Part shown: one piece after another, positions 1 through 64,000 of the stretch
Layout: each line of letters begins with the position of its first letter
Numbering within the stretch: position 1 is the stretch's first letter
Assembly: GCA_947464275.1 (NCBI GenBank)
Contig: CANHVU010000003.1
Coordinates: 1 to 64,000, forward strand
DNA length: 64,000 bases
Source: Bacteroidota bacterium
GTDB taxonomy: Bacteria; Bacteroidota; Bacteroidia; UKL13-3
Direction of reading: 5' to 3'
Notes under the pieces: model-generated
Told to the model about the DNA's origin: nothing
Database searches by the model: none
What the model saw: the letters and a program-made list of their open reading frames with translations, nothing else
Program-made: the position numbers and the translations under genes

Positions 1-456
1 AATGAAATAAAAGTATTTAATACCGATTGTGGTAAAGTAGCTATTAATGTTTGTTACGATGTGGAGTTTCCTGAAATGGCTCGCATAGCTTGTAATAAAG
101 GAGCTAAAATACTTTTTGTACCTTTCAGTACCGATGAAAAACATGGCCATTTGCGCGTAAAATTATGCGCCCAAGCGCGTGCCATTGAAAACCAAATTAT
201 AGTGGCTACTGCAGGAACTGTAGGTAATATTCCTTCGGTTGATAATATGGATATTAATTATGCACAATCGGGTATTTATACGCCAAGTGATTTTGCTTTT
301 CCACCAGATGCCATAGCCGGTGAGGCAAGCACCAATATCGAGACTGTAGTTATTGCCGATTTGGATTTGGCTGCCATAGAACGTGCTAGAAACACAGGAA
401 CAGTGCTAAATTGGAAAGATAGGAGATTGGATATGTACGAAGTGTTAGAAAAATAA
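1..456 (+). CDS. Carbon-nitrogen hydrolase (nitrilase superfamily), C-terminal part
   Basis: The reading frame is open from the first base, so this is the 3' part of a gene that begins outside the window. The nitrilase-superfamily nucleophile is visible as CYDVEFPE around bases 52-75, followed by a GA..LFVPFSTDE stretch and an R-A-I-E-N motif typical of the alpha-beta-beta-alpha fold. Such enzymes hydrolyse or form C-N bonds through a Cys-Glu-Lys triad; only the Cys part can be seen here. The sequence resembles the C-terminal domain of YhcX-type proteins, where an N-terminal GNAT acetyltransferase domain is fused to the hydrolase, but the upstream part is missing so the fusion is an inference. 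The substrate is unknown. A strong hairpin follows the stop codon. Confidence 0.85.
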   Translation, partial: NEIKVFNTDCGKVAINVCYDVEFPEMARIACNKGAKILFVPFSTDEKHGHLRVKLCAQARAIENQIIVATAGTVGNIPSVDNMDINYAQSGIYTPSDFAFPPDAIAGEASTNIETVVIADLDLAAIERARNTGTVLNWKDRRLDMYEVLEK

Positions 457-474
457 ATAATAGGCAGTATATAA

Positions 475-510
475 AAATACCCCAGTTAGTCTAAACTAAT
501 TGGGGTATTT
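475..510. terminator. Bidirectional intrinsic terminator
   Basis: A stem with arms AAATACCCC and GGGGTATTT extends inward through AGTTAGT / ACTAATT with one mismatch and ends in T-rich sequence on both strands. It sits between the hydrolase stop (456) and the convergent MoxR gene stop (532), so it can end transcription from both sides. Confidence 0.8.
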
Positions 511-531
511 CTTTTATAGTTGATTAATGAT

Positions 532-1494
532 TTACATAATACCTGCAATAATTTGCTCAATTTTAATTCCTTCTGCTTCTGCACGGTAATTTTTTATCAT
601 TCTATGACGTAAAATATTTACTGCTACAGCTTTTACATTTTCTATGTCAGGAGAATATTTTCCATGAAGCAACGCATGCGCTTTAGCGCCAATAATTAAA
701 AATTGTCCCGCACGTGGACCAGCCCCAAAATCAATATATTTTTTTATTTCATCTGTTGCAAAACTACTTTGCGGGCGTGTTTTACTTACTAATTTTACAG
801 CATAGTCAATAACATTATCAGCTACTGGTGTTTTGCGCACCAAATCTTGAAAGGCTAAAATTTCTGTACCATGAATAATTTTATTCAACTGAATTTTATT
901 ATTGCTAGTGGTTGCTTTTATGATATCTACCTCTTCTTCAAAACTAGGATAATCAAGAAATACATTAAACATAAAACGATCTAACTGTGCTTCCGGTAAT
1001 GCATAAGTTCCTTCTTGTTCTATGGGATTTTGAGTAGCTAATACAAAAAAAGGATTTGGTAATTGATGCAATTTTCCGTTAATAGTTACTGTTTTTTCCT
1101 GCATAGCTTCTAGTAATGCAGCTTGTGTTTTAGGTGGTGTACGATTTATTTCATCTGCTAAAATTATATTTGCAAAAATAGGGCCATGCAAAAACTGAAA
1201 CTCACGTTTTTCATTTAATATTTCACTTCCAGTAATATCACTTGGCATTAAATCGGGTGTAAACTGAATTCGGTTAAAACTCAAGTCTAATACTTCACTT
1301 AATGTTTTAACCAATAATGTTTTGGCTAATCCGGGTAAGCCAATCATTAAGGTATGTCCGTTACTAAATATTGAAATAAGTAAGGCTTCTACAATACTAT
1401 TTTGCCCAACAATTACTTTACTAATTTCTTTTTTTAATTCAGTATATTTTTGGTGTAAAGCATTAGCTGCCTCAACATCGTTTTGATATAACAT
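532..1494 (-). CDS. MoxR-family AAA+ ATPase
   Basis: A 320-residue AAA+ ATPase of the MoxR group. Walker A is GLPGLAKT at residues 52-59, Walker B is ILADE at 111-115 followed by INRTPPKTQAALLEAMQE, and the sensor stretch ATQNPIEQEGTYALPEAQLDRF follows. MoxR proteins act as chaperone-like ATPases, usually with von Willebrand factor A proteins; no such partner is in the window. It is the last gene of a minus-strand run behind two periplasmic prolyl isomerases, with only 17 bases separating it from the second. The shared orientation and short gap suggest one transcript, and a role in envelope or protein maturation is inferred. Length matches the family. Confidence 0.93.
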   Translation of the reverse strand: MLYQNDVEAANALHQKYTELKKEISKVIVGQNSIVEALLISIFSNGHTLMIGLPGLAKTLLVKTLSEVLDLSFNRIQFTPDLMPSDITGSEILNEKREFQFLHGPIFANIILADEINRTPPKTQAALLEAMQEKTVTINGKLHQLPNPFFVLATQNPIEQEGTYALPEAQLDRFMFNVFLDYPSFEEEVDIIKATTSNNKIQLNKIIHGTEILAFQDLVRKTPVADNVIDYAVKLVSKTRPQSSFATDEIKKYIDFGAGPRAGQFLIIGAKAHALLHGKYSPDIENVKAVAVNILRHRMIKNYRAEAEGIKIEQIIAGIM

Positions 1495-1511
1495 ATTGTA
1501 ATGGTGTTAAA

Positions 1512-2888
1512 TTATTGATTTTTACTTTCCCATGATTGTAAACTTGGACAAGTTTTATATTCATCAGCAACTTGAACATAAAATTGTTTTCTATTCTTTT
1601 CAATCCAACGTGCTAAAGTCTTTTGTTTTTTATCTTCCTCAGCAGCTATTTGCATTTTTTGATAATCATCTTTTAAATTAGCTATATGCGGTTTGCTTTC
1701 AGACTTTAAGTAAATTATTCTCCAAACTTTAACGGCTTCTCCTTGTGCATTTTGAATGGTAGTTAACTCAGCATTACTCATGTCACCCGGTTTTAAATTT
1801 TGGATTATTAAAAAAATATCTTTTGGTAATTCATCTATTGGAATTTTAGTATTGCCGTTTTGTGGATTGGATAAAAATCCACCTCTCGCACCTGTACGTT
1901 TTTCGGTACTGAATTTTTTAGCGGCTTCAGTAAAAGAAATAGAATCTAATTTTATTAAACTGATAATGGAATCTATTTTTATTCTTGAATCTTCAATATC
2001 TGCCTTATATATCTGTGGTTTAATAAGCACATGTCGCGCATGAACTTCTTCTCCACGCCTTTTAATTGGTTGAATAATATGATAACCAAATTTTGTTTCC
2101 ACTATTTTTGAAATACTATCTTGTGGGGTCTTAAATGCAGCAGCCTCAAACTCGGGAACCATCATTCCGCGACCAAAAAATCCTAAATCACCACCTTGTA
2201 CAGCACTTCCTTTATCATCACTATAAATTTTAGCAATTGTTCTAAAATTATCTCCATTAATTAATCTAGTACGTAATTCAGAAATTTTTTGGTAAGCAAT
2301 GTCTTTTGCTTCTTTCGAAACTTTGGGTTCTATAATAATTTGAGCCACTTCTACTTCCGAACTGTAATAAGGTAAACTATCCTTGTCTATTGCGTTAAAA
2401 TAGGTTTTTATGTCGGTAGGAGAAACTTTAATATCTTTCAATATTTTTTGCTGCATTTCCTGCATTAATAAACTCGTTTTAATTTTATCGCGGTAGTTTT
2501 GTTTTATTTCTGATATGCTTTTACCATAAAATTCTTCTAATCCCTTTTCTCCACCAAATTGACGAGCAAAATACTGTATACGCTGTTCTAACTCACCGTC
2601 AATACGTTCTTCTGTTAATGGTAAACTGTCAATTTCCGCTTTTGTTGAAAGCAATTTTTCAGTAAGTTTTTGTTTTAAAATATCGCATCTAATTGTATCG
2701 CTTCTTTTATCAGGATATTCTTTTAAAAATTGTTGATACTCAAATTCTATTTCTGAATGCAAAATTATTTTATCAGCAAACACACCAACAATACCATCAA
2801 TTGTTTCACCACTTCCGGGTTGGGCAGTAGCTATATTTGCCAACACTATAAAGGCAAAAAGGATTAAAAACTTACTTAATTTGAACAC
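1512..2888 (-). CDS. SurA-like periplasmic peptidyl-prolyl isomerase
   Basis: A 458-residue protein with an N-terminal signal peptide (hydrophobic core to about residue 22, ending ATAQ). It has a SurA-like N-terminal chaperone region (about 25-170) and two parvulin (PpiC) domains. The first, about 175-275, carries the [18 protein letters not shown] and FGYHIIQ motifs; the second, about 283-390, is more divergent ([10 protein letters not shown]). Parvulins catalyse cis-trans isomerisation of prolyl bonds, and SurA helps outer-membrane proteins fold. It lies between a second PpiC protein and MoxR on the same strand. Exact equivalence to SurA is inferred from layout, so no symbol is given. Confidence 0.9.
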
Positions 2889-2919
2889 GCTGATTTTATT
2901 TATTTAACCAATTTTAAAG

Positions 2920-2959
2920 CTATAAAGCTATTTGAAACAAGATTCAAATAGCTTTATAG
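2920..2959. other. Intergenic 17-bp perfect hairpin between the two PPIase genes
   Basis: Arms CTATAAAGCTATTTGAA (2920-2936) and its exact complement (2943-2959) enclose a 6-base loop. It lies in the 95-base gap between two co-oriented genes. There is no clear T-tract after it in the direction of transcription, so it may be an RNA processing or stability element or a partial terminator within the operon. Confidence 0.6.
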
Positions 2960-2983
2960 AATGTAATTTTATAATATTTTAGT

Positions 2984-4978
2984 TTAGAACAAACCTTTTA
3001 CTGTTTCTTCGTTTACTACAATATTGTATTTGTTTCTTAACTCTTTAATCCAATCTTTTTCCAATTGGTTTTGATATTCGCTTGTTGCAATACCTTTTGC
3101 TTCTTTTAACGTTTTAACTTCACTATTTACTACACCACTTACAAAATAAAATTTAAAACCGCCATCAGTATTAGTTATATCAACTATTCCTTTTTTATCC
3201 CAAAGTTTATCAGCGGTAGCATCTGAACGCTCACTTTTAATTTCTTTACTACTTATTGTACCAGCTACTTTTTTATTTAATTTAGCAAATATTTCTGCCT
3301 CGGTTTTTCCTTTATTAAACATTTTAACTGCTTCAACTTTGGTTTTTTCATTTAAGCAAGTGTATGTTTTGTAAGAAACTCTATCTTTCCATTTGTAGTT
3401 ATTTTTATTATTTTCATAAAACTTTTCTAAACCAATTGTATCACTCACCGCTTTACTCCATACTTTTTTATCAGTTAAGTCAAATAATAAAATACCGTCA
3501 TTATACTCTTGCATTACATTTCTGAAGTCTTCATATTTTACATCTAAAATTGATTCTTCATAAGAAATACATTTATTATCAGCCCAAGTGCGGAACATGT
3601 TTTGTGCAGCCATTTGAGCAGATGCTTTTTCTAAAGGCTGTTGGTTTGCTGCTAAATATTCAGCAAAATCTTTAACAGTATAGGTAGCAGTACCAATTGT
3701 AAATAATGGATTTTTATTGGTTTTACCTTCATCATAAGTCCAATTTCCACTAATAAAACTTGAATCTAAAGTAGCTGTAAATGCTTTTAAATTAGCTAAA
3801 TTTTCTTTGTAGTTATTTTCTTTTTTAACTCGCGCTATTACTGCAGCTTTTGAGCTTTCAGAACGTGAATCTTTGTTAGTTTTTTGTTTAATAACATCTT
3901 GAACATCTTTATATTCACCTAAAGGACGTTTTTCAATTAACTTAATAATATGAAATCCGAAATTTGTTTTAAAAGGTTTAGATACTTCGTCTGTTTTTAA
4001 CGAAAATGCAGTTTCTTTAAATTCTTCAGGATAACCACTTAAACTTGCCATCCAATTCATTTCACCTTTGTTTTTTGCACTACCTTCATCTTGGCTATAA
4101 TTTTCAGCTAAAGTGCCAAAGTTTTCACCTTTTTTAATCATTTCATAAATTGAATCAATTTTATTTTGTGCATCTTGAACTTGCTCTGGGCTTGCTTCGT
4201 ATTGATTTCTAATCATGATATGAGCTAATTTTACTTCTCCTCTTGCAGCTCTTTTATCATTTACCTTTAAGATATGGTATCCAAATTGTGTGCGGAAAGG
4301 CATTGAAATTTCACCTTTAGCAGTTTTGTAAGATTGGTTTTCGAAAGGATATACCATTTGAAAAACAGTGTACCAACCTAATTTTCCACCCATTTTTTTA
4401 GCAGAAGGGTCTTCAGAATATTTACTTGCCAATGAATCAAAGTTTTCACCTTTAAGTGCACGTTTTCTTAAATCTATTAGTTTAGTGTAAGCGGCTAATG
4501 TATCTGCAGGACTTGCATTTTCATTACAAAACAATAAAATATGGCTACCATTAATTTCAGTTTTCATACGTTGGTATGCCTCTTGCATTAATGTTTCACT
4601 TACTTTTTTATCAGTCAAATATGGATTGCTTAACTGTTTTCTGTATCCGGCTAATTCAGTGATGAAATTATTGTTTGTATCTAATTTTAAAGCCTTTGCT
4701 TCTTTCACTTTTAATTTAAAATTGATATATAAATCCAAGTATTCGCGAACTTCTTTTTCGTTTAATTTATCTTTACTGGTTTTGTTTTTGTAAAGTAAAC
4801 GTTCAAATTCATTTTGGTAAACAGTATCTGTTCCATAAATAAACACTACTGGATTTGGCCTTGCTGCTGGCGTTAATTTTACTGCTGTAGCTAAAGCCTT
4901 TTTGCCTTTTTGAGCAAAAGTTTGATTGGTAATTGATAATACTAAAATTGATAATGCTAATGATGCAATCTTCTTCAT
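2984..4978 (-). CDS. Large periplasmic PpiC-type peptidyl-prolyl isomerase
   Basis: A 664-residue protein with a signal peptide (hydrophobic residues 4-22, ending FAQ). Two tandem parvulin domains are recognisable: about 140-245, with GGKLGWYTVFQMVYPFE and FGYHILKV, and about 250-355, with GEMNWM..YPEEFKETAF and FGFHIIKL. A long Lys-rich C-terminal region follows, which I cannot assign. It should act in the periplasm on folding of exported proteins. It starts the minus-strand run that continues with a SurA-like PPIase and MoxR, and it is divergent from the glycosyltransferase at 5130. Two adjacent PpiC genes of different length suggest a duplicated chaperone with separate clients (inference). 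Confidence 0.9.
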   Translation of the reverse strand: MKKIASLALSILVLSITNQTFAQKGKKALATAVKLTPAARPNPVVFIYGTDTVYQNEFERLLYKNKTSKDKLNEKEVREYLDLYINFKLKVKEAKALKLDTNNNFITELAGYRKQLSNPYLTDKKVSETLMQEAYQRMKTEINGSHILLFCNENASPADTLAAYTKLIDLRKRALKGENFDSLASKYSEDPSAKKMGGKLGWYTVFQMVYPFENQSYKTAKGEISMPFRTQFGYHILKVNDKRAARGEVKLAHIMIRNQYEASPEQVQDAQNKIDSIYEMIKKGENFGTLAENYSQDEGSAKNKGEMNWMASLSGYPEEFKETAFSLKTDEVSKPFKTNFGFHIIKLIEKRPLGEYKDVQDVIKQKTNKDSRSESSKAAVIARVKKENNYKENLANLKAFTATLDSSFISGNWTYDEGKTNKNPLFTIGTATYTVKDFAEYLAANQQPLEKASAQMAAQNMFRTWADNKCISYEESILDVKYEDFRNVMQEYNDGILLFDLTDKKVWSKAVSDTIGLEKFYENNKNNYKWKDRVSYKTYTCLNEKTKVEAVKMFNKGKTEAEIFAKLNKKVAGTISSKEIKSERSDATADKLWDKKGIVDITNTDGGFKFYFVSGVVNSEVKTLKEAKGIATSEYQNQLEKDWIKELRNKYNIVVNEETVKGLF

Positions 4979-5129
4979 ATATTTTTCTATTTTCTTTTTG
5001 ATTAAAAGGATTGCAAAAATATAAATTTAAAGCATGCTCACAAGTTTTTAATAGTATTTATAAAACTCTATTTTGTTTATTTTTAGGTAATTGTAAAAAT
5101 TACTATTTTCAAACAAAATTTAATTTTAT

Positions 5130-6239
5130 TTGCAAGCTGTGGAAATAGCTGTAACCCTCTTACTTTTTTGCTTTGTGTGTTTGCAATTTACTTTGTTATT
5201 TTCAATATTGAATTTACCTAAACAAACCAGATTTTTCAGTAATGATGAAGGTTTACCTCATATTTCCATATTGATTGCTGCACGAAATGAAGAAAAAAAT
5301 ATTATCAATTGCTTAAAATCGCTTGAGTTACTAGATTATCCTAAAAATAAACTAGAAATATTAATTGGCAACGATCAATCAACAGATAGAACAGCCGAAT
5401 TAGTAGCTGAATTTACCCAAAATAAATATTATTTTAAAATCATTGAAATAACCGAAAACATAGGAAACGCCAAGGCTAAAGCCAATGTTTTAACACATTT
5501 ATTTAACCAAAGTACTGGCCAAATTATTTTTGTTACTGACGCTGATATTCAAGTAAAATCAAGTTGGGTTAAAAGTATCTTGCCCTATTTTAAAAACCCT
5601 GAAGTAGGCATTGTTTCAGGCACTACTGTAGTTAACGGAACAACTTTATTTGGCAAATTGCAAAGTATTGATTGGCTTTATTTTTCCGGTTTGCTTACTG
5701 CATTTGATAATTTAGGTTTAAAAAGTACAGCAGTTGGCAATAACATGGCACTTACTAAAATAGCCTACGAGGCCACAGGAGGTTATTCCTCATTGAATTT
5801 TAGCGTTACAGAAGATTTGGCACTTTTTACCGCAGTAACCCAAAAAGGATTTAAAGCAATAAATTTGCTTGAAACAAATAATTTAAATTTTTCAAAGCAG
5901 CAGGATTCATTCCAAAACTTTTTACATCAACGTAAGCGCTGGCTTATAGGTGCACAAGACTTAAATTTAAAATGGAAAATGCTTTTTGCATTAATGGGTT
6001 TATTTTACCCATGTTTACTTGTGCTTTTATTTTTTAGTTATAAAAATGCTGTTGCTCTTTTGATTTGCAAGTTTTTAATTCAAACGGGTATTTCAATTTT
6101 AGTTTCAAAAAGACTGCAAATAAAAACCAATATTTTTCATTTAATTTTATTCGAAATATACTCCATAATAAGCACCTTTGCCATAACTATTTTTTATGTT
6201 TTACCCATTAAAATGAATTGGAAAGAGCGTAATTATTAA
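5130..6239 (+). CDS. Family 2 glycosyltransferase, membrane-bound
   Basis: A 369-residue GT2 enzyme. One N-terminal membrane segment (about 5-28) is followed by a GT-A domain beginning ISILIAARNEE (46-56), with the DxD-type motif DAD at 137-139, a TED motif near residue 228 and the QxxRW signature seen as HQRKRW near 267. About three membrane segments follow to the C-terminus. QxxRW and this topology are typical of processive or lipid-linked sugar transferases; the sugar and acceptor cannot be told. The longest frame begins with TTG at 5130; a GTG three codons later is an equal candidate and no ATG precedes the domain. The next gene starts 19 bases downstream. Confidence 0.88.
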   Translation: MQAVEIAVTLLLFCFVCLQFTLLFSILNLPKQTRFFSNDEGLPHISILIAARNEEKNIINCLKSLELLDYPKNKLEILIGNDQSTDRTAELVAEFTQNKYYFKIIEITENIGNAKAKANVLTHLFNQSTGQIIFVTDADIQVKSSWVKSILPYFKNPEVGIVSGTTVVNGTTLFGKLQSIDWLYFSGLLTAFDNLGLKSTAVGNNMALTKIAYEATGGYSSLNFSVTEDLALFTAVTQKGFKAINLLETNNLNFSKQQDSFQNFLHQRKRWLIGAQDLNLKWKMLFALMGLFYPCLLVLLFFSYKNAVALLICKFLIQTGISILVSKRLQIKTNIFHLILFEIYSIISTFAITIFYVLPIKMNWKERNY

Positions 6240-6258
6240 ACAAAAGAACACATTTCAA

Positions 6259-6909
6259 ATGATTTATATTCAGCAATTTACATTTAACGTTTTTCAAGAA
6301 AACACTTATATTCTTTACGATGAAACCAACGAAGCCATTATAATTGATGCGGGATGTATGACAGCTGATGAACAAAAAACGTTGGTTAATTTTATTGAAA
6401 CAAAGCAGTTAAAACCTGTAAAACTAGTAAATACCCATTGCCACATAGACCATGTTTTGGGCAATGAATTTGTGCTAAATAAATATAATATTCCATTGTA
6501 TTTGCATAAAGATGAACTCATTACCTATAAAGAAACCAAGCGTTGGACAGTAATGTTCAATATGCCTGATTTATTTATTCCAAAAAATGTAAATTTTATA
6601 GATGAAACTTCTGAAATTACATTTGGTAACTCCAAATTAAGTTGCCTTTTGGTGCCTGGCCATTCTATTGCAAGCATTGCATTTTATTGTAAAGAACAAA
6701 ACTTTCTAATTGGTGGTGATGTGATATTCCACATGAGTATTGGAAGAACAGATTTACCTGGAGGTGATTTAACCACATTATTACAAAGTATTAGCACAAA
6801 AGTATTTACCTTGCCAAACGAAACCAAAATATACAGCGGACATGGAGAACCAACTACTGTAGGTTTTGAAAAACAACACAATCCTTATACTAAAAACCTA
6901 TCAGCATGA
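6259..6909 (+). CDS. MBL-fold metallo-hydrolase (glyoxalase II-like)
   Basis: A 216-residue metallo-beta-lactamase-fold protein. The metal site HCHIDH is at residues 60-65 (THCHIDH), a further ligand is in VPGHS near 136, and GGDVIF near 155 supplies the bridging Asp. SGHGEPT near the end carries the last His. This is the short hydroxyacylglutathione hydrolase-like (GloB-like) group common in bacteria; thioester hydrolysis is expected, the real substrate is not known. Its stop codon overlaps the ATG of the next small gene (ATGA), so translation is probably coupled. Confidence 0.92.
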   Translation: MIYIQQFTFNVFQENTYILYDETNEAIIIDAGCMTADEQKTLVNFIETKQLKPVKLVNTHCHIDHVLGNEFVLNKYNIPLYLHKDELITYKETKRWTVMFNMPDLFIPKNVNFIDETSEITFGNSKLSCLLVPGHSIASIAFYCKEQNFLIGGDVIFHMSIGRTDLPGGDLTTLLQSISTKVFTLPNETKIYSGHGEPTTVGFEKQHNPYTKNLSA

Positions 6910-7025
6910 TTCAATACATAATAGTTGGAATTTTATTTGTAGCGGCCATTTCTTTTATGGTTTATAAATTAGTGAGTACAACAAAAAAAAGTAATTGTGG
7001 TGAAGGAAATTGTGGCTGTAAGTAA
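6906..7025 (+). CDS. Small Cys-rich membrane protein, FeoB-associated type
   Basis: A 39-residue protein that starts inside the stop of the metallo-hydrolase (ATGA). It has one N-terminal membrane helix (residues about 3-22), a short Thr/Lys linker and a Cys-rich tail reading SNCGEGNCGCK. Size, topology and tail match the FeoB-associated Cys-rich membrane protein family (Pfam FeoB_associated), whose members often sit beside the ferrous iron transporter FeoB. No feoB gene lies in this window, so the link with iron is only by family. The overlap with the upstream gene and the tight spacing to the thioesterase support it as a real coding gene. Confidence 0.75.
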   Translation: MIQYIIVGILFVAAISFMVYKLVSTTKKSNCGEGNCGCK

Positions 7026-7079
7026 TTGAAGATTTCAAAATTAAATATTTCAAAATTTATTAGCCAATTTACAAAGAAA

Positions 7080-7499
7080 ATGAAACTAAATACGAATAAA
7101 TACGAAACTACGTTAATAGTTAGGCCTGACGATATTGATATGAATAACCACGTGCACAGCAGTAAATATATGGATTATGTGCTTTTTGCACGTTACGACC
7201 AAATGCACCGTTGCTATAAAATGAGCATGGACGAATTTATCAAAGAGGGTTACGGTTGGGTAATAAAAAGTACGCAATTAGAATTTAAACGTTCGCTGGT
7301 TTTGGGTGATACATGCCAAATTTATACTTGGCTTGAAAACATGGAAGGCAGTAGCTGCAAGGTAAACTTTGAAATAAAAAAAGCCAATGGCAAAGAAAGC
7401 TGTACTGGCCATTTTATTTATACCATGGTAAATACTAATACTGGCCGTTCTGAAAAAGTTCCTCAATGGATTATTGACCGTTATTCAATAGCAGATTAA
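7080..7499 (+). CDS. Acyl-CoA thioesterase, hot-dog fold (YbgC/FatA-like)
   Basis: From the ATG at 7080 the product is 139 residues. The opening YETTLIVRPDDIDMNNHVHSSKYMDYV is the 4-hydroxybenzoyl-CoA thioesterase-type signature, with D-x-N-NHVH placing the catalytic Asp/Asn. These enzymes release acyl groups from CoA or ACP in the cytoplasm. The frame stays open upstream to a TTG at 7026, directly after the previous stop, but the added 18 residues are Lys/Ile-rich and unlike the family, so I chose the ATG. It lies in a co-directional run with the metallo-hydrolase before it and a lipoprotein 15 bases after. Confidence 0.88.
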   Translation: MKLNTNKYETTLIVRPDDIDMNNHVHSSKYMDYVLFARYDQMHRCYKMSMDEFIKEGYGWVIKSTQLEFKRSLVLGDTCQIYTWLENMEGSSCKVNFEIKKANGKESCTGHFIYTMVNTNTGRSEKVPQWIIDRYSIAD

Positions 7500-7514
7500 T
7501 ACAAAAAATAGTTA

Positions 7515-8939
7515 ATGAAATACATTTTATATATAGTTTTTATAAGCATATTAATTGGTAGCTGCCGCAAAGATGATGTTTTTACCAATGCGCCAGTTTC
7601 ACTTAATTTTAGTACCGATTCGGTTAATTTTGACACCATTTTTAGTTTAAAAGACAGTGGCGTAATTGGCACTCCAAGGTCTGTAACCTTGAGGTTAATA
7701 GTTACTAATCCAAACGATAACGCTGTAAAAACAAACATTCAGATGGAAGGAAACCAATATGGCTTATTTAAGCTAAATGCCGATGGTATTCCTGGTTCAG
7801 GTAATTTACAAAAAATTGATAATTTAGAAATTAGAGGTAAAGATAGTGTATATATATTTATTCAAACCTATATCAATCCTGATTTAACTAACGAGTTTCA
7901 AGTAATTGATCATGTTTTATTTAATACCAACGGAAATTTGCAAAAAGTAGTGGCATTAACTTATGCCATGAATGCCAATTATTTTAAAAATGATACTATT
8001 TCAAAAGATGAAACTTGGAATGTTTCAAAACCTTATGTAATTTATGATGATTTATTTATTAAACCTGGAGTTACTTTAACTATAAATCCGGGTGTAAAAA
8101 TTCATAGTCATAATAACTCCACCATTTATGTATGGGGAACTTTAAAAATATTAGGAACTGTAGATAATCCTGTGGTTTTGCAAGGAGATAGGCTAGGGGT
8201 AGATTACAGTGAAGTTCCAAATCAATGGAATGGCATTCATTTTTTGCAAAGTAGCGTTAACAATAAAATTCAAGGTGCAATTATTAAAAATGGATTTGTG
8301 GGTGTTAGGGTTGATTCGGTTTCATTAAACGGAAATCCTAAATTGGAATTATCGCAAACAATTATTCAAGATATGGGAGCAGTAGGTTTATTAAGCTACT
8401 CGGCCTATGTTAAAGCTGATAATAACTTAATAAGTGATTGCGGTCAATATACATTTTTAGGCGACTTAGGGGGACGTTATGATTTTACATTCAATACTTT
8501 TTCTGCAATAGGTAGCTCAGCTGCTAGAAAAAATGCAACTTTTACTATAACCAATACTCCATACAGAAATCAAAGTGGAGCTATAATAATGGCATTTCCG
8601 TTAAGTTATAATTTACGAAATAATATAATTTGGGGAAGTAATGAAGATGAAATTAATTTTGTAAGAGATGAACAAGGTGTAACTTTAAATACAAATGTTA
8701 AAAACAATAATATTAAAAGCACTTTATTCAGAGATGAGTTAATTCAATCCACATCCAAAATTGATAAGAACCAAGTCAATTATGACCCGCTTTTTGTTGA
8801 TTATACCAAGAAAAATTATAAGTTAAAAGGTGGTTCAATATGCACAGGAGCAGCCGAAACTGGAACTAGTATTACGGTAGATTTGGCAAACAAATTTAGA
8901 AGTTTTAGCCCAACCATTGGTGCTTATGAACCTGATTAA
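7515..8939 (+). CDS. Lipoprotein with right-handed beta-helix region
   Basis: A 474-residue exported lipoprotein: the lipobox is LIGSC with the Cys at about residue 17. The first 140 residues look like an immunoglobulin-like or choice-of-anchor domain (VNFDTIFSL..GTPRSVTLRLIVTNPNDNAVKTN). From about residue 160 comes a stretch of short beta-strand repeats (VTLTINPGVKIHSH, NSTIYVWGTLKILG, NKIQGAIIKNGFVGVRVD), as in right-handed parallel beta-helix proteins. No catalytic site is evident, so I read it as a surface or periplasmic structural or binding protein. It closes the run that starts at 5130; a strong terminator follows at 9061. Confidence 0.8.
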   Translation: MKYILYIVFISILIGSCRKDDVFTNAPVSLNFSTDSVNFDTIFSLKDSGVIGTPRSVTLRLIVTNPNDNAVKTNIQMEGNQYGLFKLNADGIPGSGNLQKIDNLEIRGKDSVYIFIQTYINPDLTNEFQVIDHVLFNTNGNLQKVVALTYAMNANYFKNDTISKDETWNVSKPYVIYDDLFIKPGVTLTINPGVKIHSHNNSTIYVWGTLKILGTVDNPVVLQGDRLGVDYSEVPNQWNGIHFLQSSVNNKIQGAIIKNGFVGVRVDSVSLNGNPKLELSQTIIQDMGAVGLLSYSAYVKADNNLISDCGQYTFLGDLGGRYDFTFNTFSAIGSSAARKNATFTITNTPYRNQSGAIIMAFPLSYNLRNNIIWGSNEDEINFVRDEQGVTLNTNVKNNNIKSTLFRDELIQSTSKIDKNQVNYDPLFVDYTKKNYKLKGGSICTGAAETGTSITVDLANKFRSFSPTIGAYEPD

Positions 8940-9060
8940 TTTTATCAGCTTTGCATCAAACAAATTGGTATAGTAAAGTGTATGATTGGGATTTTATTTT
9001 ATCAAAAAACCTAAAACCGAAATAGAGAAAAAAATAAAAAGTTATCAATTCAATAAAAAT

Positions 9061-9097
9061 AAAAAGGGGCCAGCTTAACAAGACAGCCCCTTTTTTT
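9061..9097. terminator. Intrinsic terminator
   Basis: Stem AAAAAGGGGC (9061-9070) pairs with GCCCCTTTTT (9086-9095), followed by more T. It lies between two convergent genes, the beta-helix lipoprotein and the minus-strand T9SS protein, and can serve both. The rest of the 8940-9115 gap shows nothing else. Confidence 0.85.
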
Positions 9098-9115
9098 ATA
9101 AATAGTTCAGCGTAT

Positions 9116-10345
9116 TTATTCCTTTATAAACTTAATGGTTTGATGGTTATTAATAACAAGTTGGTAAACTCCAATTTGCAGACTTTCAACGTTTATTTTG
9201 TTTGTGTTTTGAGTTAAATTTCCTTCTAATATTACCTTGCCAATATTGTTTATAATTAAATAATTACAATTAATATTATTGTACTTTAAATCAATACTTA
9301 AGGTGTGTTTTACAGGGTTTGGATATATTGAAATAGCATTGTTTTGCAATTCAGTTTTTATTCCGGTATTGGTTAATCCCAAATAGTTTGATAAGTAAGG
9401 ATAAAAGTTTAAGTTTTGTAATTTTTGATTAACAGTAACAACACTTTTGGTAAAAAATTCATTGCTAATAAAATACTTCAAACCATTATTAGTAGCTATT
9501 CCCTCTACTTGATGAAATGCTAAATTCAGGTTTATTTTACGTTTGTTTCCACTAAAAAAATCATTTGCTTCATAATCATAAAGCAGTAATGTAAATGGCT
9601 GTAAAAGGGTATTGTAACCACAAAGCACAACCAGTTTTTTGTTTTCTAATAGGGTAGCTCCTGTTACCAAACCTTGTACATCGTAACTTTTTTTATATTG
9701 AGCAGTATATGTACCTGGTGTTTTGCTCAATGCATATAAACTTGTTTGATTGGTGTTCCATTGTTTGGTAAATAAATAAATGCTATCGGTAGTTACTATA
9801 AAAGCTTCGCAATCAAAATCGGTTTTATTAGCCGTTGTGGCTGTATATTCAGTTTGATTGGAGTAAGAGAAATTAATGGTATCTATTTTTAAATTGTTGT
9901 TTAAAATGCTGTTTTTGTCAAGTCTTAAAATTTTTAAATTGGTTCTATTTCCGCTACTGTTATTCCCAAAATCGCCTACATACAAATAGTTTTCATCTTG
10001 AGATATTTCTTCCCAATCAACATTGGCTGTTCCATTAAGGTTGTAACTGTTAATTATTGAGCCATTTGTTGTGTCAATGGCGTAAATTTTCAAATCATCA
10101 TTGTCGTTATGAGTAAATAGTGAATTGTTCCAAAATGTTAATCCAGATGTTTCTAATAATTGCGAAGGCAAATTACTACTACTCACTACATCGGCTGTGG
10201 TAGCATTATAGGTGCAAGTTCCGTTGTTTTTTGTAGCATTGGCGTTGTAATTATTGGCTAAAGGGTCGGTGCAGCCAAATACTTGTGCATTGATTTTTAA
10301 TGAAATAATCAAAAAGGTACTAATAAGTAAAAATCTTGTTTTCAT
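9116..10345 (-). CDS. Secreted protein with T9SS type A sorting domain
   Basis: With the ATG at 10345 the protein begins MKTRFLLISTFLIIS..INAQ, a clear signal peptide; the frame continues 7 codons upstream but without gain. Right after cleavage comes one GCTDPLANNYNANAT motif ending in Cys, a Cys-flanked repeat found in many exported Bacteroidota proteins. A middle domain (about 55-320) contains THNDNDDLKIYAID and VGDFGNNSSGNR, suggesting a beta-propeller-like fold of unknown function. The last 75 residues form the T9SS sorting domain (ISIYPNPVKHTLSIDL, then IGVYQLVI). It should be exported to the cell surface or medium. Function is unknown. Confidence 0.85.
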   Translation of the reverse strand: MKTRFLLISTFLIISLKINAQVFGCTDPLANNYNANATKNNGTCTYNATTADVVSSSNLPSQLLETSGLTFWNNSLFTHNDNDDLKIYAIDTTNGSIINSYNLNGTANVDWEEISQDENYLYVGDFGNNSSGNRTNLKILRLDKNSILNNNLKIDTINFSYSNQTEYTATTANKTDFDCEAFIVTTDSIYLFTKQWNTNQTSLYALSKTPGTYTAQYKKSYDVQGLVTGATLLENKKLVVLCGYNTLLQPFTLLLYDYEANDFFSGNKRKINLNLAFHQVEGIATNNGLKYFISNEFFTKSVVTVNQKLQNLNFYPYLSNYLGLTNTGIKTELQNNAISIYPNPVKHTLSIDLKYNNINCNYLIINNIGKVILEGNLTQNTNKINVESLQIGVYQLVINNHQTIKFIKE

Positions 10346-10479
10346 TGGTTTTGAATTAATTATCAAAAATAAATTTTAAAAGCAAAAAAAGTAATTTTAT
10401 TGTGGCAACAAATGAAATTGTAAGTAGTTCAATTAAGCAATAAACCTTATAATTGCACTTCGATTTTTTTAAGATTAAG

Positions 10480-11763
10480 ATGAACTTTATTGAAGAACTA
10501 AAATGGCGCGGCATGTTACATGATGTAATGCCTGGAACAGAAGAATTACTGAGTAAACAAGTTACGCGCGGATATATAGGTTTTGATCCAACTGCCGATA
10601 GTTTGCATGTGGGCCATTTAACCCAAATAATGACATTGATTCATTTTCAGCGTTCTGGTCATCAGCCGGTAGCTTTGGTGGGTGGTGCTACTGGTATGGT
10701 TGGCGATCCATCAGGTAAAAGCGATGAACGTAATTTACTTTCAGAAGATATTTTGCGTCACAATGAAGATTGTTTGAAAAAACAATTGAGCCATTTTTTA
10801 GACTTTAATGCGGGTGAAAATGGAGCCATTTTAGTAAATAATTACGATTGGTTTAAAGGGATTACTTTCCTTGATTTTATTCGCGATATTGGTAAGCACA
10901 TTACTGTAAACTACATGATGGCCAAAGATTCCGTAAAAAAACGTTTGGAAGGCGATACCGGAATGAGTTTTACTGAGTTTACTTACCAATTGGTGCAAGG
11001 CTACGATTTTTACTATTTATGGAAAAACCTTAACTGCCAAGTGCAAATGGGCGGTAGCGACCAATGGGGAAATATAGTTACTGGTACCGAATTAATTAGG
11101 CGTAAAGATGCTGGCGAGGCTTATGCCATGACCACGCAATTAATTAAAAAAGCCGATGGTACTAAGTTTGGAAAAACGGAAAGTGGTGCAGTATGGTTAG
11201 ATAGAAAAAAAACATCGCCATACAAGTTTTACCAATTTTGGTTAAATGCCAGCGATAGTGATGCAGCAACTTGGATTTATATTTTTACTTTATTAACCAA
11301 AGAAGAAATAGAAAATTTAAAAGAAGAACATGCTAAAGCACCACATTTGCGTATTTTACAAAAAGCATTAGCTAAAGAAATTACTATTAGAACACATAGC
11401 GAAGCAGATTACAACACAGCTGTAGAGGCATCCAATATTTTGTTTGGAAATGCTACTGCCGAAGCATTTGCGCAATTAGATGAAGAAACCTTTTTAGATA
11501 TATTTTCGGGTGTACCCCAATTTACCATTGCTAAAAATGATTTAGAAAATGGCTTAAATGTGGTAGAATTATTGGCTGAAAAAGCAGCAGTATTTCCATC
11601 AAAAGGCGAAGCAAGAAAAATGATTGCAGGTGGAGGAGTGAGCATTAACAAAACCAAAGTTGAAAATGATGCTGAAACTATTTCGACCAATCATTTAATA
11701 AACAATAAATTCTTAATTGCTCAAAAAGGTAAAAAGAACTATTTTTTAATAACGGTGAATTAA
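10480..11763 (+). CDS. tyrS: Tyrosyl-tRNA synthetase
   Basis: A class I aminoacyl-tRNA synthetase that charges tRNA-Tyr. The HIGH motif is HVGH at residues 43-46, the KMSKS-equivalent is KFGKT near 235, the tyrosine pocket sequence is [20 protein letters not shown], and an S4 RNA-binding domain is at the C-terminus ([23 protein letters not shown]). The start is set at ATG 10480, giving 427 residues as usual; the frame is open to a TTG 27 bases upstream, which would add an atypical N-terminus. It is a single gene with divergent and downstream neighbours of unrelated function. Confidence 0.97.
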
Positions 11764-11769
11764 TACAAA

Positions 11770-11830
11770 CGTCATTGCGAACGTAGTGAAGCAATCCCAC
11801 AAAGAGATTGCTTCGTTCCTCGCAATGACG
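11770..11830. repeat. Inverted copy pair of a dispersed intergenic repeat
   Basis: Two inverted arms, CGTCATTGCGA...GAAGCAATC and GATTGCTTCGTTCCTCGCAA followed by TGACG, form a roughly 60-base imperfect hairpin directly after tyrS. The right arm recurs three times at 26.77-27.02 kb in this window, so it is a dispersed repeat and not only a local terminator. Confidence 0.8.
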
Positions 11831-11882
11831 CTCGAACTGACAATAATTCAAAACACAATCTTTCAATTTTTCAATAAAAAAA

Positions 11883-12773
11883 ATGAAAACCATAACACCC
11901 AAAGAACTTCCATTAGCTGAGTTTCACAATGCTTTGTTAACTGCCATTGCACCTCGTCCTATTTGTTTTGCAAGTACTATTGATGCAGCAGGTAATCCTA
12001 ATTTGAGTCCTTTTAGTTTCTTTAATATTTTTGGTTCTAACCCAACTACGTTAATATTTTCGCCTGCTCGCAGGGTGCGCGATAATACCATTAAACATAC
12101 GTTAGAAAACGTAATGGCTACTAAAGAAGTGGTAATAAATGTGGTTAATTACAATATGGTGCAACAAATGAGTTTGGCTAGTTGCGAATATCCAAAGGGT
12201 GTAAATGAGTTTGAAAAAGCTGGTTTTACTGCATTGGCATCAGAAAAAGTAAAACCATTTAGGGTGAAAGAAAGTCCGGTGCAGTTTGAGTGTAAAGTGC
12301 GCGAAATTATTGAAACAGGTAACGAAGGTGGTGCTGGAAATTTGGTGATTGCAGAAATTATTTTGATGCATATTGATGAATCGGTTTTGACCATTGATGG
12401 AAAAATAGATCAACATAAAATGGATTTAGTTGGCCGTTTGGGTAGTGATTGGTATGTTAGGGCCAATGGCGATGCATTATTTGAAGTACCAAAACCTAAT
12501 AAAAATTTAGGAATGGGTGTAAATAGTCTGCCTGATACCATTAGACTGAGCAAGGTGCTTACTGGGAATGATTTAGGAATGCTTGCCAATGAGCAAGCCA
12601 TGCCTGATTCCGATAGTGCTGAAATTTTTAAACGTATGAACAAAGAAGTTATGGAAATTCATACCCGTTTTGCACACGATTTGGAACATCTTCAATTAGA
12701 ATTGCACCGTTATGCGCATCATTTATTGTTACAAAACAAAGTAACTGATGCTTGGAAAGTTTTGTTAGGGTAG
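11883..12773 (+). CDS. Flavin reductase-like domain protein
   Basis: A 296-residue protein whose first 200 residues match the flavin reductase-like (FMN-binding split-barrel) family: IAPRPICFASTID..GNPNLSPFSFFNIFGSNPTTLIFSP is the characteristic N-terminal signature. Members bind FMN and reduce it with NAD(P)H or act as related oxidoreductases. The C-terminal part (about 205-296) is an extra helical region (EIFKRMNKEVMEIHTRFAHDLEHLQLELHRYAHHLL) that I do not recognise. It follows the tyrS repeat and has no obvious operon partner. The precise reaction is unknown. Confidence 0.88.
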   Translation: MKTITPKELPLAEFHNALLTAIAPRPICFASTIDAAGNPNLSPFSFFNIFGSNPTTLIFSPARRVRDNTIKHTLENVMATKEVVINVVNYNMVQQMSLASCEYPKGVNEFEKAGFTALASEKVKPFRVKESPVQFECKVREIIETGNEGGAGNLVIAEIILMHIDESVLTIDGKIDQHKMDLVGRLGSDWYVRANGDALFEVPKPNKNLGMGVNSLPDTIRLSKVLTGNDLGMLANEQAMPDSDSAEIFKRMNKEVMEIHTRFAHDLEHLQLELHRYAHHLLLQNKVTDAWKVLLG

Positions 12774-12811
12774 GGATTATTTTGAAAATGATTAATACAC
12801 TTTATTTTGTA

Positions 12812-12841
12812 GCCGTTGTTTAGCGAAGCGTCACCAACAAC
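12812..12841 (-). repeat. REP-like element on the 3' side of the RAYT gene
   Basis: On the minus strand this reads GTTGTTGGTGACGCTTCGCT followed by AAACAAC, matching the REP-like units at 13416 and 13458 (shared core TTGTTGGTG-m-CGCTT). Its ends GTTGTT / AACAAC can pair. It lies just beyond the 3' end of the transposase-like gene. Confidence 0.7.
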
Positions 12842-12869
12842 AAATGTATCTCCAAATGCATTTGTTTAT

Positions 12870-13385
12870 TTAAAATAACTCGTTGTAATGTGTTAAAAAT
12901 TGAAAATTATGAGGTAAATTATTGTAAAATAATTCAGAGGAGTAAACATAATTACCATTTTGATTAATGATATTCCATTTCTCATGATAGGGATTATTAT
13001 GAATATAATTTAATTTTTGAATAAGCACTTCTTTATTAAATAATTGAATGCTCAAAGGGTTTCTCTCCCAAATTTGATATTTTCTATCCTTAGCACTTAC
13101 TTTAAACTTTTCTAAAACCAATGGATGATTAATAGTTAAATCTGTTTTTATCTGTTGTGCAGTATATTTCATAAAACTTTGTTGAATCTTATCTAAACTG
13201 TATTCACTATTTATTTGCCATATCAAATGAATATGATTTGGCATAATGACAAATCCATAAACTTTAACTTTATTTTGGTTACATAAAAACGCTAAACTAT
13301 CAATAATTATCTGTTTGTATTTATCTAGTTTTAGTAAATGCTTCCATTCTAAAATAGTGGCAGTGTAAAAATAGGGATAATTCAT
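12870..13385 (-). CDS. REP-associated tyrosine transposase (RAYT, Y1/HUH family)
   Basis: A 171-residue Y1 transposase-type protein. The HUH motif is HIH within VIMPNHIHLIW (residues 51-53 from the chosen ATG), and a candidate nucleophilic Tyr lies in FMKYTAQQI about 22 residues later. Downstream features of RAYTs are seen in IWERNP..I and KLNYIHNNP. Such proteins are single-copy domesticated relatives of IS200/IS605 transposases that act on REP hairpins by single-strand cleavage. Start: the frame can extend 6 codons to a TTG at 13403, but ATG 13385 gives the usual MNYPYFYT opening. REP-like hairpins lie on both sides (12812, 13416, 13458), which supports the assignment. It looks intact. Confidence 0.88.
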   Translation of the reverse strand: MNYPYFYTATILEWKHLLKLDKYKQIIIDSLAFLCNQNKVKVYGFVIMPNHIHLIWQINSEYSLDKIQQSFMKYTAQQIKTDLTINHPLVLEKFKVSAKDRKYQIWERNPLSIQLFNKEVLIQKLNYIHNNPYHEKWNIINQNGNYVYSSELFYNNLPHNFQFLTHYNELF

Positions 13386-13415
13386 GTTTAAAATTATATT
13401 CAAATTACTAAGATT

Positions 13416-13449
13416 CTTGTTGGTGCCGCTTCGCTAAAACACCAACAAG
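13416..13449 (+). repeat. REP-like hairpin, forward copy
   Basis: Perfect arms CTTGTTGGTG and CACCAACAAG enclose the loop CCGCTTCGCTAAAA. This is the unit that recurs, with one arm change, at 22092-22125, and in reverse orientation at 13458 and 12812. It lies 30 bases upstream of the RAYT start codon. Confidence 0.8.
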
Positions 13450-13457
13450 GGCGAAAC

Positions 13458-13491
13458 CGTTGTTGTTGTTTAGCAAAGCGTCACCAACAAG
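13458..13491 (-). repeat. REP-like hairpin, reverse copy
   Basis: On the minus strand it reads CTTGTTGGTGACGCTTTGCT followed by AAACAACAAC. Together with the forward copy at 13416 it makes an inverted pair separated by 8 bases, the arrangement of a BIME. Confidence 0.75.
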
Positions 13492-13507
13492 GTCACCAAT
13501 CAAAATC

Positions 13508-15865
13508 TTACTCAACGATAAACTTTTTCGAAGTACTAGTTTCGAAGTTCTCTATGTTTATAAAATATGTGCCTTTTGTAAGGTGCTCAATATTTATGGT
13601 TTGTGTTGGTTTGTTTAATAACACTTTTTGAACTTCTTTTCCATTTATGTCGTATATAATGGCAGTGGTATTCAATAGCTTTTCACTTATTTCAATATTG
13701 ATTTGGTGTTTGGTAGGGTTGGGGTAAAGTATAAATCCTGTTTCTTTTTTGGTTGTATTTTTTAAACCAACTTTATAATCATAAACGCCAATGGCATACA
13801 TTCCTTTTTCAATTTTATTAACAGTAAATCTGCCAGTTTTATCGGTTTTGCTGCCACCAGTTAATTGGGTATAGTTGGGATGTATAACCCAACTATTGGT
13901 ATTAGGAGCTTTGTATAAAAGTACTAAACTATCTTCATTGGTAAAAGGTAAAGTATAATCTAAATAGCCAGCGTTTGGATTGGTAGGAGTGGTTCCATCA
14001 TAACTTAAGTAAATTTGACCCTTTAATTTATTAGCATCAAAATAACCATCCAAATTCCAATAGCGATAATTATGTATCCTTATTCCTTTTGGTGCCACCT
14101 CATATTGCGAAGCACCTACCCAATATTGTTCGGCTAAAATAGTAGCTGAGTCCGTATTTTGTTGCACATTAAGGTTCAATAACGCGTTGGCAAATGTTTT
14201 TAACCCAGTTCCTTTAATGGTTTCTAAATTATAAGTTCTTGCCAAAGGCAGTTCATTGTTTTCGTTAACCAATAAAAATTCTGGAAAAAAATCATAAGGC
14301 ACTCTAATCATCAATTGTTTTTCGTAAGTATTGATTGAGTCTGTGTAAATAAAAGTTTCTCCTTTATTGTTAAACAAAGTAATTTTATACGGAATATGGC
14401 TATAGGTAATATTGTTACCGCGACTGTGTTGTCTTAATGTAACTTCTACAAAATTAGCTGCATTGCCTACAAAAATGCGGTATTGACTAGCAACAATAGC
14501 AGCACTACCAGCAGTAAATACCCATTCGTTAAAAAATGAAGTTAAGTTTTTATTGGTAAACTTTTGAAATTCGTTTCTAAGTTGAATTGAATTACTTGAT
14601 TGAAATTTATATTTGGTTAAGTAGCTATTGCAAGCTTGGTAAAAGGCCGAATCGCCCATGTAATAACGCAACGCAGCTACCGTTAAAGCTCCTTTTTTAT
14701 ATACATGGTCGCCATAAGTTACTTTATGCGGAATTTGATTTAATACTAAAAATCCACCATCTCTAATATGTGCCGAACGCATTACATAAAGTAGCTTTTC
14801 GTTCATATCGGCATAATAAGTTTGTTTATTATACATTAATTCTAAAAATAACGCTTCGCAAAAACTCGCCCAACCTTCGTTCAACCACATTTCACTGGCA
14901 TTTTCGCAAGTTACCATATCGCCCCACCACATGTGACTCAATTCGTGAGCCATTAATGTTTCGTAATTTAAAGTGCCATCTACCCCAAATAAAGGGTATG
15001 TAATACAGGTAGCATGTTCCATGGCACCTCCATCAAAAGGAACCATTACATAACCTGCTCTATCAAAAGGATAAGGCGCAAATTTTTCTTCAAAAAACTG
15101 CAAAGCTTTATTTAAGTTAACCATGCTAGCCTTTACTTTTATAGTATCTTTTGCTTGTGCTGCAAGTATTACCTCAAAGTTTTTGTTTTTACCTTGAAAA
15201 GTAAATTTTACTGGTGTGTATGTGCTAACTGCCACACATGCCAAATAAGTTGGAATAGCCTGATTTAACTGCCAATGCCAAGTTAAAGAGTTATTGCTAT
15301 TAATAGTAGTTGGTTGTGGTAATCCATTACAAACTGCCATGTAATTACTATCGGTAGTAATATGGAAATCGTAAGTGCTTCTATCGGTAAAATTATCTAC
15401 ACACGGGAACCAAGCCCTGCCATAATTATGCGGATTTACCGTAAAACCAACGCCCATATTAAAGGCGTAATTACCTGTAAAATAAAATCCGCCCCAACTA
15501 GCATCTTTGGTTGGCATACCTTTATAAAATATATTGAGTTTTACTATATCGTTTTGCTTAGCAGGTGTGCCTAGGTTTATAAAAACTTGAGAATCATTTT
15601 GAGTGAAAATAGTTTTATTGTTATTGATTAAAATAGAATCAACTTTTAGAATTGCTAAATCAAACCAAACTGTACTTAAATTATTTTGTAATGCTTGAAT
15701 GGTAATTTCGGCATTTCCTCCAATTGTTTTTAGGCTTAAGTTTTGAATATTTAAGTGAATGGAATAGTTCAATACATCAAACTGAGTATTTCTGTTATCT
15801 TGTCCAAAAGCAGTTTGAACCAATAATAGCAAACTGATTAGTGCAGCAAAACCTATTTTTTTCAT
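13508..15865 (-). CDS. Secreted M1-family metallo-aminopeptidase with T9SS sorting domain
   Basis: From ATG 15865 the protein is 785 residues and starts MKKIGFAALISLLLLVQTAFGQ, a signal peptide. The N-terminal M1 beta-domain is followed by the zinc site HELSH with the third ligand in NEGWASFCEALF (about residues 310-335), and by the substrate-binding DGGAMEH just upstream, a variant of GAMEN. The C-terminal 75 residues are a T9SS type A domain (FILYPNPTKHQINIEIS..GTYFINIE). It should cleave N-terminal residues from peptides outside the cell or on its surface. An additional Ig-like region lies between the peptidase and the sorting domain. The longer frame to 15886 adds seven residues before the signal peptide. 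Confidence 0.93.
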   Translation of the reverse strand: MKKIGFAALISLLLLVQTAFGQDNRNTQFDVLNYSIHLNIQNLSLKTIGGNAEITIQALQNNLSTVWFDLAILKVDSILINNNKTIFTQNDSQVFINLGTPAKQNDIVKLNIFYKGMPTKDASWGGFYFTGNYAFNMGVGFTVNPHNYGRAWFPCVDNFTDRSTYDFHITTDSNYMAVCNGLPQPTTINSNNSLTWHWQLNQAIPTYLACVAVSTYTPVKFTFQGKNKNFEVILAAQAKDTIKVKASMVNLNKALQFFEEKFAPYPFDRAGYVMVPFDGGAMEHATCITYPLFGVDGTLNYETLMAHELSHMWWGDMVTCENASEMWLNEGWASFCEALFLELMYNKQTYYADMNEKLLYVMRSAHIRDGGFLVLNQIPHKVTYGDHVYKKGALTVAALRYYMGDSAFYQACNSYLTKYKFQSSNSIQLRNEFQKFTNKNLTSFFNEWVFTAGSAAIVASQYRIFVGNAANFVEVTLRQHSRGNNITYSHIPYKITLFNNKGETFIYTDSINTYEKQLMIRVPYDFFPEFLLVNENNELPLARTYNLETIKGTGLKTFANALLNLNVQQNTDSATILAEQYWVGASQYEVAPKGIRIHNYRYWNLDGYFDANKLKGQIYLSYDGTTPTNPNAGYLDYTLPFTNEDSLVLLYKAPNTNSWVIHPNYTQLTGGSKTDKTGRFTVNKIEKGMYAIGVYDYKVGLKNTTKKETGFILYPNPTKHQINIEISEKLLNTTAIIYDINGKEVQKVLLNKPTQTINIEHLTKGTYFINIENFETSTSKKFIVE

Positions 15866-16013
15866 GTTCAATAATACAAAAACCAAATTTGATATTAAGT
15901 AATTTTTTTATAGTAAAAAAGAACATGGTTGAAATTTGTGGTTGTAACAAAGTAATATCAGGTTACACAAACAACCAATTGTTCTTTACCGCTTATTCTG
16001 GCAGCTATTAATT

Positions 16014-16502
16014 TTATAATTGTTCTGCCAATTCCTTTATTTTTTCATTCATTTCGTTAAAGCCGTTAACGGTATTATTGTCCAACATTTTTTTAAATAA
16101 AGGCACAAGAATCCCTTTAAATTTTTCACTCTGTCTGAATGTTGTTGTTCCATTCCCATTGTCAACTAACTCAAATTTGTGTTCACCATCAAAAAGACCA
16201 GGAAATAATAAATGTCCAATCCAACTAAATTCTTTATTTGTATCAAACACCAGAACTTTAGGTTTAAAGGTCATTCCCTGCGCTTTCTGAGGTTCAATTC
16301 TTGCTTCAATTTTGTTTCCAACCTTTACTTCTCCTTTTATGGATTTAATAAATGGATTCCAATTCGGATAATTTTCGAATTTTGTTAGAATTGACCAAAC
16401 TTTTTCTGGTGTGGCATTAATTAAAATTTCTGTTTTGATTTCTTTTGACATGGCCGTTGAGTGTAAAATGGTGATTAAAATAAGTGTTGCTAAATATTTC
16501 AT
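16014..16502 (-). CDS. SRPBCC / START-like domain protein with signal peptide
   Basis: From ATG 16502 the product is 162 residues: a short hydrophobic leader (MKYLATLILITILHSTAMS) and then an SRPBCC fold of the polyketide cyclase / AHSA1-like type. Hallmarks are EILINATPEKVWSILTKFENYPNWNPFI at the start and HKFELVDNGNGTTTFRQSEKFKGILVPLF in the second half. Family members bind hydrophobic ligands in a deep cavity; the ligand here is unknown. The upstream gap to the Crp/Fnr stop holds two dyads (16527 and 16555), the second resembling an FNR box. A 22-codon upstream extension is possible but would bury the leader. Confidence 0.85.
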   Translation of the reverse strand: MKYLATLILITILHSTAMSKEIKTEILINATPEKVWSILTKFENYPNWNPFIKSIKGEVKVGNKIEARIEPQKAQGMTFKPKVLVFDTNKEFSWIGHLLFPGLFDGEHKFELVDNGNGTTTFRQSEKFKGILVPLFKKMLDNNTVNGFNEMNEKIKELAEQL

Positions 16503-16526
16503 TTGTTCGTTTATAATTACGCAGCA

Positions 16527-16541
16527 AATGTGTAACACATT
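16527..16541. promoter_or_regulatory. 15-bp palindrome upstream of the SRPBCC gene
   Basis: AATGTGT-A-ACACATT is a perfect dyad 25 bases before the SRPBCC start codon. It could be an operator overlapping the promoter: on the minus strand CACATTTG is one base off the Bacteroidota -7 box TAnnTTTG. Confidence 0.4.
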
Positions 16542-16554
16542 AATTATTTTACTC

Positions 16555-16568
16555 TTGACAATTATCAA
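16555..16568. promoter_or_regulatory. FNR-box-like dyad
   Basis: TTGAC-AATT-ATCAA matches the FNR half-site arrangement TTGAT-N4-ATCAA at 9 of 10 positions. It lies between the Crp/Fnr-family gene and the SRPBCC gene, 53 bases before the latter. The regulator has an ExxSR-type recognition helix (PETFSRIRK), the residues that contact TTGAT in FNR. Binding is inferred. Confidence 0.5.
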
Positions 16569-16572
16569 GAAA

Positions 16573-17055
16573 TCATGATAGTTGTTTTTTTCTAATTCTA
16601 CTAAACGTTTCGGGTGTCATGCCAAGCATGGAAGCTATGTATTGCAATGGAACTTGATTAAATAGTTCTCTGTTGTTTTCATAAAAGAAATTATATCGTT
16701 CTTCGGCTGTCATTGATAAGTGACTAAAAATTCGGTCTTCTAAAATTATAAAGCACCTCACTAAAAATAACTTTTCAAGTTCGTTCCATTTAGGTACTAA
16801 ATCACCAATTCTTTTATAGTCTTCTTTTGTAATGATATAAAGTTCAGTATCAACCAAGGCTTGTATGTTCCATCGAGAAGGAACCTCAAATACAAAACTA
16901 GAAAGGTCGGTGGTAAAATAACCTTTTGTTGAAATCCATTGAGTTACCTCTTTTTCTTCTGTTGTAACAAACATTCTCAAAAGACCTGATTGAACAAAAC
17001 TTAAATTAGTGCAATACTTGCCTGATTTCAATAAATAATCACCTTTTTTATACAT
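16573..17055 (-). CDS. Crp/Fnr-family transcriptional regulator, main reading frame
   Basis: 160 residues are encoded from the internal ATG at 17055. A cyclic-nucleotide-binding-like beta-roll (KKGDYLLKSGKYCTNLSFVQSGLLRMFV) is followed by a dimer helix and a C-terminal winged helix with VPLQYIASMLGMTPETFSRIRKK; the recognition helix shows ExxSR. No FNR-type iron-sulfur cysteine cluster is present at the N-terminus. The usual length in this subfamily is about 190 residues. The missing first 30 residues are encoded immediately upstream in another frame (17028-17144), so the gene is either frameshifted by one base in an A6 run, wrongly sequenced there, or read by -1 frameshifting. An FNR-box-like site follows its stop. 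Confidence 0.85.
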   Translation of the reverse strand: MYKKGDYLLKSGKYCTNLSFVQSGLLRMFVTTEEKEVTQWISTKGYFTTDLSSFVFEVPSRWNIQALVDTELYIITKEDYKRIGDLVPKWNELEKLFLVRCFIILEDRIFSHLSMTAEERYNFFYENNRELFNQVPLQYIASMLGMTPETFSRIRKKQLS

Positions 17056-17144
17056 GTTAATTTGAAAAATGAAACGATGGTTTTCAAATCATCGTTATTC
17101 ACAACTCCAAAGTACGATTTAATGTATTGTTCAAGTTCTGTCAT
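17028..17144 (-). pseudogene. N-terminal part of the Crp/Fnr regulator in a different frame
   Basis: From ATG 17144 the frame reads MTELEQYIKSYFGVVNNDDL and then KTIVSFFKLTCIKK before running into a TGA at 17028. This is the normal opening of Bacteroidota Crp/Fnr proteins. At codons ATA-AAA-AAG (bases 17051-17043) a shift of -1 continues as GGT-GAT-TAT, i.e. GDYLLKSGK of the main frame, giving a full protein of about 190 residues (16573-17144). Adding one A to the A6 run has the same effect. Confidence 0.75.
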
Positions 17145-17195
17145 AAGGATACTTTTAGGCGTGAACCTTTATTTATAAAATTTGCATTTTTACCG

Positions 17196-17852
17196 TTAAT
17201 TAAAAATGACTGATAAGGTGTTTGCCAAGTTGCAAATATTAGCCGCTTCATCAATTGAAATGGCCTTTCGCGAATTTCTAAATAATAATTCATTGCCCGA
17301 TAATTCAACTTCCATATTAGGAAAACTAACTAAATTGTCTAGCCTATTATATTGTAATAATTCTAACAACTTAATTTTATCTTCAGTTAAAACCTGAAAT
17401 CTTTTTGAAAACATTTTGCTATTAGGAAAATCAACATCTTGTTTTAAAAAGATATCTTCAATTTTATCTTTAATGGTTTCCTTATGGATGTAAGTTTTTG
17501 GGTAGTTTGTTTTAATTGTTAAGTGTCCCAAAAAATATAGGTCAGTGCCTGAATTATCTGATTTGGCTGTTGGTGCTTCGGAGTAATATTCAACCAAACA
17601 AATCCTTAATTCATTATGGAGAATGGTTGTTTTAAAAGTATGAGTAATTGTTGCTTCTAGGCATTTGAACATATGAAAAAGTTCAAAATCGATTGGTGAA
17701 GCCGCTCGACAATTCAACTTTTTACAAATTAAAGATATACAATCAACTTTCATTGCTTCATATGCCTTTTGGGTTGCTTTTTTCTCCAAACTTTCTTTGT
17801 CTTTTGCAAAGTCATCATCAGAAAAATCTGGAACATATTCATTGTCTATCAT
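17196..17852 (-). CDS. Hypothetical protein
   Basis: A 218-residue, probably cytosolic or peripheral protein; no signal peptide or membrane segment is visible. The N-terminal third is charged and helical (DDDFAKDKESLEKKATQKAYEAM). The C-terminal part has the pattern FSKRFQVLTEDKIKLLELL followed by a beta-strand and NELLFRN, which recalls the end of DUF3137-type proteins, but this resemblance is weak. It lies alone between the Crp/Fnr gene and DUF2200 on the same strand, in a block of unrelated accessory genes. No function is proposed. Confidence 0.65.
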   Translation of the reverse strand: MIDNEYVPDFSDDDFAKDKESLEKKATQKAYEAMKVDCISLICKKLNCRAASPIDFELFHMFKCLEATITHTFKTTILHNELRICLVEYYSEAPTAKSDNSGTDLYFLGHLTIKTNYPKTYIHKETIKDKIEDIFLKQDVDFPNSKMFSKRFQVLTEDKIKLLELLQYNRLDNLVSFPNMEVELSGNELLFRNSRKAISIDEAANICNLANTLSVIFN

Positions 17853-18010
17853 TCGTAAATAAAATTGATTTGATACAATTAGTACGGTTTGTTAAATTGT
17901 TACAAACGTTCGGTAAACTTGCTAATAAAAGATATAAAAACAAAGAGAAAATTTGGTTTATATGCCATTGGTGCTGCTTCATGAAAACAGTGGGAAATCA
18001 CTTTACTTTT

Positions 18011-18373
18011 TTATTGTCTTAAAATTATTTCAATTTTTCTACCTTTTGCTAATTCGTCAATAATTTTGTCTAAATACCGTACTTTCTTGGTTAACGGATT
18101 TTCAATTTCTTCTATTCTGTAACCACAAATTAAACCTGTAATTTTTTCAGCATTTGGATTTAATACTGCCTTCTCAAAAAAGGTTTCAAATGTTACTTTT
18201 TCGTCAATTAGCTTTTGAATTTCTCTTTCATCAAAACCAGTTAACCACTCAATAACTTGGTATAGCTCCTCTCTTGTTCTGCCTTTACTTATTACTTTCG
18301 TTACATTATGAGGAAATACAGAAGCAAAAGTTAATTTAGCAATTCGGTTATTATGTTTTTCGTTTTCTTGCAT
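18011..18373 (-). CDS. DUF2200 family protein
   Basis: A 120-residue protein that matches DUF2200 along its length: HNNRIAKLTFASVFPHNVTKV near the start, GRTREELYQVIEWLTGFDE in the middle, then FETFFEKA..NPNAEKITGLICGYRIEEIENPL and RYLDKIIDELAKGRKIEIILRQ. The family is widespread in bacteria as a single small cytosolic domain with no established function. The gene stands alone, flanked by 158 and 276 bases of non-coding sequence that carry ATTGG-type motifs shared with other spacers in this block, which suggests it arrived as a single-gene cassette (inference). Confidence 0.9.
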   Translation of the reverse strand: MQENEKHNNRIAKLTFASVFPHNVTKVISKGRTREELYQVIEWLTGFDEREIQKLIDEKVTFETFFEKAVLNPNAEKITGLICGYRIEEIENPLTKKVRYLDKIIDELAKGRKIEIILRQ

Positions 18374-18649
18374 TGGTTATTTCCTTGTTGTCGTGATGTA
18401 GTTCTGAGGTCAGTGCATAAATAAACTACACACAAATGTTCTGTAAACATGCAGATAAAAGCATAAAAAACAAAGTGAAATGTTTTTTGAAAAGTAAATC
18501 AGATAACACTGTCTTCTTTTTTCTCAACCTGACGATTTTCGGCTTGTCGGAATTTTACCAGTTTTCAGATTGAAACTACAAATGTTTGAACTTTTTACAA
18601 CTTTTTCTAGGAAGCACTTGGCCAGGCAGATGTTACAGCTATTGGTTAT
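18374..18649. other. Non-coding spacer in accessory block
   Basis: 276 bases without a gene. I see no terminator with a T-tract. Near its left-hand neighbour gene (18631-18645) the plus strand reads GTTACAGCTATTGGTTAT, close to GTTATAGCCATTGGTTG on the minus strand at 19818-19802 and to GTTTATATGCCATTGG at 17956-17971. Confidence 0.5.
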
Positions 18650-19765
18650 TTATTTTTGAGAATATTTCGCCAATAAACTAAAAAAGTCCGACCAATTTAT
18701 TTTTCCGTAATTTTTACCCATTCTAACAATAATGATATTCTTAGATGGATTAACATAGATAAATTGACCTAATATTCCTTCTGCCATAAAATCACCATCA
18801 TTAGATGGCAACCACCATTGGTATTGATATCCTTCATCACCTCCTTCGGTTACGTCAATTTTTGTAGATTCTTCTACCCACTTCTTTGAAACTATTTGTT
18901 TGCCGTTCCAATTACCTTTATTCAGATAAAGTCTTCCAATTTTAGCAAAATCTCTTGCTCTGGCATTAATGCAACAAAAAGTTTTTTCGGTTCCATTATT
19001 TTTTTTATCGATGCTCCAAGAAGCATCATACTCCATTTCAAGAGGTGTCCATAATTTTTCCTGAAAATACTGTGTAATGGTTTTCTCTTTCAGTGCGTTT
19101 TGTAAAACCATACCAAGAAGTTGTGTGTTTCCACTTACGTACTCAAATTTTTCTCCTGGTATACTTTTTAATTTTAATTTAGAAACCTCACGCTTTAAAT
19201 TTCTACCGTAATAAAATGAGGCAGCTTCGCCAAATGGATTAAAATAACTCTCACTGAAATCTAATCCAGAAGTCATTTGTAACAAATGCTTGATAGTAAC
19301 TTTTTCGAATCCATTTTTTTTAAAATCCGGTAAATAATTTGTAATTGGTTCATCAATAGATTTTATTAAACCATCATCAATTGCACAGCCCATTAAAATT
19401 GAAGTGATTGATTTAGCCATTGAAAAAGAAGGAATAATACTTTCTTGATCATATCCTTTAAAATATTTTTCATATTGAATAGTATCATTTTTAATGATCA
19501 AAAAAGCAACGGTTTTATTGTCTTCTAATACTTTATCAAAGGCAACAGGTTTATTGCCTAATTTTAGCGTATCTGGATATTTACCTTTTGAAGTTGAATT
19601 GAACTTAAATTTAGCTTCATTACTTGTTAATGGTCTTGATGGGAATTTTTTATAATCTTTTATATCAGCGAAGTTATACACTACAAATCGGCCAACCTTA
19701 CAAGAAGAAAATAAAATTAAAACGATAATTACAACACCAAATCTGAAGAATTTTAGTCTAGTCAT
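18650..19765 (-). CDS. Serine hydrolase, class C beta-lactamase-like lipoprotein
   Basis: A 371-residue protein with a lipoprotein signal (hydrophobic 10-20, LFSSC, Cys at 22). The serine beta-lactamase/D-Ala carboxypeptidase fold is shown by the SxxK motif SMAK at 115-118, a Tyr motif YVSGN at 209-213, and HLLQMTSGLDF at 160-170, the standard family signature. Such proteins include esterases, peptidases and PBP-like enzymes acting in the periplasm; resistance is not implied. It is flanked by spacers that share motifs with other accessory gaps, and an attC-like structured sequence lies just upstream of its start codon (19802-19950). Confidence 0.9.
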   Translation of the reverse strand: MTRLKFFRFGVVIIVLILFSSCKVGRFVVYNFADIKDYKKFPSRPLTSNEAKFKFNSTSKGKYPDTLKLGNKPVAFDKVLEDNKTVAFLIIKNDTIQYEKYFKGYDQESIIPSFSMAKSITSILMGCAIDDGLIKSIDEPITNYLPDFKKNGFEKVTIKHLLQMTSGLDFSESYFNPFGEAASFYYGRNLKREVSKLKLKSIPGEKFEYVSGNTQLLGMVLQNALKEKTITQYFQEKLWTPLEMEYDASWSIDKKNNGTEKTFCCINARARDFAKIGRLYLNKGNWNGKQIVSKKWVEESTKIDVTEGGDEGYQYQWWLPSNDGDFMAEGILGQFIYVNPSKNIIIVRMGKNYGKINWSDFFSLLAKYSQK

Positions 19766-19801
19766 ATTTTGAATTTCTTTTTGTCAATATTAATTAATTT
19801 T

Positions 19802-19950
19802 CGGCAACCAATGGCTATAACGGTTTCGGGCTTTGCGTTCGGGCGGGTTTCGGAGCACAAAACTGTCAACTAGCACTGAACTTGAGTAGAAGCACAAAGC
19901 TCCAAGTTTGCACGTCACCCCGCCTAACGCAAAACTCGTGTTACCAGCCG
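19802..19950. repeat. attC-like structured intergenic element
   Basis: A 149-base spacer able to fold into a long imperfect hairpin: the left arm contains TTTGCGTTCGGGCGGG and the right arm CCGCCTAACGCAAA, with outer ends CGGC..TAAC / GTTA..GCCG and an inner stem AACTTG / CAAGTT. The size and nested structure are like a large integron attC site, but the core-site consensus is not clearly met. It fills the gap between two co-oriented accessory genes and is visibly richer in GC than the surroundings. Confidence 0.5.
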
Positions 19951-19953
19951 TAA

Positions 19954-20895
19954 TTATTTCTTTAGTCTTATTTTCCAAGCAAAGTCAATGCTGATTAAAT
20001 GTTCATATACAAATTTGTTTGTCATTGATGGTCTAAAGAAAGTCGGTCTGTATATAACTCCAATATTGAATTGTTCACCAAGTTGAAAATAGGTCGGAAA
20101 TACTAACCCATAAGCATCGTGACTTCTTTTTATCGGTTCTCTTGTTGGTGGCGGTGGGTCAAATCTGTCATAATATCTATAGTCCCAAGTGTTTTTTGTG
20201 TAGGATAGTCCGTACCCTAATGAAAAGCGTCCTAGTCTATGATTATTAGAGATACTTGCATATCTTGAACTCATCAATTCATATTCACCACTGATGTCAA
20301 CTGCAGCTGGGAATGGAACAAAAAAGTCTGACACACCCGAAATTCCAACATTTAAGAATTGGTTCTTCGAATGATAATAGTCAAGTCCTACTGTTAAGCC
20401 CCAAAATCCGGTATTTGTTTTGGTTCCTTCATTTTCAGGGTTTAGACTAAATGAGTTTATGTGAGGCAATGATATGTGCAGGTGCAATTCTCCTTTGTTG
20501 TTTGCTTGTCCATATCTGTAATACTTGCTGATTGTGTCTTTAGAGTTTATATAAATTCTTTGTGGGTAAGAGTAGCGTTTAGGATTTTTTCTGTCAACAA
20601 ACATTCCAATACCATAATTACAAAAAATGTTGCTCCAATACATAAAAGAGTTCCTTGGCTCAACTTCAAATACTTTGGTAAGACTATCTGTCGAGGAAGT
20701 AATTTTTATTGGTTCTTTTTTTCTCTCAACCTGCAAATTTACTTTGTTGTCTATTGTGTTAATTGTGTCGCGGTTTAAAATAATCTTGCTCGGTTCAGTT
20801 GTATAAATAGTTATGTTCTTATGTGACTGGTTCATAATTGTCGCACAAGAAGTCAAAAGAATTGAAACCGTCAAAATGTAAAGTGTCTGTCTCAT
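19954..20895 (-). CDS. Outer-membrane-associated lipoprotein, unknown function
   Basis: From ATG 20895 the product is 313 residues beginning MRQTLYILTVSILLTSC, a lipoprotein signal with the Cys at 17 followed by ATIMN. The N-terminal region (about 18-100) is a small beta domain with TIYTTEPSKIILNRDTI; a second region from about 160 has alternating aromatic strands (GFWGLTVGLDYY, LGRFSLGYGLSYTKN, FNIGVIYRPTFF) like an outer-membrane beta-barrel. I infer an envelope protein; no function is known. The frame is open for 31 more codons upstream to 20988, but that extension crosses a 15-bp inverted repeat and lacks a signal sequence of its own. Confidence 0.75.
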   Translation of the reverse strand: MRQTLYILTVSILLTSCATIMNQSHKNITIYTTEPSKIILNRDTINTIDNKVNLQVERKKEPIKITSSTDSLTKVFEVEPRNSFMYWSNIFCNYGIGMFVDRKNPKRYSYPQRIYINSKDTISKYYRYGQANNKGELHLHISLPHINSFSLNPENEGTKTNTGFWGLTVGLDYYHSKNQFLNVGISGVSDFFVPFPAAVDISGEYELMSSRYASISNNHRLGRFSLGYGLSYTKNTWDYRYYDRFDPPPPTREPIKRSHDAYGLVFPTYFQLGEQFNIGVIYRPTFFRPSMTNKFVYEHLISIDFAWKIRLKK

Positions 20896-20926
20896 ATTAT
20901 GGCAGGTAACTTGTATATATGGATGT

Positions 20927-20974
20927 AAAATGCATCCTTTTACCCCCAAATATGGTATAAAAAGGATGCATTTT
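20927..20974. repeat. 15-bp inverted repeat
   Basis: AAAATGCATCCTTTT (20927-20941) and its exact complement (20960-20974) enclose an 18-base loop. It lies 32 bases upstream of the lipoprotein gene and can form a strong hairpin with T-rich ends, so it may end transcription coming from the right or act as a repeat element. Confidence 0.65.
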
Positions 20975-21062
20975 TGCATGCTTTTCAAATATACTTATTT
21001 TTTCATAAATCCAAATAATCAAACAGGCTTTTATTTGACGCTAGCAATTTGTTCCTACACAA

Positions 21063-21095
21063 AGACGTGACAGGTTTTTAAAACCTGTCACGTCT
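21063..21095. repeat. 33-bp perfect palindrome, left copy
   Basis: AGACGTGACAGGTTTT pairs exactly with AAAACCTGTCACGTCT around a single T. The same sequence recurs at 21973-22005, and identity extends to 38 bases including flanking AA and AAT. The two copies bracket the 41-bp tandem array and the XRE gene. Confidence 0.9.
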
Positions 21096-21162
21096 AATAC
21101 CTGATTAGTAATAACCATTAAACCATGTATCCCGTTGCAACGCTTAAAATAGTTGATTTTTC

Positions 21163-21541
21163 ATTACAATAATTTGTCCGCACATTAGTTGACTGTAAAT
21201 CTCATTACATTAATTTGTTCCCGACATTGTCGGCTACAAATTGCATTACAACAATTCGTTCCCGACTTAGTCGGCAGTAAATCCCATTACAGCAATTTGT
21301 TCCTGCCTTAGTCGGCAGTAAATTGCATTACAACAATTTGTTCCTGCCTTAGTCGGCTGTAAATTGCATTACAGCAATTTGTTCGCGCCTTAGTCGGCAG
21401 TAAATCTTGTTACAGCAATTTGTTTGCGCCTTAGTCGGCAGTAAATTGTATTACAGCAATTTGTTCGCGCCTTAGTCGCCAGTAAATTGTATTACAATAA
21501 TTTGTTCCTGACATTGTCGGCTACAAATAAAATTACCATTT
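21163..21541. repeat. 41-bp tandem repeat array, nine units plus a partial
   Basis: Units begin with ATTACA (one GTTACA) at 21163, 21204, 21245, 21286, 21327, 21368, 21409, 21450 and 21491, exactly every 41 bases, and a partial unit starts at 21532. A typical unit runs from ATTACAGCAATTTGTTCCTG to the CGGCAGTAAATTGC half. Each unit is itself an imperfect hairpin: GCAATTT pairs with AAATTGC and CTGCC with GGCAG around TTAGT. There are no unique spacers. The outer units are more diverged than the central ones. No coding frame is supported here. Confidence 0.93.
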
Positions 21542-21638
21542 TGTAGTAATTAATTACTATTTGGATAATATATTTTACATTTATGATGTTTTAAATAATG
21601 AGCTAAGTATTATTTTTGTATAAAAACCATATTTAACC

Positions 21639-21953
21639 ATGAACGAAAACAAGAATATGCCTCATAATGGGCAGCTGCTTAAACGCCTAATGGACGAAAG
21701 GCGCTATACGCAATCGCAACTTGCTTATGAACTGGGTACGCAAAATGTAACCATATTTAGGTTGATAGAAAAAGAAAGTATTAGCAGCCATTACCTTTGG
21801 CAGCTTAGCAATGCAATGAATATAAATTTATTTACTGTATTGGCACAACTGCACCCTGTAAATACCCCAACTGCCAAGGAAATAGAACTTGAAAAACAAG
21901 TATTGGATTTACAAAAGGAAGTGGCCATTTATAAAGAATTATTAAGGAAATAA
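21639..21953 (+). CDS. XRE-family helix-turn-helix DNA-binding protein
   Basis: A 104-residue protein. Residues about 10-65 form an XRE-type HTH (LLKRLMDERRYTQSQLAYELGTQNVTIFRLIEKESISSHYLWQLSNAMNIN). A C-terminal coiled-coil helix follows (EIELEKQVLDLQKEVAIYKELL), probably for dimerisation. It lies 100 bases after a 41-bp repeat array, and both are bracketed by identical palindromes. TATTTTTG at 21611-21618 fits the -7 box TAnnTTTG of this phylum, although I see no good -33 box. The repeat hairpins are candidate binding sites (inference). Nothing shows whether it represses or activates. Confidence 0.88.
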   Translation: MNENKNMPHNGQLLKRLMDERRYTQSQLAYELGTQNVTIFRLIEKESISSHYLWQLSNAMNINLFTVLAQLHPVNTPTAKEIELEKQVLDLQKEVAIYKELLRK

Positions 21954-21972
21954 AATCTTTTTCTAATAAAAA

Positions 21973-22005
21973 AGACGTGACAGGTTTTTAAAACCTGTCA
22001 CGTCT
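21973..22005. repeat. 33-bp perfect palindrome, right copy
   Basis: Identical to the copy at 21063-21095. It lies 19 bases after the XRE stop codon and could act as its terminator: the hairpin is strong, though only a short T run follows. Confidence 0.9.
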
Positions 22006-22091
22006 AATGCTAATAACTGTGATGAGTGTTGTTAAAAATTTATTGGCTTACAAGTTGGTGAAAACAACAAAATAAGGCAAGGTTGTTTCTT

Positions 22092-22125
22092 CTTGTTGGT
22101 GCCGCTTCGCTAAAACACTAACAAG
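22092..22125 (+). repeat. REP-like hairpin, dispersed copy
   Basis: Matches the unit at 13416-13449 at 33 of 34 positions: arms CTTGTTGGTG / CACTAACAAG, loop CCGCTTCGCTAAAA. The following GGCGAAA is also shared. It is 8.6 kb from the RAYT gene, showing the element is dispersed. Confidence 0.8.
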
Positions 22126-22197
22126 GGCGAAAACAACGAATAACGAATAACGAATATCGAATTCAAAATTCACAAATCAAAGATCAAAAATCAGTTC

Positions 22198-24795
22198 CTA
22201 TTTAATAAACCTTGCCACTTGGTTATTGTTGTCTGTTTTTAACAAGATAAAATAAAAACCATTTACCAATTCAGAAGTATTAATATTAAACACATTGGTA
22301 ATTCCATTACCCGATTTAATTATTTGCCCGTTTAAATTATAAATGGTCCAATTACAATTTTCCGAATTATTATTGGTATTAATGGTCAAAATATCTTTAA
22401 CCGGATTAGGATAAACCATCATTTTATTTTCCTTATCCAAAACAGGTGTTAAGCCGTTACTAGCATTGGTAAATAATAATTCAAAACGATTGATACCAAA
22501 GGTAAATGGATTACTTTCATTTACATTAAAGGTATAGGTATCATTATTGCTCAGCTTCATGCTTTTGTTCAAATACTTGTCGGTTAAATATATTTGTGTT
22601 CCTGGGGCAAATGAGTTCAAATCTTCAAATGTAAAACTGTAATCACCTGCGCTTAACTTAACGGATAACATTACCTTCTGCGGTTCATTAGCCAATGGCA
22701 GTCCACTTATAGAAAGGATATTTAGTCCATCAGCAGTTATCAAACCAAGGCCATCAGTTAAGTCGTAAGCATCGTATTTGGTATCAAAATTAAGAGTAGC
22801 TCCTGTTTCCATATAAATAGATGCATCATCAAAAGGAGTTTTATCCTTTAATAATTTTAGGTGCATGCTATTGGCTTTGGGTAAATTTGTTTTAAAAAAA
22901 CTACTACCTGCTGTATTACTTACTTTATGGTTTTCCTTTATACTCATGGCAGCACCCACGGCATTAGCTTTTACAAAAAAACCTTGCCAACTGCTAATAA
23001 AAGGAGTTCCTATGGTAGGAGTACCTGTTCCTACACCATTTACATAACTGGCATATCCACCACTGCTGCTGGCAGTATTGGTAGGATTAAAAATATACAA
23101 GGCATCATCTAAATTGCTGAAATTGCCTCCACCTTGTGCTTTAATTTGGTTCCAATCAATGGTACCTGCATACGGGTTACCTACTAAATTCCACCCTTGC
23201 GCTGCACTTGCAGTATAGCTTAATGGAATAGATACAGAGGCAGATGGATTGGTTCCTTTTACCCATAAAGTGGTGGCATTGTTTAACGTATTTAAGGTAG
23301 TTAAACTAATGGTTCTATCGCCACGAATAAATATTCTATATCCTTTTCCGTTGGTAAGTGTGGTATTGCCATCAATAGCTTTCCATTTGGTTGGATGATT
23401 AATATTGTTACCACCTGTAGCATCGCTTTCATCATACATATAAGCCGAACTTTGGTTGCTAGTTGAAACATCTACATTGCCAAATGAGCCAGTAATTTGC
23501 GTTCCGCGCGAACCTGTTGTACCAGCATTATCTCTCCATTGCAAAGAAGTTCCTCCAACCACAGGCGATGTTAAAAATCTATACTTGCGTCCGTTAGCTG
23601 GAATATACCTTTCTGCAATTATATTTCCACTAATGCCACCACTTACTATTTCATCAATAGTAGCGGTATTACTCGCGGTAGAAATCAATGTTAAAAAATT
23701 ATTGGTAACCAATGTTCCACTTTGTATTTTTAATGAATTAATCAGGTTCAGTGTTCCGTTTATGCTCACTCCACTAGGATTATTTATACCCAAATTGCTG
23801 ATATTATTGGATGTAAAAGTATTGGCAGGAATATTTTGAGCTGTTATTCCTACAAAACTAATTTTAGAACTAGCCGATGTAACAACTATTTTACCTGTTA
23901 AAGATAAATTGATAATACCCGATACACTTAATTCATGGCCGTTGGCATTTAAGTTTTTATCAGATGGATTGGTAATATTTCCTACCAAACGATTTGAATC
24001 TAACAAGCAATGGTTGGTTGGAGCTATTACAAAACCAATATGTTCTCCTGGCGAAGGAACAGAACCGTAGGTCCAATTATTGGCTACCCCAAAATCAGTA
24101 TTTACATTGCCATTCCATAAAGCACCATCGTAATAAATAACCTTACTCGCATTTATGTTTATGGCACCAGTTTTACTCAAAGCTCTACCAAAAATAGTAG
24201 CATTGTTATTTAAGGTTATGGCACCGTTTACCAATAAATTTCCTCTAAATATTGAACCATCGCCAAGGGTAAATGCGCCATTTATTTGCCAATAAACATT
24301 GCGTATATTAGCCGAGTTGATTAGTAAAATATTTGTATTAGTAGTTGCAGCTAAAGCTCCATCTACTTTAAAAATAAATACAGCGTTGGGATTACCCTGA
24401 CCATCTAAGGTTAAATTACCAGTTAAAGTTGATGCCGCGCCTGTGCAATAAATATTGGGTGTTAAGGTTTGATTGCTTCCAAGTGATACACCTAAAACTG
24501 CTCCACATGTTAAACTACTCATATTGGCATAAGCCACATTTAAATCTATAGCCGCTTGGTTTGATATGGCATCCACCACATGAACTTGACCCTCCACATT
24601 TGGGCTACCTGTGTAAGCTCCAGAATTTGTGCCCGCATCTCCAAGTATATAAGATACGCCAGTATTGGTAACTGCGCCTACACCAGTAAATAAGGCAAAA
24701 TCGGAAGCCGCACCCAAGTTGGGTATTTGACCATAACTTGATTTGGTAAATAACAAGCAAAGTGCCGTTAATAATGTAAATAATTTTGTTTTCAT
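22198..24795 (-). CDS. Ice-binding-like (DUF3494) protein with T9SS sorting domain
   Basis: From ATG 24795 the protein has 865 residues and starts with a signal peptide (MKTKLFTLLTALCLLFTKSSYGQ). Residues about 25-220 match the ice-binding protein family DUF3494: LGAASDFALFTGVGAVTNTG, GDAGTNSGAYTG, TLTGNLTLDGQGNPNAVFIFKVDGAL, NVYWQINGAFTLGDGS and GRALSKTGAI. A middle region of low similarity with a W-containing motif (ANNWTYGSVPSPGEHIGF) and a long beta-rich part precede the T9SS type A domain (MVYPNPVKDILTINTN..NGFYFILLK). Family members bind ice or act as adhesins; whether this one binds ice cannot be told. It is exported to the surface or medium. Confidence 0.88.
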   Translation of the reverse strand: MKTKLFTLLTALCLLFTKSSYGQIPNLGAASDFALFTGVGAVTNTGVSYILGDAGTNSGAYTGSPNVEGQVHVVDAISNQAAIDLNVAYANMSSLTCGAVLGVSLGSNQTLTPNIYCTGAASTLTGNLTLDGQGNPNAVFIFKVDGALAATTNTNILLINSANIRNVYWQINGAFTLGDGSIFRGNLLVNGAITLNNNATIFGRALSKTGAININASKVIYYDGALWNGNVNTDFGVANNWTYGSVPSPGEHIGFVIAPTNHCLLDSNRLVGNITNPSDKNLNANGHELSVSGIINLSLTGKIVVTSASSKISFVGITAQNIPANTFTSNNISNLGINNPSGVSINGTLNLINSLKIQSGTLVTNNFLTLISTASNTATIDEIVSGGISGNIIAERYIPANGRKYRFLTSPVVGGTSLQWRDNAGTTGSRGTQITGSFGNVDVSTSNQSSAYMYDESDATGGNNINHPTKWKAIDGNTTLTNGKGYRIFIRGDRTISLTTLNTLNNATTLWVKGTNPSASVSIPLSYTASAAQGWNLVGNPYAGTIDWNQIKAQGGGNFSNLDDALYIFNPTNTASSSGGYASYVNGVGTGTPTIGTPFISSWQGFFVKANAVGAAMSIKENHKVSNTAGSSFFKTNLPKANSMHLKLLKDKTPFDDASIYMETGATLNFDTKYDAYDLTDGLGLITADGLNILSISGLPLANEPQKVMLSVKLSAGDYSFTFEDLNSFAPGTQIYLTDKYLNKSMKLSNNDTYTFNVNESNPFTFGINRFELLFTNASNGLTPVLDKENKMMVYPNPVKDILTINTNNNSENCNWTIYNLNGQIIKSGNGITNVFNINTSELVNGFYFILLKTDNNNQVARFIK

Positions 24796-24935
24796 ATTGA
24801 TTTCAATTAATCTATTTGAAATGCAAATGTCGACACAAGAGAAGGGTAGGGTGTTACACAATAATGAATGAATATTACACTATTCACATAATTGTAAAAC
24901 CAACCAACTAATCTATTTTATTTACTTAATAAAAG

Positions 24936-25424
24936 CTAGGCCAATTGCTGCAAAAATTCAAGGTATGTTTTTCCTCTGCTTTCAGCAAAAAAATCGAGTA
25001 ATAACATAAAGCTAGCTTGAATGGATAATCCTAGGCCAACGCCTTTCCATAATGTATTTGGTTCAAAATAGAAAAACATAATAATGCCTACCAATAATAA
25101 AATAATCTCTATCCATCGGTAAATCACAAAGTTTTTCATGACCACTTTCATTCTTGGAATTTCTTCAGCATAAATTTTAGATTTTTCATTTTCTAAAATA
25201 TGATTTACCCTAATAATATCTTTAGGACTTCTAAAATACACTGAGGTTCCCACCACTATTTGTATTAAAGCCACCGCTATTAAAGGATATGCCATTCCTG
25301 AATAAAAAGGTAGTTTAATTTTAACTAAAAAGTAAGCTGCAAATATGATAGCGAATACGCCAACCAATACAAATAATACACTCTCGTATTTTTCGGCATT
25401 GAAATATTTTGAGATTTGTTCCAT
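24936..25424 (-). CDS. Four-helix integral membrane protein
   Basis: A 162-residue protein with four predicted membrane segments (about 15-35, 42-62, 101-117 and 126-146) and a charged loop with many Lys and Glu between helices 2 and 3. I recognise no family motif. It starts 2 bases after the stop of the upstream SDR gene on the same strand, so the two are very likely cotranscribed and regulated by the divergent MerR protein. Function is unknown. Confidence 0.8.
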   Translation of the reverse strand: MEQISKYFNAEKYESVLFVLVGVFAIIFAAYFLVKIKLPFYSGMAYPLIAVALIQIVVGTSVYFRSPKDIIRVNHILENEKSKIYAEEIPRMKVVMKNFVIYRWIEIILLLVGIIMFFYFEPNTLWKGVGLGLSIQASFMLLLDFFAESRGKTYLEFLQQLA

Positions 25425-25426
25425 AC

Positions 25427-26206
25427 TTATTTTGTTTTATCTTGAATTTTTCGAGTTAGTTTAACCACAATTGCCCTTGGCACAAATCTTACAGAATTTG
25501 CCATTATCCAATTCATCAGTCCGTGAATGGCAACTGTTTTCCCTTTCATCATGGAGGCATAACCATATTCAGCCACTTCTTTTGAAGTAGGCAGTTTTTT
25601 GCCCTTTACTAAATTACTTTCCTCCATTGCCGCAGCCGCTTGAAATCCACTTTCGGTTGCACCTGGGCATAAGGTTGTAATGGTTACACCTTTATCACTT
25701 ACTTCATTGTTAATGGCTTCCGAAAAACTTAATACATAAGCCTTTGTGGCATAATATACCGCCATGGTTGGTCCAGATTGGAAAGCCGCAGTAGAAGCAA
25801 CATTAATTATCTTACCACTTCTTCGTTTTACCATATCATGCAAATAGAGTTTGGTAAATTGTGTTAAAGTAGTAATGTTCAAATTAATCATTTGCAATTC
25901 TTTATTCCAATCTGTTTCTACAAACATTCCAAAGTCACCAAAACCGGCATTGTTTATCAAATAATCAATTTGAATATTTTGTTTGGTGGTTTCGTCATAT
26001 ACTTCTTGGGCTGAATTAATGGCAGAAAGATCTTTGCCTATTGTATAAACAGAAACTTTATATTCACTCTCTAATTCTGATTTTAGTTCATCTAATTTTG
26101 ATTTGTTTCTAGCTACCAAAACTAAGTCACCACCTTTTGATGCGTGTATTTTTGCTAATTCTAATCCAATTCCATTGGATGCTCCTGTTATTAATGCTGT
26201 TGCCAT
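25427..26206 (-). CDS. Short-chain dehydrogenase/reductase (SDR)
   Basis: A 259-residue classical SDR. The nucleotide site TGASNGIG is at residues 7-14, NNAGFGDFG follows near 85-93, the catalytic Ser lies in INVASTAAFQSG, and the YxxxK motif is YYATK near 152. It resembles the DltE/YqjQ-like group with an extended C-terminus (LVRARK-like regulatory tail). It should reduce or oxidise a carbonyl/alcohol with NAD(P); the substrate is unknown. It is followed 2 bases later by a membrane protein and faces a MerR gene across a shared control region, which has a -7 box for this gene at 26242-26235. Confidence 0.92.
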   Translation of the reverse strand: MATALITGASNGIGLELAKIHASKGGDLVLVARNKSKLDELKSELESEYKVSVYTIGKDLSAINSAQEVYDETTKQNIQIDYLINNAGFGDFGMFVETDWNKELQMINLNITTLTQFTKLYLHDMVKRRSGKIINVASTAAFQSGPTMAVYYATKAYVLSFSEAINNEVSDKGVTITTLCPGATESGFQAAAAMEESNLVKGKKLPTSKEVAEYGYASMMKGKTVAIHGLMNWIMANSVRFVPRAIVVKLTRKIQDKTK

Positions 26207-26234
26207 TTTAATTTAATAAATGTAATAATTTCTG

Positions 26235-26242
26235 CAAAAGTA
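26235..26242 (-). promoter_or_regulatory. -7 box of the SDR promoter
   Basis: On the minus strand TACTTTTG fits TAnnTTTG, and a TTG lies 19 bases upstream, the spacing of the main Bacteroidota promoter. It is about 30 bases before the SDR start codon. Confidence 0.6.
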
Positions 26243-26270
26243 TAGCTATTTTTTAAACCTACAACATTAG

Positions 26271-26285
26271 AGTATAGTCTATACT
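26271..26285. promoter_or_regulatory. Probable MerR operator
   Basis: AGTATAG-T-CTATACT is a perfect dyad in the divergent region between the SDR operon and the MerR gene. It overlaps the -33 region of the MerR promoter and lies just upstream of that of the SDR promoter. MerR-family proteins bind such dyads. Confidence 0.65.
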
Positions 26286-26315
26286 TGTAATTTAGTTTTC
26301 CACATGCTACATTTG
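26284..26315 (+). promoter_or_regulatory. Promoter of the MerR gene
   Basis: CTTG (26284-26287) and TACATTTG (26308-26315) are 20 bases apart and match the -33 TTG / -7 TAnnTTTG pattern. The ATG is only 4 bases after the -7 box, so the message would be leaderless or nearly so, or a later start or other promoter is used. Confidence 0.6.
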
Positions 26316-26319
26316 CGCC

Positions 26320-26682
26320 ATGCTTATAAATGAATTATCTAAAATAACAGGAATTACTGCCCATACCATCAGGTTTTATGAAAAATCGGGATTGATAAAA
26401 GGCAAAAGAGATGAAACCGTTAAATCAAATAATTATTTTCATTACGATAATGAAACAGTAGAAAAATTGGAATTGATACGCGATGCCAAATCGGTTGGGT
26501 TTACCATTAGCGAAATAGGCGAGTTAATGGATGCTTGGTATAACAATAAGATAACCGTTGAAGAAAAAGTAGCAGTGCTGGATGAAAAGCTAATTTCAAT
26601 AGATGAAAGAATAAAACAACTGAAGCAAATGAAAAAAATGATTAGCCAGTTTAAAAAGGATGTGATTGAGGATAATTGTTAG
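26320..26682 (+). CDS. MerR-family transcriptional regulator
   Basis: A 120-residue protein. The winged HTH is at residues 1-70 with the signature ELSKITGITAHTIRFYEKSGLIKGKRDE..NNYFHYDNETVEKLELIRDAKSVGF, followed by a dimer coiled coil (EEKVAVLDEKLISIDERIKQLKQMKKMISQF). It has no long effector domain and no conserved metal-binding Cys pattern apart from a final Cys, so it is a small MerR of unknown inducer. It is divergent from the SDR/membrane-protein pair, with a perfect 15-base dyad between them, which makes it their likely regulator. Confidence 0.92.
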   Translation: MLINELSKITGITAHTIRFYEKSGLIKGKRDETVKSNNYFHYDNETVEKLELIRDAKSVGFTISEIGELMDAWYNNKITVEEKVAVLDEKLISIDERIKQLKQMKKMISQFKKDVIEDNC

Positions 26683-27111
26683 GCAGGGAAGTTTTGTAAA
26701 TATGCAATATGCAATAGCCAATAAGCAATTGGTAATAAGCAACTCGCAATTTCAAATAACGAATAATCAGAGTGAGATTGCTTCGTTCCTCGCAATGACG
26801 AATAAACGTACATCGAATAACGAACAACGAATAACGAACATCGAATAATCAGGGTGAGATTGCTTCGTTCCTCGCAATGACGAATAAACTTACATCGAAT
26901 AACGACACTTCGGCCGATAGCTATCGGCCTCCGCTCAGTGACCGTTTTAACGAGCAACGAACAACGAACATCGAACAATGAATAATCAGAGTGAGATTGC
27001 TTCGTTCCTCGCAATGACGAATAAACGAACATCGAATAACGAATCTCGAACATCGAATAACGAACATCGAATCTCTAAATCACCAAATCACCAAATCAAA
27101 AAATCAACCAA
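26683..27111. repeat. Repeat-filled intergenic region
   Basis: This 429-base gap holds three copies of GTGAGATTGCTTCGTTCCTC followed by GCAATGACG (near 26772, 26853 and 26991), many short iterations of CGAATAACGAACATCGAA, and one long imperfect palindrome (26907-26944). Open frames crossing it are made of the repeats and are not genes. Confidence 0.85.
26907..26944. repeat. 38-bp palindromic repeat, copy A
   Basis: Contains the perfect palindrome GGCCGATAGCTATCGGCC within outer arms CACT / AGTG. It matches 29128-29165 at 34 of 38 positions, and two of the differences are compensatory within the stem. Confidence 0.8.
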
Positions 27112-27642
27112 TTACCCCTCAATTGCTGCGTTCAATTTACCTTTGGCAAAATCGGCTGCAAAGTCAATAAACACTTTGTAAGCTTGGGTAAAAGTAAATT
27201 TGTTTTCGCCTGTTTTTTCAATGATATTTCTGCGATTTAAAGTAGTGTAAAATTGTTTTCTACTAAACGCATCTTTCATTTGGTTATTGTTTAAAATAAG
27301 TTCCGCGTAAGATGAGTTAGAAAAATATTCATCTAACTTTTCGGTTTCAAACTCAGCATATTGAATTTCTTCTAAAAAGTTTTTACCATCTTTATCTAAT
27401 TCAAAACTTAGGATAGCAAAAAATAAGCAAATATCACGGCTTAATTGCTCACCAGTTTCATACGAAAGCAGGTAGGCAAAATCAGTTTTAATTTCTATTT
27501 CATAACCAAAACTTTCTTTAAAAAATGAAGAATAAAATTCTTCACTTTCCTTTAACGAAACAAACTTTGGGTCGCTAGCAAGTATAAACTTACCGCTCAT
27601 TAAATCACTAACTATGTCTTTATGATATCTAGGAAATTCCAT
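27112..27642 (-). CDS. MukE/MksE/JetB-like condensin accessory subunit
   Basis: A 176-residue, mostly winged-helix/alpha protein encoded last in the SMC-like run; its start overlaps the end of the kleisin-like gene by 14 bases, so translation is probably coupled. Size, position and acidic helical composition match the KITE-type (MukE/MksE/JetB) subunit that binds a kleisin and an SMC-like ATPase; features such as LNNNQMKDAFSRKQFYTTLNRRNIIEKTGENKFTFTQAYKVFIDF look like a C-terminal winged helix. No single residue motif defines this family, so the call rests on context and overall form. A role in DNA loop extrusion, chromosome organisation or plasmid/phage defence is possible. Confidence 0.65.
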   Translation of the reverse strand: MEFPRYHKDIVSDLMSGKFILASDPKFVSLKESEEFYSSFFKESFGYEIEIKTDFAYLLSYETGEQLSRDICLFFAILSFELDKDGKNFLEEIQYAEFETEKLDEYFSNSSYAELILNNNQMKDAFSRKQFYTTLNRRNIIEKTGENKFTFTQAYKVFIDFAADFAKGKLNAAIEG

Positions 27643-28828
27643 ATTTTAATATTTTTATTTTTGGTACACGCAATGTCATTTGGCTTGTTTTAATGAGTTT
27701 TCTGTCTTTTTCAGTTTCATCTAATTCAAGCATAATATCATCTTCAAAAAGTAAACCTGTTAAAGCAAAAAACTTATCGGTTTCTATGTTTTTATACTCG
27801 CTTCTAAGAGTTAAACCACACCAATCAAAAAAGCTATCAATTGGCAATTGTTCTAACATTTTTGACCTATAAAGTTCTTTGTTAAACACCCACTTATCGC
27901 TATTGGCAATTGGGTCTTCTACCAATATGTTTTCTTCAGTAATAAATTGCTCTAAATACTCTTTAGCATTTAGGTACATATCATTGCTGTAAGGGTAATT
28001 TCTTTCAGGTTTAAATATTTTTGGAACAGGCGATTTGTAAGGTTGTTTTAAAAACTCAATCCATCCTGTAAGAATGATTGATTCAGTTCTAATACGTTCA
28101 ATCAATGGCAATAACTCATTGGTTAATAACTTTGATTGACGCAATAAATTATCGTTTGTCATAACCAAAAAAGTATATAGTTTTTCAAACTGAATCCTTA
28201 TACTTTCATCGTTAAAATTAAGCCTACGCACATTGGTGTATTGCGAAATATCAAACAACTTATTGGTAATACTATCTACATGGTTAATATCCAAAATATT
28301 GTTCAATGGAATAATGTAATAGTCAATCCAAAAGCTGGCTTTACGTACTTTTTCTTTGTAATCAAGTTTATCTACGTTCGATTTTAGTTCACGTGTTTCG
28401 GCTAATAAACGAATGGTGTTTTTTTCTACCGCTTCGCTAAATTCCTTTATTTCATTGTATAAATCGTCAATTCTGCTGCGTAAAATTAAGGTATCGCCTT
28501 TTACACCTTCTCTAATTTTTTGAAATAACTTACCAATTGATTGCTCATACTTTTGAATGGTTTCGGGCAATAATGGCCTAAACTCATTTAAAATAAATTC
28601 AAATAGTTTAAAGTAAGTATCTCTAAATTCAAAGTCTTCGCCAATTTTGCGCAATATTTTATACTCCAATAAAGTAGCTTCAATATTGTCGTTGCGTTCG
28701 GATAACACTTGCGCTAATCGCTCACGTTGTATTACACCATCGGCTGCTTGTATATCAAACAAATCTTTTAAACTATCAAAATAGTTAGCTAAAAAGTTGA
28801 GTATGGTTTTTGGTTCTGCTTTTAACAT
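27629..28828 (-). CDS. MukF/MksF/JetA-like kleisin subunit
   Basis: A 399-residue helical protein. The N-terminal 100 residues look like a winged-helix domain (LKDLFDIQAADGVIQRERLAQVLSER..EATLLEYKILRKIGEDFEFRD), then come long helices (about 90-260, including YEQSIGKLFQKIREGVKG and RLLAETRELKSNVDKLDYKEK). A C-terminal beta-containing domain ends TLRVPKIKILKYGIS. This arrangement fits MukF/MksF/JetA kleisins, which link the two heads of an SMC-like dimer. It lies between an SMC-like ATPase gene and a small KITE-like gene. Family assignment is by architecture and neighbours, not by a diagnostic motif. Confidence 0.65.
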   Translation of the reverse strand: MLKAEPKTILNFLANYFDSLKDLFDIQAADGVIQRERLAQVLSERNDNIEATLLEYKILRKIGEDFEFRDTYFKLFEFILNEFRPLLPETIQKYEQSIGKLFQKIREGVKGDTLILRSRIDDLYNEIKEFSEAVEKNTIRLLAETRELKSNVDKLDYKEKVRKASFWIDYYIIPLNNILDINHVDSITNKLFDISQYTNVRRLNFNDESIRIQFEKLYTFLVMTNDNLLRQSKLLTNELLPLIERIRTESIILTGWIEFLKQPYKSPVPKIFKPERNYPYSNDMYLNAKEYLEQFITEENILVEDPIANSDKWVFNKELYRSKMLEQLPIDSFFDWCGLTLRSEYKNIETDKFFALTGLLFEDDIMLELDETEKDRKLIKTSQMTLRVPKIKILKYGIS

Positions 28829-28849
28829 TTTTATGAATGTTTATTTTAT

Positions 28850-29014
28850 TTAAAATAGAAATTGTTGTTCTAAAAATCGGCTGTTTTTTAAAATAAAATC
28901 TCTAATCTTCATTACTTGTTTATCCGTTGTTCTTTTTAGTCTTTCTTGCATTGCTCCTTTTATTGGCATTTTCGATGCTAATAGTTTTTTGAAAAATTCA
29001 TATTCTATTCGCAT
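28850..29014 (-). CDS. Small basic ORF in the SMC-like locus (54 residues)
   Basis: An ATG frame of 54 residues ends 21 bases before the kleisin-like start. The product is basic and helical (MRIEYEFFKKLLASK, then AMQERLKRTTDKQVMKIRDF and a hydrophobic QQFLF end). It has the same strand and near-operon spacing as the genes around it, and no repeat sequence in it. No family is recognised; coding status rests on position and amino-acid character only. Confidence 0.45.
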   Translation of the reverse strand: MRIEYEFFKKLLASKMPIKGAMQERLKRTTDKQVMKIRDFILKNSRFLEQQFLF

Positions 29015-29258
29015 ACTTTATTTTTATTCATTTAACCGTTGGCTAAAGCCGAACGGCTATTTATGTCTTTCAATTGCCAATTGCATATTGCCTATTGTTC
29101 ATTGCTCATTTTTTTACCGTTGGCTATACTTCGTCCGATAGCTATCGGACTTCGCTCAGTAACCGCAAACGGCTATTTATACTTATCAATTTCTTATTGC
29201 CTATTGTCAATTGCCTGTTGCTTATTATCTATGGTCTATCAACTGTCAACTCAAAAAA
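29015..29258. repeat. Repeat-bearing spacer inside the SMC-like locus
   Basis: 244 bases between the SMC-like ATPase stop and the small ORF. It holds palindromic repeat copy B (29128-29165), flanked by AACGGCTATTTAT units (29050 and 29168), and low-complexity runs of TTGCCTATTG / CAATTGCC type. No gene is supported in it. Confidence 0.75.
29128..29165. repeat. 38-bp palindromic repeat, copy B
   Basis: Contains TCCGATAGCTATCGGA. Relative to copy A (26907-26944) a G-C pair at the base of the stem is replaced by T-A, keeping the pairing. The two copies lie on either side of the kleisin- and KITE-like genes. Confidence 0.8.
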
Positions 29259-31910
29259 CTACCTAACACTAACAGTATTCGATTCGCCATACATGGCATT
29301 TATTTTTTCGTTCACATTTATTTTTCCAGCATTTGGATAAATGAAATAATATTTACCAAAACCAGCCACTGCATCAGGCGCAGCAAATATTGGAATGAAA
29401 TAATGCTCTCTGCAAAAACGCACTAACTCAGGACGGTTTTGTTTATCAATAGTAGCTACCTCATCAATAAACAATACAATTCTATTTTCATCATCAGCAA
29501 TGGCCAATCTATTAATGATATTCATTACAATCATCAAACGAATCATTTTATCAGTTCCATCGCTTTCAATTTGCTCATTTAAATCAACAGGTTTGGTAGT
29601 TCCTTTACGTGTTAAATGTAAAGTTATATCAAATAAATTTTCAAACTCAATGGCCTTACCCGAGTCCAAGTAAGCATCTAATACTTTTAAGTTTTCTGAG
29701 TGGTCAAACTCAAACATCAATTGTCCTTTTACCTGCTGAATTTGGCTGATTTTTTTAACCTCTTCCACCAGCTTTTTATTGTCAACCAACTCAATGGTTA
29801 AACTTTCAATATCTGAAATCCTGCTTTGCGAAAGTTTATGGTTAAACTTATTGTTTACAAATTCTTTGAATTCATCGTAACGTTTAAGTAGGGTATAGGC
29901 AGGATTTGCAAATTGTGTGCTGATGCTTTCTAAAAGCGATTGAATACTACGCTCTTTATCGTCAATTAAAGCAATTTCTTCTTCTACATATTTTATAAAG
30001 TCTTGCTCATCGGCAAATGTTGATTGCAGTTTTTCTCTTAACTTTTCAAACAAATTGTCTTTGTTAATTTTTAGAGTATAGCGATCGTTTTGATTTAGTT
30101 TTATCTTATTGTATAATAAATCTAAATCTTCGCTGCTATCAAATTCATCGGGAGCAATTCCAAAAGCCTCTAACTCGCGTTTGTTTTCTTGTAATTTGCT
30201 AATTCTATCTTCTCGTTTTTTTATCTCCTCGTTTATTTCAATGAGCTCATTCGATTTTTGGGCAATCTTTTTGCTAATTGCCTTTTGGTCTGTTTCAAAC
30301 TGCTCTTTTTCGTTATTCAAAGCAGTAATAACAGCTTTCATTTTTTCAATAGATTTAACTAAAGCTGGCTTACTTTTTATTTTTTGTAGCTTAACTTTTA
30401 TAGCATCTATTTCGGTTAAAATGGTTTGTAATTCGCTTTGCGATTTTTCAATATCTTTTACTGTTTCAAGCAATTGTTCTTGGCTTTTAAGTTCCGTTTT
30501 TGCTTGATTTAGTTTTTCGGTTATTTCTTCAATGCTTTCAAAATCTTTTTGAATAATATTTTTCGAAATATCAATTTCTCCATCAAAAATCTTAAGTGAA
30601 TCACTGATTTTGTGAATGGCTTTTTTTACCTGTTCGCCCGGTAATGCTTTTACTTGTTCACTTAAAATAGCGTTTAGCAATTTGCGGTTATCTTTGTTTC
30701 CGCTAATTTTATTAATTAATAAATCGCTGTAGTTTTTTATTTGGTTTTCAAAACTTGTTACCTGATTTTTTAAAGTCATCACTCTGTATTCAATTTGTTT
30801 TGAATTCAGTTTTTGAATATCAATCATGGTTAAACGACTTTCTATTTCCTTACGTTTTTTGTCGTAATTGGCTAAACTTTCGTTCAGTATTTTTTCAGGC
30901 TCAAATGTGTTAATGGTTTTTAACTCAATTTCTTTTTCGTTAACCTTAATGGCTTCGTTTTGAATTTCGGCATCCTTACCACCAATTTTTCTGTCTAAAT
31001 CCGATTTTTTAGGATTCAAATCTTCGTTAATTTCTGTATTTATTTTTGCCCTAGTTTGAGTCTTATCCACCAACTGTGCTTGTAAACTTGGTAAAGTATG
31101 CTCGTAATTTTGGGTAAATGCAGCATATAATTGGCTAATTATTTTTGATTTAGCACTGTATTGACTCACAATTTCCCTAAATTCATCAAACTCATTTTTA
31201 ACCGATTTAAGGTTACGTATTTCGTTATTGATTTTACGTAAATCGTAAATGTCTTTTTTGTTCTTTTGGCTAAAATTTAACGATTCGTTTTCTCTGTTAT
31301 CAGCTATAATTAAGGCCTCTTTCAGGTTTTTATTGGTAATTAATTTGGTATTGATTAAGTACCTGTAAATTTTTGAGAAGTTATTGCTTAAACCATCGCT
31401 TTTTACATTATCATCTAGCCAAACTACGCCATTATTCCTGCGCCCGCGTTGGTACACAAAGTTAAAAACTTCACGTTTGTCTTTAAATGCTTCTAAAGTA
31501 ATGCCTTCGCTAGCCAAATTAGCTTGCACTTCATCAAACTTCATCAAGCGTTTTTCTGCATCTACATAATGGCTTTCTTTATAATCACTTTGGTATTTGT
31601 AATATTCTAAATTACCTTCACTATCGCGTTTTAGCAAAATACAATAATATGCTTTTTTAAAAACCTCAAATACAATATAGCTTTGGTTTGGATTAGGAAA
31701 ATAATGGTGAATGGTTTCTTTGTCACCACGTCTGTTTCCACTAAAAGTCATTTTATTTCCATCAATAATAAATAAAAAATTGAGGGCATAAATTAATGTT
31801 GACTTTCCAATATTATTTGGTCCAACTAATTGTAAACTATCGCAATCGTTAAATCGTATCTCGGCTTTGCCATATACTTTCGAATTGATAATGGTTAATG
31901 ATGTAAGCAT
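29259..31910 (-). CDS. SMC-like ATPase (MukB/MksB/JetC-like)
   Basis: An 883-residue ATPase with SMC layout. The N-terminal head has the P-loop GPNNIGKST at about residues 30-38 (LQLVGPNNIGKSTLIYALNFLF). Long coiled coils fill about 190-700 (Lys/Glu/Leu heptads such as KREDRISKLQENKRELEAF) with an apparent hinge near 430-450. The C-terminal head has ESDGTDKMIRLMIVMNIIN where an ABC signature is expected and a Walker B IVLFIDEVATID near 825. It is shorter than JetC or MukB. Together with two downstream genes it makes an MksBEF/JetABC-like set. The signature lacks a canonical SGG. DNA loop extrusion or DNA surveillance is the inferred role. Confidence 0.8.
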   Translation of the reverse strand: MLTSLTIINSKVYGKAEIRFNDCDSLQLVGPNNIGKSTLIYALNFLFIIDGNKMTFSGNRRGDKETIHHYFPNPNQSYIVFEVFKKAYYCILLKRDSEGNLEYYKYQSDYKESHYVDAEKRLMKFDEVQANLASEGITLEAFKDKREVFNFVYQRGRRNNGVVWLDDNVKSDGLSNNFSKIYRYLINTKLITNKNLKEALIIADNRENESLNFSQKNKKDIYDLRKINNEIRNLKSVKNEFDEFREIVSQYSAKSKIISQLYAAFTQNYEHTLPSLQAQLVDKTQTRAKINTEINEDLNPKKSDLDRKIGGKDAEIQNEAIKVNEKEIELKTINTFEPEKILNESLANYDKKRKEIESRLTMIDIQKLNSKQIEYRVMTLKNQVTSFENQIKNYSDLLINKISGNKDNRKLLNAILSEQVKALPGEQVKKAIHKISDSLKIFDGEIDISKNIIQKDFESIEEITEKLNQAKTELKSQEQLLETVKDIEKSQSELQTILTEIDAIKVKLQKIKSKPALVKSIEKMKAVITALNNEKEQFETDQKAISKKIAQKSNELIEINEEIKKREDRISKLQENKRELEAFGIAPDEFDSSEDLDLLYNKIKLNQNDRYTLKINKDNLFEKLREKLQSTFADEQDFIKYVEEEIALIDDKERSIQSLLESISTQFANPAYTLLKRYDEFKEFVNNKFNHKLSQSRISDIESLTIELVDNKKLVEEVKKISQIQQVKGQLMFEFDHSENLKVLDAYLDSGKAIEFENLFDITLHLTRKGTTKPVDLNEQIESDGTDKMIRLMIVMNIINRLAIADDENRIVLFIDEVATIDKQNRPELVRFCREHYFIPIFAAPDAVAGFGKYYFIYPNAGKINVNEKINAMYGESNTVSVR

Positions 31911-32022
31911 GAATTTAGTTTATAATAAAGAGGCAAAATAATATGCCAACTTTACAAGAAACTAACATGAAATACACAAATTAAAAATGGAGTTGCATGT
32001 GAGTAATTGTCACCAAATTAAA

Positions 32023-32052
32023 AAAAAGACGACTAAACAGGCGTCTTTTTGA
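32023..32052. terminator. Intrinsic terminator
   Basis: AAAAAGACG (32023-32031) pairs with CGTCTTTTT (32042-32050) around a 10-base loop. It lies after the DUF1015 gene on the minus strand and before the SMC-like ATPase gene, and so separates their transcripts. Confidence 0.8.
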
Positions 32053-32066
32053 ATTTGATAAAAAAA

Positions 32067-33314
32067 TTAAATTGTTTCGTAAATCACCAAACCAGTTCTT
32101 ATTTTTGGTTCAATCCAAGTTGATTTTGGTGGCATAATCAAGTTTTCGTCAGCTATTTGTTTTACTTCTGATATACTTGTTGGGTATAAGGTAATAGCCA
32201 AATCAAAGTCACCGCTATCAACAGCATTTTGAATGGTTAACAAACCTCTACTTCCATCAATAAAACTTAAACGTTTGTCTGTTTTACTATCTGATATGTT
32301 AAAAATTTTCTTTAGAATGAATTCTTCCACGATACTTACATCTAAATTGGCCAAAGCGCCTTTCAGCTCAAGTTCAAATTCAGGTTTTAAAGTAAGTACA
32401 TAGGCATCATTGTTTAAGTAAATACCGAATTCACGTTTGGTCAATGGCTGAACCGGCACATGTCCGCTTGGAATAACATTAAAATAAGTTCCAATTTTAG
32501 CCATAAAATCAGCACTGTTCACTATGGCTTCATCTTTTACCAATCGGTGGTATTCAAAAATATGAAGCTTATTAAATGGAATCAAACATACTGGAAAAAA
32601 GTTAAAATGCTCTTTACCGGTATAATTTGGATTTTTGGTACGCATTATATCGCAGTAAGTAGCGCAACCAGCACTGCGATGATGTCCATCGGCTATGTAT
32701 AAATGGTTTATAGATTCAAAAGCAGCCTCAATTTTCTGAATATCTTCTTTGTTATGAATAGGCCAAAGGTTATGCTTTAATTGGTCTTGACTTATAAAAT
32801 TATACTCAGGCGCATGGCTGTTTATGGTTCTATTGATTACTTCATCAATATCATTATTATCGGGGTAGGTTAATAAAACTGGATTTCCTAATCCACTATA
32901 ATATGCAATGTGCTCAGCTAATTCGTTTTGTTTTTCTGTGAGTGTATTTTCGTGCTTTAATATTAGATTATTGTTATAATCATCCACCGATGCAGAGGCA
33001 ATAAGTGAGGTGTAAGCAACACTACCTTTAATTAATCTGTAAATATAAAAAAGTGGCTCTTCATCTTTGATTAAAACCTGCTCAGCTTTGAACTTATTTA
33101 AATATTCAAGCCCTAAAGGAAAATGTTTTTCTGGATTTTTCTTTTCACCTTTGAAATGTAAATATGGTTTTACTACATGTAAATAACTATATGGATTACG
33201 CATAATTTCATGAGTTGAAAGCTCGCGTAATGTACTATCATAACTTGGTGCAGATACTTGTGCTGCCTTATCTCTGGCAGGGCGCAATGCCGCAAAAGGT
33301 TTAATTATGGTCAT
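32067..33314 (-). CDS. DUF1015 family protein
   Basis: A 415-residue protein with the DUF1015 hallmarks: an N-terminal KPFAALRPARDKAAQVSAPSYD, then NPYSYLHVVKP, the YIADGHHRSAG motif near residue 213, and a C-terminal FIDGSRG. The family is widespread in bacteria and archaea and often lies near serine biosynthesis genes; none is visible here. The ADGHHR motif looks like a catalytic or metal/phosphate-binding site, but the reaction is not established to my knowledge. It is a single gene ended by the terminator at 32023. Confidence 0.92.
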   Translation of the reverse strand: MTIIKPFAALRPARDKAAQVSAPSYDSTLRELSTHEIMRNPYSYLHVVKPYLHFKGEKKNPEKHFPLGLEYLNKFKAEQVLIKDEEPLFYIYRLIKGSVAYTSLIASASVDDYNNNLILKHENTLTEKQNELAEHIAYYSGLGNPVLLTYPDNNDIDEVINRTINSHAPEYNFISQDQLKHNLWPIHNKEDIQKIEAAFESINHLYIADGHHRSAGCATYCDIMRTKNPNYTGKEHFNFFPVCLIPFNKLHIFEYHRLVKDEAIVNSADFMAKIGTYFNVIPSGHVPVQPLTKREFGIYLNNDAYVLTLKPEFELELKGALANLDVSIVEEFILKKIFNISDSKTDKRLSFIDGSRGLLTIQNAVDSGDFDLAITLYPTSISEVKQIADENLIMPPKSTWIEPKIRTGLVIYETI

Positions 33315-33554
33315 AGGGTAGTTTTTTACTAATGCAATGATATATTTTTTGTTGGTAGTTAGTGGTTGATAGTTGTCAGTTGAGTGTTAAAATTCTACAC
33401 ATCATTTGGCAAAAAAGAATTTAATAATCAACAATCACAAGGCTATGGATTCTATAATAAAACATGAAACTAAGGACAAATTCCTCTTCACTTTTTTGTT
33501 TGAAATAAACAAATTGTTTTTTGTGTTAGTTCAGTTAGAAAAGTTTTTTACTAA

Positions 33555-34547
33555 CTAATCAACCCAATTAGTTTTGTCAACTATCGACCTGATAATTTGG
33601 TCTAATCGTTCAATTTCCGTGTTAATTGCTTTCAAAAGAACTGCTTTATCTTCATCAGATAAACTGCTGTTTTCATTGTTTAATATAGAGGTAATACCTA
33701 ATAAATTAACCACAGGACTCCTTACCTCATGAGATTGTTGCCATGCAATTTCTTTTAATTTTTTGTTTTGTTCTAATATCTGTAACTGATCTTTTTTATG
33801 TTGAGTGATATCGGTTATACCATAGGCTATTCCGAGGGTTTTTCCATCTTCAGTAACTACATTAAAAAGCGAAATTTGAAACCAAAAGTTATTTTGTTCT
33901 TGTACAAATTGGATTTGGTTACCTTCAATTACTTTTCTGTAAATAGCTTCTAAATCACTTTTTTCTTCTTCAGTTGAACAATAACTTAAAAAATTATCAG
34001 CTGTTTTTATTTCTTTGTTTAAAAAGCGTTTTGCATAATTTTCCTCAGCAGATTTATTAAAATACAGTACTTTAAAATCGTTGTTTAAAAATATAAAACC
34101 TTCGTTGGTGCTATTTAATAATGAGTTTAGCTTTGATTGGGTTTCGAGTAGGATATTGGTTAGGTTTTTTTCTTTGGTCAAGTCGTAACCAATGCACAAA
34201 ATCCCAATGATTTCATTTTTAGAATCGAAAAAACACGAGAACTCCCAATAACTATAAAAATAATCATTGTTGTTGTTTTGAGGTTTTCTAATTTCAACTG
34301 AATGCGTTTTAGTTGGTTGTTCAAAACATTTAGTAACAACAGCATCACATTTCTCTACATCATCGGGATGAATAGTATTTACAATTGATTGACCAATAAA
34401 ATTAGGTGAAATAAAACCAAATTTTTCTGTAAAGCGTTTATTTACATAAGTATAATTACCTTGTAAATCTGTTACTATGGCGTAAATATTAGCTGAGTTT
34501 ATAACCCAATTAGGCAGTAAACTTATATCAAATTCATTGTTATTCAT
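33555..34547 (-). CDS. PAS-domain protein with histidine-kinase H-box but no ATPase domain
   Basis: A 330-residue protein with no membrane segment. PAS domain 1 (about 10-135) has AIVTDLQGNYTYVNKRFTEKFGFISPNFIGQS; PAS domain 2 (about 145-255) has LLNSTNEGFIFLNNDFKVLYFNKSAEENY. The C-terminal region carries a HisKA-like segment, WQQSHEVRSPVVNLLGITSIL, with the phospho-acceptor His in SHEVRSP. The protein then stops at NWVD, where an HATPase_c domain would normally begin. It may be phosphorylated in trans or act as a sensing adaptor. The following sequence shows no continuation of an ATPase in another frame in the 240-base gap. Confidence 0.85.
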   Translation of the reverse strand: MNNNEFDISLLPNWVINSANIYAIVTDLQGNYTYVNKRFTEKFGFISPNFIGQSIVNTIHPDDVEKCDAVVTKCFEQPTKTHSVEIRKPQNNNNDYFYSYWEFSCFFDSKNEIIGILCIGYDLTKEKNLTNILLETQSKLNSLLNSTNEGFIFLNNDFKVLYFNKSAEENYAKRFLNKEIKTADNFLSYCSTEEEKSDLEAIYRKVIEGNQIQFVQEQNNFWFQISLFNVVTEDGKTLGIAYGITDITQHKKDQLQILEQNKKLKEIAWQQSHEVRSPVVNLLGITSILNNENSSLSDEDKAVLLKAINTEIERLDQIIRSIVDKTNWVD

Positions 34548-34769
34548 TGTAATTCTATGGTAAACATAAATAACAAATACAAAAAATACAATAAAAGTTT
34601 GTGTTAGTATTAATTTATAAAATTTCCAAATAATAATATGCTGAGCATAAAAAGATTCGAATAATTAGTTAAACATTTTAGTTAACGTTTTGTAAATTTT
34701 GTTTCATTTAGAAACATATCTTTTAAAAAACCGTTTATTTATCTAATATTTACAGCGTTTAATAAATTT

Positions 34770-37142
34770 ATGTTATATAAAACTGCCCTCTTATTTCTTT
34801 TAGCATTTACCACCAATTTTGTTTTTGCCCAAACCAAATTTACTTTAAGTGGCGAGCTTAGAGACAGTTCTAATGGAGAAACTTTAATTGGTGCTGTGGT
34901 TAAAATTATGGAAACCAATAAGGCCATTTCAACCAATACGTATGGCTATTTTGCATTAACATTACCCGCTGGTAATTATACTGTTCAAATAACATATTTA
35001 GGTTTTCAAACTAAAATAATAAAAGTTAATTTGGAAAAGGACTCCAAATTGAATGTAAAGCTTGCCTCAAGAAGTATTTCTGGAAAAGAAGTCGTGATTA
35101 AAGGTGAACGAGAAGATAAAAATATAAGAAGCACAGAAATGAGCACGGTTGAACTAACCGGAGAGAAAGTAAAACAATTGCCTGTTATATTTGGAGAATC
35201 TGATATTTTAAAAGCCATCACATTATTACCAGGCATCAAAAGTGGGGGTGAAGGTGGAACAGGATTTTATGTGAGAGGGGGTGGTCCTGATCAAAATTTA
35301 ATATTAATGGATGAAGCAGTAGTTTATAATCCTTCGCATTTATTTGGGTTCCTTTCTGTTTTTAATACTGATGCAGTAAAAAATTTAGAAGTAATAAAAG
35401 GCGGAATGCCAGCCAATTATGGTGGTCGTTTGTCGTCTATTTTAAATGTAACCATGCGTGAAGGTAATAACCAAAAATATGAATTTAATGGTGGAGTTGG
35501 ACTACTTGCATCGCGCTTTAGTGCTGAGGGGCCCATTAAAAAAGGTAAAAGCAGTTTTTTAATTGCTGCTCGCAGAACCTATATTGATGTTTTAGCTCAA
35601 CCATTTTTGCCTAAAAGTGCGCAAGGAAATGCATATTATTTTTACGATATAAACTTTAAAATGAATTGGCAATTGGGCACTAAGGATAAATTATACTTTT
35701 CAGGATATTTTGGAAGAGATATATTAGATTTTATAAGTCCTACCAATAATAATGTTAACCTTAATTTTGGTTGGGGAAATGCCACGGCAACATTACGTTG
35801 GAACCATGTATTTAAACCTAAATTGTTTAGCAATACATCAATAATTTATAATCGTTACGATTTGTTTAATGATTTCAAATTTGGCGTTAATGGTTTTAGT
35901 GTGCGTTCAGGTTTAAATGATTGGAATTTAAAGTCAGATTTTACATGGTTTGCAGCCGATAAACATTTAGTTAAATTTGGTTTCAATTATATTTTTCATT
36001 CGTTTACTCCAGGAATTGCTACTGGATCAGTTGGCACCATAAAAATAGATGAAGAAATAAGTAAACAATACGCTCATGAAGTTGCCGTTTATGCACAAGA
36101 CGAATGGCAAATAACCCAACGTTGGAGCGTAAATGCAGGCTTGCGAGCTGTAGCTTTTAATAGAGTGGGGCCCTATACTCAAGAAATATTTAATGAAGAT
36201 AATCAAAAAACTGGTGAATCTATAAAATATGGTGTTAATGAAAGTATGGCTTTTTACCCAAGGTTAGAGCCAAGGTTAAATGTTAATTATTTGATTAATG
36301 AAGAATCTTCCATAAAGGCTTCTTATACCAAAACATATCAATTTGTACATTTAGCCACTACCAGTGGTGCTCAGTTTCCCGTAGATTTATGGGTACCTAG
36401 TTCTGCTAAAGTTAAACCTCAGGAAGCTAACCAAGTGGCTTTGGGTTATTTTAGAAACTTTATAAATAATAGATACGAAGCTAGTGCTGAAGCTTATTAT
36501 AAAGTAATGGATAACCAAATTGAGTTCAAGCCATTTTCGCAATTGTTTTTCAATGCTAATTTAGAAAACGAAATGGTTTTTGGACAAGGAAAAGCTTATG
36601 GTTTAGAATTATTTTTAAAGAAAAAAGTAGGTAGGCTAAATGGATGGATTGGTTATACTTGGAGCCGAGCATACCGCCAGTTTGATCAATTAAATTATGG
36701 AGAAGCATACTTTTTTAGGTACGATAGAACGCACGATATGTCGTTGGTATTAAGCTATACATTTAACAAAAAATGGACTGGAACTTTTGTGTTTGTTTAT
36801 GGAACAGGTAATGCTGTTACTTTACCAAACTCTCGTTATCCTTACAGAATAGGTTATGATCCACAAACAAACGAACCTAAATTTACTTTTATAGATGTAT
36901 ATGATAAAATTAATTCTTATCGATTGCCTGCGTATCACCGCGCAGATATCAGTTTTGTTTATACCCATAAAAAAACTAAAAGTTGGGAAAGCAATTGGAA
37001 TTTTAGTATTTACAATATTTACAACCGCGCTAACCCCTATTTTATCTATTTTTTACCTGATATAGATAAGTTAGAAGTAAAAGCTTATATGGTTTATTTA
37101 TTCCCCATTTTACCTTCGGTAGCTTGGAATTTTAAGTTTTAA
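34770..37142 (+). CDS. TonB-dependent outer-membrane receptor
   Basis: A 790-residue receptor. After the signal peptide (to FAQ near residue 20) comes a carboxypeptidase-D regulatory-like domain (about 25-110: SGELRDSSNGETLIGAVVKI..YGYFALTLPAGNYTVQITYLGFQ), then the plug (about 130-230, with GGTGFYVRGGGPDQNLILMDEAVVYNPSHLFGF and VIKGGMPANYGGR), then a 22-strand-type barrel to the C-terminus. It should import an unknown ligand using energy from TonB/ExbB/ExbD, a set of which is encoded at 54.7-57.7 kb. It is followed 12 bases later by a DUF4249 lipoprotein, a common pairing in this phylum. Confidence 0.95.
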   Translation: MLYKTALLFLLAFTTNFVFAQTKFTLSGELRDSSNGETLIGAVVKIMETNKAISTNTYGYFALTLPAGNYTVQITYLGFQTKIIKVNLEKDSKLNVKLASRSISGKEVVIKGEREDKNIRSTEMSTVELTGEKVKQLPVIFGESDILKAITLLPGIKSGGEGGTGFYVRGGGPDQNLILMDEAVVYNPSHLFGFLSVFNTDAVKNLEVIKGGMPANYGGRLSSILNVTMREGNNQKYEFNGGVGLLASRFSAEGPIKKGKSSFLIAARRTYIDVLAQPFLPKSAQGNAYYFYDINFKMNWQLGTKDKLYFSGYFGRDILDFISPTNNNVNLNFGWGNATATLRWNHVFKPKLFSNTSIIYNRYDLFNDFKFGVNGFSVRSGLNDWNLKSDFTWFAADKHLVKFGFNYIFHSFTPGIATGSVGTIKIDEEISKQYAHEVAVYAQDEWQITQRWSVNAGLRAVAFNRVGPYTQEIFNEDNQKTGESIKYGVNESMAFYPRLEPRLNVNYLINEESSIKASYTKTYQFVHLATTSGAQFPVDLWVPSSAKVKPQEANQVALGYFRNFINNRYEASAEAYYKVMDNQIEFKPFSQLFFNANLENEMVFGQGKAYGLELFLKKKVGRLNGWIGYTWSRAYRQFDQLNYGEAYFFRYDRTHDMSLVLSYTFNKKWTGTFVFVYGTGNAVTLPNSRYPYRIGYDPQTNEPKFTFIDVYDKINSYRLPAYHRADISFVYTHKKTKSWESNWNFSIYNIYNRANPYFIYFLPDIDKLEVKAYMVYLFPILPSVAWNFKF

Positions 37143-37154
37143 TAATTTAGTTCA

Positions 37155-38045
37155 ATGAAAAATATAATTATAGTTTTATTTGTTTTATTTACCTTTTTAG
37201 CCTGCGAAAAGGAAATAACTATTGATGTACCTCCAGGTAAATTGCAATATGTAGTAGAAGCCAGTATTAATAACCGTTTCCCTTTATTAAACTACGTTTT
37301 CATAAGCACCACCATTGATTATTTTAAACCTGATTTGTCGCTAAATGGTGTAAAAAATGCAGAGGTTTATATTACACCGGGTGTAATAGTTGGCAATGAT
37401 ACTTTTTATAATGAAGCCAATAGAATAAAGTTATATGGAGTTGATACTTTAGCAAAATTAGTACCTGCTTTAGATAGTATTCTAGGACCATTTTCAGGAG
37501 TATATATGAATCCATTTGAGTTAACAGGAGCTGTAAATACTCCCTACAAATTAGATATTTTGTTAAACAATGGAGCAACTGCCATTACTGCTAAAACATT
37601 TATTCCACGCACTGTAAATATTGATAGTGTTTTATATAGAATAGAGCCAAAACAAGGGAAAGACACAGTTGGTAAGGCTTACACTAAGTTTTGGTTTGTA
37701 GATGGACCAGAAAGAAACAATTACAGATTGGCTGTAAATACAAGTCCAGATTCCATACTTTTTGGTTGGGGAGCTTGTAAATTTTATAGAACTTTTGACG
37801 ATGAGTTTGTAAATAATGGCAATCGCCCATATGAGTTTGTGAGGCCATTTAACGAAGGGGATACTTTAAATTTATACCTCTCGCACATCGGTAGAAAAGA
37901 GTTTTTATTTTGGCAGTCGTTTGGTAAAGCCGATAATAATGGTGGACCTTTTGCAACTCCTGGTTCTGTCTCGTCAAACATTAAAGGGGCAATTGGTTCT
38001 TTTACAGGTTATTCGGTAGATTTTAAGCAGGTTATTTTAAAATGA
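37155..38045 (+). CDS. DUF4249 family lipoprotein
   Basis: A 296-residue lipoprotein: MKNIIIVLFVLFTFLAC is the signal with the Cys at 17. EKEITIDVPPGKLQYVVEASINN and FISTTIDYF are the usual DUF4249 opening, followed by beta-rich sequence. Proteins of this family are encoded after TonB-dependent receptors of the carboxypeptidase-regulatory type and are thought to sit on the outer membrane as partners. The 12-base gap to the receptor gene implies one operon. The ligand is unknown. Confidence 0.9.
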   Translation: MKNIIIVLFVLFTFLACEKEITIDVPPGKLQYVVEASINNRFPLLNYVFISTTIDYFKPDLSLNGVKNAEVYITPGVIVGNDTFYNEANRIKLYGVDTLAKLVPALDSILGPFSGVYMNPFELTGAVNTPYKLDILLNNGATAITAKTFIPRTVNIDSVLYRIEPKQGKDTVGKAYTKFWFVDGPERNNYRLAVNTSPDSILFGWGACKFYRTFDDEFVNNGNRPYEFVRPFNEGDTLNLYLSHIGRKEFLFWQSFGKADNNGGPFATPGSVSSNIKGAIGSFTGYSVDFKQVILK

Positions 38046-38089
38046 TTTACTTTTGAGTAAACTTAACAATTAACTAACAATAATCTAAT

Positions 38090-38097
38090 TAAGTTTG
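38090..38097 (+). promoter_or_regulatory. -7 box upstream of the response regulator gene
   Basis: TAAGTTTG fits TAnnTTTG and is followed by CGCC; it lies 30 bases before the start codon. I find no good -33 TTG at the usual distance. Confidence 0.45.
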
Positions 38098-38126
38098 CGC
38101 CTGATTAAATCATAAAATCAATCAAA

Positions 38127-38828
38127 ATGAAAGATAAAAAACAATACAAAATTCTTGTGGTAGATGATGAAAAAGACATTCAAGAATTTATTGAGTATAA
38201 TCTAAAAAAAGAAGGATACGAAGTTTTTTTGGCAAATAATGGAATAGAAGCCATTGAAGAAGCAAAACGTATAAAACCTGATTTGATTTTGATGGACGTA
38301 ATGATGCCTCAAATGGATGGTATTCAGGCATGTCAGCAAATAAAAGCTAATCCATCTTTAAATAAAATTTTCATTGTTTTTTTAACTGCCAGAGCCGAAG
38401 AATACAGTGAGTTAGCCGGTTTTGATGCAGGAGCAGATGATTATATTGCCAAACCAATTAAACCCAAATTATTATTAACACGTTTATCTGCTATTTTACG
38501 TAGAAAAGAAAACAATAATAACGAAAGTGGTGAAGTTGAAAATGTTAAACTAACTGTTAAAGGTTTGATAATTGATAGAGATACTTTTTTAGTTTATAAA
38601 GGAACAGAAAAAATTCAATTGGCACGTAAGGAGTTTGAATTACTTTATTTATTGGCTAGTAAGCCTGGTAAAGTATTTAAGCGTGAAATAATTTTAGAAA
38701 AAGTGTGGGGCGATGAGGTAATTGTAGGTGATAGAACCATTGATGTTCACATTAGAAAAATTCGCGAAAAAGTGGGTGAAGACCTTCTTGGAACAGTAAA
38801 AGGTGTAGGTTATAAATTTGAAGATTAA
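38127..38828 (+). CDS. OmpR/PhoB-family response regulator
   Basis: A 233-residue two-component regulator. The receiver domain (1-125) has acidic residues DDE at 13-15, the phospho-acceptor Asp57 in LILMDVMMPQMDG, Thr in FLTAR and Lys in YIAKPIKP. The C-terminal winged helix (about 140-232) has LARKEFELLYLLASKPGKVFKREIILEKVWG and the end RTIDVHIRKIREKVGE..VKGVGYKFE. It should bind DNA when phosphorylated. No histidine kinase gene is adjacent; a PhoR-like kinase stands alone at 58039. It overlaps the convergent AlkB gene by 4 bases. Confidence 0.95.
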   Translation: MKDKKQYKILVVDDEKDIQEFIEYNLKKEGYEVFLANNGIEAIEEAKRIKPDLILMDVMMPQMDGIQACQQIKANPSLNKIFIVFLTARAEEYSELAGFDAGADDYIAKPIKPKLLLTRLSAILRRKENNNNESGEVENVKLTVKGLIIDRDTFLVYKGTEKIQLARKEFELLYLLASKPGKVFKREIILEKVWGDEVIVGDRTIDVHIRKIREKVGEDLLGTVKGVGYKFED

Positions 38829-39427
38829 ACAATTGTTCTAAAAGTCAAGTTTATTCTTGGTGTCATTATTTTGGTGGTTTTGGGCATACTGTGCTTCCAA
38901 AATTTTTGTATTTCATTTTCCATAGTTAGTAAACTGCCATTTTCCAGCTTAATTGCTATTCTCTGTTTTGTATTGTTATGTTTGAATGTAAAATTTCGTT
39001 CAGCACCAAAGCTAATGGAAGCTATGGTTCCGTTCGGTTTTAGTTCTTTTTCATTATCGCTATGCCAACCCATGCCTTCATTTCCATTTTGGTATAAATT
39101 TAATAAGCAAGAATTGAAAGTTTGATGAGTAATCATTTCAATTTTTTCTTTTATCTCTAATAAAACTGGAATAAAAACGGCTGTATTTTTGGTGATTTTT
39201 GAATATTTATAGTTGATATCAGCAGTAGCTGCATAAAAAGCAACTTTTCTGTTAGTAATTATTTTTTTGCCAAAAATTACTACTTCATCGTTTTGCCAAT
39301 TTATTAAATCCAATAATAAATTACAATAATGCAACGATTCATTGGCATTGAAAATTTTACCATAATAATAAGCATCACCGTCAAGCGGCAATAAATTATC
39401 ACTTTTGATTGTATCAAATAAATGCAT
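38825..39427 (-). CDS. AlkB-type Fe(II)/2-oxoglutarate dioxygenase
   Basis: From ATG 39427 the product is 200 residues. The iron site is H-x-D in GMGWHSDNE (His122, Asp124) with His179 in FWKHSMPK, and the 2-oxoglutarate Arg191 and Arg197 lie in PRINLTFR. Substrate-site sequence SISFGAERNFTFKH is also typical. AlkB-type enzymes remove alkyl groups from DNA or RNA bases by oxidation, repairing alkylation damage. A TTG two codons upstream (39433) is possible but the ATG is preferred. It converges with and overlaps the response regulator gene by 4 bases; no adaptive-response regulator is nearby. Confidence 0.93.
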   Translation of the reverse strand: MHLFDTIKSDNLLPLDGDAYYYGKIFNANESLHYCNLLLDLINWQNDEVVIFGKKIITNRKVAFYAATADINYKYSKITKNTAVFIPVLLEIKEKIEMITHQTFNSCLLNLYQNGNEGMGWHSDNEKELKPNGTIASISFGAERNFTFKHNNTKQRIAIKLENGSLLTMENEIQKFWKHSMPKTTKIMTPRINLTFRTIV

Positions 39428-39511
39428 GTGCAAATTTGGTTAAATTATTAATGATTTGATAATTGTATGTGAAGAATAAAATATTATTTTTGACAAATAA
39501 TTAAAGAAAAT

Positions 39512-40915
39512 ATGAAAAAAATATTAATACTAATCTTAAATCTTCTTATTGGCTATTATGCTGAATGTCAGGTATTAACCGAATTGTTAGTGCCCAAGTA
39601 TTTAAGTGGTAGAACAGCTGCAACTGCAAATAACGCTAGAATGCCATTGTTTTACTGTTTTCAAATTACAGGATTAGTTCCAAATCAAGTTTATGATTTA
39701 AAGGCTGGTTTAGCATTAACCACAGAGGCTGCTACAAGTTATGGTGCCGGAAATCAATGGAATGGTAGTGGTTTTTCAACTGCAAATTGGATTGGAGCAT
39801 TTACCACAGATGCAAGTGGAAACAGTGGCCCAGTTTGGGGTGCTGTTCAACCAACTGGTAATGCTACTAGATTTCTTCCTGGGGCTATAGTTAATTTAAG
39901 AATTGGATATATTGCAACTGGAGTTTCAATGCCAGCTGCTCCATCATTTATTGGAACAAAAAATATAACTGGTTTAGATATTGGCAATACAGCAGTTACT
40001 CCAGCTACTACTGATGATGGTGCTTTTATTCAAGGAAGTGCAACTGCATTGGGTTCAGGTAAGTATGTATGTGCTTATGATAATACTGCAGGAACTGGTG
40101 ACCCTATTTCAATAGGATTAATTAGAACGCATTCTGTTAATCAACTTTCAAATAATGAACTTCCCGCTGCAATTGATTCAATTTTAAAGGGTGGAACAAG
40201 TGTTGTAGATGGTGATTATGCTTTATTAATACCTATTGGAAGTAATAATCCTAATGGGATTCAAAGATTAGAAATAAGAAATAAATCTAATGTTGTTTCT
40301 TTTCCAAGTATTACAGCAACTGGCATTTGGCCAAGTGGTGGTAATACTGTAACTGTAGCAAGAAGAGGAATTATTGCAATAAATTCAGTTGATGCGCCAT
40401 TACCTGTAAAATACACACAGTTTACTGCAGACAGAAGCAACGATAATATTAAGTTAAATTGGTCAACAGCATCTGAAGTAAACAACAATGGCTTTGAAAT
40501 TGAAAGAAGCAGCAATGGAACTGATTTTGAAAAAATTGGATTTGTAAAAGGTGTAGGTAATTCTTCAAGGTTAAATAAATATTCATTTACAGATAAAAAT
40601 AATTCATTTGCATATTACCGTTTAAAGCAAGTTGATTTTGATGGTAAATATGAATTTTCGAAAGTTATATCCGTTAAATCTAACGAATCATCTGTTGAAT
40701 TATCGCCTAATCCATTTAACGATAATTTAGTTATTAATTCAAATACCGCCATAATCAATGCTGAAATAGTAGATATTACAGGCAGAGTAAAAATGTTTGA
40801 AGTTGTTAATAGCAATACTGCTAAATTAAACACTTCAGGTTTGGATAATGGCGTTTACTTTATCAGAATAAACAACGGAGAGAAAGTAATTACCAAAAGA
40901 ATCATTAAAAATTAA
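39512..40915 (+). CDS. Secreted protein with T9SS type A sorting domain
   Basis: A 467-residue exported protein with a signal peptide (MKKILILILNLLIGYYAECQ). Residues 20-290 form a domain of unknown family, Gly/Thr/Asn-rich with NNARMPLFYCFQITGLVPNQVYDLKAG. A fibronectin-like region with the recurrent motif VKYTQFTADRSNDNIKLNWSTASEVNNNGFEIERSSNG..FEKIGFVKGVGNS follows (about 295-390), and the T9SS domain ends the protein (LSPNPFNDNLVIN..NGVYFIRINN). It should be surface-attached or released. No enzyme motif was seen. A strong shared terminator follows. Confidence 0.85.
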   Translation: MKKILILILNLLIGYYAECQVLTELLVPKYLSGRTAATANNARMPLFYCFQITGLVPNQVYDLKAGLALTTEAATSYGAGNQWNGSGFSTANWIGAFTTDASGNSGPVWGAVQPTGNATRFLPGAIVNLRIGYIATGVSMPAAPSFIGTKNITGLDIGNTAVTPATTDDGAFIQGSATALGSGKYVCAYDNTAGTGDPISIGLIRTHSVNQLSNNELPAAIDSILKGGTSVVDGDYALLIPIGSNNPNGIQRLEIRNKSNVVSFPSITATGIWPSGGNTVTVARRGIIAINSVDAPLPVKYTQFTADRSNDNIKLNWSTASEVNNNGFEIERSSNGTDFEKIGFVKGVGNSSRLNKYSFTDKNNSFAYYRLKQVDFDGKYEFSKVISVKSNESSVELSPNPFNDNLVINSNTAIINAEIVDITGRVKMFEVVNSNTAKLNTSGLDNGVYFIRINNGEKVITKRIIKN

Positions 40916-40931
40916 TTTAATAAACAACAAT

Positions 40932-40968
40932 AAAAAAAGCGCTTACTGTTTTACGGTAAGCGCTTTTT
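40932..40968. terminator. Bidirectional intrinsic terminator
   Basis: AAAAAAAGCGCTTAC pairs with GTAAGCGCTTTTTTT around a short loop. It sits between the convergent T9SS protein and SNF2 helicase genes; the helicase stop codon at 40969 lies at its right edge. Confidence 0.9.
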
Positions 40969-43900
40969 TTAGTTTAACAGGTCTATAATTTCGTTTACAT
41001 CGATGGTTTTGATAAAACTTTCTTCGGAGGTAATGATATTATCGGCAAGCAATTTCTTTTTGTTTTGCAATGCAATGATTTTTTCCTCCACAGTATCTTT
41101 GGTAATGAATTTATAAATAAATACCGATTTGGTTTGGCCAATTCTATGGCTTCTATCTACCGCTTGGCGCTCAATGGCAGGGTTCCACCAAGGATCAATT
41201 AAAAACACATAATCGGCATTTGTTAAGTTCAATCCCAAACCACCTGCTTTTAGCGAAATTAAAAAGTAGGATAACTCTTCTTTGGTTTGAAAATCATTCA
41301 CCGCTTTCTGGCGTTCATTGCTGGTCATGCTTCCATCTAAATAACTAAATGGAACTTTGTTTTGTCTGAAATAATTTCCGTAAATATCTAACTGTTTTAC
41401 AAACTGTGAAAACATCAAAACTTTATGTCCTTCGGCTTTAGCTGTATTGGCCCTAGCTACTACCTCATCAAATTTACCACTACCAAAATTATACTCTTTA
41501 TCAGATAAAAATGGATGATTGGCTATTTGGCGCAATCGTGTTAAACCCTTTAATAACGTGAAGTGCGAGCGACTAACACCAATTTCGGAAACTGATTTTA
41601 AAATTTCATTTCTGTAATACGATTTGGTGGTTTCATAAGCCTCGGCTTGTTCATCGGTCATTTGGCAATAAATAATTTGCTCTGTTTTTTCTGGCAAATC
41701 TTTAGCCACTTGGTCTTTGGTTCTGCGTAATACAAATGGTTTAATAATGGCTTTTAATTGCTGCATTTTAAACTCATCTTTTCCTTTTTCAATGGGGTTT
41801 ACAAACCTATCGGTAAATGAACTTAAATTGCCTAACAAACCAGGATTTACAAACGATAATTGACTCCAAAGTTCTTGCACCCCATTTTCAATTGGCGTTC
41901 CGGTAAGCACCAACTTATAATTTGATTTAAGCAATTTAACCGCTTTTGACGATTGAGAACTAGCATTTTTTATTGATTGACTTTCGTCTAAAATAATATA
42001 GTTAAATTTAAATTCTTTCAGTACATCAATATCTACTCTGGCAGTTCCATAAGTAGTTATTATCAAATCGTAATTGGTAAAATATTTGGTGTTTTTTATG
42101 CGTTGCGAGCCTGTGTAAACCAATACTTTTAAATTTGGGGTAAACTTTTTAGCCTCGTTTTGCCAATTAAACACCAACGAGTTTGGTACAATAATCAAAC
42201 TAGTTCTAATGGTATTTTGTGCTACAGAACTATCAACTACAGTGCTACTTTGAAAAGTTTTTTCAGCTTTAGCAATGGTTGGTAAAACTTCTACTACATT
42301 GCTTTTATCAAATAAATCAATTTGCCCCTTAGCATCTATGCCTGTAGGTTCTAGCAGCATTGCGTCATTGGCTAATGATGCACTTATTTTAGGTTTTTCG
42401 GGTGCATTTTGCATGGCAAAAGCTTGGTATAACTCACGCTCTTTTTGAATCAATGCCAAAGTTTGAATGGTTTTTCCAAGTCCCATATCATCGGCCAAAC
42501 AGCCGCCAAATTGATTTTCTTTTAAAAAATAAAACCAATTGAAACCAGCTTGTTGGTAGGGGCGAAGGGTACCTTTAAAATTTATGGGCACTGCCGCTTC
42601 TTTTACTTGACCGTAATCTTTTAAACGCTCTAATTTATCGCTTAAGCGTAAATATTTACCCCCATTATTTACTATTTCATCTAATAAACCAACATGTTGT
42701 TTTTCAATTTTTATTTCTTCATTATTAGTACTAAACTCAAGTAAGCCGCTTAAATCGCCAAACCATTCTAAAGGAATTATGGCAATCATTCCGTTTGGCA
42801 ACTTAAATTCTCGTATGCCTTTTAGTAAATAATTGCGCAAAGAAATAAAAGGAATACTGAACTCGCCAAATTTTACTACTGCTTGCACATCAAACCAATC
42901 TTTTTGCTCCTTTATTTCCAATTTCATTTCACGAGCACCAATGAAATAGATGTTTTTATCTTGGGTAATATCAATGCCAGCCTTTTTTAAATCAGCATGA
43001 TGCTCGTTAAGCCATTCTAAAAAATCAAATTTGTTGGTTCCTTCATTACTCAGCGAAATATGTCCAGTTAAAGGTTTAGCTTTATTGGTTTTTAAAGTAA
43101 AATATGGCCCATTGTATTGTTTTAAACCAATTTTATTTAATGCAGTAAACTTTTCTGCTTCAAACTCCAAGTTTCGCTTAGTTCGGGTAAAAATATAATT
43201 ATCGTTTTCTTTTTTTACCACTACCGAAATTTTATTGGTACTTCCGTAATCAAACAAAGCACCATCATAATTAAAGGTCAATTTTAATGCAATATCATCG
43301 CCAATGACTTGCTGCATGCTTAGTTGGGCAATTCCTTCGGGTTGTTTGGTATTTATTTCAAAACCTTCAGCATACACATTGTATTTTTCAATCAATTGGT
43401 AAACAAATTTATTAAAATACGTTTCTTCAGATGATTTATTGATTTGTATAAAACGCTTGTTTAAAAATGGTTGCAATTTTTTGCCTTCCATGTCTTTTTC
43501 AAAGTTGAACAAATCATTTCCAAGCAACATCCACGCTGGGTTATAAGTAATAATTTGTGCATTTTTAAACATAAATTCTACCCTAACACCTTTAAACTTA
43601 ATGGTTGGGAAATAACGTGTTCCCTCGCTATCGCGCTTAAAATGAAACAGAACTGAAGCTTTTTCTTCGGCTACATTTATTTGAACCGAAGTAGGGTTAT
43701 TGTCATTCCCAGTTTTAAAAATAGCCTGACCTTTTAATAAATTTAGCGCTTTGTTCATGCGCTCTTCAATAAATGGTTTTATTTTCTCTTCAAATAGGGG
43801 CTCTAAAACAACTTTATTGATAAACTCGTGGGTTCTAATTTTCTTTTTAGGGTCTTTGTGAAATTTTTTGAATAAATAATCATCATCCAACTCATCTAAA

Positions 43901-44100
43901 ATGGCAATAATTTCAAAATCCTTTTCAGTAATACATCTAGCAAAGTAATCGGAGGTTTTAGTGAAAATACGCTGATGAGTAAGGGAATATTTCCCCAGAC
44001 CATTTACCTGAACAATATGAGGTTCAAGCAAATAACCCAACTGCGGATGACTTACCAAGGTATAAACTAAAGAGAAAGGTTGCGTATTTACTACTATCAA
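40969..44100 (-). CDS. SNF2-family helicase-like ATPase
   Basis: A 1043-residue protein. The N-terminal half (1-510) is a bacterial SNF2-associated region without a recognised zinc/SWIM motif. The first RecA lobe begins [41 protein letters not shown] (Walker A near 540), motif II is [10 protein letters not shown], and [10 protein letters not shown] is motif III. The second lobe has [14 protein letters not shown], then [27 protein letters not shown] and a Q-x-x-D-R-x-x-R-I-G motif VI. Such proteins move along double-stranded DNA using ATP to remodel protein-DNA complexes. A roughly 90-residue insertion between motifs I and Ia (about 570-650) is low-complexity. It is not adjacent to defence genes. 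Confidence 0.95.
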   Translation of the reverse strand: [1043 protein letters not shown]

Positions 44101-44846
44101 ATTCTGAAAAAATTAAAGGGGTAAAGGTAAGGGAATTATTTATGAATGTTGAATGCTTAATTATGAATTATGAATGTTGGATTTTGAATTATTATCACGC
44201 AAGGCGTGAAAGAATGTTGAAATACTAATGATACTCATTCTATAAGTTCTAAAAAACAGCAATCCTGAAAGGATTGAATATTAATAGCCCTGAATGAAAT
44301 TCGGGGCGTAAATGTTAACCATATCAACGACCCTATAAGGGTCGAATTGCATTAGGAAATCTGCATTAAATTTCATTGTTTAAAAAATAGCAATCCTGAA
44401 AGGATTGAATATTAATAGCCCTGAATGAAATTCGGGGCGTAAATGTTAACCGTATCAACGACCCTATATGGGTCGAATTGCAGTAGGAAATCCGTATTAA
44501 ATTTCGTTGTTTAAAATAAGTTTACCCTGTTATTAAATTTTCTTGCTTCCAACAATTGCTATTTTATATTTGGCAAACATTCAAAATAATTTAATATTTA
44601 AAATAGCTTACATTCAACCATTTTGAAACGCACTAAATGGTATAAATTGAATACTGATTTTATCCAAACTTTATTACTCTAAAAGAGGAAGATATTACGA
44701 AAGTAGAATTGCAAAATTTTACTAAAACATTATTGAAATATTGAACATTAACGAAAGCATCAAAGATGTTTAAGGAAAATGTTTAGAATAAATTTAAATA
44801 AAAAAGCCAGAAGTTAACTTCTGGCTTTTTATGTTTTAGATGAATC
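44101..44846. repeat. Long intergenic region with a 131-bp direct duplication
   Basis: 746 bases without a gene. Two tandem copies of a 131-base unit occupy 44251-44381 and 44382-44512; they differ at 7 positions. Each holds three small hairpins: AATCCTGAAAGGATT, a GCCCTGAAT / ATTCGGGGC stem, and GACCCTATAAGGGTC. To the right is plain AT-rich sequence up to the palindromic terminator at 44801. Confidence 0.9.
44801..44830. terminator. Perfect palindromic terminator
   Basis: AAAAAGCCAGAAGTT is followed directly by its complement, giving a 30-base perfect palindrome with a T-tract on each strand. It lies 17 bases beyond the stop of the minus-strand lipoprotein gene. Confidence 0.85.
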
Positions 44847-45584
44847 TTATTTGCAAGTCCAGCTAAAATTAGTTTGGTTAACTTCGCCACTAGTGCTTGT
44901 GGCTATTTGCTTAGTAACTTTTCCATTGCTATCAAAGTTATAAGTGTAATTAGTTGTTATCTCTCCATTTGTAAATTCAGTTTTTATTAAATTTTTGGTT
45001 GAATTGCCTACAAACATATTATCTAAATTAACTTTTGATAAGTTATTGGTTTTATCGGTAAAGTAATCGTAAGTAAATACAGTATTGTTTGTTCCATCCG
45101 ATTCGTTCATTGTTGTTAAATTACCATTGGTGTAAGTATAATTTCTGGTAGTTTCGCTCGTATTTCCTAAAAAAGTAACAGATTCATTTTGAGTTTTCAA
45201 GTATCCATCATTATCGTAAGTATTAGTGGTAATCAAGGTAAAAAATCCTTGAACATCAGTAACAATACTATCTGCATTGCCCTTACTATTTAAAAAATAA
45301 GTTCTAAACGGTGTACTACCAATTGAAATAGTAATTAAATTAGTTTCATAACTTACTGTGTAAACTGATGTATCAGAACTTGGTTCTTTATTAACTACCT
45401 GTTTAATAGTTCCATTGTTATTATAAATGAATGCAGCATAAGTGGTATCATTTTCTAAAGTTGAAGTAATGGTACAAGTAGGTGTTGTGGTTGTTGGAGT
45501 AGTAGAATCTGAATCTTTTTTACATGAAGTAAAATAAGTAGCAGCTGTAGCTGCTATAAGTAACATAATTTGTTTTGTTTTCAT
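44847..45584 (-). CDS. Lipoprotein with YD-like repeats, unknown function
   Basis: A 245-residue lipoprotein: MKTKQIMLLIAATAATYFTSC has the Cys at 21, then a Lys/Asp/Ser and Thr/Pro-rich linker (KKDSDSTTPTTTTPT). The rest is built of short beta hairpins of the type YNNNGTIKQVV, YDNDGYLKTQN, YTNGNLTTMNE and NFDSNGKVTKQ, similar to RHS/YD-like or DUF4595 repeats. It probably faces the periplasm or cell surface. No function is known. Hairpins on each side (44801 and 45629) suggest it is its own transcription unit. Confidence 0.8.
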   Translation of the reverse strand: MKTKQIMLLIAATAATYFTSCKKDSDSTTPTTTTPTCTITSTLENDTTYAAFIYNNNGTIKQVVNKEPSSDTSVYTVSYETNLITISIGSTPFRTYFLNSKGNADSIVTDVQGFFTLITTNTYDNDGYLKTQNESVTFLGNTSETTRNYTYTNGNLTTMNESDGTNNTVFTYDYFTDKTNNLSKVNLDNMFVGNSTKNLIKTEFTNGEITTNYTYNFDSNGKVTKQIATSTSGEVNQTNFSWTCK

Positions 45585-45628
45585 TTTGTTTTTGTTGTTT
45601 GTTATTTTATTAAGTAGTTAATCAAAAT

Positions 45629-45661
45629 AAAGCCACTTAGAAAGGATTCTAAATGGCTTTT
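45629..45661. terminator. Intrinsic terminator
   Basis: AAAGCCACTTAGAA pairs with TTCTAAATGGCTTT (one mismatch) around AGGA, followed by T-rich sequence. It lies between the phosphosulfolactate synthase-like gene and the lipoprotein gene, both on the minus strand. Confidence 0.7.
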
Positions 45662-45687
45662 ATGTAATTGATTATTGGTGTTTTTAA

Positions 45688-46479
45688 TTATTTTTTCTTA
45701 ACCAAATATTTAGCACCTTTACCTAAAAAGAAATTAAAGGTATCACTTCTTAAGCCAAGTCTTAATGTTTCACAAGGAATCACATCATTTGGAGCAATGT
45801 TTCCCAAGCTTACATTGGCACCTACTAATTTAATAAAATAAGTTTGTTGAGCCTTTTGAGGTGCTTCCCAAATAATTTTTTCTTCTGGTATTTTAGTCAA
45901 AATTTCTTGAACCAAACCCTCTCTAACTTCACCGCTACTTCTATAAACACCTACGTTTCCTGCTTCGCGGGCTTCGGCAATTACTTTCCATGCACCAGCC
46001 TGAATTTCAGTTTCCATTAATTCAATCCATTGGTAAGGAGGAATAATTTTTTCTACATCTTTACTACCCACTTCACTTAATACGGTAACATATTGACTTA
46101 ATTTACTTATGTAATCAAGTTTGATATCGTGTGGCAATTCAATGGATCCATCTGAAATTTCTGCATGAGTTAACTTAAAACGTTCTAATACTTTTAAGTA
46201 TTCATCAAACTGATTTCTTACCAAAAACGCTTCAAATAAAGTACCTCCAAAATACACTATAATGTTATTACGTTGGTAAAGTTTAATTTTTTCTTCTAGG
46301 TTGGGAGTAACAAATGCAGTACCAAATCCAAGTTTAATTATATCTATAAGTCCACCCGATACTGAAATTAAGTCTTCTGCTTCTCTGTAGCTCAGACCTT
46401 TATCCATTACCATTGTCAATCCTTTTTCGCGAGGTTTTGCACTTCGCTCAGGTATCATTTTAAGTTTAAAGTTGTTCAT
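45688..46479 (-). CDS. Phosphosulfolactate synthase-like (ComA family) protein
   Basis: A 263-residue TIM-barrel protein that matches the ComA family end to end: PREKGLTMVMDKGLSYREAEDLI..GLIDIIKLGFGTAFVT, YFGGTLFEAFLV, HAEISDGSIELP and AREAGNVGVYRSSGEVR. In methanogens ComA joins sulfite and phosphoenolpyruvate to make phosphosulfolactate for coenzyme M. In Bacteroidota the pathway is different and the product may feed sulfolactate or sulfonolipid synthesis, but this is inference and no partner genes (comB, comC, cysteate or capnine genes) are in the window. It is followed by an acyl-CoA ligase on the same strand upstream, 101 bases away. Confidence 0.88.
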   Translation of the reverse strand: MNNFKLKMIPERSAKPREKGLTMVMDKGLSYREAEDLISVSGGLIDIIKLGFGTAFVTPNLEEKIKLYQRNNIIVYFGGTLFEAFLVRNQFDEYLKVLERFKLTHAEISDGSIELPHDIKLDYISKLSQYVTVLSEVGSKDVEKIIPPYQWIELMETEIQAGAWKVIAEAREAGNVGVYRSSGEVREGLVQEILTKIPEEKIIWEAPQKAQQTYFIKLVGANVSLGNIAPNDVIPCETLRLGLRSDTFNFFLGKGAKYLVKKK

Positions 46480-46580
46480 TTATAAAATTTGCAAAAACTG
46501 CTTTTTCGAACTGCTAAAGTATGTTAAATAGTTTTTTAATTCTGTATAAAATTTGTCAGTTTATTAATTAACAAATACCA

Positions 46581-48473
46581 CTAACTAACACTTATGTATA
46601 TTGACTTTATCTCTTCTGCATATTTGGTTTCTACCACTTTACGTTTAATTTTTTGGGTAGGAGTCATTTCTCCATCCTCTAAGGTAAATGGTCTGCGTTT
46701 AATTGAATAATTTTTAACACGTTCAAATTTTCCTAAATTTACTTCCAATGTTTTCATATCAGCATCCATCCAATCAATCACTTCTTTATCTCTAATAAAT
46801 TGATCTTCTTGTTTAAAGTAATCTTCTTTATAATTAAATACTTCTTTCATTTCTTCTTTACTAGGAACAATTAAAGCAGTTAAATATTCTTGCCTATCAC
46901 CAATTAAAAATATTTGCTCAATTTTATTTGATTTCATATAAACATTTTCAATAGGGGTTGGATACACATTTTTACCAAACGAGTTAACGATGATGTTTTT
47001 AATTCTATCAGTAATTTTTAAATAACCTTTTTCAAATTTACCAACATCACCAGTATGTAACCAACCTTCGCTATCAATGGCTTTTGCAGTTTCTTCCGGT
47101 AAATTCCAATAGCCTTTCATTACATTTAATCCACGTACTAAAATTTCACCTTCAGCACTTTCAAAACTTGGATTAAATGATTCGTAAGTTTGTAAAGTAA
47201 TAATTTCTTTGGTTTCTACATTTTGAATAGCTACCTCGTTGGCTTGTCCAATGCGGCCTACAGTGCCCCAAACTTGGCGATGTACTTCGTTTGCGCAAAC
47301 AAATGGCGAAGTTTCTGTTAAGCCATAACCTTCTATTACTAAAATGTCTAAATTGGCAAAAAATTCCCCAACGTGTTTGGGTAAAGCACCTCCACCACTA
47401 ACCATTACACTCATTTTACCGCCTAAGCGTTCTTTAATTTTTGTGTAAACTAATTTTTCAGCTAAAGCCAATTGTAGGTTTAAAAACGGACCGTTACTTT
47501 TTCCATTTTCCTTGTTAATTCTGCGTTTTTCGCCAGTGGCCAATGCCCAATTAAATATTTTTAGCTTAAAATCACCTTGTGATGTAGCACTTTTTCTTAC
47601 TCGTTCTTCTATGCGTTCAAGTAAACGCGGAACAGTTAAAATAGCACGTGGTTGAACTTCTTGAATATTGGTAGTTAAGGCCTCTAAGCTTTGTGCAAAC
47701 GCTACTTTAAAACCTTTGTAAGTGCTAAAATAATAAGTACAAGTGCGCTCGTACACATGGCAAAGCGGTAAAAACGATAAAAATGTAAAATCTTTGGTAA
47801 CAATAGGAAGCAGTAAATCGGCCATTACTATGTTACTCATAAAGTTATTATGGGTAAGCATGGCACCTTTAGGCTTTCCGGTAGTTCCTGAAGTATATAA
47901 CAAACACGATAAATCTTCGTAAGTTACTTTTTCAAGTTCTTCTTCAATTAATTGTTTAGTACTATCGTACAATGCAGTACCTTCTTCAATAACTTTATGA
48001 TATGTTTTTATTCCATCACCATCAGTATCAAAAGCAGTAATAATGGTTTTTAAAGTTGGACAATTATCTTTTACTTTTTTTAATCGCTTAAGTAAAAAAG
48101 GAGTTCCAACTAAAATTGTTTTTGATTCTGAATCGTTTATTATATACTCAATATCAGATTCTGAAGAAGTTGGATAAATAGAAACATTTACAATGCCCAA
48201 TTGCATCAATGCTTGATCAAAACAAATATATTCAGGACAATTTTCAATTAGCAAAGCTGCTTTGTCGCCTTTTCTTAAACCTGCATTATATAAATAGGCC
48301 GATATAGCATTAAGCTGTTCAAAAACTTGAGCATAAGTTATATCCTCATACCTGTCTCTTTTTTTTACTTGCAAATAGGTATCGCTTGGTTTGTTTATTT
48401 TATATGCAGTGTTGCGTAAGAAATAATGCAGCGATTTAAAATCTTTGTATTTATCTGTAATAGTCTCGAACAT
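46581..48473 (-). CDS. Long-chain fatty acid-CoA ligase (AMP-forming)
   Basis: A 630-residue adenylate-forming enzyme. The P-loop-like A3 motif LLYTSGTTGKPKGAMLTHNN is near residue 195, GYGLTETSP near 370, the A7/A8 stretch WLHTGDVGKFEKGYLKITDRIKNIIVNSFGKNVYPTPIEN near 455-495, and a C-terminal lid with TPTQKIKRK carrying the catalytic Lys. It activates fatty acids with ATP and CoA at the membrane face for degradation or lipid synthesis. Length and motifs fit the FadD15/bubblegum-type group. It is upstream of the ComA-like gene on the same strand, divergent from the lipoprotein at 48755. Confidence 0.95.
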   Translation of the reverse strand: MFETITDKYKDFKSLHYFLRNTAYKINKPSDTYLQVKKRDRYEDITYAQVFEQLNAISAYLYNAGLRKGDKAALLIENCPEYICFDQALMQLGIVNVSIYPTSSESDIEYIINDSESKTILVGTPFLLKRLKKVKDNCPTLKTIITAFDTDGDGIKTYHKVIEEGTALYDSTKQLIEEELEKVTYEDLSCLLYTSGTTGKPKGAMLTHNNFMSNIVMADLLLPIVTKDFTFLSFLPLCHVYERTCTYYFSTYKGFKVAFAQSLEALTTNIQEVQPRAILTVPRLLERIEERVRKSATSQGDFKLKIFNWALATGEKRRINKENGKSNGPFLNLQLALAEKLVYTKIKERLGGKMSVMVSGGGALPKHVGEFFANLDILVIEGYGLTETSPFVCANEVHRQVWGTVGRIGQANEVAIQNVETKEIITLQTYESFNPSFESAEGEILVRGLNVMKGYWNLPEETAKAIDSEGWLHTGDVGKFEKGYLKITDRIKNIIVNSFGKNVYPTPIENVYMKSNKIEQIFLIGDRQEYLTALIVPSKEEMKEVFNYKEDYFKQEDQFIRDKEVIDWMDADMKTLEVNLGKFERVKNYSIKRRPFTLEDGEMTPTQKIKRKVVETKYAEEIKSIYISVS

Positions 48474-48754
48474 ATATTTATATCATATTTCTGGTTGCGA
48501 ATAAAAGGCATTTTTTTGAAACTTCAATTGCACTGCTCACAAAATGGTGGTATTAATATTGGTAAATAATACTAAAAAGGCCATTTCTTATTGTAAAATT
48601 CAATAACCATACAATTTGGCCTAATATTTGTTTGTTTAAAAAAAAGTATATTTTCATTACTAAATGATGCTTTTATTATGAGCAAAGTTTTACATTAATG
48701 GTAATAAAATTGAGTAAATTTGTTTTTGTTTTGTATAATCAAATAATTAATAAT

Positions 48755-50077
48755 ATGTCAGTTAAATCGATTTTAGCATTATTTACAACAACCATGTTTT
48801 TGGGTTCTTGTGCGCTCTTAAATCAACCTGCAACGGCTGATGACGATGTTTATTTTTCAACCTCCAATACTTCAACATCTGGTTTGAAAAAGATTCCGAC
48901 TGTAGATTTGGAAAAAATTAAACGTGAAAATCCTTCTTTAATAGATCCTACCAAACCCTCTGGTTATAATAATATGGAGGAAACTTCCAATCCAAGAGCA
49001 GTTTTGGGATATCCTGCTTACAAAGCGACTCAAGATTCAATTTATAAACAACATCCTGAATACTCTGGATATTATCAACCTTATTCAATGCCACCTTTTA
49101 GTTTACGTGAAGAGTATTTACGAATAAAAGCTGAGCGAAGACAACAAAGAAGATTAGCCAGAATTAACAATAGTAGGAATTATGGATATAATAATTTTTA
49201 TAATCAAGGATTTAATAATGGATTTAATAATTTTTACGATCCTTGGTTCGGAAATACAGGTTGGGGTTGCAATAATTGGGGGCCTAGTTTCAATTTTGGA
49301 TGGAATACTTTTAATGGATGGAATGCAGGTGTAGGTTTTGGCTTTAATAACTTTTATAATCCTTGGGCCCTAAATAACTTCTACAATCCTTGGGGATTTA
49401 ATGGTTATAATCCGTGGGGTTATAATAATTATTATCCATGGGGAAATGTGGGAGTTGACAACAGAAGTAGTACCGGTCAACAAGGTCAAAATGCTCCTAG
49501 GCAAGTTATAGGTTCTAATTTACCATCCACAAACGGTGGTACAATTGATAATCCAAATCCTAACCCTCTTAAATATGTTCCTAGAGCAACAAATAGAAAT
49601 GGAGAAGTTTTGGATATTAATCAAGGTCAACCAAATCAGTTAAGGGTGGTGGGCTCAGGTGGAACTTTAATTAATACCGAAAACGGAGTTCAATATGTAA
49701 CCCCTCGTTCCGAAAATGCTACACCACAAAGTTATTCTTCATACGATAGGTCAGTAGAGCAAAATAATGTACAAAACGAATTTAGAAGAGCTAATCCTCA
49801 ATATACATCACCTACTCCTATTCCTGCTGAAACTCCAAGGGTAAACAATTCAAATTACTCACAACCCAATTATAATTATCAACCAAATAATAGTCAACCA
49901 ACTTATTCTCAACCGTCAAATAATTACAATCCACCTGCATTCAGCCAACCAAGTTATGATACACCACGTTCTAATGGTTCATTCAATGGAGGCGGAGGCA
50001 ATAGTGGTGGAGGTGCAGGAAGAAGTTCTGGTGGAGGAGGTTCTTCAGGAGGGACTCCTGTTTCACGTCCAAGGTAA
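48755..50077 (+). CDS. Asn/Tyr/Trp-rich lipoprotein of low complexity
   Basis: From ATG 48755 the product is 440 residues: MSVKSILALFTTTMFLGSC with the Cys at 19. Residues about 150-250 hold aromatic Asn/Gly repeats of the form NNFYDPWFG, NNFYNPWA, NNFYNPWGFN, GYNPWGYN and YYPWGN; the C-terminal 80 residues are Ser/Pro/Gln/Asn-rich (QPNYNYQPNN, QPTYSQPSNN) and end in a Gly/Ser tail. I see no enzyme motif. It is likely a cell-envelope structural or matrix protein. The frame is open 19 codons upstream to 48698, but that would bury the lipoprotein signal. It is followed 39 bases later by an outer-membrane porin-like gene, so the two may work together. Confidence 0.75.
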   Translation: MSVKSILALFTTTMFLGSCALLNQPATADDDVYFSTSNTSTSGLKKIPTVDLEKIKRENPSLIDPTKPSGYNNMEETSNPRAVLGYPAYKATQDSIYKQHPEYSGYYQPYSMPPFSLREEYLRIKAERRQQRRLARINNSRNYGYNNFYNQGFNNGFNNFYDPWFGNTGWGCNNWGPSFNFGWNTFNGWNAGVGFGFNNFYNPWALNNFYNPWGFNGYNPWGYNNYYPWGNVGVDNRSSTGQQGQNAPRQVIGSNLPSTNGGTIDNPNPNPLKYVPRATNRNGEVLDINQGQPNQLRVVGSGGTLINTENGVQYVTPRSENATPQSYSSYDRSVEQNNVQNEFRRANPQYTSPTPIPAETPRVNNSNYSQPNYNYQPNNSQPTYSQPSNNYNPPAFSQPSYDTPRSNGSFNGGGGNSGGGAGRSSGGGGSSGGTPVSRPR

Positions 50078-50116
50078 TATATTACGATTCTATTTATTAA
50101 ACTTTTCAATCAATTT

Positions 50117-51640
50117 ATGAAAAAAATATATTTGGTAATGGCATCATTATGCCTTTCGTTAGAGACTTTTGCCCAAAACGAACAAGATGCATTGCGTTAT
50201 TCTCAAAATAAAGTTTTTGGTACAGCTCGCGTACAAGGTGTTGGTGGCGCATTTGGCGCCTTAGGAGCTGATGCAAGTGCAATTGCTATTAATCCTGCTG
50301 GTATAGCTTTATACCGAAAAACTGAAATTTCGGCAAGTTTGGGAGTTAGTTCATATTTCAACGATTCTCGATATATTGGAACAAATTCAACTGAATCAAA
50401 AACTGGTTTAAATATACCTCAATTTGGAATTGTATTTACAAAAATACAACAAGGTTTAAATGGTGACGAAGACAAAGGTTTGGTAAGTTATTCTTTTGGT
50501 TTTGGCATGAATAGATTGAACGATTTTAATCAAAATTCTAACTTTACTGGTGTTAATACTAAATCTAGTATTTCAGATTTTTTCGCAGAACAAGCTAATG
50601 GACAAAATTTAAATCTAGGCCCGGCAAACTATATTAATAAACTTGGCGGGATGGCCTATTGGAATTATATGATTGATAGTTTAAGTCCTTTGAAATATGG
50701 ATCTACTTTTAAAAGTAATAACGATACTAATTTTTCGATACAACAATCAAATATTGATAAAATTACTGGTAGGATTAATGAATATGCTTTTTCCAGCGGA
50801 ATAAATATTTCAAACAGTTTGTATTTTGGTGCTTCTTTATTGTTCCAAAATGTAAATTTTGAATCATCAAGAGTTTTTAAAGAAGAGGTTTTAACAAAAA
50901 GTAGTGCAAATAATACCTACCAATCAAGTGTTTTCGATATAAATTCAAAAACTGAAGGAACAGGTATTGGCGGTAGATTTGGTTTGATTGTAAAACCTTT
51001 TGATTACTTAAGAGTAGGTTTAAGTTATACCACTGCGGTTAGGTTAAATTTAAAAGATGAATATAGTTTTGGCTTAAAATCAATCGGAAATACTAATGCA
51101 TACGTTTATATTGCCAATCAAAGAGTTGACTACACTGAATACGATATTGTAACTCCTTCTAAATTAACAGTTAGTGGTGCAATTATGCATCCTAAATTAG
51201 GCTTTATTTCAGTTGATTGGGATAGAGTTGATTATACTGCAGCAAGATTAACTTCTGGCGAAAGTTTATTTACAGTAGAAAATAATGCAATTAAATCTAA
51301 TTATAGAGCTGCTAATAACGTAAGAATTGGAGCTGAGTTAAAATATTTCAATACAAGATTTAGGGGAGGTTATAGTTATTATGAATCGCCATTTAACTCT
51401 ACTTCTTTAGGAGTTTCGTTAGATAATCCTACTCAAAGTATTTCCGGTGGTTTAGGTTTTTTATTTCCATCAATAGATAATTTTGGAACCGACTTTTTTA
51501 TTGATGGTGCCCTAACTTACATTTGGAATAAAAATTATCAAACTCCTTATCAATTAGTTGAAAAAGGAAAAACAACTTATAGTGCCGAAAATAATTTCTC
51601 CTTGTTAAATGTGGTGGTAACAGCAGGTTTTAGATTTTAA
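50117..51640 (+). CDS. Outer-membrane porin of the OmpP1/FadL type
   Basis: A 507-residue beta-barrel protein with a signal peptide ending TFAQ near residue 20. The N-terminus ALRYSQNKVFGTARVQGVGGAFGALGADASAIAINPAGIALYRKTEISASLGVS is the typical hatch of FadL/OmpP1-like transporters in this phylum (also labelled hemin receptor). Alternating strands run to an aromatic C-terminal residue (VVTAGFRF). FadL proteins carry hydrophobic compounds across the outer membrane; the substrate here is unknown. It closely follows the Asn/Tyr/Trp-rich lipoprotein, and a long terminator hairpin follows at 51673. Confidence 0.88.
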   Translation: MKKIYLVMASLCLSLETFAQNEQDALRYSQNKVFGTARVQGVGGAFGALGADASAIAINPAGIALYRKTEISASLGVSSYFNDSRYIGTNSTESKTGLNIPQFGIVFTKIQQGLNGDEDKGLVSYSFGFGMNRLNDFNQNSNFTGVNTKSSISDFFAEQANGQNLNLGPANYINKLGGMAYWNYMIDSLSPLKYGSTFKSNNDTNFSIQQSNIDKITGRINEYAFSSGINISNSLYFGASLLFQNVNFESSRVFKEEVLTKSSANNTYQSSVFDINSKTEGTGIGGRFGLIVKPFDYLRVGLSYTTAVRLNLKDEYSFGLKSIGNTNAYVYIANQRVDYTEYDIVTPSKLTVSGAIMHPKLGFISVDWDRVDYTAARLTSGESLFTVENNAIKSNYRAANNVRIGAELKYFNTRFRGGYSYYESPFNSTSLGVSLDNPTQSISGGLGFLFPSIDNFGTDFFIDGALTYIWNKNYQTPYQLVEKGKTTYSAENNFSLLNVVVTAGFRF

Positions 51641-51672
51641 TTTAGTATAATTTTTAGGTTATTATTGTTAAT

Positions 51673-51732
51673 AAGTGGCTCAATTGCAGTAGAATAAGTT
51701 TATTCTTACTACTAATTGAGCCACTTTTTTTA
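51673..51732. terminator. Intrinsic terminator with long stem
   Basis: AAGTGGCTCAATT (51673-51685) pairs with AATTGAGCCACTT (51714-51726), and an inner stem AGTAGAATAA / TTATTCTTACT lies between; a T-tract follows. It ends the porin transcript. Confidence 0.88.
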
Positions 51733-51803
51733 TTAACAAATTGTATTTATATTTTACTAATTGGCTTCATAGCCTTATTTTGCGTAGCTAAAAATAATAA
51801 GTT

Positions 51804-53222
51804 TTGACGTTAATTAAATCAATATCAGGTATTAGGGGAACAATTGGGGGACAAAGTGGAAATGCACTTACTCCAATTGATGTTGTAAAGTTTACTGCTG
51901 CTTTTGGTAGCATGATAAAGCAAGAGTCTAATGAATGTAAAATTGTAGTTGGAAGAGATGCTCGTATAAGTGGTGATATGGTAAACCGTTTGGTTTGTGC
52001 TACACTTAATGGATTAGGAATTGATGTAATTGATTTAGGATTAAGCACTACACCTACAGTTGAAATGGCTGTAGTGATGGAGCAAGCTAATGGTGGAATT
52101 ATATTAACAGCTAGCCATAATCCAAAACAATGGAATGCTTTAAAGTTATTGAATAGTAAAGGCGAGTTTATTTCTGACGAGTTAGGTAAACAAATGTTAG
52201 CCGTAGCCGAAAGTGGTAATATTGAATTTGCTGAAGTAGATAAACTTGGAAAAATTACTGAAAAGAAAGATTATATAGCCAAACATATTGACGAAATTTT
52301 AAAGTTAGATTTAGTGGATGTTGAAGCCATTAAAGCTAAAAAATTTAAAATTGTTGTAGATGCAGTTAACTCAACAGGAGGAATAGCAGTGCCTATGCTA
52401 TTGCGCGCACTAGGAGTAGATGATATCATCGAAATTTTCTGTACTCCTGATGGTAAATTCCCTCATAATCCAGAACCACTTCCTGAAAATTTAACTGCAA
52501 TTTCGAACGAAGTTACTAGAAATAATGCTGATTTAGGTATTGTTGTTGATCCTGATGTAGATAGATTGGCTTTGGTTAACGAAGATGGTAGCATGTTTGG
52601 CGAAGAATATACATTAGTCGCTGTAGCTGATTACATATTGAAAAATGTTAGTGAAGATAATTTAAAACGCAATGGTTTTGTTAAAAACACTGTTTCTAAT
52701 TTATCATCAACTAGAGCATTACGCGATGTTACTGAGAAACACAATGGTTCATACAAAGCAAGTGCTGTGGGTGAAGTAAATGTGGTTACCATGATGAAAG
52801 AAACCAAAGCTGTAATTGGTGGTGAAGGTAATGGAGGAATTATTTTCCCTGAATTACATTATGGTAGAGATGCCATGGTTGGAATTGCATTATTCTTAAC
52901 ACATTTAGCTAAAAGCGATAAATTATGCTCAATATTACGTTCATCTTACCCTGACTATACTATCGCGAAAAAGAAAATTGATTTAGATGCAAGCATCAAT
53001 ATTGACGAGCTTTTAAGCGGTATTCAAGAAAAATACAAAAAACAACAAATCAATACTGTTGATGGTGTAAAAATAGAATTTGATAATGAATGGGTTCATT
53101 TACGTAGAAGTAACACAGAACCAATTATTCGTATTTATGCTGAAAGTAAAAGTGAAGCAACAGCCAACCACTTAGCCGAAAAAATAATTATGGATATGAA
53201 ACAAATTATTAATGGACAATAA
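51804..53222 (+). CDS. glmM: Phosphoglucosamine mutase / phosphomannomutase family enzyme
   Basis: A 472-residue alpha-D-phosphohexomutase. Motifs in order are SGIRGTIGG at the N-terminus, the catalytic phosphoserine loop TASHNPKQWN near residue 100, the metal loop DPDVDR near 250, the sugar loop GGEGNGG near 337 and the phosphate loop RRSNTEPIIRIYAE near 435. These interconvert sugar 1- and 6-phosphates; in this phylum this gene is usually called GlmM, which feeds UDP-GlcNAc and cell-wall synthesis, but ManB activity cannot be excluded. The only start that keeps the N-terminal strand is the TTG at 51804. YchF follows 48 bases later. Confidence 0.9.
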   Translation: MTLIKSISGIRGTIGGQSGNALTPIDVVKFTAAFGSMIKQESNECKIVVGRDARISGDMVNRLVCATLNGLGIDVIDLGLSTTPTVEMAVVMEQANGGIILTASHNPKQWNALKLLNSKGEFISDELGKQMLAVAESGNIEFAEVDKLGKITEKKDYIAKHIDEILKLDLVDVEAIKAKKFKIVVDAVNSTGGIAVPMLLRALGVDDIIEIFCTPDGKFPHNPEPLPENLTAISNEVTRNNADLGIVVDPDVDRLALVNEDGSMFGEEYTLVAVADYILKNVSEDNLKRNGFVKNTVSNLSSTRALRDVTEKHNGSYKASAVGEVNVVTMMKETKAVIGGEGNGGIIFPELHYGRDAMVGIALFLTHLAKSDKLCSILRSSYPDYTIAKKKIDLDASINIDELLSGIQEKYKKQQINTVDGVKIEFDNEWVHLRRSNTEPIIRIYAESKSEATANHLAEKIIMDMKQIINGQ

Positions 53223-53270
53223 TAATTTGCAAAAACTAAAAACAAAGTACTAAAAACTAAGAACTAACGA

Positions 53271-54362
53271 ATGCAGTGTGGAATAGTAGGCTTACCAAAT
53301 GTAGGCAAATCAACTTTATTTAATTGCTTAAGCAATGCAAAAGCGCAAGCAGCTAACTTTCCTTTTTGTACCATTGAACCTAATGTGGGTGTTATTACCG
53401 TTCCTGATGAGCGTTTAAATGTGTTAGAAAGTTTGGTAAAACCTAATCGAATTGTACCAACCAATATCGAAATAGTTGATATTGCAGGTTTAGTAAAAGG
53501 TGCTAGTAAAGGCGAAGGATTAGGAAATCAATTTTTAGCCAATATTCGTCAAACTGATGCTATTATCCATGTTTTGCGTTGTTTCGAAGATGAAAATATC
53601 ATTCACGTTGATGGTTCCGTTAATCCATTACGTGATAAAGAAATTATAGATACTGAGTTACAATTAAAAGATTTAGATTCAGTTGAAAAGAAATTACAAA
53701 AAGTAAGCAGAGCTGCTAAAACTGGCGATAAGGAAATGATTAAAGTGGAAAATACTTTGTTAAAATACAAAGCCCACTTAGATGATGGAAAATCGGTAAG
53801 AACTTTGGAAGTAACTGACAATGAAAAAGAACATGTAGAGGACTTATGTTTACTTACAGCTAAACCAGTTATGTATGTTTGTAACGTTGATGAAGCTTCA
53901 GTAGTAAACGGAAATAAATTTGTAGAATTAGTGCGCGAAGCTGTTAAAAATGAAAATGCAGAAGTTTTGATCATTAGTGCTGCAATTGAAAGTGAAATTT
54001 CTGGTTTAGACAGTTACGAAGACAGAATTGCATTTTTAAATGATTTAGGTTTAACCGAAAGTGGTGTGGCTAAATTAATTAGAGCATCATATAAATTATT
54101 GAATTTAATTACTTACTTTACAGCTGGTGTTCAAGAGGTTAGAGCTTGGACTATTGACCGTGGCTTTAAAGCTCCGCAAGCAGCAGGGGTAATACATACC
54201 GATTTTGAAAGGGGTTTTATAAAAGCAGATGTTATTGCTTACGAAGACTTTAAAAAATATGGTTCTGAGTCGGCTTGTAGAGAGGCTGGAGCTTTACGCA
54301 TGGAAGGAAAAGAGTATATTGTAAATGATGGTGATGTAATGCACTTTAAATTTAACGTTTAG
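53271..54362 (+). CDS. ychF: Redox-regulated ATPase YchF (Obg family)
   Basis: A 363-residue P-loop protein of the Obg/YchF group. G1 is GLPNVGKSTLFN (residues 6-17), G3 is DIAGLVKGASKGEGLGNQFL near 66, and the usual NKxD is replaced by NVDE in YVCNVDE near 205, the known feature that makes YchF prefer ATP to GTP. The C-terminal TGS domain includes YFTAGVQEVRAWTIDRG..APQAAGVIHTDFERGFIKA and ends with the typical GDVMHFKFNV. It binds ribosomes and is linked to stress responses. It stands alone after the phosphohexomutase gene. Confidence 0.96.
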   Translation: MQCGIVGLPNVGKSTLFNCLSNAKAQAANFPFCTIEPNVGVITVPDERLNVLESLVKPNRIVPTNIEIVDIAGLVKGASKGEGLGNQFLANIRQTDAIIHVLRCFEDENIIHVDGSVNPLRDKEIIDTELQLKDLDSVEKKLQKVSRAAKTGDKEMIKVENTLLKYKAHLDDGKSVRTLEVTDNEKEHVEDLCLLTAKPVMYVCNVDEASVVNGNKFVELVREAVKNENAEVLIISAAIESEISGLDSYEDRIAFLNDLGLTESGVAKLIRASYKLLNLITYFTAGVQEVRAWTIDRGFKAPQAAGVIHTDFERGFIKADVIAYEDFKKYGSESACREAGALRMEGKEYIVNDGDVMHFKFNV

Positions 54363-54723
54363 TGTTTTATCTTTAATTTTATAAAGTTAAGTTTATAAAA
54401 ATTACGTTTCAGTTTAAATGTAACTATTTTAAATCTAACTACGTTAGCTTTGTGTTGGTTAATTTAATATAATTGATTTATTTTTGGGTTTACATAGATA
54501 TTAAATTGTCATATTTGTGTAAGCTAAAAATGATGTGCAACCATTGTGAATACTATATTTTACTTATGTATAACAATTAGTAATCAACTATATTAATAAA
54601 CAAAACATGGAGCCAAAAACTATAAAATTTTCGAAATGGTATTAAATTTTTGTAAACACTATGTGTTTATTCAACTAAAATAATTTTATTCGCAATTAAT
54701 TAACTAAAAAATAAATAAACAAA
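54363..54723. other. Intergenic region before the TonB-coupling operon
   Basis: 361 bases of AT-rich sequence without a gene. I see neither a hairpin terminator for ychF nor a clear promoter; CATATTTG near 54511 is one base off the TAnnTTTG box but has no matching -33 box. Confidence 0.5.
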
Positions 54724-55551
54724 ATGAATCAAACAGTATCAAAAAAAGAAGAAGGTAAAGCGGGGAGTATTTTTGCTTCGCTTGCAATTCCAATGTTAGT
54801 AGTAGTAGGTTTTTTACTATGGAAATTTGTATTAGGAAGTCCAAGTAACTTTGCCGATGGCGAAACAAAGCATACACCTATTAAAGAAGGAATCGGTGCA
54901 ACATTAGGATTAATTTATTTAGGTGGATTTATCGTTCCTATCTTATTATCATTGGTATTAATGAGTATCACTTTCTCAATTGAGCGTTTTTTAACTATTG
55001 CTAAAGCATCTGGTAAAACTTCGTCAGAATCATTTGTTCGTAAGGTAAAAACTCAATTATCTGCTGGAAATGTTGACGCTGCAATTAAAGAGTGCGATGT
55101 ACAACAAGGTTCAGTAGCGAATGTAGTAAAAGCTGCATTACACAAATATAAAGAAATGGAAGGCGAAAGTACTATGGATAAAGACCAAAAAGTATTAGCA
55201 ATCCAAAAAGAAATTGAAGAAGCAACTTCATTAGAATTACCAATGTTAGAAAAAAACCTAGTAATTATTGCAACCATGGCTTCAGTATCTACGTTAGTAG
55301 CTTTATTAGGAACAGTATTAGGTATGATCAAGGCGTTCTCGGCTTTAGGTAATGCTGGTGCTCCTGATTCATCTGCATTGGCAGTTGGTATTTCTGAGGC
55401 GCTTATTAATACAGCTTTAGGTATTGGTAACTCTGCTATCGCTATTATTATGTATAATGTGTTTACAACTAAAATTGATAAAATTACTTATACAATTGAC
55501 GAAGCTGGATTTACTATTGTTCAAAACTTTGCAGCAGCACACAAACGCTAG
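54724..55551 (+). CDS. exbB: ExbB/TolQ/MotA-family proton channel subunit
   Basis: A 275-residue inner-membrane protein with an extended N-terminus. Membrane segments lie at about 16-38, 58-82, 173-197 and 216-243. The last pair contains the family signature: LVIIATMASVSTLVALLGTVLGMIKAFSAL and ISEALINTALGIGNSAIAIIMYNVF. It forms the proton channel that, with ExbD and TonB, powers outer-membrane receptors such as the one at 34770. It heads an operon of four genes with gaps of 63, 22 and 3 bases. Confidence 0.93.
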   Translation: MNQTVSKKEEGKAGSIFASLAIPMLVVVGFLLWKFVLGSPSNFADGETKHTPIKEGIGATLGLIYLGGFIVPILLSLVLMSITFSIERFLTIAKASGKTSSESFVRKVKTQLSAGNVDAAIKECDVQQGSVANVVKAALHKYKEMEGESTMDKDQKVLAIQKEIEEATSLELPMLEKNLVIIATMASVSTLVALLGTVLGMIKAFSALGNAGAPDSSALAVGISEALINTALGIGNSAIAIIMYNVFTTKIDKITYTIDEAGFTIVQNFAAAHKR

Positions 55552-55614
55552 TTTTATTGGCAATTAATAATTGCATATTTAAATTTTATAATTTTAAAAA
55601 AATAAAACAGACAA

Positions 55615-56211
55615 ATGGCTAAAGTAAAAGTACCTCGTAAGAGCACATCGGTTGATATGACCGCAATGACTGACGTTGCGTTCCTATTGTTAACATTTTT
55701 TATGTTAGCTACTCAGTTCAAACCCGATGAACCAGTTCAGGTGTTAACGCCATCATCTGTTGCCGAAATTCCACTTCCTGATGTTGATGTAATGCTTATT
55801 ACAATCAGCAATGACAATAGAGTTTTCTTTGATTTACAAGGAGAACATTATAAAAAAACTTTACTTGAAAAAATGGGTAAAAAGTTTAACATTACATTTA
55901 CTGATGAGGAAACAACTAAGTTTTCGAACATGAGTAGCTTTGGAATGCCAATTGCGCAATTAAAGCAGTATATAAACTTAAGTCCAGAAAAACGTAAAGA
56001 AATGCCATCAGCAGGAATTCCTTACGATTCATTAAACAATGAATTAGGAGAATGGGTAATGCAAAGTAGATATACCAATAATGGTGTTCGCGTTGCTATT
56101 AAAGGCGATAGAGATGTAAGTTACCCCGCAATTAAACAAGTAATTAAAACCCTTCAAGAAAAAGATGTTAATAGATTTAATTTTATTACATCAATGGAAG
56201 GTGGTCAATAA
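55615..56211 (+). CDS. exbD: ExbD/TolR-family protein, first copy
   Basis: A 198-residue ExbD/TolR protein with one membrane helix at about 18-38. The key Asp of the proton path lies in VDMTAMTDVAFLLLTFFML (Asp22 or so). The periplasmic part is about 150 residues and includes a central His/Glu-rich region and a C-terminal RVAIKGDRDVSYPAIKQVIKTLQE typical of the family. It should couple the proton gradient through ExbB to TonB. It is followed 22 bases later by a second, different ExbD. Confidence 0.92.
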   Translation: MAKVKVPRKSTSVDMTAMTDVAFLLLTFFMLATQFKPDEPVQVLTPSSVAEIPLPDVDVMLITISNDNRVFFDLQGEHYKKTLLEKMGKKFNITFTDEETTKFSNMSSFGMPIAQLKQYINLSPEKRKEMPSAGIPYDSLNNELGEWVMQSRYTNNGVRVAIKGDRDVSYPAIKQVIKTLQEKDVNRFNFITSMEGGQ

Positions 56212-56233
56212 TTTTAAAGAAAGGAATTAAATA

Positions 56234-56890
56234 ATGGCAGAAATAGAAGGTGGCGGGGGTGGCCATAAAAAAGGTGGAAAACCAAAAGGTAAGAAACTTT
56301 CAACTAGGGTAGATTTTACTCCCATGGTTGATTTGGGTTTCTTATTGATTACCTTTTTTATGTTAACCACATCGCTTAACAAACCAAAAACAATGGAATT
56401 GAACATGCCTGTGAAAGACGATGGTAGTGAAAAAACTGCCGTAAAAGTTTCGCAGACTGTAACAGTTCTATTAACAGGTAACAACCAAGTAATGTACTAT
56501 TTTAGCGATCCTGTAACATTAGACCCAATGACTCCACAAATTACTGATTACAGTGCTGGTGGAATTAGACCAATGTTATTGCGCGAAAATAGAAAGCGTG
56601 TTCCAAGCATTGATTCAGTTCAAGTTTATAAAGATTTATTCAAAATAAACAAAATGTCTGAATCAGATATGAAAGCAAATATCAATAGACTTAAATCTGA
56701 TAAAGAAGGTTTAATTGTAATTATTAAGGCGGATGATAATGCAAAATTCAATAATATAGTGGATATATTAGATGAAATGCTAATTTGTAATATTGGACGT
56801 TATGCTATAGTAGATATTTCGGAACCTGAAAAGGAATTAATAAAAAGCTCAGCTCCTTTATTGGCAGCAGCTTTAAATAAAACAAATTAA
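56234..56890 (+). CDS. ExbD/TolR-family protein, second copy
   Basis: A 218-residue ExbD/TolR paralog. A Gly/Lys-rich cytoplasmic start (GGGGGHKKGGKPKGKK) precedes the helix RVDFTPMVDLGFLLITFFMLTTSL, with the essential Asp in MVDLGF. The periplasmic domain is longer than that of the first copy, with GLIVIIKADDNAKFNNIVDILDEM. It lies 22 bases after the first ExbD and 3 bases before tonB, so they are cotranscribed. Two unlike ExbD proteins per ExbB suggest a mixed ExbD dimer (inference). Confidence 0.92.
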   Translation: MAEIEGGGGGHKKGGKPKGKKLSTRVDFTPMVDLGFLLITFFMLTTSLNKPKTMELNMPVKDDGSEKTAVKVSQTVTVLLTGNNQVMYYFSDPVTLDPMTPQITDYSAGGIRPMLLRENRKRVPSIDSVQVYKDLFKINKMSESDMKANINRLKSDKEGLIVIIKADDNAKFNNIVDILDEMLICNIGRYAIVDISEPEKELIKSSAPLLAAALNKTN

Positions 56891-56893
56891 CAC

Positions 56894-57691
56894 ATGGCAA
56901 ATACAAGTATTTTTGATAATAATTGGGTTAATATGGTCTTTGAAGGCCGTAACCAACAATATGGTGCCTTTGTGTTGCGTAAAAAAAGTAGCAACTACAC
57001 TATAAAAGGTATTGTATTTTCTATTATTGGATTTTCATTGGCAATTGCAGCACCGGTTATTATTAACTATGTGAAATCGCAAATACCAAAAGAAAATATC
57101 ATAGTAGAGGCAGAGGTAACAAAGCTGGATGCACCGCCACCAATGGATGAAGATGCACCACCACCACCACCTCCGCCACCACCACCACCTCCGGTTAAGA
57201 GTACCATTAAATTTACTCCACCTGAGATTAAGAAGGATGAGGATGTAACAGAACCGCCTCCAACTCAAGTAGAGTTAGAGAAAGTAGATGCTGGAGCACA
57301 AACAGTGGAAGGTGATCCAAATGCTAAAGAAGTTTTAATTGAAGAAACTGGAACTGGAAATGGTGAAGGCGAAATTTTATTAGAAGCTGAAATTAATCCT
57401 GAATTTCCAGGAGGTGAAGAAAAAATGTTGGAGTACTTAAGGGATCACGTAGAGTACCCACCTATTGCTAAGGAAAACAACCAAGAAGCTAGAGTAATTG
57501 TTCGTTTTGCGGTAATGCCTGATGGTAGTATCGATAAAATTGAATTGTTAAGTAAACCTTTTGGCTGGGGCTTAGATGAAGCAGCAAAAAAAGCTGTAAA
57601 AGGAATGCCTAAATGGAGTCCAGGACGTCAGGCGGGTAGGGCAGTTGCCGTTTATTTTACCCTTCCTGTTTTATTTAGCTTAGATCAATAA
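56894..57691 (+). CDS. tonB: Energy transducer TonB
   Basis: A 265-residue TonB. A short cytoplasmic stretch (WVNMVFEGRNQQYGAFVLRK) leads to a membrane helix at about 38-60. A periplasmic linker with 12 prolines in a row (89-100) and a further PPP follows, then an acidic Glu/Thr/Val-rich part. The C-terminal domain (about 170-265) has FPGGEEKMLEYLRDHVEYPPIAKEN and VIVRFAVMPDGSIDKIELLSKPFGWGLDEAAKKAVKGMPKWSPGRQAGRAV, the standard Bacteroidota TonB fold. It carries energy to TonB-dependent receptors. It closes the ExbB-ExbD-ExbD-TonB operon; a terminator follows at 57713. Confidence 0.95.
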   Translation: MANTSIFDNNWVNMVFEGRNQQYGAFVLRKKSSNYTIKGIVFSIIGFSLAIAAPVIINYVKSQIPKENIIVEAEVTKLDAPPPMDEDAPPPPPPPPPPPPVKSTIKFTPPEIKKDEDVTEPPPTQVELEKVDAGAQTVEGDPNAKEVLIEETGTGNGEGEILLEAEINPEFPGGEEKMLEYLRDHVEYPPIAKENNQEARVIVRFAVMPDGSIDKIELLSKPFGWGLDEAAKKAVKGMPKWSPGRQAGRAVAVYFTLPVLFSLDQ

Positions 57692-57712
57692 GTAATAATA
57701 ATAAAATAATAC

Positions 57713-57752
57713 AAAATAAGCTTGCTAAACATTAGTTTAGCAGGCTTATTTT
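57713..57752. terminator. Intrinsic terminator
   Basis: AAAATAAGCTTGCTAAAC pairs with GTTTAGCAGGCTTATTTT (one mismatch) around ATTA. It ends the TonB operon, 22 bases after the stop codon. Confidence 0.85.
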
Positions 57753-57774
57753 ATTTAAAATACAACCTGAAATT

Positions 57775-57993
57775 ATGAGTTTAGACGAGATTAGAGAAGA
57801 AAGAGAAATCAAAGTTGGGAATATTGTAAAATACTTCGGTGCCATTATGGGCTTATTTTACTTGGTACTTGGAGTCAGTATTTTATTAAATAAAGTTCCA
57901 TTACAAGTTACTGATTGGGTTAAGTATGTGCTCGGTATTGCTATGACGTTGTATGGTGTTTTCAGACTATTTAGTCTTTTTAAAAGTTGGTAA
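57775..57993 (+). CDS. Small two-helix membrane protein
   Basis: A 72-residue protein. A charged N-terminus (LDEIREEREIKVGNIV) is followed by two membrane helices at about 20-38 and 45-65 (KYFGAIMGLFYLVLGVSILL and YVLGIAMTLYGVFRLFSLF). It lies 22 bases past the TonB-operon terminator and 45 bases before the histidine kinase gene, on the same strand. I do not recognise a family; similar small proteins follow tonB in related genomes as far as I recall. Function is unknown. Confidence 0.7.
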   Translation: MSLDEIREEREIKVGNIVKYFGAIMGLFYLVLGVSILLNKVPLQVTDWVKYVLGIAMTLYGVFRLFSLFKSW

Positions 57994-58038
57994 ATTAATT
58001 TACTTACTAATATTAGCTAACAAATAAATATAAATAAA

Positions 58039-59085
58039 ATGATTCGAAATCCTAAGCCAATTCATATCGCACTATTGGTTTCAAGTACTATTGCCACAGT
58101 AATTGCTTTGGTAATGTATTTTATTCTTGATTCTAACCTCATTAATGTAATAATGTTATTTACACTAACATCAGGACTCTCTTTTTTCTTATTTTTTTAT
58201 ACTTTAGAGTTTTTTATTTATAGAAAAATCAAATTGATTTATAAAACGATTCATAGCCTAAAAACCCAAAAATACGATGCTGTCTTAGAGAATTTTGATT
58301 GGGATAAAGATCCAATTTTTGAAATGAGTAAAGAAGTAATTAATTGGGCTAGGGATAAGAAAATAGAAATTGATCAATTAAAAAAAGTAGCAGATTTTAG
58401 AAAGGAATTTTTAGGCAATGTAAGCCATGAGTTAAAAACTCCCATATTCAGCATTCAAGGTTATTTACACACCTTACTTGATGGCGCAATGGAAGATCCC
58501 GAAGTAAATACGAAGTTTTTAAAGAAAGCAGCTAAAAGCACAGATAGATTAAGTGATTTAGTTGCCGATTTATTGGAAATTTCTAAACTAGAAAGTGGAG
58601 AGTTGGAAATGAATATGGAGCGCTTTGATATTAATGCTTTAACAAAAGATGTATATGAACAATTTGAGGTAAAGGCTAAGGAAAAGCATATTGAGTTAAC
58701 TATAAAAGAGGGCTGTAATAAACCATTTTATGTATTGGCCGACAAGTATAGAATAAGAACAGTCTTAGTTAATTTGGTTAGTAATTCCTTAAAGTATGGA
58801 AAAGCTAATGGCTTTACATCGGCAGCTTATTATGTTATGGGCGATAACATTTTGATTGAGGTTGCAGATACTGGAGAAGGAATTAGTCAGGAATTTTTAC
58901 CACGTATTTTTGAAAGATTTTACCGAGTTGATAAAAGCAGGACTAGAAATGATGAGGTAGGGGGAACAGGTTTAGGTTTGGCTATTGTTAAACACATTAT
59001 CGAGGCACATCATCAGGCTGTAAATGTAAGAAGCACTGCTGGCCAAGGAACAACATTTGGCTTTACTTTAAAAGCTGCATTATAA
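58039..59085 (+). CDS. PhoR-like sensor histidine kinase
   Basis: A 348-residue kinase. Two membrane helices (about 11-30 and 34-58) have only a few residues between them, so there is no periplasmic sensor domain. The H-box is NVSHELKTPIFSIQGYLHTLLDGA (His about 130), then N-box NLVSNSLKYGKANG, G1 DTGEGI, F-box FERFYRVDKSR, and G2 GGTGLGLAIVKHI. It should phosphorylate an OmpR/PhoB-type regulator. None is adjacent; the orphan regulator at 38127 is the only candidate in the window. Confidence 0.94.
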   Translation: MIRNPKPIHIALLVSSTIATVIALVMYFILDSNLINVIMLFTLTSGLSFFLFFYTLEFFIYRKIKLIYKTIHSLKTQKYDAVLENFDWDKDPIFEMSKEVINWARDKKIEIDQLKKVADFRKEFLGNVSHELKTPIFSIQGYLHTLLDGAMEDPEVNTKFLKKAAKSTDRLSDLVADLLEISKLESGELEMNMERFDINALTKDVYEQFEVKAKEKHIELTIKEGCNKPFYVLADKYRIRTVLVNLVSNSLKYGKANGFTSAAYYVMGDNILIEVADTGEGISQEFLPRIFERFYRVDKSRTRNDEVGGTGLGLAIVKHIIEAHHQAVNVRSTAGQGTTFGFTLKAAL

Positions 59086-59156
59086 AAATACTAACACTTT
59101 ATACATACTGCTAATTTTGTAGCTATTTAAAGTAAAAATAAATTATAATTGCAAGT

Positions 59157-59477
59157 ATGAGTAATGAACCTATAAACGAATCGAATCAATTAAATATTGA
59201 ATTAAGCGAAGAAATGGCAGAAGGTATTTATGCTAATTTAGCTATAATCACACATAGTACTAGTGAATTTGTATTAGATTTTATAAGAATTATGCCTGGA
59301 GTACCTAAGGCTAAAGTAAAATCACGTCTTGTGTTAACTCCAGAACACGCTAAACGTTTATTATTGGCATTGAGCGATAATATTAGAAAATATGAAGACC
59401 AAGTTGGTGAAATAAATTTGCCTGATATGATGCCTCCTTTTCCTATGAATTTTGGTGGACCAACTGGACAAGCATAA
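59157..59477 (+). CDS. DUF3467 family protein
   Basis: A 106-residue protein that matches DUF3467 throughout: LNIELSEEMAEGIYANLAIITHSTSEFVLDFIRIMPGVPKAKVKSRLVLTPEHAKRLLLALSDNI. The C-terminal tail is Pro/Met-rich (LPDMMPPFPMNFGG). Family members are small cytosolic proteins common in Bacteroidota with no firm function. TAATTTTG at 59112-59119 fits the -7 box, suggesting its own promoter 38 bases before the ATG. Confidence 0.92.
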   Translation: MSNEPINESNQLNIELSEEMAEGIYANLAIITHSTSEFVLDFIRIMPGVPKAKVKSRLVLTPEHAKRLLLALSDNIRKYEDQVGEINLPDMMPPFPMNFGGPTGQA

Positions 59478-59614
59478 CTAATTTTTTGATTTAATGATTA
59501 ATTTATTGTTAAAACAATAAATTTAATGCAATAATCAATATCAAATTTCACTTCATTTTTAACCAATAGTTACCAGTATTGAATTGCTAATAGCAAAACG
59601 CCAAAAGCATTTTT

Positions 59615-61165
59615 ATGAAAGAACAGTTTATTGAACAAATAAAAGCTGGATATACATTCAAAGGTGAATGCATTCAGTTAGGTGCAGCCATGCTTAACGG
59701 TGAAGTAATACCTGATTGTGCCATCAATTTACCATTAAAAACATTAAATAGACATGGCTTAATAGCTGGTGCTACTGGTACAGGCAAAACCAAAACCTTG
59801 CAAACAATAGCCGAAGGTTTAAGCGATGCAAGTGTTCCTGTTTTATTAATGGATATAAAAGGCGATTTAAGTGGAATTGCTGCTAAAGGTGTTACTAATG
59901 ATAAAATTACTGAAAGGTACCAAAAAATTGGATTAGCATATAATCCGCAATCATATCCTGTTGAACTGCTTTCGCTCAGCAAACAAAAAGGTGTTAAATT
60001 AAAGGCCACTGTTAGTGAATTTGGGCCAATATTATTATCAAAAATTTTAGACTTAAACGAAACTCAAGCGGGTTTTGTTGCCATGATTTTTAAATTTTGC
60101 GATGATGCTCAATTACCTTTATTAGATTTAAAAGATTTTATAAAAGTATTGCAGTACATAAGTAATGAAGGCAAGGTTGAAATGGAGAAGGATTATGGTA
60201 AAATTTCAACTACTTCAACAGGTACTATTTTACGTAAAATAATAGAACTGCAACAACAGGGAGCCGATAGTTTTTTTGGTGAAAAAAGTTTTGAAGTAGA
60301 TGATTTGATGCGCATTAGCGATGATGGTAGAGGCATAATTTCGATTTTACGTGTAACCGATATTCAAGATAAACCCAAATTATTCTCTACATTCATGTTG
60401 AGTTTGTTGGCTGAACTTTATGCTACATTGCCCGAAGAAGGCGATATGGATAAACCTAAATTAGTTCTGTTTATTGATGAAGCACATTTAATTTTTCAAG
60501 AGGCAAGCGAAGCGCTTTTGCAGCAAATTGAATCCATTATTAAATTGATACGATCAAAAGGTGTGGGCATTTTCTTTTGTACTCAAAATCCGGCCGATGT
60601 TCCAGCTTCAGTGCTTGGTCAGTTAGGCCTGAAAGTACAACATGCCTTGCGCGCTTTTACTGCCAACGATAGAAAAACAATTAAACAAACAGCAGAAAAT
60701 TATCCTTTATCAGATTTTTATAAAACTGATGAATTAATTACTCAATTAGGAATGGGTGAGGCTTTTATTACTTGCTTAAACGAAAAAGGAATTCCAACTC
60801 CTTTGGCTGCTACCATGCTTTGTGCACCTAAGTCAAGAATGGATATATTAACCGATGATGAAATTGATGCTTTGGTTTCTAAATCGAGAATTGCTGCCAA
60901 ATACAATCAAAATATAGATAGTGAAAGCGCTTATGAAATATTAAATGCTAAGTTGGAGCAAGCAGCAGCTAAAATGGAAGAACAAGCCGAGGAACAAAAA
61001 GAAGTAAAGGTTAATAGGAACGAAAAATCAACTTTAGAACAAATTTTAAGTAGCCCTGTAACCAAACAAGTAGGTCGAACAGCAGCGCAAATTATTACAC
61101 GAAGCTTGTTAGGGGCTCTAGGTTTAGGTGGAAAATCTACTAAAAAGTCAAGTTCTTGGTTTTAA
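59615..61165 (+). CDS. HerA-like DUF853 ATPase
   Basis: A 516-residue P-loop protein. An N-terminal beta region (1-40) is followed by Walker A GATGTGKTKT (about 52-61) in LIAGATGTGKTKTLQTIAEGL, LMDIKGDLSGIAAKG near 80, and Walker B KLVLFIDEAHLIF near 288. FCTQNPADVPASVLGQLGLKVQHALRAFTANDRK is the DUF853 signature (sensor and Arg finger). The C-terminal 80 residues contain a Glu/Gln coiled coil. The family is related to the hexameric translocase HerA; DNA or protein translocation is inferred. No NurA nuclease partner is adjacent. Confidence 0.92.
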   Translation: MKEQFIEQIKAGYTFKGECIQLGAAMLNGEVIPDCAINLPLKTLNRHGLIAGATGTGKTKTLQTIAEGLSDASVPVLLMDIKGDLSGIAAKGVTNDKITERYQKIGLAYNPQSYPVELLSLSKQKGVKLKATVSEFGPILLSKILDLNETQAGFVAMIFKFCDDAQLPLLDLKDFIKVLQYISNEGKVEMEKDYGKISTTSTGTILRKIIELQQQGADSFFGEKSFEVDDLMRISDDGRGIISILRVTDIQDKPKLFSTFMLSLLAELYATLPEEGDMDKPKLVLFIDEAHLIFQEASEALLQQIESIIKLIRSKGVGIFFCTQNPADVPASVLGQLGLKVQHALRAFTANDRKTIKQTAENYPLSDFYKTDELITQLGMGEAFITCLNEKGIPTPLAATMLCAPKSRMDILTDDEIDALVSKSRIAAKYNQNIDSESAYEILNAKLEQAAAKMEEQAEEQKEVKVNRNEKSTLEQILSSPVTKQVGRTAAQIITRSLLGALGLGGKSTKKSSSWF

Positions 61166-61178
61166 AATATTAAAAAAT

Positions 61179-61721
61179 ATGCAAATTACAACTACCCCAA
61201 TTGAAGGATTAATGGTTATTCAACCTCAGGTTTTTAAAGACCCAAGAGGTTATTTTTACGAAAGTTATAATAAAGATAAATTTTTTGCAGCAGGCATTAA
61301 ATTCGAATTTGTGCAAGACAACCAAAGCCTTTCGCAAAAAGGAATTGTACGTGGATTACATTTTCAAGCCCCACCTTTCGATCAAAGTAAATTGGTGCGT
61401 GTAATTCAAGGTGCAGTTATAGATGTGGCAGTTGACATTAGAAAAAACTCGACAACTTATGGGCAACATTTTTCTATTAAACTTACTGCCGAAAACCAAA
61501 CGATGTTTTTTATTCCCCCAGGCTTTGCGCATGGATTTGAAACTCTAGAAGACAATACTATATTTTTATATAAATGCACCAATACTTATAATAAAGAAAG
61601 TGAAGGGGGATTACTTTGGAATGATAGTGATTTAAATATAAAATGGGAGTGCGACAGTCCTGTTATTAGCGACAAAGATCAAATATTGCCCACCCTTAAA
61701 AACTTAGTAAGTCCCTTTTAA
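61179..61721 (+). CDS. rfbC: dTDP-4-dehydrorhamnose 3,5-epimerase
   Basis: From ATG 61179 the product is 180 residues of the RmlC cupin family. Key sequences are PQVFKDPRGYFYESYNKDKF, FVQDNQSLSQKGIVRGLHFQ (catalytic His), VDIRKNSTTYGQH (Asp) and FFIPPGFAHGFETLEDNTIFLYKCTNTY (Tyr). It epimerises dTDP-4-keto-6-deoxyglucose at C3 and C5 on the way to dTDP-rhamnose for surface polysaccharides. The frame is open 51 bases upstream, overlapping the HerA-like gene, but the extra residues are out-of-frame helicase sequence. No rfbA/B/D genes lie nearby. Confidence 0.94.
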   Translation: MQITTTPIEGLMVIQPQVFKDPRGYFYESYNKDKFFAAGIKFEFVQDNQSLSQKGIVRGLHFQAPPFDQSKLVRVIQGAVIDVAVDIRKNSTTYGQHFSIKLTAENQTMFFIPPGFAHGFETLEDNTIFLYKCTNTYNKESEGGLLWNDSDLNIKWECDSPVISDKDQILPTLKNLVSPF

Positions 61722-61724
61722 ATT

Positions 61725-62657
61725 ATGGAAAACATGGATAATGAAGTAGTTGATTTAATTAATAAAATTAAAGAGAAATATGCTGCACAAGGCCAAAACT
61801 TTAAAAGCTATTTAGAAGGTTTATTGTACCAAGATTATACTCACTATTGGGATTATATAGCAGTTGATAGTTTATTAACGCTTCAGAAACCTAAAACGTT
61901 AATTCCTGATGAGATGATATTTATAATTTATCATCAAATTACAGAATTATATTTTAAGCTTTCGTTGCACGAATTGGAACAAATTGCTAGCGCAAAAAAC
62001 AATATTTCAGTTCAATTCTTTACAGACAGAGTAAGACGTATTAATGCTTATTTTAAAAACTTAGCAAATAGTTTTGAAATAATGGTAGATGGAATGGAGC
62101 CTGAGCAATTTTTAAAATTCAGGATGAGTTTATTGCCTGCAAGTGGTTTTCAGAGTGCCCAATACCGCATGATTGAAATGTATGCTACTAGTTTTGAGAG
62201 ATTAGTGGCTAAAGATAAGCGTGAAGAGTTAAAAGATAAAAGTATAGAAGAGCAGTTTAAATATATTTATTGGCAAGCAGGAGCTACTGAAACTGATACC
62301 GGAAATAAAACCCTAACCTTAACCAAATTTGAACAAAAATATGGTGACGAGTTATTGCGTTTAGCTAAAACAAATAAAGCATGTAACCTTTGGGCCATTT
62401 ATGAGTCGTTAAATGAAACTGATAAACAAAATCAGGATTTAATAGCTGAACTACGTAATTTAGATTTAAATGTAAATGTAAATTGGCCTTTAATGCACTA
62501 TAAATCAGCAGTAAAATATTTGCAAAAACCTAAAGAGGACGTGGCTGCAACAGGCGGAACCAATTGGCAAAAATACTTGCCTCCACGTTTTCAGTTACGA
62601 ATATTTTATCCTGAACTTTTTACTCAAGATGAATTAACGAATTGGGGTAAATTTTAA
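61725..62657 (+). CDS. Tryptophan 2,3-dioxygenase family protein
   Basis: A 310-residue heme enzyme of the tryptophan dioxygenase family. The N-terminal signature is YLEGLLYQDYTHYWDYIAVDSLLTLQKP..DEMIFIIYHQITELYFKLSLHELEQI with the active-site His in YHQ, an arginine-containing RMSLLPASGFQSAQYRMIE follows, and the heme ligand is probably in WPLMHYKSAVKYL; ATGGTNWQKYLPPR matches the conserved substrate loop. The reaction opens the indole ring of tryptophan to N-formylkynurenine. It starts 3 bases after rfbC, so the two are cotranscribed although unrelated. No other kynurenine-pathway genes are in view. Confidence 0.93.
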   Translation: MENMDNEVVDLINKIKEKYAAQGQNFKSYLEGLLYQDYTHYWDYIAVDSLLTLQKPKTLIPDEMIFIIYHQITELYFKLSLHELEQIASAKNNISVQFFTDRVRRINAYFKNLANSFEIMVDGMEPEQFLKFRMSLLPASGFQSAQYRMIEMYATSFERLVAKDKREELKDKSIEEQFKYIYWQAGATETDTGNKTLTLTKFEQKYGDELLRLAKTNKACNLWAIYESLNETDKQNQDLIAELRNLDLNVNVNWPLMHYKSAVKYLQKPKEDVAATGGTNWQKYLPPRFQLRIFYPELFTQDELTNWGKF

Positions 62658-62756
62658 AATGAACCATGCACTTTTAAAAGTAAAATTGTTTTACACTACT
62701 ATATTTTGTTAGAAACTGTTTTTTACCTTTATTTGAGCAATTAACTATAAAAACTT

Positions 62757-62951
62757 ATGCGTAAAATATTTATATCATTATCAATTATTGCATTGATAGC
62801 AAGTTGTACTAATGATGCACCTTTAAATACACAAGAACAAAAATCAGTTGATAGCCTTGTAAACAATGAACAAGCAGCTAGTGATTCTTTAATGAAAGCT
62901 ATTCAAGCAGAAATTGGTGCTGATAGTTTAGCTGAGGATAGCCTTAACTAA
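62757..62951 (+). CDS. Small acidic lipoprotein
   Basis: A 64-residue lipoprotein: MRKIFISLSIIALIASC, Cys at 17, then a hydrophilic stretch rich in Ser, Asp, Glu and Gln (QEQKSVDSLVNNEQAASDSLMKAIQAEIGADSLAEDSLN). It has no fold signature and is probably a small outer-membrane or periplasmic lipoprotein. It stands alone between the dioxygenase and glycosyltransferase genes. Confidence 0.75.
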   Translation: MRKIFISLSIIALIASCTNDAPLNTQEQKSVDSLVNNEQAASDSLMKAIQAEIGADSLAEDSLN

Positions 62952-63084
62952 TTTTAGAGTTGATAATTGATTATGAAAGTAAATTTAGTGGTTAACTATT
63001 ACCATTCTTAGTTATTTCACGTTTCTAATTGGTTATTAAATTTAAAAAACTATAATTATTGAATTAAAAAACATAAACTAATTA

Positions 63085-63762
63085 ATGTTATCGGTAATAA
63101 TTCCAGTATATAACGAAGTTAACAATATAGATTTATTAATAGAGAGAGTTCTTGCAGTAAATATATTAAAAGAAATTATTATTGTTGATGATGGCTCAAC
63201 TGATGGTACTCGTGCTAAACTTGAAAAATATGCATCAATGCCTAATTTTAAAGTTGTTTTGCATAAAACAAATCAAGGAAAAGGAGCAGCTATAAGGACT
63301 GGTATTTTAGAGGTATCTGGAACTGTTACAATTATTCAAGATGCAGATTTAGAATATAATCCAGAAGAATACCTCTTAATTGTTCCGCCTGTAATGAATG
63401 GTGAAACCAAAGTAATGTATGGTTCAAGATTTTTAAAAACTAATAATGTTCATTCTTATTGGTATTTTTATGCTGGAGGGCAAGTGGTTACTTGGTTTAC
63501 CAATGTTTTGTTTGGTCAAAAGTTAACAGATGAACCAACTTGTTATAAAGTGTTTGATAGTGAATTGTTAAAGTCAATACCTTTACAATGTACAGGTTTT
63601 GAGTTTTGCCCAGAAATTACAGCAAAAGTGGCTAAACTAGGTCATAAAATCCCCGAAATTCCCATCAGTTATTCGCCAAGAACCTTAGATGAAGGGAAAA
63701 AAATAAATTGGAAAGATGGTGTAATTGCTATTTGGACATTAATCAAGTATAGAATTGTGTAA
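63085..63762 (+). CDS. Family 2 glycosyltransferase (dolichol-phosphate mannosyltransferase-like)
   Basis: A 225-residue cytosolic GT2 enzyme: LSVIIPVYNEVNNIDLLIERVL, IIVDDGSTDGTRAKL, NQGKGAAIRTGIL and the DxD in IIQDADLEYNPEEY, then YGSRFLK and a C-terminal EFCPEITAKVAKLGHKIPEIPISYSPRTLDEGKKINWKDG. This is the DPM1/GtrB-like group that moves a sugar from a nucleotide donor to a polyprenyl phosphate. It lacks C-terminal membrane helices. The last base of its stop codon is the first base of the next ATG (TAATG), so the methyltransferase is in the same operon. Confidence 0.93.
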   Translation: MLSVIIPVYNEVNNIDLLIERVLAVNILKEIIIVDDGSTDGTRAKLEKYASMPNFKVVLHKTNQGKGAAIRTGILEVSGTVTIIQDADLEYNPEEYLLIVPPVMNGETKVMYGSRFLKTNNVHSYWYFYAGGQVVTWFTNVLFGQKLTDEPTCYKVFDSELLKSIPLQCTGFEFCPEITAKVAKLGHKIPEIPISYSPRTLDEGKKINWKDGVIAIWTLIKYRIV

Positions 63763-64000
63763 TGGAAACTAAAAGTTTTAATAAATTAGATGAATTTATA
63801 GCCAATTGGAGGCTATCAAAAGTTAAAAAATATGTAACCAAAGGAGATACTGTTTTAGATTTTGGTTGCGGTTATCAAGCATATTTTTTAAATAATATCA
63901 AAAATGAAATTTTAAAAGGAGTGGGTATTGATTCAGATATTGAGGCGCATTCAATAAATGAAAATATTGAACTAGTTCAATTTAATTATCAAGCTAGACT
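63762..64000 (+). CDS. Class I SAM-dependent methyltransferase, 5' part
   Basis: The start codon overlaps the stop of the glycosyltransferase, and the frame is open to the end of the window (79 full codons). Motif I of Rossmann methyltransferases is seen as TVLDFGCGYQAYFL (about residues 37-50), followed by GVGIDSDIEAHSI with the acidic residue that binds the SAM ribose. The genes are translationally coupled, and the product probably works on the same lipid-linked sugar or polysaccharide pathway (inference). Confidence 0.85.
   Translation, partial: METKSFNKLDEFIANWRLSKVKKYVTKGDTVLDFGCGYQAYFLNNIKNEILKGVGIDSDIEAHSINENIELVQFNYQAR

Follow-up and report, generated by a model that had tools for sequence, protein, structure and literature searches.

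A compact MksBEF-type operon with the scar of a Toprim nuclease gene in a Bacteroidota order, a probable disarmed relative of Wadjet

Known SMC complexes and their nucleases

The described systems closest to the locus reported here are MksBEF of Pseudomonas aeruginosa, type I Wadjet (JetABCD, also MksBEFG), and MukBEF of Escherichia coli. MksBEF of P. aeruginosa combines an SMC ATPase, a kleisin, and a KITE subunit of the MksE type, and has no active nuclease. Type I Wadjet likewise has three SMC-complex subunits, and in other Bacteroidota its operons run JetA (~486 amino acids), JetB (~195), JetC (~1133), and JetD (~390). MukBEF has been proposed to replace Smc-ScpAB across a whole clade, and MukBEF and MksBEF have both been speculated to have arisen from plasmid-cutting Wadjet through loss of JetD (PMC10586767). 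MksB is described as having a shorter coiled coil (PMC4255302). Hi-C studies of gut Bacteroidetes found no homolog of known condensins in two species (PMC10197239).

The operon studied here lies in a window of 64,000 nucleotides from the start of contig CANHVU010000003.1 of a Bacteroidota assembly (GCA_947464275.1). No published description of such a system was found in the literature searched. It is read as a variant of MksBEF/Wadjet, most likely a disarmed defence complex that would now serve as a condensin. It shares an SMC ATPase and an MksE-type KITE subunit, without an active nuclease, with P. aeruginosa MksBEF but differs in its gene order (B-F-E), in an ATPase of 883 amino acids, in a putative kleisin that is unrecognizable by sequence, in a lineage without Smc-ScpAB, and in a still readable scar of a lost gene. 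Like Wadjet, relatives of the window add a JetD_C-like Toprim protein (VEN, DxD, and LEQ motifs), but its slot in this family is between B and F, and at ~265 amino acids it is shorter than JetD (~390), whose N-terminal domain it lacks. MukBEF provides the best structural match of B, yet its sequence is not alignable by HMMER, B is much shorter, the gene order is different, and the host belongs to another phylum.

Organization of the locus and its subunits

The locus comprises the following features, all on the minus strand:

29259-31910, minus: B, MksB/MukB-like SMC ATPase, 883 amino acids, with GPNNIGKST and IVLFIDE motifs
28829-29258, minus: gap between B and F, 430 bp, with repeats (29015-29258) and then a nuclease scar
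28850-29014, minus: scar of a compact JetD_C/Toprim-like nuclease gene, an ORF of 54 codons (blastp, blastn, tblastn)
27629-28828, minus: F, kleisin-like subunit, 399 amino acids (ORF, helical domain layout)
27112-27642, minus: E, KITE subunit, MksE, 176 amino acids (Pfam PF21980)

A preliminary description of this DNA had listed three ORFs of 883, 399, and 176 residues on one strand, the last two overlapping by 14 bases, and these coordinates are all correct, as are the two ATPase motifs in the 883-residue ORF. It had also remarked on the unusual ESDGTDKM at the signature position; this is present, and no member of the family departs from it at E, S, G, T, D, or M. A contig scan gave 19 Bacteroidota loci with F, and the order was B-F-E in every one that had all three genes on the same contig, so the arrangement is not a product of chance.

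The B protein is best described as an SMC ATPase with a split head, a long antiparallel coiled coil, and a hinge, as predicted by modelling. The AlphaFold model places the head halves at about 1-212 and 700-883, the coiled-coil arms at 215-400 and 460-693, and a small hinge region at about 400-460. Its best PDB match by Foldseek is MukB (7nyw_B, E 1.8e-9), followed by Rad50 (ranks 5-6), condensin, and JetC; because the head halves of the model, which was built from 14 sequences, are of low confidence, this result supports the SMC class of B and not its precise position. By sequence, B has no Pfam family match above the cut-off (AAA_29 reaches 1e-4, below it), PADLOC JetC matches it weakly (9e-4 over the coiled coil, 2e-3 over the P-loop), and profiles of B and E searched against PDB sequences returned nothing beyond coiled-coil or chance matches.

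It could be argued that B is a repair ATPase of the RecN/SbcC/Rad50 kind acting outside any SMC-kleisin-KITE complex, given the place of Rad50 in the Foldseek list and the resemblance of the P-loop to generic AAA families. This is barely credible: MukB stands above Rad50 at the head of that list, an MksE subunit is both co-encoded and co-conserved, and no Mre11/SbcD-like gene was recognized among the adjacent ORFs examined.

E matches Pfam PF21980 MksE at 65.4 bits (1e-17, cut-off 27), which assigns it by sequence to the KITE subunits of the MksE/MukE family. Together with the MukB match of B, it bears out the MksBEF/Jet-like reading first given to the locus. F has no sequence relative in Pfam, PADLOC, NCBIfam, or the PDB (single sequence and profile), nor by hhalign against JetA; Pfam finds no DUF3375 in it, and PADLOC finds no JetA or JetB among the proteins of the locus. 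Its secondary structure consists of a helical N-terminal domain, a helical middle domain, a linker, and a C-terminal domain of helices and strands. The model of F rests on 17 close sequences, is of poor quality (pLDDT 57.6), and gave no significant Foldseek match. A second structural comparison of this low-confidence model with MukF (1t98) gave Z 8.7, in register over residues 1-275, with the MukE-MukF complex (3euh) Z 9.0, and with JetA (8q72) Z 7.1, values that helical folds can reach by a common arrangement. F is a putative kleisin, judged by its position, its size, and the low-confidence fold match to MukF.

A nuclease slot between B and F

The preliminary description held that the locus has no nuclease gene. 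There is indeed no intact Toprim gene next to the operon, but the stump of a nuclease gene in the 430-bp gap between B and F had been overlooked. The scar aligns with the final ~52 residues of the full-length protein of a relative, G293 (locus L003; 58% over 52 amino acids, blastp E 6e-18), and with its gene over 155 nucleotides at 77% (blastn E 2.8e-26; tblastn E 8.6e-14). It lacks the catalytic region, and beyond this C-terminal scar no JetD-type Toprim nuclease is found in the operon of the window. Because the scar corresponds to the C-terminal end of a gene like that of G293, the operon once held a nuclease gene whose catalytic part has been deleted. At least one nuclease loss is proven by this scar.

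Intact copies persist in relatives. In a JetD_C profile search of 78 genomes, one weak match, in G250, sat exactly between B and F; the G250 protein exceeds the Pfam JetD_C cut-off. The profile overlooks some compact nucleases, with no match listed for G293 or G186. The junction between B and F was read in 50 genomes of the order and in G186: intact nuclease genes of ~261-276 codons occupy it in G250, G293, and G276 within the order and in G186 outside it, and the other junctions are gaps of 8-430 bp without an intact nuclease, which leaves 47 of the 50 genomes of the order nuclease-free. The compact nuclease, of ~265 residues, is a Toprim protein related to the C-terminal domain of JetD. In profile comparison, the four examples align with JetD of Bacteroidota over the Toprim region and have the VEN, DxD, and C-terminal LEQ motifs in common with it. 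No relative of it was found in the viral contigs searched.

On the tree of B and F, presence and absence of the nuclease require at least four changes. The four nucleases are roughly equidistant from one another (32-38%), irrespective of how far their B proteins have diverged, and because of this repeated loss is not separable from repeated gain or in-place exchange.

The repeats at 29015-29258 are common to the B-F gaps of L001 and L019. A 38-nucleotide element downstream of E (26907-26944) recurs inside the B-F gap at 29128-29165, and three copies of a 94-nucleotide intergenic repeat containing GATTGCTTCGTTCCTCGCAATGACG lie just downstream of E, at 26752-27064.

Distribution of the complex and absence of ScpA

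The order of the window was sampled with 59 genomes from one family and 14 genera, and the phylum with 247 genomes. A profile of B detects MksB in 50 of the 59 genomes, a near-universal presence that is mostly nuclease-free; in the phylum sample it finds only the genome of the window and G186. The ScpA profile finds nothing in the order (0/59, the genome of the window included) but matches 208 of the 247 genomes across the phylum. In the genome of the window, the two best SMC_N matches fall in reading frames 369 and 556 amino acids long and the longest matched frame has 978 amino acids, with no SMC-sized protein seen among these matches.

The replacement of ScpA is a single event on the tree and not a statistical correlation, because the sampled Bacteroidales-like families that lack ScpA mostly lack MksE as well. 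These families (f4, f5, f7, f8, and f10) agree with the earlier report on gut Bacteroidetes (PMC10197239). The B-F-E complex supplies an answer, specific to one lineage, to the problem of the missing condensin raised there, and the sampled Bacteroidales-like families still show neither system.

Eight genomes of the order, several of them ~94-99% complete, lack both B and E: five in the genus of the window (G283-G287), and G259, G275, and G294. The complex is therefore dispensable. These same genomes, up to 99% complete, lack ScpA as well as the MksB/MksE of this family and are apparently without a recognized condensin.

Selection, neighbourhood, and inheritance

Among the nuclease-free species G000, G280, and G281, dN/dS for B, F, and E is 0.016-0.061 and all three frames are open, values that indicate strong purifying selection on all three genes. 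They speak directly against the idea that the operon is a decaying remnant, in which the remaining genes are disappearing in the wake of the nuclease and serve no function today in the genome of the window. Such decay would fit the scar within the operon and the fact that five further genomes of the genus have lost B and E altogether; with the genes constrained and open to this degree, it is highly improbable.

The surroundings of the locus differ between groups. In genus g123 the full arrangement, seen in several loci, places the operon between parA-parB-DUF5683-dapB-lepB and aroC-topA, and in most members lepB borders it at one end, or aroC and topA do so at the opposite end. Within the genus of the window the flanks vary between species. 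A search for parS was negative, both in the window and in all the loci retrieved. The tree of B mostly agrees with that of rpoB, with one departure, G293 inside the g1 group, which suggests one transfer (G293 against G282). F has no relatives among the PLSDB plasmids and IMG/VR viral contigs searched. The idea that phages or plasmids move the operon is unsupported.

Complete type I Wadjet operons occur elsewhere in four genomes (G252, G261, G270, and G304), on other contigs (L177-L180), together with nuclease-free B-F-E, a coexistence that suggests separate jobs for the two.

A disarmed complex as a candidate condensin

Two roles had been proposed for the locus at the outset, a chromosome-organizing condensin variant and a defence system with its nuclease elsewhere. 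The first is favoured. The locus probably encodes a disarmed Wadjet-like MksBEF complex that acts as a chromosome condensin, although appreciable doubt remains. A compact complex of the MksBEF type (B the ATPase, F the kleisin, E the KITE subunit) would descend from a Wadjet-like system, and the optional Toprim nuclease gene of its B-F slot has been deleted in the window, leaving the 165-bp scar. The remaining complex most likely loads on chromosomal DNA and extrudes loops, and it would be the only condensin of the lineage, Smc-ScpAB having been lost. A role on the chromosome is proposed because ScpA is missing from the order, B-F-E is constrained without a nuclease, and the operon has a parAB/topA neighbourhood in g123. 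The broad agreement of the B tree with rpoB and the lack of F relatives in the plasmid and viral sets also speak for this reading. Against the condensin reading stand the eight genomes without the complex, the changing flanks, and the suggested transfer between G293 and G282.

Continued defence would account for some of the same observations. B-F-E might sense plasmid or phage DNA and act without cutting, by sequestration or silencing through compaction, or rely on a nuclease located at another site. Loss is patchy and location shifts within the genus of the window, relatives with the nuclease exist, Wadjet, a homologous system, defends against plasmids (PMC10586767), and the genome-wide JetD_C profile is one that misses the compact nucleases of G293 and G186. 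Set against these points are the near-universal occurrence of B-F-E in the order outside one genus, the strong constraint on what is left after loss of the effector, the parAB-topA neighbourhood, and the standard Wadjet operons that coexist in four genomes. The proposal of a nuclease elsewhere found no support when JetD_C was sought throughout the genome of the window, a search that was negative with a profile that misses some compact nucleases. Defence is, on balance, an unlikely account.

In this order, the single slot between B and F may house an optional nuclease cassette that switches one SMC complex between immunity and housekeeping; the cassette would have come and gone repeatedly, the loop-extruding core persisting throughout and taking over from Smc-ScpAB. 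We regard this reading, a transition from Wadjet to condensin visible today, as possible, at somewhat less than even chances. In the scar, the nuclease-bearing relatives of the same family, and the lineage without Smc-ScpAB, loss of a JetD-type nuclease is caught in the act, and these features make the proposed route from Wadjet to MksBEF testable in natural pairs.

Related operons in the phylum

Other Bacteroidota MksE loci that were read are either ordinary Wadjet operons (JetA-JetB-JetC-JetD) or belong to a second four-gene type. The latter is found at L140:7501-13623 (G012) and L141:4735-10826 (G002), where F (437-456 amino acids), E (215-224), and B (1056-1080) are followed by a protein of 305/317 amino acids. 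E of these operons belongs to Pfam MksE. The last protein shows at most a match below threshold to JetD_C/Toprim, and PADLOC recognizes none of the four proteins of the L141 operon. This arrangement is possibly an unlisted Wadjet-like type. Genus g124 carries a very divergent, nuclease-free B-F-E (L130; 36-42% identity), which forms a very long branch in the tree of B and F.
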